IMG/VR virus record: IMGVR_UViG_3300021170_000062
Location: 1 to 26,908 of that record
DNA length: 26,908 nucleotides
Strand: one strand, 5' to 3'
DNA from: a virus
Positions 1 to 26,908 of the stretch are shown in pieces; the stretch's first letter is position 1; each line of letters begins with the position of its first letter. Position numbers and translations under genes: made by a program. The notes beneath the pieces are model-generated. The model ran no database searches, had not been told where the DNA came from, and saw only the letters and a list, made by a program, of their open reading frames with translations.

Positions 1-1
1 G

Positions 2-862
2 CACCGAGACTCGCCACCAAATAGAAGTCGCCTGCTGCTCGAGCGCATCGACGCCACGCTGGCCCATCCCCCCACCGTTCCCACCCGCAACGCGCAGCCA
101 GCGCAGCAGCCGGTCGCGTGCTCGATGTGTCAAGGTCGAAAAGTAGTAGGGATCCCTGGCGTGACGTGCGAATGGTGCGACGGTACCGGCATTGACAAGA
201 TTGCGTCCGAGTTGAAGTCCCGCGAAACCCGCAACGCGCAGGGGGAGGTAGACGGCGGGTATTTCGCGGAGGGGCAGGCGGAGCAGCAGGGACCTCAACC
301 AGCCGCGCCGCCAACGTACGCGGGACCGATTTGGGCACCACCTGAGGATTGGCTAAAAGATCATGAGATACCAGCGTTGGGATCTGCACTGCAGAAACTG
401 GGCTCTCACCTTGCCAATATGTTGTTAGAGGATGATTGGAACAATATCCAGCAAATGCTATTTGCTGTAGCACGAGAAAGCGCCGCCCCTCAACCGCCAG
501 CCGGCAAGGGCCAGGAGCAGCATTACACCGTCTTGCTTGGAAAGCTCGCAGAGCGAGAGCAAATGTGGCATGACATCGGAGCCATCTGCGCCAGCGGCTG
601 GACTCGCGATAATGAAGCACGCTCTCCCAACGAATGGGCCGAAGCGTTGCTGCACGATCGCGACGAACTGCGCGATAAGCTAGCCGACGCCATCCCCCGC
701 GAGATCCACGACAGGTTGGTGAGAGATGCGAAGCGGGAGGCGTTGAGGGAGGCGGCGGATTGGTTCGAAAGCTGCACCACTGCCGATGGGACCTATTGGC
801 CCGATGCGGTCTGGCAAGAATTGCGTCGCATGGCCTCAGAGCACGAGCGAGGCGGAAAATGA
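2..862 (+). CDS. Phage hypothetical protein with DnaJ-type zinc motif (5' partial)
   Basis: The reading frame is open to the left edge with no ATG, GTG or TTG before the ATG at 125. The cysteine pair just before that ATG belongs with the one after it, so the true start is probably outside the window. Reading from base 2, a CSMC pair followed by CEWCDGTG forms a CxxCxG...CxxCxGxG pattern like a DnaJ zinc centre, probably one zinc site. A Gln/Pro/Ala-rich linker follows, then a charged, probably helical C-terminal half with the phrase REALREAADWFES, of a kind common in small accessory proteins of Burkholderia-type phages. It overlaps the next gene by ATGA, so the first three genes are translationally coupled. 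Function is unknown; binding of a partner protein or nucleic acid through the zinc site is possible. Confidence 0.75.
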   Translation, partial: HRDSPPNRSRLLLERIDATLAHPPTVPTRNAQPAQQPVACSMCQGRKVVGIPGVTCEWCDGTGIDKIASELKSRETRNAQGEVDGGYFAEGQAEQQGPQPAAPPTYAGPIWAPPEDWLKDHEIPALGSALQKLGSHLANMLLEDDWNNIQQMLFAVARESAAPQPPAGKGQEQHYTVLLGKLAEREQMWHDIGAICASGWTRDNEARSPNEWAEALLHDRDELRDKLADAIPREIHDRLVRDAKREALREAADWFESCTTADGTYWPDAVWQELRRMASEHERGGK

Positions 863-1020
863 TCTGGCTCTTGGTCCTGTTCGTCCATACCTCGCACCCG
901 TGGCACATCACGCGGGAGATCTACGCCGACAAAGCCGAATGTCAGGCCGTGGCCGATAGTTTCAACGCGATCGATCCGATGCTAGAAGAGCGTTGCGAAC
1001 CAATGGATCTAAGAAAATGA
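859..1020 (+). CDS. Small protein with N-terminal hydrophobic segment (53 aa)
   Basis: The ATG at 859 overlaps the TGA of the upstream gene (ATGA), which decides the start over a longer in-frame extension that would lie inside the upstream gene. The product begins MIWLLVLFVHTS, a short hydrophobic stretch that could be a signal or anchor. A hydrophilic part with two cysteines follows (AECQAVADSF... EERCEP). This pattern, a hydrophobic start followed by a two-Cys helical pair, recurs in small phage proteins, but I do not recognise a function. It overlaps the next gene by ATGA. Confidence 0.65.
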   Translation: MIWLLVLFVHTSHPWHITREIYADKAECQAVADSFNAIDPMLEERCEPMDLRK

Positions 1021-1256
1021 TCCTGCATGAGCAAACTCTGGCATGCTCTAACTGCTCCTGGCGCGGTACACCAGACAAGCTTCTGTCTGCTCCAAATCCA
1101 TTCGGAGGACTACTGCGCGGCTGCCCTAATTGCCAGTCGATCATCTTTTCAGAAGGCTGCACATGGCCCGGATGCGATGGTCCAGGGTATAACCGCATCA
1201 ATACGCGTGATGGCTGGCGCAACCTGTGCGGGCTACACGCTCCACACTTCAAATGA
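1017..1256 (+). CDS. Zinc-ribbon-like small protein (79 aa)
   Basis: The ATG at 1017 forms an ATGA overlap with the stop of the upstream gene; the in-frame TTG at 993 is less likely. The protein has CSNC near residue 10, CPNC near residue 44, and later Cys residues in CTWPGCDG and LCGLH. The first two pairs suggest a zinc ribbon and the last ones possibly a second site. It closes a three-gene coupled cluster whose members are all small and two of which carry CxxC pairs. The function is not recognised; a DNA- or protein-binding accessory role is the likeliest class. Confidence 0.65.
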   Translation: MILHEQTLACSNCSWRGTPDKLLSAPNPFGGLLRGCPNCQSIIFSEGCTWPGCDGPGYNRINTRDGWRNLCGLHAPHFK

Positions 1257-1268
1257 TTGCTGTACGCA

Positions 1269-1284
1269 CCGCCCGATTCGGCGG
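1269..1284. other. Small GC hairpin between the two plus-strand gene groups
   Basis: CCGCC at 1269-1273 pairs with GGCGG at 1280-1284 around a six-base loop. No T-run follows (ATTAAAG comes next), so it is not a canonical terminator. It lies 19 bases before the ATG of the first secreted-protein gene and could be a terminator remnant or an RNA processing element. I saw no convincing promoter in the 46-base gap. Confidence 0.3.
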
Positions 1285-1302
1285 GATTAAAGAGGAGAGT
1301 TT

Positions 1303-2046
1303 ATGAGAACATTGCAAACATTTCTAGCCGCAATATTCGTGGCTGCTATAGTGATGTCGCATGTATCAGCAAATGCTCAAACTATTTATTATGGTGGGAT
1401 TTGTGCAAGCGGTAATGTATGCGCTTCATATTCTAAACAGAACCTTTGTGAACAAGTAATGAAGCAATTAAATACCCCAACTACCTACTATTCATCTGCT
1501 GGGTTTGTTGTGCCCTATTCCACCTTTCCAGAAGGTGCTTGTACATTCATGAACTTAGCTGGAGCTAGTAAAGGACAAAGGACCATTTTTAATGGAATTG
1601 TTACCACTTGTCCTAGCACTTGCGACACACCCACTCCAGTAAACAGTGAACCTAAAAGCGGACTATTCACTCCTACATTAACTTTTAATGGCCTTAGTTC
1701 TGGAATAACATACTCAATACAGCAAGGAGAATATCAAGAAATAGGGGACGCTGTCTTTGCGCAAGTTTATATACAATTGTCATCGAAAGGTACTTCTACT
1801 GGAACGGCTTCAATTACAGGGCTTCCATTTACACCTACCACAGCATTTTCTTCTCAATGCGCTGGAGGAGGAATTGTAAGCGGCGCTGCTGGATTATCTG
1901 GGTACACAGGACAAATAGCTGTAAATATATGCCAGACGAACGCGTATCTTCTAGCCGACGTGGCGCCGGGGGAGACTTTGCTCACGAATGCGAATTTCTC
2001 TAACACCAGCACAATCATTGCTAACTTCATGTACTTCAAGCAATAA
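1303..2046 (+). CDS. Secreted protein with phage-fibre-tip-like C-terminal domain
   Basis: A Shine-Dalgarno-like purine run (GAGGAGAG) precedes the ATG at 1303. Residues 1-26 form a Sec signal peptide: MRT, a hydrophobic core, then SANAQ with a likely AxA-type cut. The mature N-terminal half is rich in Cys, Ser and Thr. From about residue 118 the text LFTPTLTFNGLSSG, then YQEIGDAVFAQVYIQL, ITGLPF and a final IIANFMYF resembles the small C-terminal domain seen at the end of many tail fibres; the tailspike at 2888-4786 ends in a domain of the same type. The gene is clearly AT-richer than the late operon and uses AT-ending codons, suggesting separate acquisition. It probably acts in the periplasm or on the cell surface, perhaps as a lysogenic-conversion gene. 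The function is inferred only. Confidence 0.75.
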   Translation: MRTLQTFLAAIFVAAIVMSHVSANAQTIYYGGICASGNVCASYSKQNLCEQVMKQLNTPTTYYSSAGFVVPYSTFPEGACTFMNLAGASKGQRTIFNGIVTTCPSTCDTPTPVNSEPKSGLFTPTLTFNGLSSGITYSIQQGEYQEIGDAVFAQVYIQLSSKGTSTGTASITGLPFTPTTAFSSQCAGGGIVSGAAGLSGYTGQIAVNICQTNAYLLADVAPGETLLTNANFSNTSTIIANFMYFKQ

Positions 2047-2056
2047 AGGATAACTA

Positions 2057-2860
2057 ATGAAAACTCTCGCGGGGATTTTCTTTTCCATCTGCTGCGCAAT
2101 CAGTTCAGGAGCGCAAGCGCAGGTTCAAGTCAGCACAGCTGGGAATTACGGCCGATTGTCTATTAATTCTGGCGCCGTTCTGGATAGCACTTACAGTCAA
2201 CGCACGTTTAATAATGTTACGTACAACTTGGGAAACTTCGACTTCGCTATGCAGGCGTCTTTCCCTGGTCTATATACGAATGCGTCGGATGTGCCTGCTC
2301 AATATGGCGGTACTACCCTAGACAGCATTACATGGACTTTTTCTGGGCAGAATGGGAGTTATGGGTGTGGGTCTAGGTGTGGAAGTGGTATCTACCTCAC
2401 CTATGCTCCTGCGCTAAATCCGGATGGCAGCACAATTACCCCGCTGCATGTTTATTTGATGACGGCCCAGCAAGAACTAAACCAGGATGGAAGTCCAGTT
2501 GTACTTCAGGGATTCTGTGGCGCGCAGCCCTGTCAGCTAGCACAGTGGCAGGATGTAGCTCCAGCTGTTATGGCAGACGGATCAGCCGCAGTATTCAATC
2601 ATTCGTTTTCTAACTGCACCTTTTGGCTACACTGTGATATATGGACTCTTAGCGGGCATCTACCAGCTGGTAACGTAATTATGAATCCAGATGGGACCAC
2701 CAGTCTCGTGCCGATTCTTTATCTTCTTCATGTGTCCGGTGCCGCATGCGGCGGAAGGAGCTGTGGGATTATTGGAAACGCTACATTATTTGTAACTGTT
2801 CCAGCGTTTCATACTACTTATATCGCGCCGCCCAATCCTCCAGGCGGAGGTGATGACTAG
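2057..2860 (+). CDS. Secreted protein of unknown function (267 aa)
   Basis: It starts ten bases after the previous stop, with AAGGATAA upstream of the ATG, so the two genes form an operon. Residues 1-21 are a signal peptide (MKTLAGIFFSICCAISSGAQAQ, cut after AQA or nearby). The mature protein is beta-like and rich in Gly, Ser and Asn, with several Cys pairs (GCGSRCGSG, FCGAQPC, NCTFWLHC, ACGGRSCG) that suggest disulphides in an oxidising compartment. It ends in a Pro/Gly tail (PPNPPGGGDD). I do not recognise the family. Its place at the end of a cargo pair, convergent with the late operon and bounded by a terminator, suggests a moron or conversion gene. Confidence 0.75.
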   Translation: MKTLAGIFFSICCAISSGAQAQVQVSTAGNYGRLSINSGAVLDSTYSQRTFNNVTYNLGNFDFAMQASFPGLYTNASDVPAQYGGTTLDSITWTFSGQNGSYGCGSRCGSGIYLTYAPALNPDGSTITPLHVYLMTAQQELNQDGSPVVLQGFCGAQPCQLAQWQDVAPAVMADGSAAVFNHSFSNCTFWLHCDIWTLSGHLPAGNVIMNPDGTTSLVPILYLLHVSGAACGGRSCGIIGNATLFVTVPAFHTTYIAPPNPPGGGDD

Positions 2861-2864
2861 GCAG

Positions 2865-2884
2865 AAACGGGCTTCGGCCCGTTT
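2865..2884. terminator. Bidirectional intrinsic terminator between convergent operons
   Basis: AAACGGGC (2865-2872), loop TTCG, GCCCGTTT (2877-2884): an eight-base-pair stem with a stable tetraloop. On the plus strand TTTATTTC continues from it. The minus-strand late operon ends at 2888, directly beside it, so the same hairpin probably stops both transcripts. Confidence 0.85.
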
Positions 2885-2887
2885 ATT

Positions 2888-4786
2888 TCATGGCAATAGA
2901 TAAGTTCCAAAAATATTTAATACAGTACCGGATCCTCCTGGATAAGTGTTGTCGTAGTTCTGCACCGCTACGGTACCTGTTCCTGAAACCGCCAATCCTT
3001 GAAGCATCTTTCCGGTGGATGCTGATTCGCGTCCGTAACACAACACCGGAGGGCCTGTGGACGCAGTTGATGGAAGTGTCACGTTGATCGATGTTGCACC
3101 AGTCCCATTGGTTGTGATAGTAACGACGGCAATGAAGTGAACGACTTTATTGATTCTTAAATACCATCCAGAAGCACTAACGGTAGTCAGTATCCCTGTT
3201 CCTGAAGTAGCAACCGGAACATAGGTAACCCATCCACCATTAGTCGGAGTCTGATATGAACGCACACCAGGCACGCTCAAATCAGTATTAAGTTTTACCG
3301 GCGTTGCATTGGTGCCTGGATTTCCTCCTATTACATTCAAATATCTAACATTGTTCGAATTGCTGTAGTCAATCATAGGTGCCATGCCAGTCCACTGATT
3401 ATCAGTGAAGCTCGCACTGATGACACTGGCCGCTCCGAAGCATTGAACCGGAGTCGTTCCGGCTACGCCCTCCCAGTCACACTGGGTAAAGGTCGCATCC
3501 AGAACGAAGCAACCCGTATCGCAGAAGAAAGCGCCAGATCCTCCCGTTGACGACAGCAGGCAGTTGGTCAGAGACATCTTGTTCGCGTAGGAAACCTCGA
3601 GTGCGATCTGACCACCAGTTCCTCCACCGAATACGCAGTTGACAAACTTGACCGGCTGCCATACAGCAGTGCTAGCCGTGCCCACGATATGTACGGCTGG
3701 ACCAACCGTAGTCAAAGTGGGCTCGAATACGCAATTTGTGAATTGTGCCCCGCCGAACAAAGCTGCTGGCTGATCCATATATAGCGTGCCATTATTTGAA
3801 GGTGCTCCGGTAAATTCCACATCTGACCAAACCAAAGAGCCCAATCCATTTAGATAGCAGCAATAGGTTCCTCCTCCGGTCAGGAACCGGCACCGGCTCA
3901 TGATCATATCTACGCCGGCAGCTGCAGAGCAGTTCACATAAAATTGCGCTCTAAAACATGCATAGAAGATGCAATCGAAAAAGCTCAGATAAAACGCAGG
4001 AGATGAGCCATCGATATGAACTAGATCGTATCCACCCGATAGCAGACAAGCGTCTAGAACCACATTGTTGCAGCCTGTGATCCATACTAGCCAGTTATTA
4101 GGCGTAGCTCCGGTAGCGTTTGCAACTATGGAAAGACGAGAAAGTTTTCCAACGTTCGTAAACTTTATCGCCGCAACATTCATCCCGGATGAGCATTGAA
4201 TTGAACTTGGAGATCCTGCCGAATCAGAATCACCTTGCAATATCTGGTGAGGACTTGGGAGAAGAGTGCCGGATATAATATAGGTACCGCTAGGGAAAAA
4301 TACTTCAGTTGCGGTAGAAGCTAAGGCTAAATTGATTGCTGCCGTATCATCTGTAACGCCATCGCCTTTTGCACCGAAATCCTTGACGCTGCGGAATTCT
4401 CCTAGTTTCGCTGCAACATTAGTAATTGTTGCTCCAGATCCTACTGGCGTATAGCTGACATTGGCTGCATTGTTGACGTTAGGAGCAGTCAGATCCCCGA
4501 TGCCGTAGATGTTGTCATACGTTGGGCCGATCTGTACTCCTAGAATATCTGTGATGATGAACTTATAGGACACTCCTCCTGTCAGCCATATCTCGAACGG
4601 AGGAATCCCGGCTGGACTCAGCACGATCGGATTAGTATTCGCTACATTTCCTGCCGACGTCGTATAGGTCGCTGCCGGCGTCGTTGTTCCTGCCAGATAC
4701 GTATTGATGAATCCACCATTGGCAGGGAGCGCATTCGAGCCTAACCAATGATCTCCATTACCAACGGGTGAGAGAAATACGCTCAT
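2888..4786 (-). CDS. Tailspike with pectate-lyase-type beta-helix
   Basis: The product has 632 residues. Residues 1-100 form a virion-anchoring head (SPVGN, then NGGFINTYLAGTTTPAATY and a later YDNIYGIGD) that resembles the P22-type head-binding domain in layout. Residues 132-155 carry the signature FGAKGDGVTDDTAAI, typical of the entry to right-handed beta-helix proteins of the pectate lyase 3 family. The helix runs to about residue 505. The last 120 residues form a small fibre-tip-like domain ending IFGTYLLP. Such proteins trimerise and bind or cleave surface polysaccharide; catalytic residues cannot be read from sequence alone. It is the last gene of the late operon, one base after the fibre gene stop. 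Confidence 0.88.
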   Translation of the reverse strand: MSVFLSPVGNGDHWLGSNALPANGGFINTYLAGTTTPAATYTTSAGNVANTNPIVLSPAGIPPFEIWLTGGVSYKFIITDILGVQIGPTYDNIYGIGDLTAPNVNNAANVSYTPVGSGATITNVAAKLGEFRSVKDFGAKGDGVTDDTAAINLALASTATEVFFPSGTYIISGTLLPSPHQILQGDSDSAGSPSSIQCSSGMNVAAIKFTNVGKLSRLSIVANATGATPNNWLVWITGCNNVVLDACLLSGGYDLVHIDGSSPAFYLSFFDCIFYACFRAQFYVNCSAAAGVDMIMSRCRFLTGGGTYCCYLNGLGSLVWSDVEFTGAPSNNGTLYMDQPAALFGGAQFTNCVFEPTLTTVGPAVHIVGTASTAVWQPVKFVNCVFGGGTGGQIALEVSYANKMSLTNCLLSSTGGSGAFFCDTGCFVLDATFTQCDWEGVAGTTPVQCFGAASVISASFTDNQWTGMAPMIDYSNSNNVRYLNVIGGNPGTNATPVKLNTDLSVPGVRSYQTPTNGGWVTYVPVATSGTGILTTVSASGWYLRINKVVHFIAVVTITTNGTGATSINVTLPSTASTGPPVLCYGRESASTGKMLQGLAVSGTGTVAVQNYDNTYPGGSGTVLNIFGTYLLP

Positions 4787-4787
4787 A

Positions 4788-5888
4788 TCAGAACATCATA
4801 AAGCCAGAGAATTCGGATGTCTGTCCAATAAAGAAATTCGCGCTTAGTCCAGCACCGCTATTGTTGTTCACACTTATCGTATCTGCCGCCGTAAGAAAAA
4901 CACATGTACTAGCTGTCATCGCTGCAACATTGGTAGTGGTAACTTGCGGAACAAACGGGCCAAATGTTTGTCCGCTAGATATAACAAGATTGAAACCTAC
5001 ATTCAATGTTCCACCAGAATTGTTCGTAATGCTAACCATTGCATTGATTTGATACCAGCCTGTTATGGGAGCTGTAAATACTCCGGTTGAATTGCTATAT
5101 CCAGTGCCATTCTGTTTATTGATCGTATCGAATACGATAATTGGGCCACCAGTAGTCTGATTGCTGGAACGTCTAGCATGAAACGCTGGCTGATTTGCAT
5201 TCGTTCCTATACGCAATAATCCGCTATAGGTCGTTGCTTGATTCGATATCGTATCCGCTCCGGAAAGCGTCATTGCATATGGGAGTACAGACGGCACGCT
5301 AGGGTTGCTCTCCCCTAGCAGCGCGACTTGAACCGAATTCAGTCCGCTATCCAGAGCCATTCCGGTGTCCATAGTCAGAACGACCGTGGTGGATACTCCA
5401 AATGTGCTGGTCAGAACAGAGCCGTAAACAATGCCGGCAGTGACGGTTGCCTTAACGCGCCGCCCTACCTGAAACGTCGTGGTCGTGTTTCCAGGAGTAG
5501 TAAACGTCGTGGCGCTCGAGTATGTCGGCACTGCATTAGATGCAATCCACTCCGATGTGACTCCTACTCCTGTGTCGTTAATGCCAGTGACGTTATCGAT
5601 GATCCAGATCTGAAATCCGGTCGAGTCGGTGAGCTGGAACTTGTAAGCCTGCCCGGATAGAAGCCATACAGCGCCGGCAAAACGACCATCCGGTCCGAGC
5701 TGCATCGATACTGCGTTCTGAACAGAGCCCAGATTGTTCGCATAGGTTGCGATCGGCGTGCTTGTCCCGGCCTGGAACGTGTTTAGGAATCCGCCATTTA
5801 GTGGTAGATTAGGGGGGAAATTGGCGCCAGCAGCCCCGAAGAATTGCTGACTTTCGTTCCCGATCGGCGAAAAATTATACGTTGCCAT
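4788..5888 (-). CDS. Tail fibre with C1q-like C-terminal domain
   Basis: The product has 366 residues. Its first 105 residues match the tailspike head in arrangement: SPIGN, NGGFLNTFQAGTSTPIATY, a phrase with DGRFAGAVWLLSG, then IIDNVTGIND. The middle is a Ser/Thr-rich beta region. The last 135 residues read like a C1q/TNF-type trimeric jelly roll (FHARRSSNQ..., GYSNSTGVFTAPITGWYQI, then alternating beta strands to the end). The start ATG directly follows the upstream TAA (TAAATG). It is probably a second, alternative receptor-binding protein, or an adaptor on the same tail site as the spike. Confidence 0.8.
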   Translation of the reverse strand: MATYNFSPIGNESQQFFGAAGANFPPNLPLNGGFLNTFQAGTSTPIATYANNLGSVQNAVSMQLGPDGRFAGAVWLLSGQAYKFQLTDSTGFQIWIIDNVTGINDTGVGVTSEWIASNAVPTYSSATTFTTPGNTTTTFQVGRRVKATVTAGIVYGSVLTSTFGVSTTVVLTMDTGMALDSGLNSVQVALLGESNPSVPSVLPYAMTLSGADTISNQATTYSGLLRIGTNANQPAFHARRSSNQTTGGPIIVFDTINKQNGTGYSNSTGVFTAPITGWYQINAMVSITNNSGGTLNVGFNLVISSGQTFGPFVPQVTTTNVAAMTASTCVFLTAADTISVNNNSGAGLSANFFIGQTSEFSGFMMF

Positions 5889-7898
5889 TTATGGTTTCGT
5901 AATGCCTGCACCTGGCGCCATAGCCTTCTTAGCAGCCTGCGCGGCCGCGCGCCGTGCTAGCACTTCCCGTCCGAATGTCACTGCACCAGGAGGCAACCCC
6001 ATAGCTACAGCAGCCGTCTCTGCCAATCCATGAGCGGCCGCGGCTACGAACGAATTGCTGTTGTTCACATACGAACCTCGAGGCTGCTGCTGCGTATAGC
6101 GCGCGGTATTCGCCAGAGATTCGACGTGCTGTGCGGTCTGCGGATCAAAAATGCTATTCAGTTTCGAGGACAGGCCATTTCGATATAGGGCGCTATTCAG
6201 CCCAGCCTGAGAAAAGTTCCCAGTCCCATTCAGGATTCCTGCCCTTTGGCTCAGGTAATCCATAGCACCGGCCGCCATATGCTGATGCCCGAGCGTATCT
6301 AGATTCTGTCGCATCAGCGTAACATCAGCATCGTTACCGTTCACGATGAATTTCTGCACAAAGTCATCAGGAGGAACCGTTCCTTTCACGGCCGCGTTGT
6401 ATGCAGGATCAGCCCGCAAGGCATCAAAACGGGCTTTGGCTGCACCTCGAGCAGCATCGGCTAGCGGTTTAAGCGCGGCCGCGCCTCCGGTCATTGGGAG
6501 GCTTTCTAGCGCATCCCGGACGATTCCAACGGCCATCCCGGCATTCCCATTGCCCTGCCGTTCCGCTGTGCGCTGGGCACTTGCCAAATCGGTTCTAAGA
6601 TTTTCAAATTGCTCGAACGACATTTGGCCGCTCGATTTCACATCATCCAAAACGCCTTGTATTTCAGATGGCAGATATCTGGTCTTGAATTGCCTAGCCA
6701 GCGCTTGCTGCGCTGCGCCTACAAAAGATGATCCATCTACTGGCAGATTCCCGCCATTTGCATCAGCAAGCGCCTGATATTTTTCCCTAATATCAGCAAC
6801 GGCAGGAGCGTCCCGCCGCAGATAAGAGTCGATCACGCCTTGTCCGGTTTGCGCTGCCGTGGTTGCGCTCACATCGGGAGCAGCCGCTTGTTTAATGGCT
6901 CCTATATTGTCGATCAGTAGACCATTCTGACCATTGAACAAATCAGCCATCCCAGGAGTCTGCGCGCGCTTGTTCCATTCGTTGGAAAGCTTGTCCAGGC
7001 CTCCAGGAAGCACTCCTGCGCTAGCCTGACCCTCCGTTAGCTTGATGGGAACCGGAAGCGATTCGGCCTCGGCATGTCTGGCCAGAACATCCGGATTGAC
7101 CGGAATGCCTCTAGCCTGTGCTAACAGGACCGCTGCCTGTGTTTCCGGCGTCATCTGATTGACGGTAGGAAGCGGCGTAGTCCTTAGATTCGTGCCCCCA
7201 ACCGCCGCAGATCCCGCCGCTGGCTTCGAGATAGCCCCGCGGAGCGCCGACACTCCTGCGCCCGCTGCCTCTGCCGCACCAGTAACCAGAGGAAGATTGG
7301 ATACGACATTACCAGCAATAGCACCAAGGCGCGGAGCGCCGGCCTGTTCCGCCAGCTGACGATAGCCCGATCCGGCCATGCCAAGTGTTTTCCCGATAGC
7401 CTCTGACGCGGCTGTTGGAATGCTGCCAACAATCGTCGTAGGCTGACTCCAATGCCCGGGGGTGATTGCGGCCCCAATTCTTGATAGGACAGATCCGACA
7501 TTCTGCAGCGTTGGGCTATTGAATTGTTCCGGAGTTCCTAGATCTCCTACAAACTTGCCAGTCTGAGATACCAAGGCGCCAGGAGCATTCAAGACAGTAG
7601 ATCCGACTGCTTCCGCTCCACCGCGTACCAGAGGTCCGATCAGACCTCCTTCTTCCGGATGCTGAGCTTGCCGCTCAAGGAATTGCTGCCAGGCAGGAGT
7701 CTGAGGATCTTCTACGCTGCCAGCAGGAATAGAAGCTGAAACTGGCTGCGCCGCCCCTCTGATTGCTCCTACTGCAGGTTGATTCTTGAATGTGCGCGGA
7801 GCTTCCTGTATTCCTGCCGGCGCAGCGGCGTCCCATTCATCGATGGCAGATCTGGTCGAAGCTGGGCGATCCGGAGCAGCTGCATCCCACGCATCCAT
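5889..7898 (-). CDS. Putative ejection (internal virion) protein, gp16 position
   Basis: The product has 669 residues, rich in Ala, Gly and Gln, with no clear enzymatic motif. The N-terminus repeats DAWDAAAPD...DEWDAAAPA, a tandem acidic/aromatic motif. The rest is mostly predicted helix, with hydrophobic Ala/Gly runs such as residues 200-225 that could interact with membrane. It overlaps the previous gene by TAATG. Position, size and composition fit the third ejection protein of P22-like phages (gp16, 609 residues), which is released into the periplasm or inner membrane during DNA entry. The functional call rests on synteny and composition, not on a recognised domain. Confidence 0.65.
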   Translation of the reverse strand: MDAWDAAAPDRPASTRSAIDEWDAAAPAGIQEAPRTFKNQPAVGAIRGAAQPVSASIPAGSVEDPQTPAWQQFLERQAQHPEEGGLIGPLVRGGAEAVGSTVLNAPGALVSQTGKFVGDLGTPEQFNSPTLQNVGSVLSRIGAAITPGHWSQPTTIVGSIPTAASEAIGKTLGMAGSGYRQLAEQAGAPRLGAIAGNVVSNLPLVTGAAEAAGAGVSALRGAISKPAAGSAAVGGTNLRTTPLPTVNQMTPETQAAVLLAQARGIPVNPDVLARHAEAESLPVPIKLTEGQASAGVLPGGLDKLSNEWNKRAQTPGMADLFNGQNGLLIDNIGAIKQAAAPDVSATTAAQTGQGVIDSYLRRDAPAVADIREKYQALADANGGNLPVDGSSFVGAAQQALARQFKTRYLPSEIQGVLDDVKSSGQMSFEQFENLRTDLASAQRTAERQGNGNAGMAVGIVRDALESLPMTGGAAALKPLADAARGAAKARFDALRADPAYNAAVKGTVPPDDFVQKFIVNGNDADVTLMRQNLDTLGHQHMAAGAMDYLSQRAGILNGTGNFSQAGLNSALYRNGLSSKLNSIFDPQTAQHVESLANTARYTQQQPRGSYVNNSNSFVAAAAHGLAETAAVAMGLPPGAVTFGREVLARRAAAQAAKKAMAPGAGITKP

Positions 7899-9364
7899 TA
7901 CTGGATCAATCCGAGCGCTTTGAGAGCCTTGTATTTCTGCCCGAGGGCTGCATCATCCTGCGGCGATAGGCCAGCGCGAAAGCGCTTCTGATCCTCGGGA
8001 GACATAGCCGAAAACTGCCATGCGCGCGCATCAGTAAGCGGATTGATCGCCTGCAGTTTTGCCATATAGTGGGACTGGTCTCCAGTGGTCTGTGCATAGT
8101 TGAAATCGGGAGCGAAGTAAGAAGCTAGCGCCCGTTTCATCCGAACCTGGCCGATCAGCTGCGCTGCCGCATCCTTCATAGCAGTCGGGCTCATGGTTCC
8201 ATGCGGCTGCGCCATCTGCGTTATCGCCGTCTTGAAGTTTGTAGCCGTCTCTCCCTGAAGATTCAACATCGACATATTTTTCTGCAGAAGATCGGTAGCT
8301 GTCTTCAGGTTATCAGGAGGCGTCTGTCCTGGAAGGATTTGAGCAAGCAGCCCATTCACGAATGCAAGTCGATCCGCCTCGGTACCGGTAATAGCTTTAG
8401 GGGCAAGGTCTTGGATATTGCGGGCAATACCTTCAAACGTCGAGGCGCGAGCGGCTTCTGCCTGTAGGCCGGCGAAATGATTCCCGACAACGCCTGCGCC
8501 GACTTGGGCGAGTTCAGGCTGTCCAAGTTGCGGACCGGCAGCGATAGGTGCAGTTCCGGCTTCTTGCGGACGAACTCCGACGTACTGCGGTTGCCCGTTG
8601 ACCATGGTCGTGGCAGTAGGAGGCACATCGGTCTGGATGCCTGTTCCTACCTGACCTCCTAACGGAAGCCCACTGAGGCGGGATGCAGAAACGACCTGTT
8701 TAATCTTCTGACCAGTCGAAAGGAAGCTCGTTCCTGGAGTCGTTGCATCCAACTGTGTAGCCAGCGTTTGCCCTCGAAGGATTGCAGACTTAGCAATCTG
8801 CCCAACGGCTGTATCATCATCCGCCTTACTCTGCAGGATGCTGGTGAACTGATTAGCTAGGCGTTTGGCAACCGGACTACCGACAGCTGCAGCCCAATCA
8901 TCCGCAGCCTGTGCGACTTCTGAAGCCTTCGCAGAAAATGTCCCATTCGTGTTCGCTTTCAGATGAGGCGTCAGATAATCGCCAAGGCTTTTCAGTCCTT
9001 CACTGCCTAGCGATTGCAAATCGGTATTAGTCTTGATCGCAGCCTGATTGCTGGTCTGTATCCCCTGAAAATACTGATCATTCGTCTGCGGCGCTAGCTG
9101 CTGTAGTCTAGTCCTGGCTGCAATGGGATCTATGATTCCATCCGGACCCGGGCGCAATGCAGGATCGCCATTCGTGTATGCGTCGATGACGTTCTTGCGT
9201 TCCTGATTCGCCTGCGCTTCGGACTGAAGATTGATCCCAATCCGTTGCTGCTGTAGAGCGCCTGTCTGCAATGCCTGCGCACCTTGGGCAACGCCCAGCA
9301 TGTTCCCCATAGCTCCGAGCATGTTCGGCTGCTGTATCTGAAGCGGGATTGTGTAATCGGCCAT
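7898..9364 (-). CDS. Putative ejection protein, gp20 position
   Basis: The product has 488 residues. The N-terminus (IPLQIQQPNMLGAMGNMLGVAQGAQALQ) followed by long Gln/Ala-rich helices is typical of podovirus ejection proteins. P22 gp20 has 471 residues and the same neighbours. There is no signal peptide, as expected for a protein packed in the capsid. The stop overlaps the start of the next gene (TAATG). The role, forming part of the conduit for DNA through the envelope, is inferred from order and composition. Confidence 0.65.
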   Translation of the reverse strand: MADYTIPLQIQQPNMLGAMGNMLGVAQGAQALQTGALQQQRIGINLQSEAQANQERKNVIDAYTNGDPALRPGPDGIIDPIAARTRLQQLAPQTNDQYFQGIQTSNQAAIKTNTDLQSLGSEGLKSLGDYLTPHLKANTNGTFSAKASEVAQAADDWAAAVGSPVAKRLANQFTSILQSKADDDTAVGQIAKSAILRGQTLATQLDATTPGTSFLSTGQKIKQVVSASRLSGLPLGGQVGTGIQTDVPPTATTMVNGQPQYVGVRPQEAGTAPIAAGPQLGQPELAQVGAGVVGNHFAGLQAEAARASTFEGIARNIQDLAPKAITGTEADRLAFVNGLLAQILPGQTPPDNLKTATDLLQKNMSMLNLQGETATNFKTAITQMAQPHGTMSPTAMKDAAAQLIGQVRMKRALASYFAPDFNYAQTTGDQSHYMAKLQAINPLTDARAWQFSAMSPEDQKRFRAGLSPQDDAALGQKYKALKALGLIQ

Positions 9365-9367
9365 CGG

Positions 9368-10135
9368 TTAACTCCAGGGCTCTTGTCCTGGTTGTCCAAT
9401 GTTATTGATCGGGAGATTAGAAAAGTCAGGTGCCGGACTGCTCCCTCCGCCATTTCCAAAGATCCCGCCACCAGTCATATTGTTAAGAGCGTAATAGCCG
9501 GATAGATTGCCGATTCCTCCTGTGATGGCGTTGGCAACACCGACTTGTCCGGCAGCATTGGCTTGTCCGATTCCTTGCAATGTGCTGGAAATCCCGCTTG
9601 CAAAAAGAGGAGCTCCGCTCGCCGTTCCTGTACTAGAAGCCTGTCCGAGCTGCGCCAGATTCCCAAGACGCGAATAGATGTTCCCTTGCGTCGTCTGATA
9701 ATTCTGGAATGCCTGTTGGTATGCGTTTCCCGCGTAGTTCTGTGCGAAGCTTTCTGCGCCAGTTAGGGCATTGCCACTCATTCCGGTGGCGGCGGCTTCA
9801 TTGTTAATTGCTCCTAGACCTTGGCCTAGCTGGAACTGATAATTAGGAGACAGATTAGTATTCAGATCGGCCGATGTGAATGGCTTCAGAAGCCCAGCGG
9901 TTCCCCCTGGGCCCCCGGTGGGACTTGTATTGAGTCCGCTTTCCAATGTGCTAAGAGCGCTTTTCCCTGCACCCATATACGGTTGCAGGTTGCCCATGAC
10001 CTGATTGAACATTCCAAGCTGGGCATTCGTGGCATTCTGTGCAGCACCGGCCTGAGTATCGGCAGCATTGCTAGACGATACAGCGCCGACCCCGGCTGAG
10101 AGAGCTGCACCACCAATGATTGCTGATGCTACCAT
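9368..10135 (-). CDS. DNA transfer protein, gp7-type
   Basis: The product has 255 residues (P22 gp7 has 229). The N-terminal Ala/Gly hydrophobic segment (ASAIIGGAALSAGVGAVSSS) is followed by a Gln-rich helix with LQPYMGAGKSAL. Then come the phrase LSPNYQFQLGQGLGAINN with AATGMSGNAL, and AGNAYQQAFQNYQTTQ..IYSRLGNLAQLGQ. This succession is characteristic of the phage DNA transfer protein family. It is the first of three consecutive ejection genes, with three bases to the next. Confidence 0.78.
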   Translation of the reverse strand: MVASAIIGGAALSAGVGAVSSSNAADTQAGAAQNATNAQLGMFNQVMGNLQPYMGAGKSALSTLESGLNTSPTGGPGGTAGLLKPFTSADLNTNLSPNYQFQLGQGLGAINNEAAATGMSGNALTGAESFAQNYAGNAYQQAFQNYQTTQGNIYSRLGNLAQLGQASSTGTASGAPLFASGISSTLQGIGQANAAGQVGVANAITGGIGNLSGYYALNNMTGGGIFGNGGGSSPAPDFSNLPINNIGQPGQEPWS

Positions 10136-10142
10136 GATTGCC

Positions 10143-11225
10143 TCAGATCAGCTTTGCAAACGTCTTATCCGTGAACTCGTATCCAAGTCCTTCGAATAGC
10201 TTCGTGTGATCCATATGGATTTTGCAGCCCGTGATGACTTTTACTACGCCTAGATCCTTCAACGCGCGTTCTGCAAATTTCAGGAGCTCGACGCCGATCT
10301 TGCTCTTGCGATACTGCTTCGCAATGAAATACAGATCGACCATTCCGTGAAGCGTGTCTTTGTAGTGGTAGTGACCGCCAACAAAAGTGACGTGATAGCC
10401 GATCAGATAGCCATCCTCGCGCACGGTCACTGTGTGCAGCTTGTTCTCCTGCTCCAGCTGCCAGTACCGTTCCCAGTCCATCGCAACCGGAATTGTATCC
10501 TTAGTGAGAGCTAATTCTTCCCAATGGATATGCTCGAATTCCCGGAATTCAGGAGTGCAGGCGCGGAAGCTCTCGACCTGATAGCTGATTCCGCTTGGAT
10601 ACTTATCGGGAAGCGCCACCATAACGGTCCGGTACGTGGGCTTGATATGCTCGAAAAGAGGCGTGCGCATATCCATGATGAACGTAATCCGGTCGTGGTC
10701 CGAATCGTTATCGACCCAATGAGGCTTGCTGTTGTCGAAGATGAACAGGTCTCCTGGCAGGGGCTCGAATGATTCTTCACCACAATGAAACGTCGCGCCT
10801 GGATGATTCTGCAGGCACAAGTGAAAACGCTGGTAGTGACTGACTGGCGAACCGTAGTCAATATGACGCGTGATTTTCCCACCCGGCGGAAGCTTCGTGA
10901 TGATCGCACGTCCCATACGCTCACCGAAGCATGCCTGCATCAGCGAGTACAGATGCCGAGGCGCCTCCGTAAGCACCTTGGATGCGTCATACCAGATCGC
11001 ACCCATATCATCGACGGATGACTTTTCATCCAGCTGATTGAAGCGGATCCAGATATCGCTCACTGCACTGTGCGCCGTCTCCTTGTGCGTAGTGCGAAGC
11101 CGGTTCTGATTCCATAGCTGCGGATTGCATTCGAGCTGATACAGAAGCTCGCGCACATGCAGGCCGCGCGCTACCAGCTGGAAATTGCGGAGCTGTGTTT
11201 CTTGCATCTGAGCCAGATCGTTCAT
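10143..11225 (-). CDS. 2OG-Fe(II) oxygenase (Asp/Asn beta-hydroxylase type) fused to GNAT acetyltransferase
   Basis: The product has 360 residues in two domains. Residues about 50-190 look like an aspartyl/asparaginyl beta-hydroxylase-type double-stranded beta helix: KLPPGGKITRHIDYG supplies His121 and Asp123, PLPGDLFIFDNSKPHW supplies His169, and Arg179 in HDRITFIM is the expected 2-oxoglutarate contact. Residues about 205-360 read as a GNAT fold: VTVREDGYLIGYHVTF, then YFIAKQYRKSKIGVELLKFAE at the acetyl-CoA loop, and a final LFEGLGYEF. The GNAT loop is degenerate (R-K-S-K-I-G). GAATAGAG precedes the ATG. It stands just before the ejection genes, roughly where P22 carries gene 14, so a virion protein is a plausible substrate. 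Domain identity is fairly firm; the substrate is unknown. Confidence 0.8.
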   Translation of the reverse strand: MNDLAQMQETQLRNFQLVARGLHVRELLYQLECNPQLWNQNRLRTTHKETAHSAVSDIWIRFNQLDEKSSVDDMGAIWYDASKVLTEAPRHLYSLMQACFGERMGRAIITKLPPGGKITRHIDYGSPVSHYQRFHLCLQNHPGATFHCGEESFEPLPGDLFIFDNSKPHWVDNDSDHDRITFIMDMRTPLFEHIKPTYRTVMVALPDKYPSGISYQVESFRACTPEFREFEHIHWEELALTKDTIPVAMDWERYWQLEQENKLHTVTVREDGYLIGYHVTFVGGHYHYKDTLHGMVDLYFIAKQYRKSKIGVELLKFAERALKDLGVVKVITGCKIHMDHTKLFEGLGYEFTDKTFAKLI

Positions 11226-11227
11226 CT

Positions 11228-11422
11228 CTATTCCGTTTTAGGAGAGCCGTCTCCATCACGACGAATAATTAATGGACGCGCCCAAAAGTCAATTGAGCTA
11301 ACAGCACTGATGTGTGATCCGGCAGGAATGAATGTAGTAGCCTCAAGCGTATGCGCTCGCACGCAATTAATTGTCCAATTGTCGGACAGATCAGGATTTG
11401 GTGCGTATGGCAGATATCTCAT
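11228..11422 (-). CDS. Small phage protein (64 aa), unknown
   Basis: The ATG lies one base after the TGA of the upstream gene and the stop two bases before the oxygenase start, so it is a tightly packed operon member. The sequence MRYLPYAPNPDLSDNWTIN...LEATTFIPAGSHISAV is soluble and probably beta. No motif is recognised. It is perhaps a small tail or assembly component. Confidence 0.55.
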   Translation of the reverse strand: MRYLPYAPNPDLSDNWTINCVRAHTLEATTFIPAGSHISAVSSIDFWARPLIIRRDGDGSPKTE

Positions 11423-11423
11423 A

Positions 11424-11789
11424 TCAGCCCGGAAAGAATGTAACGGTAGGAAGTCCGCTGTAGGTAATCGTAATCACATCGCCCGGTGACATCGGGAAAT
11501 AGCCGGAGTTCGCGCCAGGCGTATACGTATTTTTACGAGTAACGGTGATCGAGGAAACAGTACCGCCTGTAACCAGCAACTGGCCGCGCTGCGTAGCCCT
11601 GAATGATGTGGGAGACAAGCCTACGATCACAGCCGATTCGGTTCCAGGAACGCCGGCTATGGCATTGAAGAAGCGCCACCATGCCTGTTCGCAGGCTCCG
11701 CTGTCCTTCTTGGCAATGGGAGCTTCCGGCTTAGGAATACCGGTGAAGTCCCCCATATTCCCTGGGGTCAGATAGGATGAGCTAGCCAC
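11424..11789 (-). CDS. Small structural protein at the tail-needle position (121 aa)
   Basis: A GTG start follows the TAA of the gp10-like gene by one base; GAGG lies nine bases upstream. The N-terminal part has Pro-rich peptides and a WWRFFN phrase often seen in short podovirus tail proteins. The C-terminal half is a small beta domain (ITVTRKNTYTPGANSGYFPMSPGDVITITYSG). P22 has the tail needle gp26 here (233 residues, long coiled coil), but this protein lacks any coiled coil and is half as long. A head-tail or tail-tip role is inferred from position only. Confidence 0.6.
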   Translation of the reverse strand: MASSSYLTPGNMGDFTGIPKPEAPIAKKDSGACEQAWWRFFNAIAGVPGTESAVIVGLSPTSFRATQRGQLLVTGGTVSSITVTRKNTYTPGANSGYFPMSPGDVITITYSGLPTVTFFPG

Positions 11790-11790
11790 C

Positions 11791-13437
11791 TTAGTGTGCC
11801 TCGGCCTGCGCCCTTAAATTAGCCGAAATTATCACCCAATTCACGGGATCTGACATTTCTACTTGAAAGATGCGATCGCGGGCCATTCCGAGCCGCTGCC
11901 AGCGCGCGCGGTTCTTGTACTGGCCGATAGCGCCAACGCTCGTCCAGTGCTGATTCGAGAATGTTGAACCGCCATCATCAGAGTAAGTCAGCATTGCTTG
12001 CGGATTGCTGCCCTGACCCGTCACCAAGCCCACTCCAGGCTGGAATTGCAACTGGAGTTCATGATAGCTCACGCGCTTCAGATCCGACGTCAAATGGGGA
12101 GCACGCCGCATACGCCACATCGGAACGCCTCCAGCGTCCGTGTAGACACCCAGATCGAGCGAATAGAGATTGCCGTTCTGCCAATCCCCGACCACGACTT
12201 TGTTCGCAAAGACGGCTGCGCAGTTTCCTCTATCGCGATGCAGTACATTCAAGGTATCCCGATAGGCACGCTTGTGCCACAGATTGCTAGTCGAGTCATA
12301 GACCCAGGTCACATCGGCGCTGGGGAAAGTCAGGACGTAGAACTCGTGCCCTCCCTGCTGGTATGTATAAGCGCGAGCATCAGAGATGATCGGATAGCTC
12401 GAGGTCGCGTTCTCCACGGCATAGGTAGAGATCCGCTGCGGGATATAGCCTTCCATCAAATAGACGACGCCCTGTCCACGCGAATCCCGGCCGAGCCATG
12501 CGAAACTATTCCCTAACCTGGAAATGGAATACTGTGCTGCACAACCGTGCTGCATTGATGTCCCTGGCAGTCGTACGAATGGAAACGGGAATTGCCCAGC
12601 GTCCACCCATACTTCGCCCGTACGCTCCCCGAGCAGGAAGACTTCCCGGTTATTGACTATCAGAGTCACCAGGAAGTCCGCAGAGCCGTCTTTCAGGCCG
12701 AACGATAGTGGCTGACTGGCCGGCGAATTCAGGTTACTGGCGCCCCACGTATTGCTGTTGGGATTGGCATAGACGAAAAAACCGTCTACTTCCCCGACCT
12801 GGGACCCCCCTGTGAAAGCGCCATCGACGGTCGTCATCGGCTCCGGACCTAGCGTATTGGTCACGCTGATTGTGTAAGTGCCAGTCAATCCGATGCCAGT
12901 ACCGAAAGCCGTGATCTGTGTCCCAGGAGCAATTCCCGCTCCACTGACGGTCTGGAAGAGTCCCAGAAATCCGCTCGTCATGGAATTAACAGTGAGGGTG
13001 AATCCCGCCATCGTGCCGTTGAACAAAGCCCCCGTACCTATGGACGAGAAATACCCTGTTCCAGGTACATAGACGTACCGGCTATTCCCATCCACGATCA
13101 TGACGTGCGTACCGTTGTCGGCGATCGATACCGGACCGGATGCAGTCGCCAAGCTCCCTACGAACGTTGCAACGAAGCCAGTCGATACGCTATAGACGCT
13201 CGCGCCACAGACCGCTATCAGGATCGTGCTACCGCTGAATACGCCGACACCTCGTACCTCGGCCAGATCGGCGAAGGTCAGAAGCGTGGTTTTACCTGGA
13301 ACCGGATATAGATTGACCTGACCTCGACCGTCAGGACGCTTTACCTGCAGGACTTCAGCGTATAAGTTGTAACATTCCTCATCGTTCGCATAGATCGAAC
13401 GAGCTACATAGGTTGGCCCGCAGAAGTTAAAATCCAT
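11791..13437 (-). CDS. P22 gp10-like packaged-DNA stabilisation protein with inserted domain
   Basis: The product has 548 residues (P22 gp10 has 472). The N-terminus (FCGPTYVARSIYANDEECYNLYAE, then LYPVPGKTTLL and VRGVGVFSG) and the C-terminal phrases (GEVWVDAG.FPFPFVR, YTYQQGGHEFYVLTFPSADVTWVYD, MWRMRRAPHL) are characteristic of the family. This protein joins the portal extension to the tail tip and keeps DNA inside. Between the two halves, residues about 137-204 form an extra module (FTLTVNSMTSGFLG..SGAGIAPGTQITAFGTG..GTYTISVTNT) that interrupts the normal sequence and explains most of the extra length. The gene follows the Rz1 stop by one base. Confidence 0.85.
   Translation of the reverse strand: MDFNFCGPTYVARSIYANDEECYNLYAEVLQVKRPDGRGQVNLYPVPGKTTLLTFADLAEVRGVGVFSGSTILIAVCGASVYSVSTGFVATFVGSLATASGPVSIADNGTHVMIVDGNSRYVYVPGTGYFSSIGTGALFNGTMAGFTLTVNSMTSGFLGLFQTVSGAGIAPGTQITAFGTGIGLTGTYTISVTNTLGPEPMTTVDGAFTGGSQVGEVDGFFVYANPNSNTWGASNLNSPASQPLSFGLKDGSADFLVTLIVNNREVFLLGERTGEVWVDAGQFPFPFVRLPGTSMQHGCAAQYSISRLGNSFAWLGRDSRGQGVVYLMEGYIPQRISTYAVENATSSYPIISDARAYTYQQGGHEFYVLTFPSADVTWVYDSTSNLWHKRAYRDTLNVLHRDRGNCAAVFANKVVVGDWQNGNLYSLDLGVYTDAGGVPMWRMRRAPHLTSDLKRVSYHELQLQFQPGVGLVTGQGSNPQAMLTYSDDGGSTFSNQHWTSVGAIGQYKNRARWQRLGMARDRIFQVEMSDPVNWVIISANLRAQAEAH
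12826..13029 (-). other. Inserted beta domain in gp10-like protein
   Basis: This stretch encodes roughly residues 137-204, with the pattern TLTV...SG.GI.PGTQIT.FGTG.G.TGTYTISV. A domain of the same pattern sits in the gp4-like protein at 15471-15701. At DNA level the two copies are clearly diverged. Boundaries are approximate. Confidence 0.65.
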
Positions 13438-13438
13438 T

Positions 13439-13732
13439 TCATTCAGGGGGAACTAGGACCGACGCATCCCGGAACTCCGCGACACCACTCACGCCAAAGC
13501 CGTACTTGGCTCCATCCTGCAAGAGCGACTGCGGTGATATCGGGGTCCTGTATGGCAAGAGGGCCTTGAGGCGCAGGATGATCTGATCCACTTCCTGATC
13601 CGTTGGCTGCGACAGCAGGGCAGGAGGGGCCTGCGGCGGGGCTGGGCACGTGGCTGCTACGTACTTTGGCTGGATTGCGCAGGAAGTCAGAAATATAAGC
13701 AGACTGAGCAGACTGTATCGCGACAGCTTCAT
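13439..13732 (-). CDS. Rz1: Rz1-like outer-membrane spanin lipoprotein
   Basis: The product has 97 residues. Residues 1-18 are a lipoprotein signal with lipobox LTSC (Cys18). The mature part begins with a Pro-rich stretch (CPAPPQAPPALLSQP), the hallmark of Rz1, and continues unusually long. It lies almost wholly within the Rz gene in another frame and ends four bases beyond it. With Rz it would bridge the periplasm and fuse inner and outer membranes in the last lysis step, which requires a Gram-negative host. The tail after residue 45 is longer than most Rz1 proteins, perhaps because the frame simply runs through the Rz C-terminus. Confidence 0.78.
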   Translation of the reverse strand: MKLSRYSLLSLLIFLTSCAIQPKYVAATCPAPPQAPPALLSQPTDQEVDQIILRLKALLPYRTPISPQSLLQDGAKYGFGVSGVAEFRDASVLVPPE

Positions 13733-13937
13733 CGTTTACCCTTTGCGTTTCTGCTGCGTTTTTCTCGTTCGTAACAGCGGTATCACGTTGTTGATTGGCG
13801 GCCGCCAGGTCACGTGCTGCTGTGTCTGCGTCCCATCGGGTTCTTTCATAGCGATATCCAGCCAATGCACCCATTGCCGCGCATAATCCAGCCACCACGA
13901 TCGCAGCCAGCACGCGTATTGCCATAGATTGAAGCAC
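13443..13937 (-). CDS. Rz: Rz-like inner-membrane spanin
   Basis: A GTG at 13937 is favoured because AGGGA lies six bases upstream; an ATG four codons later (MAIRVL) is the alternative. One N-terminal membrane segment (VLAAIVVAGLCAAMGALAGY) is followed by a charged helix (YERTRWDADTAARDLAAANQQRDTAV...), the usual type II anchor plus periplasmic coiled coil. The C-terminal half is Ser/Pro/Gly-rich and overlaps the Rz1 frame. It lies nine bases downstream of the holin candidate. The embedded second frame with a lipobox makes the identification firm. Confidence 0.8.
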   Translation of the reverse strand: MLQSMAIRVLAAIVVAGLCAAMGALAGYRYERTRWDADTAARDLAAANQQRDTAVTNEKNAAETQRVNDEAVAIQSAQSAYISDFLRNPAKVRSSHVPSPAAGPSCPAVAANGSGSGSDHPAPQGPLAIQDPDITAVALAGWSQVRLWREWCRGVPGCVGPSSP

Positions 13938-13946
13938 ATCGGGTCC

Positions 13947-14195
13947 CTATTGCGTTGGTGTATCTCCAGCCTTCCAAAGGCCGTCTCTTACCCTTTGAGC
14001 CGCAGCGAGCGCAAGCACGATGCCACTAAGAGACGAAGTGACAGCCACGATAGGATAGTTAGCAGTCCCACGAATCCAATCAATAAGAGGGCAAACGATG
14101 CAATTAAAAGCAGCAACAGTCGCAACCATCTCGGGTACTGCCCAGCTTCCATCTTTGTCGAGGTACGTTAACTTCAAACGATCGAGGAAGCTCAT
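13947..14195 (-). CDS. Putative holin, two membrane segments (82 aa)
   Basis: The ATG comes one base after the lysozyme stop. A charged N-terminus (SFLDRLKLTYLDKDGSW) precedes two hydrophobic segments, about residues 20-40 (VPEMVATVAAFNCIVCPLIDWI) and 47-66 (YPIVAVTSSLSGIVLALAAA), then a short charged tail. Size, topology and its place between the endolysin and Rz/Rz1 fit a class II holin, which would open the inner membrane for the endolysin. No family signature is recognised, so it could instead be an antiholin. Confidence 0.6.
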   Translation of the reverse strand: MSFLDRLKLTYLDKDGSWAVPEMVATVAAFNCIVCPLIDWIRGTANYPIVAVTSSLSGIVLALAAAQRVRDGLWKAGDTPTQ

Positions 14196-14196
14196 T

Positions 14197-14606
14197 TTAC
14201 TGCCATATCCCTGTGAGGATTTGTGTTTCTAGCCGTTTTGCTCGCTCTCCTACCTGCTTAGCCCAAAGAGAATCAGCCATTTCTTCGGCTGCGGTTTCCC
14301 AGTCGTTTATATCGAGCGCGGCCAGCATGTGGGGGAAGTGCAGCAATCCATGCACCCCCAGATTGAAAGCCATATTCACGCAGGCAGCACGGCGCACTTC
14401 GTCCTGGATCTGGTACCAGTGATATGGAGCCAGCCCTTCCTGTGCGGTCAGGATATCCGCATCGAGCCATTGATTTACCTGCTCGTCGCTGACCGGATCC
14501 ATCGAGACCGGCGCTCCGGACAGTTTGTGCCCGACTCCGCAAGTCCAGTAGCCGAGCGAACATAGCGGACGCCTTCATCTCGCTTCAGCTGATCGACCAG
14601 GTTCAC
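14197..14606 (-). pseudogene. T4-type lysozyme (endolysin), broken by an internal deletion and frameshift
   Basis: A GTG at 14606, with AAGGAG eight bases upstream and a GTGA overlap with the previous stop, opens the frame VNLVDQLKRDEGVRY, which carries the catalytic Glu. This frame then loses homology and stops at 14475. From about 14559 another frame resumes the family: SLGYWTCGVGHKLSGAPVSMDPVSDEQVNQWL and, further on, RRAACVNMAFNLGV, SLWAKQVGERAKRLETQILTGIWQ. T4 lysozyme has five residues (KIYKD) between GLRL and TEGYYT, including catalytic Asp20. Here only two bases remain, so about 13 bases appear lost. The first ATG of the second frame is at 14502 and gives a 101-residue C-terminal piece without the active site. 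Confidence 0.8.
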
Positions 14607-14758
14607 TTCTGATGCTCCTTGAGCCATCCCTGATAGGGCGACCACATCCCACAGGAATTAGCATGGGGATTCTGTTTGCAAATCGGACACAGAGGATCCG
14701 GTTTCGGCGGATCCTGGGTGGGCATTCGAATCGTTCCCTGCTGCTGATTGTCACTCAT
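14603..14758 (-). CDS. Small Cys-containing protein in lysis cassette (51 aa)
   Basis: The ATG at 14758 begins one base after the preceding TGA, and the TGA overlaps the GTG of the lysozyme. The product reads MSDNQQQGTIRMP..., a Pro/Asp linker, then DPLCPICKQNPHANSCGMWSPYQGW. The CPIC pair with a later His and Cys suggests a small zinc knuckle. It is tightly packed in the operon, so likely translated. No function is recognised. Confidence 0.6.
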   Translation of the reverse strand: MSDNQQQGTIRMPTQDPPKPDPLCPICKQNPHANSCGMWSPYQGWLKEHQK

Positions 14759-14759
14759 T

Positions 14760-14960
14760 TCAGCCTCCTATCTTGAACTTGCCCGCCCCCGCGAGCCAAG
14801 CAGCCACCGCGACAATCGCCGCCCCAGCCAGATATAGAATTTTGGATATGACGCTTTTTCCAACGGCTGCATATAGGTTTTGCTCGACGATCTGAGCCGC
14901 ACGAGCTGCAATTGCTTCGAATTCGTCATCGTTAAGTACTCCCTTTCGACGATCTTCCAT
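14760..14960 (-). CDS. One-helix membrane protein, holin or antiholin candidate (66 aa)
   Basis: A charged amphipathic N-terminal half (MEDRRKGVLNDDEFEAIAARAAQIVEQNLYAAVGKSV) is followed by one hydrophobic segment (ILYLAGAAIVAVAAWLAGAG) and a short basic tail. Proteins of this shape are frequent beside podovirus endolysins. It is the first gene of the lysis cassette, three bases after the gp4-like gene. With the two-helix protein at 13947-14195 it could form a holin/antiholin pair; which is which cannot be decided here. Confidence 0.6.
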   Translation of the reverse strand: MEDRRKGVLNDDEFEAIAARAAQIVEQNLYAAVGKSVISKILYLAGAAIVAVAAWLAGAGKFKIGG

Positions 14961-14963
14961 ATT

Positions 14964-15920
14964 TTAAGCAAAGCCCCCGTGGAGAATCCAGCCTGCGTCT
15001 TTGCGTATTTTCTGCTGCAGTACATCATCGAACGATGCTGGCATTTGCGGGACCATGTTCGTACGACGAATCAGAGAACGTCCAGCGGCTGCGAACTTCG
15101 AGACCATCTGCACCTGTGTCGGTTCTAACTTGCCGTATTCAGGCATCAGCAGCTCTGCCAGTCCCCAGTGCATCGCCCCCTGATACCCCTGGGGAAGCAC
15201 GATATTGTCGTTGATGGTCGAGAAGTTATTCAGCACCGTGTCCACGAATATGTGCATTTCTCCCTGGCTTGGATTAGGGAAGAAGTACAGGCTTGCCAGC
15301 GGTTCGGTCGGGAGCATTGAGATGATTTTCGGCCACGGACCGGGAAGCGTCTTGATCCCGATCTGCTGATATTGCTCGTAGGGCCATACATCGACGTCGT
15401 AGTCCAAAGTACCGGTAATGCTGTTCACGATCCGCACGAAAGCCGTATTGATGCGCATCGGCCTTGGCTGGTAGGAAGTGATCGTGATGCTGCCGGTCGC
15501 TGGGGACGATAGATTCAGATTGTAGGTTCCGATGGCATTATTACCATTGCCACCAAAAGCCGTTCCAAGGCTGGTGATGGCTGAACCTGCCGTAACACCG
15601 GTACCAGAGATAATTTGTCCTGTCGAGATAGCTCCCGATGCCAGAGCAGTGACAGTAAGCACTGTTCCGCTAACGGATCCGGTAACTGACGAACCCACAG
15701 AACCGCCCTGTCCAATGGTGTAGATGTATTGTCCACCGATCAGCTCCAGGATGACTTCCTGGACAGAGAATACCAGCAAGTGGTCATTGGACCACTGATC
15801 CAGCATCTCATTGAGCAGATAAAACGCGTCGTTGGTTTCGGGCGTTCCTATCGTATCGCCAGAGCCGAAGGCGCCGATCGACCGGAAGGCCGATGAGATT
15901 ATATTTAAGGGCTGAGGAAT
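14964..15920 (-). CDS. gp4-like tail accessory protein, apparent ATT start, with inserted domain
   Basis: From the first ATG (15806) the product would lack the usual N-terminus. The 38 codons upstream are open and encode PQPLNIISSAFRSIGAFGSG and then NDAFYLLNE, the conserved beginning of this family, but contain no ATG, GTG or TTG. GGGAGG at 15927-15932 stands six bases before an ATT at 15918-15920, so ATT initiation (318 residues) is proposed; CTG at 15926 is a less well-spaced alternative. Residues 40-70 (MLDQWSNDHLLVFSVQEV...GGQYIYTIG) and 152-318 (RPMRINTAFVR, LPQGYQGAMHWGLAELLMPEYGK) are typical of the P22 gp4-type protein that extends the portal. Residues about 74-150 are an extra inserted domain. 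Confidence 0.8.
   Translation of the reverse strand: MPQPLNIISSAFRSIGAFGSGDTIGTPETNDAFYLLNEMLDQWSNDHLLVFSVQEVILELIGGQYIYTIGQGGSVGSSVTGSVSGTVLTVTALASGAISTGQIISGTGVTAGSAITSLGTAFGGNGNNAIGTYNLNLSSPATGSITITSYQPRPMRINTAFVRIVNSITGTLDYDVDVWPYEQYQQIGIKTLPGPWPKIISMLPTEPLASLYFFPNPSQGEMHIFVDTVLNNFSTINDNIVLPQGYQGAMHWGLAELLMPEYGKLEPTQVQMVSKFAAAGRSLIRRTNMVPQMPASFDDVLQQKIRKDAGWILHGGFA
15471..15701 (-). other. Inserted beta domain in gp4-like protein
   Basis: This encodes about residues 74-150, with VSGTVLTVTALASGAISTGQ, ISGTGVTAGSAITSLGTA and GTYNLNLSSPATGSITI. It splits a YTIG...RPMRI junction that is normally nearly continuous. Its pattern matches the insert in the gp10-like protein at 12826-13029. Confidence 0.65.
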
Positions 15921-15926
15921 TTTCAG

Positions 15927-15932
15927 CCTCCC
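15927..15932 (-). promoter_or_regulatory. Ribosome binding site supporting an ATT start
   Basis: GGGAGG on the minus strand lies directly after the TAG of the upstream gene (15935-15937) and six bases before ATT at 15920-15918. An ATG at 15934-15932 overlaps it but reads only M-G-G-stop. This placement is the main reason for choosing the ATT. Confidence 0.6.
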
Positions 15933-15940
15933 ATCTAGAC
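15931..15940 (-). repeat. 10-bp direct repeat, copy at the end of the 236-aa paralogue
   Basis: GTCTAGATGG (minus strand) is identical to 16642-16651. Both copies carry a TAG stop followed at once by an ATG. They bracket the gene at 15935-16645. Confidence 0.7.
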
Positions 15941-16645
15941 ATTTCGGAAAACTAAGGCAATATTGGCCGCCGACAGATTCGCCCCGGTTGCGTTGATATC
16001 CGATATCGCATAGGTAGCGCTGGCGGCATTCTGGACGACCGAATGGATGCCCATTCCGGCATACAGCCCGCTTGATGTAGCTGTTGCATTCGTGAATTCG
16101 ACGGCGAAGTTAGAAGCTGTTTGAATCTGATTGCCGCCATACATCGATAGCGTCTGTCCCAATGCAGTTGTCGCTGCCCCTACCGAGCTGGTATTGGTGG
16201 ACATAACAAACGCCACGAAATATTCGCCAGGAATGAACGATACATTCAGCGGCACTGAAACCGCCCGCACGGCCGCCTGATTAAGCTGCGTCTGTCCGGC
16301 AGTATTGCTCGCAACGCTATAACTGACGGTCGTAGAAGCCGTTGACATGGAACTGAGCGTCGAGGCATTCCTACTGTAGATGCCAGCGATTGCCGTTATG
16401 ACCAATCCGTAAGTAACAGCGCTGGCAGTCGATGCCAGAGACATTCCAACTAAGACGTCCATGCGGGTTGCGGTGAAAGCGTCACCAACCGGCATGTATT
16501 GAAAACTCATGCTGCCCTGACCCGGGCCGGTTACTGCTGTAAGGTTTCCTTCGGGAAATATTGTCCGATTCGGGAAGGCGAGCGGACCGACCCCAGTCGA
16601 TGCTATTCCTGCTGGAAGGACGGTAGGGGCGCCATGCAGAGCCAT
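15935..16645 (-). CDS. Ser/Thr-rich surface-type protein, paralogue B (236 aa)
   Basis: The protein is all-beta in appearance, about a third Ser/Thr/Ala, with no signal peptide and no enzyme motif. It is a clear paralogue of the 244-residue protein at 18351-19085: shared phrases include LTAVT.PG.GS.SFQY, STTVSYSVASN.AG.TQLNQ, FV.STNTSSVG..TTALGQT and an identical 27-residue C-terminus ending IALVFRNV. Third codon positions differ widely even where the protein is identical, so the duplication is old. The ATG follows the upstream TAG directly. The location near the coat gene suggests a head decoration or fibre subunit. The family is not recognised by name. Confidence 0.72.
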   Translation of the reverse strand: MALHGAPTVLPAGIASTGVGPLAFPNRTIFPEGNLTAVTGPGQGSMSFQYMPVGDAFTATRMDVLVGMSLASTASAVTYGLVITAIAGIYSRNASTLSSMSTASTTVSYSVASNTAGQTQLNQAAVRAVSVPLNVSFIPGEYFVAFVMSTNTSSVGAATTALGQTLSMYGGNQIQTASNFAVEFTNATATSSGLYAGMGIHSVVQNAASATYAISDINATGANLSAANIALVFRNV

Positions 16646-16651
16646 CTAGAC
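16642..16651 (-). repeat. 10-bp direct repeat, copy at the start of the 236-aa paralogue
   Basis: GTCTAGATGG (minus strand) contains the TAG of the 127-residue gene and the ATG of paralogue B. It is identical to 15931-15940. Confidence 0.7.
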
Positions 16652-17029
16652 GCCTTCGCCTGGAGTCATGTAAACGTCTGCGGTAGAGCCTCCGGCTTCA
16701 GTCCATATCGAGAACCATGCATTGGTCGGAAATCCAAGCACTTCGATTTCCGATCCCAGAAATGTCATCAGGCCGGCCTGATTGTAAGTGGGAGTCTGTC
16801 CTGCAGCTGGCGCACCCCCCGCTCCCGCTATGTTGCTCGCGATGGTTGCGATCTGACCCCAGGAGATATGTACGATAACGGTACTGACGCTCGCATCTGT
16901 GATGATGATGCGAACCTGCTGATTAGGGCTGGATACAGGCGCAGCAATCTGAAATGGCGTGCAGGGAGTAGAAGTAGCTTCCGTCAGGAACTGGCCGGCG
17001 ATCGCCTGGAATGCGAAGCAGGTAGCCAC
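16646..17029 (-). CDS. Small beta-type virion protein candidate (127 aa)
   Basis: A GTG start follows the methyltransferase stop by one base. The sequence (MATCFAFQAIAGQFLTEATSTPCTPFQIAAPVSSPNQQVRIII..., FLGSEIEVLGFPTNAWFSIWTEAGGSTADVYMTPGEG) has the look of a compact beta sandwich of the decoration or head-protein type, with no enzymatic motif. It lies between the methyltransferase and paralogue B in one coupled row. It could be a head-surface protein or a target of the neighbouring enzymes; no family is recognised. Confidence 0.6.
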   Translation of the reverse strand: MATCFAFQAIAGQFLTEATSTPCTPFQIAAPVSSPNQQVRIIITDASVSTVIVHISWGQIATIASNIAGAGGAPAAGQTPTYNQAGLMTFLGSEIEVLGFPTNAWFSIWTEAGGSTADVYMTPGEGV

Positions 17030-17030
17030 G

Positions 17031-17603
17031 TCAGGCTTTCTTGACCATCGTGCAATGAGTGTCCATGCAGGCCTCTTTGTAGTTCTGCATTGCGAACTGC
17101 TGGTACTCGGAATTGCGTGTCAGCAGATCAGGCCGCATTCCGTAGCCCCATGTGCATTCGAAGTCGCACGAGTAGCCCTTAGGATTCCAGCGGATATCCG
17201 TATGCGGTGCGTCCGTCTCGCGCCATTTCTTCGACAGGTAGTAGAACATCATCTCGGCCACTGGCGGCCACTGATGAGTGAAGTCCCCGTAGGCCCGATT
17301 GCTGGCCCAATGCGGCGTGATGATGACTGCTTTGCATCCAGGTTTAAGGACACGGTAAAGCTCATTGAAGAAATTGACGCGTTCTTCTCCAGTCAAATGT
17401 TCCAGGAAATGGCTCGAATGAACCTCATCAACTGAATTGTCATCGTAAGTCCAACGGCCGCGCACATCCATAACGATATCGACACCATCCATCTTGTACT
17501 GGTCGATACCGATAAAGCCTTCCTTTTTGTTCTTGCCGCAGCCGATATCGAGCCGAACTTCGACCGGAACGACAGAAAGCTTGGCATTGCTTTTCTTTCC
17601 CAT
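17031..17603 (-). CDS. Class I SAM-dependent methyltransferase
   Basis: The product has 190 residues with GAGGA four bases before the ATG. Motif I is VRLDIGCGKNKKEGFIGID (about residues 16-34). Then VDIVMDVRG, the HFLEHLTGEE phrase and ELYRVLKPGCKAVIITPHW follow in the order of the methyltransferase 11/SAM small-molecule group. It is not a DNA methyltransferase of the NPPY or PCQ kind. It begins seven bases after the glycosyltransferase, so the two are coupled and may act on the same glycan or protein. The substrate is unknown. Confidence 0.85.
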   Translation of the reverse strand: MGKKSNAKLSVVPVEVRLDIGCGKNKKEGFIGIDQYKMDGVDIVMDVRGRWTYDDNSVDEVHSSHFLEHLTGEERVNFFNELYRVLKPGCKAVIITPHWASNRAYGDFTHQWPPVAEMMFYYLSKKWRETDAPHTDIRWNPKGYSCDFECTWGYGMRPDLLTRNSEYQQFAMQNYKEACMDTHCTMVKKA

Positions 17604-17610
17604 GTGATCC

Positions 17611-18342
17611 TCAGTACATCATGTCCGGTTGCCCAAACGCGCCGGTCAAATCGTAATGCCCGACACGTACTCCGCAATCGATAGCACAGCGATATCCGTG
17701 CTTGCGAAAGTCGGACCAGGCGTACAGATCCTGGGTCATCAGGCCATCTTTTACCTGAGTATGAAACCACGGCTTACGCAACTTCGGATCCTTGAACATT
17801 TTCAAGCGCCATAGGTTGAATCCCATGCCGGTCCCGCAGCACTCGACCAATCCGCCAGCAGGATCAGGTAACTGAGGACGGAAATTCAGGACAGGATCTT
17901 TCGGATCGCCCCAGATCTGCGCGCAGCCTTCTAGGCCCTTCGTGTAGTACAGGCCGCCGATGCAGGAAAGTTCCGGATGCTCCTCCATGCGCTCGAGGAG
18001 CTTGATCACACCGTCAGGAGGAGGGGCATTATCGTGCTCGATAGTCAGCAGATATTCCCACTTGCTCAGTTCAGGATGGGCTAGAACTTGCTCGACAACA
18101 GTCGAATAGGCGTGGCCTACCTCCATCCCCTGGGCGAGGATGCGGACTACGCCGTTATTCGGAGGAAATGCCAGATTCCAGTGGCTAAGAGCGACCTTCG
18201 CCGGAATGGTGTCGGCGGCGGGGATGGCTACAACGATCCTCTGCTTCTTCCATGAACCCGTCTTGGTCAGACGGTTCTTTGAAGCTTCCAGATCCTTGTT
18301 GTGTATCCCTCCGAAATCCTGGATCACCAATTCCGGTTTCAT
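17611..18342 (-). CDS. GT-A type glycosyltransferase
   Basis: The product has 243 residues with AAGGG four bases before the ATG. RIVVAIPAADTIPAKVAL opens the nucleotide-sugar domain. LLTIEHDNAPPPDGV carries a DxD-like Glu-His-Asp at 102-104. GGLYYTKG, CCGTGMGFNLWRL and TQDLYAWSDFRKHGYRCAIDCGVRVGHYD, the last with the expected His229, follow the order of GT2-like enzymes. There is no membrane segment, so it should act in the cytoplasm during assembly. It sits between paralogue A and the methyltransferase. Target could be a virion protein, DNA base or host glycan; its place inside the head-protein block favours a virion protein. Confidence 0.82.
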   Translation of the reverse strand: MKPELVIQDFGGIHNKDLEASKNRLTKTGSWKKQRIVVAIPAADTIPAKVALSHWNLAFPPNNGVVRILAQGMEVGHAYSTVVEQVLAHPELSKWEYLLTIEHDNAPPPDGVIKLLERMEEHPELSCIGGLYYTKGLEGCAQIWGDPKDPVLNFRPQLPDPAGGLVECCGTGMGFNLWRLKMFKDPKLRKPWFHTQVKDGLMTQDLYAWSDFRKHGYRCAIDCGVRVGHYDLTGAFGQPDMMY

Positions 18343-18350
18343 TTGACCCT

Positions 18351-19085
18351 TTATACATTGCGAAACACTAGCGCGATATTAGCAGCAGAAAGGTTAGCGC
18401 CAGTAGCGTTAATGTCCGAAATGGCATACGTAGCCAGCGGTGCCGACTGCGTTACCGAGTGCACTCCCATGCCTGCGAAGAGGCCCCCGGAAGTGGCCGT
18501 GGCAGCGGTAAACTCGACCGCATAGTTCTGGGCAGTCTGCAACTGGTTGCCGCCATAAACCGACATCGTTTGTCCGAGTGCGGTCGTGGACAGGCCTACC
18601 GAACTGGTATTGGTCGAGATGGCAAAGCCAACGATGTATTCACCTGCGTAGACGCTGGCAAATCCCAAGGGCACCGATATATTGCGCAGGGCGCTCTGAT
18701 TAAGCTGAGTTACGCCTGCCGAATTGCTTGCCACACTGTAACTTACCGTTGTCGATCCAGTAGAAAGCGCCGTCAGTCCAGCCGTGGTAGCCGTGCCAGA
18801 GCCCAGACTCGTATTGGTGTAGATCCCGGCAAATGCCGTGATAGCAAGCCCGTACGTATTGGTCGTTGCGCTCGAGGCGACCGAGAAGGCGAATAGAGCA
18901 TCAACCCGGCTGGCAGTGAAGGCTTGGGGGACGTTCACATACTGGAAGCTCAGCGATCCCATGCCGGGAGCCGTCACGGCCGTGAGCTGATCCTGAGGGT
19001 AGATGTAGCGTGCCGGCTGGCTGACCGTGATCAGCTCGGCCATCGAGTTGGATACGATATTAGTGGCGGGTCCTGGATTAGGCAT
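18351..19085 (-). CDS. Ser/Thr-rich surface-type protein, paralogue A (244 aa)
   Basis: GAGGA six bases before the ATG. The protein has the same architecture as paralogue B: a variable first 35 residues, then QLTAVTAPGMGSLSFQY, a Thr/Ser-rich beta core with an extra short segment (TATTAGLTALSTGS) absent from B, and the same C-terminus as B. The variable N-terminus with conserved remainder suggests different anchoring of a common body, or different timing of addition to the head. It is separated from the coat gene only by the 133-residue gene. Confidence 0.72.
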   Translation of the reverse strand: MPNPGPATNIVSNSMAELITVSQPARYIYPQDQLTAVTAPGMGSLSFQYVNVPQAFTASRVDALFAFSVASSATTNTYGLAITAFAGIYTNTSLGSGTATTAGLTALSTGSTTVSYSVASNSAGVTQLNQSALRNISVPLGFASVYAGEYIVGFAISTNTSSVGLSTTALGQTMSVYGGNQLQTAQNYAVEFTAATATSGGLFAGMGVHSVTQSAPLATYAISDINATGANLSAANIALVFRNV

Positions 19086-19097
19086 TTTCTATCCTCA

Positions 19098-19499
19098 CTA
19101 AGCTTGCGGTTCGAGAAACAATTGCACGAGACCCACACCACTTGTTAACGTGCCACCAAATACCAGCGCTAGACAATCTCCAGCATTCAAGGTCGTATTA
19201 ATATTATTGTTTCCCTGAGTAAGAGTTGCATTGATGGTTGTATCCGCAGTCGGAACCGTGCTGATATCCAGCGCAGAAGTAATAGCCGTGCCGCTAGCTG
19301 GAGCCACTCCAGCCAAACATTTAACCACCTGAACTGTTCCTGAAGTAGACCCTACCCGAATACGATAGGACACCTGGGTCAGGAACATTGCCTGCGGCGC
19401 AATGTAGATAGTCTGTGAAACGGAGGTAGCGATATAGGGGAACTGTACCGACTCCCCTATCGAAGTACTGGTAGCAACCCCTAGAGCGCGGCCAGTCAT
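19098..19499 (-). CDS. Probable head decoration or minor head protein (133 aa)
   Basis: A strong AGGAG lies five bases before the ATG. The protein is a compact beta-type sequence: ESVQFPYIATSVSQTIYIAPQAMFLTQVSYRIRVGSTSGTVQV then a Thr/Asn-rich loop and GDCLALVFGGTLTSGVGLVQLFLEP. Short proteins of this shape commonly follow the major coat gene in podoviruses. The gap to the coat stop is nine bases. The decoration role is inferred from this position. Confidence 0.62.
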   Translation of the reverse strand: MTGRALGVATSTSIGESVQFPYIATSVSQTIYIAPQAMFLTQVSYRIRVGSTSGTVQVVKCLAGVAPASGTAITSALDISTVPTADTTINATLTQGNNNINTTLNAGDCLALVFGGTLTSGVGLVQLFLEPQA

Positions 19500-19508
19500 G
19501 ATCGCTCC

Positions 19509-20768
19509 TTACGCCGCCACTCTGCAACCAAGCTCGGGATACAGCATCGCCCAGCCGAACAAGACATCAAGTCGGGTCGGGATAGCATCGTTATTGATCG
19601 TGTACTGCCGCACCACGCGGATGCTGAGCCCGATTTCCTCGTCCGAAGCACGTCCTGCGAAGTGAACGCCTTCTGGCAGCTCCAGATCAGCCACGGCTAG
19701 CGTCAGCGCATTGCGGTGTAGGACGATGTTCTGCGGAGAGATGACCGCGCTCGATGCTCCGGCCGTCGGCAGGCTCGTGAACGTTACCGTACCGCCCGTG
19801 GTCGGCGCAGCGGTCACGTTCTGAAACTGGCCGCCATAGATGACCGCAGGAGAGACGATCACATTGAAGTTGCCGGCGCCGCTTTGCGTAGCAACCGCAG
19901 TGACCACGAAATTGCGTAGCTTGTTCGAGCCGTACGCCTGGCGATTCTGCGGATTGACAGCGAACGAGCCAGGAAACTGGAGCACGTCCCCGGCCTGCAG
20001 GGTGATGTTATTGGCCGAGTTGTTGATACTGATGGTCGATGTAGCCGCCCACCCCGTTGCCAGACCTTGGTTCGCACCGTTCACGGTGACGGTGGTTGCG
20101 CCAGTGGCGAACCCGAACGTGTGACTGACAATGTTCTGATCGTTGTACCAATTCATGCCGGCTGAATCTCGACCCATCAGCCCGCGCATGTACTGCGAAC
20201 CGATCTTATCCTGAGGTACGAACAAGCCCTTCAGGGCATCGATGATCGTGGCAGAAGTGAACGGCTCAATCACGCACGAGCGCTCGCCATCCCGCGGCGT
20301 CCCTTCAGCGTCCAGGAAGGCGGCAGCTGTTAGATAAGTGAGCAGAGCCGTAGGCGGAGTGCCAGGCGTACCGACGATGTTCGCAATGCCGTTGGCTGCG
20401 GTCGTAGTGCCCTGGAAATCGATCTTATTGGCAATGGCAGCGATCTGCGGTTTGAGCACGCGGTCGCTGAACATATCCACATTCAGAGCAAGTTCCTTGG
20501 TACCGAACTGGGTATCCGTGTGGAACTGTGTCGTCAGAACAACTGGAATCGAGGTCTCGTTGAAGTCCTCGATATTCAGATTCGGGCCAGTGGTACCGAT
20601 CACCCGGACCGGACGCCGCACGTTCACGGTATCGCCGATCTTCGCGCCTACGACCGCGTACTGATCGTCGTAATCGCGGTTCACGCACATCGTAAATGTG
20701 AGTGAGTTTTCCAGGACCATCAACGCCTCGTTGGTGATCTTGGAAATCGTAAGCTCTGTATTAGCCAT
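19509..20768 (-). CDS. Major capsid protein, P22 coat-like
   Basis: The product has 419 residues (P22 coat has 430). It opens MANTELTISKITNEALMVLENSLTF, followed by VGAKIGDTVNVRRPVRV, an Asp/Thr-rich arm, FTSATIIDALKGLFVPQDKIG, an inserted beta domain (about 215-310: GDVLQFPGSFAVNPQ...), and LHRNALTLAVADLELPEG...SIRVVRQYTINNDAIPTRLDVLFGWAMLYPELGCRV, all typical of the P22-type HK97-fold coat with its I-domain. GAGGA is placed six to seven bases before the ATG. It would be the most abundant late product. The upstream 133-base gap is the longest within the late operon. Confidence 0.9.
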   Translation of the reverse strand: MANTELTISKITNEALMVLENSLTFTMCVNRDYDDQYAVVGAKIGDTVNVRRPVRVIGTTGPNLNIEDFNETSIPVVLTTQFHTDTQFGTKELALNVDMFSDRVLKPQIAAIANKIDFQGTTTAANGIANIVGTPGTPPTALLTYLTAAAFLDAEGTPRDGERSCVIEPFTSATIIDALKGLFVPQDKIGSQYMRGLMGRDSAGMNWYNDQNIVSHTFGFATGATTVTVNGANQGLATGWAATSTISINNSANNITLQAGDVLQFPGSFAVNPQNRQAYGSNKLRNFVVTAVATQSGAGNFNVIVSPAVIYGGQFQNVTAAPTTGGTVTFTSLPTAGASSAVISPQNIVLHRNALTLAVADLELPEGVHFAGRASDEEIGLSIRVVRQYTINNDAIPTRLDVLFGWAMLYPELGCRVAA

Positions 20769-20784
20769 GTGGCGTCCTCAGTGG

Positions 20785-20805
20785 GTTGGGGATCTCGGTC
20801 CCAAC
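20785..20805. other. Small inverted repeat upstream of coat gene
   Basis: GTTGGG (20785-20790) and CCCAAC (20800-20805) form a six-base-pair stem with a nine-base loop, 17 bases before the coat ATG. It has no T-tract. The rest of the 20769-20901 gap shows no gene. The hairpin could stabilise the 5' end of coat mRNA, or be chance. Confidence 0.3.
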
Positions 20806-20901
20806 AACCCATGGGGGCCAGCACGATATTTGCGCGGATGTCGGCGCTACCCGTTCCTGTATATCGCCCAGGACGGCGGTCTAGGAATGCTTATAGCATG
20901 G

Positions 20902-21117
20902 CTATTTTGGGGATGTCAAAGCCTGCGTCTTAGCTTCAAATCCACAATATGGACAGAAATTTACTTGACTTCCGTATTCAGTATTTCCTGCCCATAAGCT
21001 TCCATCAACACATTCAACGCAATCTGTAATAGCTTCCCCATAAGAACATTCTGGTAAATGTCCTTCACAGCAATGACCTCCAACTTTTATAGCAGGCATC
21101 ATAGGGAATATTTCCAT
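20902..21117 (-). CDS. Small zinc-ribbon protein between scaffold and coat (71 aa)
   Basis: The sequence is MEIFPMMPAIKVGGHCCEGHLPECSYGEAITDCVECVDGS...NFCPYCGFEAK. At least four Cys near the N-terminus, a DCVEC pair and a final FCPYCG knuckle indicate one or two zinc sites. It is AT-richer than the structural genes around it and follows the membrane-protein gene by twelve bases. It has no equivalent in the P22 head genes and looks like inserted cargo. Function unknown. Confidence 0.65.
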   Translation of the reverse strand: MEIFPMMPAIKVGGHCCEGHLPECSYGEAITDCVECVDGSLWAGNTEYGSQVNFCPYCGFEAKTQALTSPK

Positions 21118-21129
21118 GCAAATCCTATG

Positions 21130-21414
21130 TCAAAAGCTGATTCCGATCCCCACGCGAAGATTCTGCACGACGCACGCGCCTTCGAGCCCAGCCCAGACCC
21201 AGGAGTGGATTCCTCGATATTGCTCTGGCAGCGAATAGTGCAATCCGACGTTAGCTGCAGTTGCGATCAGAAAGTGCTTATTGACCGCGCCGACGCTGGG
21301 ATGCTTTCCTAGGAGCGGGTTAAGCTCATGATAATAAGCAGGTTTTTCTGCGATCGTGCGAGTCTGGCCATAATCGACCATCGTCAGCGCTACAGCGATC
21401 AGGAATGGATCCAT
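21130..21414 (-). CDS. Small multi-helix membrane protein (94 aa)
   Basis: AGAAGG precedes the ATG at very short spacing. Hydrophobic segments are seen near residues 3-14 (FLIAVALTMVDY), 48-62 (FLIATAANVGLHYSL) and 71-86 (SWVWAGLEGACVVQN). The phrase TRTIAEKPAYYHELNPLLGKHPS is shared with small membrane proteins I associate with beta/gammaproteobacterial phages and genomes, without known function. It is not expected between scaffold and coat, so it may be a moron acting on the host envelope. Confidence 0.65.
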   Translation of the reverse strand: MDPFLIAVALTMVDYGQTRTIAEKPAYYHELNPLLGKHPSVGAVNKHFLIATAANVGLHYSLPEQYRGIHSWVWAGLEGACVVQNLRVGIGISF

Positions 21415-21423
21415 TTGCCTTCT

Positions 21424-21455
21424 CCAAAGTTTGAATACAAAGTATTCTGCTTTGG
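21424..21455. repeat. Nested inverted repeat at scaffold/cargo junction
   Basis: The outer arms CCAAAG (21424-21429) and CTTTGG (21450-21455) enclose an inner hairpin GAATAC (21433-21438), AAA loop, GTATTC (21442-21447). On the minus strand it ends about ten bases before the ATG of the 94-residue gene. It has no downstream T-run in that direction, so it looks like a regulatory or mRNA-processing hairpin and not a plain terminator. Confidence 0.6.
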
Positions 21456-21481
21456 AAAAGAAAACACAAGAAAAGTTACAC

Positions 21482-22405
21482 TTATCTGATCTTTCCAGCG
21501 CGCCTAGCGTTCCTGTATTCGAGATAGCTGCCAGTCACATTGCCGTCTGCATCGACTACTCCGCCTGGTCCGACGCTCTGGCTGCCCTCAATTGGCTTGA
21601 TCGGCTCCGGAGCTTCCTGCGGCCGGCGAAAAGGCTCAGAACGCTTCGGAATCGGCAACGGAGGCGCTTCCACATTACTCTTTTTGCCTCTCGATTCGTT
21701 CTCAGCCTCTATTCTGACCTCGATCCGGCCTAGATACCGCAACGCAGCAGGAGCGGGCATTGCATTAACCTTCCCGGCCTCGTCCCGATCCTTGGAGAAG
21801 TAGTAGTGCAACTGCGGCCCGACCTCCGACTCGAACATGGCCTGCTGAATCCAGGGCTGCAGGGATAGAGGCTCAGCCATGATGACGTCGTCGAAGTCCT
21901 CGATCTCCTTCTGGCACTTCTTGTAGCGCTGATTCCACTCAGCGGTAAGCCGCGCCTGACGCTTTTCCTCTGCATCCTTGCGGTCAGCTTCGTCCTTCTT
22001 GCGCACTTTCTGATCGGCCAGCCATTCGCCGTATGCTTCTCCGTACTTGACCGGATCGTTGAAATCTTCCGGCCGCGGCTTCGAATCCTTGGGACGCATG
22101 GCTGCATCGCGCTCGCGCTCGAGATCAGCAGCGCGCTTTTCCGCATCAGCAGCGCGCTTTTCAGCCTCCCTGCGCTTAGCGGTGAGCTCGGAGAGGCGTT
22201 CATCGACGCTACCTTTTGCAGGCTTTTCCTCGGGAGGCTTGACCTCTCCAGTCGTTTCGACTACAGGCTTTGCAGCAGGCGCCTTGGGCTTCTCTGCCTT
22301 GGCCAGCGCCTCATCACTTGGCTTGCCCTGAGATACCGCGATCTTGCCGCGCGATGCCATGAAATCGGCACGCGTTTCCCCCGTTACTACGGTCGGTTCA
22401 CCCAT
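21482..22405 (-). CDS. Scaffolding protein
   Basis: The ATG at 22405 is chosen over an in-frame TTG at 22456 because GAGGG lies five bases before it; this gives 307 residues (P22 gp8 has 303). The N-terminal third is Pro/Lys/Glu-rich and disordered. A strongly charged coiled coil follows (VDERLSELTAKRREAEKRAADAEK...RERDAAM), then PEDFNDPVKYGEAYGEWLADQKVRKK and more helices. The end is Gly-rich plus a basic hook (SYLEYRNARRAGKIR), the usual coat-binding tail. It directs procapsid assembly and leaves before or during packaging. Identification rests on composition, size and place between portal and coat. Confidence 0.82.
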   Translation of the reverse strand: MGEPTVVTGETRADFMASRGKIAVSQGKPSDEALAKAEKPKAPAAKPVVETTGEVKPPEEKPAKGSVDERLSELTAKRREAEKRAADAEKRAADLERERDAAMRPKDSKPRPEDFNDPVKYGEAYGEWLADQKVRKKDEADRKDAEEKRQARLTAEWNQRYKKCQKEIEDFDDVIMAEPLSLQPWIQQAMFESEVGPQLHYYFSKDRDEAGKVNAMPAPAALRYLGRIEVRIEAENESRGKKSNVEAPPLPIPKRSEPFRRPQEAPEPIKPIEGSQSVGPGGVVDADGNVTGSYLEYRNARRAGKIR

Positions 22406-22408
22406 TTC
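22395..22408 (-). repeat. 14-bp direct repeat, copy at scaffold start
   Basis: GAAATGGGTGAACC (minus strand) spans the scaffold ATG and the TGA of the 70-residue gene. It is identical to 22600-22613. Confidence 0.75.
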
Positions 22409-22610
22409 TACCCTCGTGTGCTTTAGTTGCGCTCCAACTATATTTTCCGTATTCAAAAGGTTTTTCTATAAGCAAATGGAGCTTGCGCAATTCCTGCTGC
22501 AAGTAAGCCTCTGGTGCCGTCAATGCTTCGAACCACAAGCCGTCATCGCGGGCCTGCTGCTCGACCAGATCAAGGATATTTTGCCATACGATGGCCGTTG
22601 GTTCACCCAT
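22398..22610 (-). CDS. Small protein between portal and scaffold (70 aa)
   Basis: The ATG at 22610 has GGAG six bases upstream and overlaps the portal stop (ATGGGTGA); an ATG at 22622 lacks a binding site. The product begins MGEPTAIVWQNILDLVEQQARDDGLWFEALTAPEAYLQQELRKLHLLIEKP, mostly helical and acidic, and ends with a polar tail. The first five residues equal those of the scaffold. No family is recognised. The context suggests an assembly helper of the portal or scaffold. Confidence 0.62.
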   Translation of the reverse strand: MGEPTAIVWQNILDLVEQQARDDGLWFEALTAPEAYLQQELRKLHLLIEKPFEYGKYSWSATKAHEGRNG

Positions 22611-22613
22611 TTC
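22600..22613 (-). repeat. 14-bp direct repeat, copy at start of the 70-aa gene
   Basis: GAAATGGGTGAACC (minus strand) spans the ATG of the small gene and the TGA of the portal gene. It is identical to 22395-22408. Confidence 0.75.
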
Positions 22614-24681
22614 CTGCTCCATTTGGCCGAGCGTTCTCGGCTTCTTCCTGGTTAGCTATCCGTTCGATCGCAGCCATGATCCGTTCGTGCCCGTGCTGTT
22701 TGATCTGCTTCATGATGTCGGCAGCAGCCTTGATTTCTGCTGACCCCAAAGTCGCATGAGCCTTGGTATGCATATCGGCCTGCTTTGTGGCATCCCGCAT
22801 ACGCTCGCGCTCGGTCTCGGCGTTCTCCTTGATCGTGAGACGGTGAGATTCCGCAGCTTCTTTCATCGCTTCCACGTCCGCACGGCTCTTGATCTGCAAT
22901 CCAGCGGCCTGTAACTGCTGTCCGGCCTGCTGCAGCTGCGTCTGCAGCTGCTTGATCATCATCTGCGCATGCGGCGGGATATCCGATTTGTCATCAATCT
23001 GTGCCAGCGGATTCGCTGCAGCCAGGCGATCGGCGATGACATCAGCGCCCGGAAAGTCCATGTTCCGGAAGAACAGATCTCCAGCGATCTGCATGAGCGG
23101 ATTGTTCGGTCCCTGAAGCAGCGGCGCCATGCTTTCGACAGCCTCCTGGCGCTTAGAGTTGTAGCCGGGGCCCGTTTCCATGACCACATCGTATTGGCCT
23201 ATCGTTAGGTCGTTTTCGATCTTTCCTACCGCTTGGTCGTCATTGATCGTGACCAGATCCGGTTTACCGTCGTCTCCAATGATGCGCATGATGCGGCGTT
23301 TACCGTAGTACGCTGGGATCCACGACAGGATGATGCGGCCTGTGTGCTTCACGGAACGTGTGAAGTTGTCGTAGAAGTGGTAGCTAGACATGTCGGACTG
23401 CTGCTGCTCGGCGTTCAGAGCCTTGCCGCTGGTCGGCCCGTCTCGAGTCGTAGCTGGATCGAACATGCCTGCTACGCGCTGCAGTGAATCATGCGCGCTC
23501 TGGGCCGCTACGAGCCACCCTTGCGGAGGTGGCTCAGGAGCTTGCCGTTGAGGCATAGGAATCTCATTTCCAGCTTCATCCCGATGGTTGTAGCGCAGCA
23601 GAGCATAGGATGAGACGTTTGCAGCCTGCCATTCGTTGATCGTATTGGTGACGGCCTCTGCTGCTGCTACCCATTTCGCCTTGGGGGCGAGCGCAACTGT
23701 CTCGATAATCGCCGTCTGCGTGAAGTTAAGAATCTGCTGCGGATCGCGCATGTGCCGCGTCATCCCGAAACGCTGCGTCTTGCCGTCTACTACCAAGTTC
23801 GAACCGTAGACCGGAACAACGGGAATCCAACGTCCTGGTAGGGTCCTTGATTCGAGTACTTCGACTGCAGTGACCTTGTACCAGAGCACGCGATGCCGCC
23901 AGCTCTGCCGATCGCCCTTGACCTCAATGCCGGCGCGAGTCAGCACTTCAGAGCTAGGGATCTCATCCTGCCACCAGGATGAGCCATCCGAAAGGTGGAT
24001 AAGCTTGTGCTTCTCCTTCGCGATCTTGTAGAACTCGCCCCAGCGTATCGAATCCTTGGTGAGCCACTCTCCGGTCGTATCGCCTACCGCACGGACGCTA
24101 AAGCTAGTTTCCTGCGCGTCCGGATAGATCCGCCTGAAATCCTCCTTAGCCATCAGGCCGGAGATCAGGCACTTGGTCTGGTCTGATCCGTCGGGAGAGT
24201 GAGAGTACGGGTCAAAGCTAACTGAAAACGGATTCCAAATAGGCTCAATGAACACGTCCTGGTCGAATGAATCGTCGTTGCAGTAGTCGGCTCGAAGGCG
24301 CCAATACCCCCAGCCCATCCTAACGGCGAATTCAGCCGCTGTATCGTAAGCTGTAGAAGCATCGGATAGTTCCTCAATGTGGCGTGTCAGCCCAGTGATG
24401 ATCTCTGCAATCTTGGCGTCAGCGCTCGAATTGACCCCGTGCGCCTTGATCCTGGGACGCTGCTGCCGTATTTGATTCACGACCTGGCGGATGTACGAAT
24501 CCGTCTCGTTGATCGTGAACATAGGACGCTTTTCGAGATGACGCTGATTCTGCATCTCTGGAGGCCACTGCGATCCGTAGCTGAAGCGAAGATCCTCTAG
24601 CCCTTGCTGGCGGTAATGGCTGCTGTAATCCTCCGAGCGGCGGAAGAATTCGACTGCTTCCTGAGGTAGAGTTTCAGACAC
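22603..24681 (-). CDS. P22-like portal protein
   Basis: The product has 692 residues (P22 gp1 has 725), with a GTG start two bases after the previous stop, so translation is probably coupled. The opening (QEAVEFFRRSEDYSSHYRQQGLEDLRFSYGSQWP) and FTINETDSYIRQVVNQIRQQRPRIKAHGV are typical of the P22-type portal family. IEPIWNPFSVSFDPYSHSPDGSD and RTVKH-like phrases in the stem region (TRSVKHTGRIILSWIPAYYG) follow. The last 120 residues form a long Gln/Lys/Glu coiled coil (QMMIKQLQTQLQQAGQQLQ...), matching the barrel region of P22-type portals. It forms the twelve-subunit vertex ring through which DNA is packaged. Confidence 0.9.
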   Translation of the reverse strand: MSETLPQEAVEFFRRSEDYSSHYRQQGLEDLRFSYGSQWPPEMQNQRHLEKRPMFTINETDSYIRQVVNQIRQQRPRIKAHGVNSSADAKIAEIITGLTRHIEELSDASTAYDTAAEFAVRMGWGYWRLRADYCNDDSFDQDVFIEPIWNPFSVSFDPYSHSPDGSDQTKCLISGLMAKEDFRRIYPDAQETSFSVRAVGDTTGEWLTKDSIRWGEFYKIAKEKHKLIHLSDGSSWWQDEIPSSEVLTRAGIEVKGDRQSWRHRVLWYKVTAVEVLESRTLPGRWIPVVPVYGSNLVVDGKTQRFGMTRHMRDPQQILNFTQTAIIETVALAPKAKWVAAAEAVTNTINEWQAANVSSYALLRYNHRDEAGNEIPMPQRQAPEPPPQGWLVAAQSAHDSLQRVAGMFDPATTRDGPTSGKALNAEQQQSDMSSYHFYDNFTRSVKHTGRIILSWIPAYYGKRRIMRIIGDDGKPDLVTINDDQAVGKIENDLTIGQYDVVMETGPGYNSKRQEAVESMAPLLQGPNNPLMQIAGDLFFRNMDFPGADVIADRLAAANPLAQIDDKSDIPPHAQMMIKQLQTQLQQAGQQLQAAGLQIKSRADVEAMKEAAESHRLTIKENAETERERMRDATKQADMHTKAHATLGSAEIKAAADIMKQIKQHGHERIMAAIERIANQEEAENARPNGAGNG

Positions 24682-24683
24682 TA

Positions 24684-24890
24684 TCAGACAGTTCTGCTGA
24701 AATATTGATGAATCCAGTCAAGCACGCTCGGAATGGCCTTGCCTCCTTCATCATAGGTTGCTCCATATCGATCTCCTAGCGCATTGAAGACTAGCTTTGC
24801 GCCATTTTTTAGGTCAATCGATATCAGGTATCCATTGTCTAGTCTGATAATCGTCACAGGCCCAAATAAAGCCGGAAATTCAGCGCTCAC
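24684..24890 (-). CDS. Small phage protein (68 aa), unknown
   Basis: A GTG start overlaps the upstream TGA (GTGA) and the stop lies two bases before the portal start. The product is a short beta-type protein (FGPVTIIRLDNGYLISIDLKNGAKLVFNALGDRYGATYDEGGK) with an aromatic helical end. No motif is recognised. It is translationally coupled to both neighbours. Confidence 0.6.
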   Translation of the reverse strand: MSAEFPALFGPVTIIRLDNGYLISIDLKNGAKLVFNALGDRYGATYDEGGKAIPSVLDWIHQYFSRTV

Positions 24891-25549
24891 GGCTTGATCC
24901 AGTCAACATTCGATTTCACGACTGTCTGCCCATGGCTGTCGTGCGCTTTTGGCAGCTTCTGCGGAGGCTCTGTGGGAGGCCGCATCGCTCGACGTATGAA
25001 CTCCTGTTCTGGAACTGGTCCTAGCGGTGTATCCACCATCTTTACGGGCTCCGGTTCAGTAGGAGGATTCAGCCCGTACTTCGCTGCCTGCCGATCCTTC
25101 ATGCGCTGGGCCGCAGCTGCGCGTCGCTCTGGCGTCCAGCCAGCTGCTGCTTCCTTGGGTTTGGGCGTCTTGCTCAGGCGACCGCGTTTAGGGGCAGTAG
25201 CGACTTCTGCTTGCGCTTCAATGCGCTTAACTTGTGATTTCGAATAAGGCTGAGCTTCCAAGCCAGGGAATTTTTGCATTATTGCTTCCATTCTGGCCAC
25301 GCGCGCTCTCAATTCCTCGTTCTCAATCTCAGCAGCGCTCTTGCACCGCAGATTCGAATTCTCTCCTTCGGCCTGCGCCACAAAGATGCTGAGCGTATCC
25401 ATCAGCGTCTTTTGCAGATTCAGCTTGGACTGCTCATGCTTGCAGTTGCCGCGAACGCTCAGGCCAGTCGGCAGATGCGTGATTTTCATGCCATACGGCA
25501 TGATCGCAGAGTCAAAGTATTCGGAGATATTGATATCGTCTAATTGCAT
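24887..25549 (-). CDS. Protein with release-factor-like N-terminal segment and basic linker (220 aa)
   Basis: GAGGG precedes the ATG by four bases. Residues about 18-55 (GMKITHLPTGLSVRGNCKHEQSKLNLQKTLMDTL) resemble the part of the RF-1 domain after its GGQ loop (xITHxPTGxxV...ERSQxxNxxxAxxxL), but no GGQ is present. A coiled coil (AEIENEELRARVARMEAIM) follows, then a Lys/Arg/Pro-rich stretch with GWTPERRAAAAQRMKDRQAAKYG and a Pro-rich tail. It lies between the HTH gene and the 68-residue gene. Ribosome or RNA binding is possible; function is not established. Confidence 0.6.
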   Translation of the reverse strand: MQLDDINISEYFDSAIMPYGMKITHLPTGLSVRGNCKHEQSKLNLQKTLMDTLSIFVAQAEGENSNLRCKSAAEIENEELRARVARMEAIMQKFPGLEAQPYSKSQVKRIEAQAEVATAPKRGRLSKTPKPKEAAAGWTPERRAAAAQRMKDRQAAKYGLNPPTEPEPVKMVDTPLGPVPEQEFIRRAMRPPTEPPQKLPKAHDSHGQTVVKSNVDWIKP

Positions 25550-25556
25550 GGTTCCC

Positions 25557-25787
25557 TCACGGTAATTCGTCCTTTATCTCTCGCATCCAGCGCACGAGTC
25601 TGTCGAGCGTCACAGCCTTTGGAATGTAACCGTTCCTGACTCTGTGCACAGTATGCATCGATAGCCCGGTCCCATTCGCCACATGCTTATCGGTGAACAG
25701 ATGACGCCTGAGAATGTGCAATGCTTTATCGTATTCCTTGATCGGAGTCAGGCCAGAATATAGCTGTCCCGAGTTATCGCCCATCAT
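25557..25787 (-). CDS. Small helix-turn-helix protein (76 aa)
   Basis: The ATG overlaps the terminase stop (ATGA). The core TDKHVANGTGLSMHTVHRVRNGYIPKAVTLDRLVRWMRE reads as an HTH of XRE/Cro type: helix 2 in DKHVANGTG, the recognition helix in SMHTVHRVRNG and a following helix. Its length fits a single DNA-binding domain. Between terminase and portal it could autoregulate the late operon or assist packaging-site recognition; small terminase is normally upstream of the large subunit, so that role is less likely. Confidence 0.7.
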   Translation of the reverse strand: MMGDNSGQLYSGLTPIKEYDKALHILRRHLFTDKHVANGTGLSMHTVHRVRNGYIPKAVTLDRLVRWMREIKDELP

Positions 25788-26908
25788 CCTGCCCAGATCA
25801 TACGCTGCTCTGGCAATTGCTTGATCTTCTGCTTCTGCCGCTCTGCAACAATGCCAGGGAATAGCTCCGACAGCGCCCAGATCGCAGCGTCAGCTCGGTT
25901 CGGGCTCCCGGTTCCCGTGTATCCAATGGTCGAGAATCCGGCTAGCTCGTCCTCCAGATCCCTGAAATATCCGACGTGGCGCACTTTCCCGACCTCGTAG
26001 AGCGCTGCGATCGGCTCGGCCCTCACCACCTTGCCTCTGCTAGCAGTGACAGCCTTGTAAGGCGTCCTGGGCCGCGCTGTCTGGATCACATGCTGGATCA
26101 TTGCGCCGCCAAAGTTGGCTTCTCCCACAATCAGGTCGGCTTGGTGTCGGTCGAAGGCTGTCGTTGCGATATGGCCCCACAGTCTTGGCCCTCCCTGCAC
26201 TGTGCAATCCTCTAGAAGATACGCATTCCCATCCACGCCAAGCCCTGCGACTACAATACCAATAGAGTCATGTTCGGTGGTATCTCTGTCGGATGCGCCC
26301 GAAGGGTCCACACCAATAATGATGCGCTGCAGATCAGGAATACGACCATCCAGCACTCGCCATTTATCGATTGTCTCGTCAGCGAATAAAGCATCTGGGT
26401 TAGCATCAGCAAACTCCCCGCGGACGAACCGCTTTTGCAGTCTAGCGCTAAGGCCCTCGAGTGTCTTGACGTAATCGGCTGGCAGATTGTCCAGGTTGTC
26501 GCTCGGATTCATCTGCAGCGCGACGTAGTTCTGTCCATCTCCTAGCGGAATCTTGGTATCCGGATCGCGCTTCTCTATGAACAGCTTGTAGGTCCAGTGA
26601 CCTTTTGAGGGCGGATTTTCATCGTAGTAGAGCTTGCGTCGTAGCTCAGTTGCAGGTAGTCCTTTCGCATCGACCATGACCTTCTGCGCCAGGCGCGTGA
26701 CTGCAATGTCGCGGCTCGACTTCGGGATCTGGCTCACTTCGTTGAGAAGGATGCTGGCGAACTCCATCCCAAGAACCTTCTCGGTGCGTTCCTTGTCGTC
26801 CAAGCCGCCGAACCAGAGCTCGGATTCGTTCGGCCAGCGCGCTACCCATTCTCGCTTGTCGATCGTATATGGAATGTCCGGATAGCACTCGCGCATGACC
26901 TTCGGAAA
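25784..26908 (-). CDS. terL: Terminase large subunit (5' partial)
   Basis: The frame runs through the right edge (FPKV before the first ATG at 26896), so the ATPase Walker A part is outside the window. A Walker B-like strand ends MEFASILLNEVSQ, with Glu as the likely catalytic carboxylate. The nuclease domain follows: IIIGVDPSG with the first Asp, DLIVGEANFGG with the Glu, and NRADAAIWALSEL with the last Asp. This enzyme cuts the concatemer and pumps DNA through the portal. The gene is the first late gene seen here, consistent with P22-like order. Confidence 0.92.
   Translation of the reverse strand, partial: FPKVMRECYPDIPYTIDKREWVARWPNESELWFGGLDDKERTEKVLGMEFASILLNEVSQIPKSSRDIAVTRLAQKVMVDAKGLPATELRRKLYYDENPPSKGHWTYKLFIEKRDPDTKIPLGDGQNYVALQMNPSDNLDNLPADYVKTLEGLSARLQKRFVRGEFADANPDALFADETIDKWRVLDGRIPDLQRIIIGVDPSGASDRDTTEHDSIGIVVAGLGVDGNAYLLEDCTVQGGPRLWGHIATTAFDRHQADLIVGEANFGGAMIQHVIQTARPRTPYKAVTASRGKVVRAEPIAALYEVGKVRHVGYFRDLEDELAGFSTIGYTGTGSPNRADAAIWALSELFPGIVAERQKQKIKQLPEQRMIWAG

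Follow-up and report, generated by a model that had tools for sequence, protein, structure and literature searches.

A glycosyltransferase and a methyltransferase recurring beside a variable Ser/Thr-rich domain in environmental phages: a candidate virion-glycosylation cassette

The window analyzed here, the whole stretch of 26,908 nucleotides of the IMG/VR record IMGVR_UViG_3300021170_000062, had been compared with P22 in the initial annotation, and a P22-like setting is borne out by a P22-type major coat protein (PF11651; 19509..20768, minus strand) and by a portal of the same type. The coat gene lies upstream of a block of five genes, A, GT, MT, P127 and B in this order, all on the minus strand, and is separated from A by P133 (19098..19499, minus strand), a small Ser/Thr-rich protein. 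A (18351..19085) encodes 244 residues, GT (17611..18342) a predicted soluble GT-A glycosyltransferase of 243 residues, MT (17031..17603) a class I SAM methyltransferase of 190 residues, P127 (16646..17029) a small Ser/Thr-rich protein of 127 residues with a GTG start, and B (15935..16645) 236 residues. The ORFs agree with the coordinates and the close packing first given for these genes, and the intergenic gaps of only 8, 7, 1 and 0 bases make the arrangement operon-like. A head gene in the position of P22 gene 4 (14964..15806, minus strand) follows the block.

Concerning the enzymes, MT is a member of Methyltransf_11 (34.2 bits, with a cut-off of 21.2), carries the SAM motif I LDIGCG and corresponds to phrog_6636, hence its earlier assignment as a SAM methyltransferase holds. 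It has both family and motif in common with other class I SAM methyltransferases, and is set apart from them by its neighbourhood, since it lies near the present GT family in every locus examined. GT reaches 13.1 bits with the Pfam family Glycos_transf_2 (PF00535), below the 23.3-bit cut-off. Its AlphaFold model (pLDDT 76.6) gives 141 PDB matches at E ≤ 1e-3 with GT-A enzymes on top, the best of them mainly transferases acting on protein acceptors, i.e. the LH3 glycosyltransferase domain, COLGALT1, POMGNT1 and GalNAc-Ts (E of about 1e-7 to 1e-5). With these, as well as with Mimivirus R699 and bacterial SpsA, GT appears to share the predicted GT-A fold and an EHDN-type motif, but only about 10-16% sequence identity, and predicted fold similarity would by itself leave the acceptor undefined. 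The EHDN motif, DXD-like and putatively resembling a metal site, occupies residues 102-105, of which E102, D104 and N105 are invariant in 30 relatives; the TQDL stretch at residues 203-206 is also invariant. Neither GT nor MT has a membrane segment (maximum 19-residue hydropathy 1.24 and 0.61, respectively), which together with the predicted fold supports the original view of GT as a cytoplasmic GT-A enzyme.

A and B, recognized from the start as Ser/Thr-rich paralogues with a common C-terminus, are 66% identical over 221 residues (E = 1e-94, BLASTP, single comparison), and their last 27 residues are the same. The codons of this tail differ at 21 of the 27 positions, every change being silent, so that recent gene conversion or chance is ruled out and the tail must have been maintained by selection at the protein level. 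A role as recognition tag for the enzymes is nevertheless disfavoured: the identical tail is present in L103 and a variant form in L105, two loci where no enzymes were found, and it looks structural instead. Ser plus Thr amount to 25.0% of A and 23.3% of B; this richness alone cannot distinguish the two proteins, as P133 (24.1%) and a 366-residue tail protein (23.5%) are equally rich.

Nothing convincing was obtained for A or B in Pfam and PHROGs, nor for A in NCBIfam. A profile built solely from A, B and two orthologues and then iterated defines a Ser/Thr-rich beta-sandwich domain of about 185 residues, termed DOM, which in A spans residues ~38-244. It is found in 81 loci, invariably within 30 residues of the protein C-terminus (median 15), and reversed or shuffled ORFs, used as a control for profile drift, yielded no match below 1e-3. 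A and B are free-standing copies, whereas elsewhere DOM is mostly the C-terminal part of long, repeat-rich, fibre-like proteins; the fibre and tailspike genes of the window are separate from its two DOM proteins. For A, the model is of only moderate quality (pLDDT 70.9) and matches the PDB weakly (TM 0.35/0.42). Structural neighbours include phage collagen/C1q-type fibre proteins, and no Pfam family, the C1q profile included, matches A, B or seven large DOM proteins, so that for DOM a similarity of fold only is suggested by the model.

The initial annotation emphasized an enzyme pair bracketed by two paralogues, but the paralogue pair proves incidental, and what is conserved across P22-like, T7-like and other phages is an A-type domain followed by GT and MT. 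In IMG/VR, well over 100 highly dissimilar phages from the environment carry these three genes together. Of 74 non-redundant loci, 70 have DOM on the GT strand and upstream of it; among the 62 with at least 3 kb of upstream sequence the figure is 61, and MT is close to GT in all 74. The single miss, L055, is an ORF-calling artefact, and tblastn places the end of DOM exactly at the GT start there as well as in L019. A second GT-seeded sample, whose contigs partly overlap the first, gave DOM upstream in 58/59 and MT nearby in 73/73 cases. When MT was the seed, GT was present in all loci except L204, which begins at a contig end, and a DOM-seeded search recovered GT in 26 of 31 contigs. When all ORFs lying up to 5 kb from GT were clustered by BLASTP without bias across 79 loci, GT/MT turned up in 77 and the DOM family in 74; portal (14), gene 4 (10) and coat (5) came next among genuine families. 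Portal, coat and gene 4 thus do not travel with the unit, whose placement varies: it follows the coat gene in the window, separates portal from scaffold in the loci L107 and L108, and is found as well in the T7-like L008 and L045. Additional genes, HNH-like in L106 and encoding small proteins in L046 and L060, are inserted with the set unbroken, and several loci show, between DOM and GT, a second small protein with an AWVS/AWIRA-like C-terminal motif. A scan for HK97-type capsids (PF05065) gave no match in 40 records, and one for contractile sheaths (PF04984) a single match below the cut-off, in a 447-kb contig.

The remaining genes of the block do not share this distribution. P127 is lineage-specific, with a related protein in L003 and a relative in L103 that matches through its C-terminus, while P133 is kept alongside A and B in close relatives only. 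The earlier proposal that the enzymes belong with A/B-type surface proteins or with the 127-residue protein therefore stands for the A/B domain, which immediately precedes GT in nearly all relatives whose contigs reach far enough, and for MT, always found with GT, but P127 lies outside the conserved module, and both it and B are dispensable and lineage-specific.

Exceptions to the linkage exist. Regular occurrence of the paralogues without the enzymes had been named in advance as evidence against a connection, and the loci bear this out only in part. L103, a P22-like locus ordered coat-P133-P127-like-LamG-like-A-B-gene 4, does hold A and B with the enzymes absent from that interval. Among 19 DOM-seeded contigs new relative to the first GT-seeded list, however, 14 carry GT. 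The five others are L090, whose contig stops inside DOM, L103, L112 and L114, on contigs of 5.0-6.2 kb, and L105, seen over its whole 12.4-kb contig. Conversely, a GT-MT pair lacks a nearby DOM once, in L151, where the contig extends 3 kb upstream.

The members of the unit change at very different rates, mean pairwise identity being 68% for GT, 51% for MT and 24% for DOM, and GT copies from unrelated phages are 62-84% identical to that of the window. A conserved catalyst is paired here with a fast-changing, probably surface-exposed domain. Over 66 non-redundant loci, GT distances correlate weakly with those of DOM (r = 0.12, p = 0.006; GT-MT, r = 0.41), which does not demonstrate tight coevolution of enzyme and acceptor. 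A broad alignment of DOM proved too divergent to base a pattern scan on, and closer subsets were taken. Among INPHARED phages, GT matched three 42,585-base Manatee Spring records only, and A and two diverse DOM domains, searched by tblastn, had no match. Scanning genome contigs with the GT profile returned one Candidatus Magasanikbacteria MAG contig carrying DOM and GT, which may be mis-binned phage DNA.

The recurrence of the same three genes in more than a hundred very different phages suggests a portable kit for placing a methylated sugar on the particle, and, as in virion-protein glycosylation systems, the phage-encoded glycosyltransferase is physically linked to a structural-protein-like gene. 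On balance we lean, if only just, towards reading A-GT-MT as the local copy of such a cassette, in which GT would glycosylate the DOM protein and MT would cap the sugar. We infer that DOM is the acceptor, usually at the C-terminal end of a fibre-like protein and here in free-standing form, first as A, which we propose as the principal acceptor and as a protein of the virion surface, and again as B, a possible second acceptor. In the host cytoplasm during infection GT would move a sugar from a common nucleotide-sugar to Ser/Thr residues of DOM, and MT would then O-methylate the bound sugar. Candidate sites are the positions occupied by Ser or Thr in 80% or more of the family, in A residues 77, 90, 109, 158, 196, 199, 210 and 223. 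The modified domain would be displayed on the particle, where the methylated coat could benefit the phage by altering adsorption, stability or recognition. The broader proposal, that DOM-GT-MT is a self-contained, horizontally mobile kit installing an O-methylated sugar in unrelated phage lineages, with DOM as an acceptor tag either fused to various fibres or free-standing, is a tentative one that may well fail.

The same linkage could be read otherwise. GT and MT might alter a host glycan that serves as receptor of the DOM fibres, as in serotype conversion or superinfection exclusion, so that fibre and enzymes would be inherited as a matched set; most DOM proteins are indeed fibre-like, this logic would link the genes equally well, and phage glycosyltransferases of such kind are known (PMC12619734). 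We consider this unlikely, since host-specific glycans are hard to reconcile with a GT so well conserved across unrelated phages, one copy lying in the Candidatus Magasanikbacteria MAG, while DOM varies freely, and since the genes sit within a late structural operon, in the window with DOM free-standing and the fibre genes elsewhere. As regards gtrABC-type serotype conversion, the ORFs of the block include neither a membrane glycosyltransferase nor a flippase or polyprenyl-transferase, and none is recurrent near GT. The enzymes might also act on a different component of the particle, such as the coat, P127, P133 or a tail protein, A and B being mere neighbours. This would accord with the Ser/Thr richness of P133 and the tail protein and with the small AWVS/AWIRA-like proteins; it seems a little less probable still, because no such protein recurs with GT as DOM does (74 of 79 loci).

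If adjacency alone made the three genes move together by recombination, GT and MT could be unrelated in function to DOM, serving for instance the synthesis of a small molecule or the modification of host proteins. The weak GT-DOM correlation fits this, as do L103 and L105, which have DOM without enzymes, and L151, where GT-MT has no DOM nearby, but order and linkage survive deep divergence of DOM, varied genomic positions and the gain of intervening genes, beyond what hitch-hiking would lead one to expect, and we regard it as improbable. Phage glycosyltransferases commonly hypermodify DNA, and the GT/MT pair might decorate phage bases. Examples of such enzymes are among those cited in PMC12619734. 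A structural-looking domain as invariable partner and the position in a late head operon speak against it, no base-precursor gene was recognized within the window, which is part of a genome, and we give DNA modification very little credence.

Virion glycosylation has been demonstrated in few phages, namely mycobacteriophages. If the cassette reading is true, the distribution of the unit across P22-like, T7-like and larger phages would turn virion glycosylation into a general trait of phages from the environment, three unannotated protein families would gain a testable function, and a genetically encoded glycosylation tag supplied with its own enzymes would be at hand; the mobile kit, if real, would be a general and previously undescribed virion-coating strategy. 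No description of a DOM-GT-MT unit was found in the literature. A highly conserved GT beside a highly variable acceptor would also offer a clean system to ask how a sugar coat benefits a phage.

Turning to known phages, the A model finds its best PDB match in A4L_25 of cyanophage A-4L (PDB 9jwb chain Z), a protein modelled in the capsid asymmetric unit; the similarity is weak (E 7.7e-3). A4L_25 is also the top-ranked, non-significant DOM-profile match among the A-4L ORFs (E 0.051), and A-4L has no significant match to the GT or MT profile. Podoviridae sp. ctKR88 (MW202524), a complete 42.6-kb P22-like metagenomic genome, has the unit in the same region as the window. Its order there is DOM-MT-GT-MT, flanked by the major capsid protein and a gp10-type stabilization protein, and its GT is 59.6% identical to that of the window. 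It differs in that DOM forms the C-terminus of a 598-residue repeat protein, in its second MT, and in an island enlarged by three further genes with glycosyltransferase-like annotation. In the glycosylated virions of the mycobacteriophages Che8 and Rita, capsid and tail-tube subunits are reported to carry sugars at their C-termini (Freeman et al. 2023, as cited in PMC12619734 and PMC11256854). These phages resemble the present ones in encoding the glycosyltransferases, with sugars on virion proteins known there and proposed here. They differ in that here the glycosyltransferase shares an operon with a methyltransferase and with a dedicated domain that evolves fast, and does so across several lineages of environmental phages.

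The five genes that the initial annotation had placed in the window, namely A (18351-19085), the glycosyltransferase GT (17611-18342), the methyltransferase MT (17031-17603), the 127-residue protein P127 and B (15935-16645), are borne out at these coordinates, all on the minus strand and separated by 8, 7, 1 and 0 bases. The block lies downstream of the P22-type coat gene and upstream of the gene-4 position. Over 221 residues A and B share 66% identity, and their C-terminal 27 residues do not differ at all, even though 21 of the 27 underlying codons do, all silently; the tail is thus maintained by protein-level selection. Locus L003, a close relative, shows the same gene order; its GT is 84% identical to that of the window, and its orthologues of A and B share 88% and 83% identity with their counterparts there.

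Of the two enzymes, MT passes the Pfam cut-off for Methyltransf_11 and GT falls short of that for Glycos_transf_2; no membrane-like segment is present in either. The GT family is large, with relatives encoded in 189 and 273 stretches in two IMG/VR scans, and some 70 of its positions show little or no variation, E102, D104, N105 and T203-Q204-D205-L206 among them. The AlphaFold model of GT (pLDDT 76.6) resembles GT-A enzymes, its top PDB matches being the GT domain of the lysyl hydroxylase LH3, COLGALT1, POMGNT1, GalNAc-transferases and Mimivirus R699 (E ~1e-7 to 1e-5). These use mainly protein acceptors, but fold likeness does not fix the acceptor of GT.

A profile built from A and B of the window and of L003, and iterated across six-frame ORFs of the GT loci, converged on a single Ser/Thr-rich domain (DOM), present in 81 loci; reversed and shuffled ORFs gave no match below 1e-3. 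DOM lies at most 30 residues from the protein C-terminus (median 15), is encoded directly or a short way upstream of GT, and has several positions occupied by Ser or Thr in 80% or more of the sequences. The window carries DOM as two free-standing copies, A and B; in most phages it forms the end of a 400-1400-residue protein built of Gly/Ser/Thr/Asn-rich repeats, and the seven such proteins checked showed no Pfam or PHROG match. A is modelled, with moderate confidence (pLDDT 70.9), as a beta-sandwich whose viral structural neighbours include collagen/C1q-type fibre proteins. In the PDB it comes closest to the cyanophage A4 capsid unit, chain Z (E 7.7e-3), which is also the top-ranked, non-significant (E 0.051), DOM-profile match among the A-4L ORFs; this likeness offers a lead, and no more, towards a possible capsid-surface location.

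DOM, GT and MT are genetically linked. An MT homologue was found near GT in all of the first 80 IMG/VR loci, starting within ~150 bases of the GT end in 58 of the 75 compared, and DOM lies upstream of GT on the same strand in 70 of 74 non-redundant loci, or 61 of the 62 with 3 kb or more upstream. L055, the only miss among these, is an ORF-calling artefact, as is L019, since in both DOM ends exactly where tblastn sees GT start; L017 and L076 have less than 2 kb upstream of GT. A profile-free test, in which every ORF up to 5 kb from GT was clustered by BLASTP in 79 loci, recovered GT/MT from 77 of them and the DOM protein from 74. Portal (14), gene 4 (10) and coat (5) were the genuine families that came next; an 18-locus cluster of unlabelled ORFs was discounted, the example inspected running antisense over GT. 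From these counts, the trio is constant while virion genes vary. A further sample, with a distant GT as seed and contigs that partly overlap the first, gave DOM in 58/59 and MT in 73/73, and in an MT-seeded sample GT was missing only from L204, whose sequence starts at the end of a contig. Only L151 is a real exception, with GT-MT behind a terminase-like gene and no DOM in the available 3 kb.

The trio follows the coat gene in the window, but in L107 and L108 it stands between the portal and scaffold genes (a 240-residue DOM, then GT and MT). The shorter L109 and L113 share this order. It also occurs in the T7-like contigs L008 and L045 (Head-tail_con portal) and in the 447-kb contig L006. In MW202524, a complete P22-like metagenomic genome, the island that separates the major capsid protein from a gp10-type gene is enlarged and carries three genes with glycosyltransferase-like annotation, then DOM, MT, GT and MT. 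L091 and L205 are the two ends of the 47.1-kb contig IMGVR_UViG_3300042691_003166, with the GT gene split between them, which suggests a circularly permuted complete genome with the unit. L099 (1-4585), binned as Candidatus Magasanikbacteria, encodes a DOM C-terminus, a GT4-like gene, RelBE-like pairs, a beta-lactamase-like gene and GT, and is either mis-binned phage DNA or a DOM/GT unit in a CPR bacterium. A second small protein family (~220-300 residues) with AWVS/AWIRA-like C-terminal motifs often stands between DOM and GT; such proteins lie upstream of GT in L007, L009, L013, L036, L039, L047, L048, L072 and L076.

The initial annotation had tied the paralogues to the enzymes, and in DOM-seeded scans this association holds for the most part: GT is on 26 of 31 contigs and, among those absent from the first GT list, on 14 of 19. 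The other five do carry DOM without GT, none being found by a GT profile search of their whole records. L090 ends inside DOM, L103, L112 and L114 are contigs of 5.0-6.2 kb, and L105 (12.4 kb) encodes a collagen-like stalk with DOM. L103 matters most: it has coat, the small Ser/Thr-rich P133, a P127-like protein, a LamG-like protein, A, B and gene 4 in the window's order, with no enzymes between. The tails in L103 are TGANLSAANIALVFRNV and a close variant, in agreement with those of the window's A and B, which speaks against an enzyme tag. The LamG-like lectin domain protein (L103 2437-3134) adjoins A and B, in an interval from which the enzymes are absent.

Whether GT would act on a host glycan or on protein can be weighed from evolutionary rates. 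Mean pairwise identity is 68% for GT, 51% for MT and 24% for DOM; distance correlations over 66 non-redundant loci are 0.41 for GT-MT and 0.12 for both GT-DOM and MT-DOM, all exceeding permutation (p<0.02). A near-constant catalyst beside a freely varying, presumably surface-exposed domain would favour a protein glycosyltransferase of broad acceptor range and common sugar donor over a host-glycan-specific enzyme.

Elsewhere in the window, 10143-11225 (minus strand) encodes, among head/tail genes, an aspartyl/asparaginyl beta-hydroxylase domain (PF05118), with a sub-cut-off LpxO match, fused to a GNAT acetyltransferase; no match was found at the corresponding place in L003, and the fusion is possibly another protein- or lipid-modifying enzyme of the late operon. 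On the opposite strand, beside the tail genes, 1303-2046 and 2057-2860 (plus strand) encode two tandem proteins that have signal-peptide-like N-termini and match nothing in Pfam; in its C-terminal part the former looks like a fibre tip domain. The two tail proteins of 2888-5888 (minus strand) are alike at their N-termini, one having a C-terminal C1q domain (PF00386) and the other being a pectate-lyase-like tailspike.

In the likeliest reading, GT would glycosylate the DOM protein and MT would cap the sugar so placed. Virion glycosylation is known from mycobacteriophages, as cited in PMC12619734 and PMC11256854. The proposed DOM-GT-MT system would be a variant of it.
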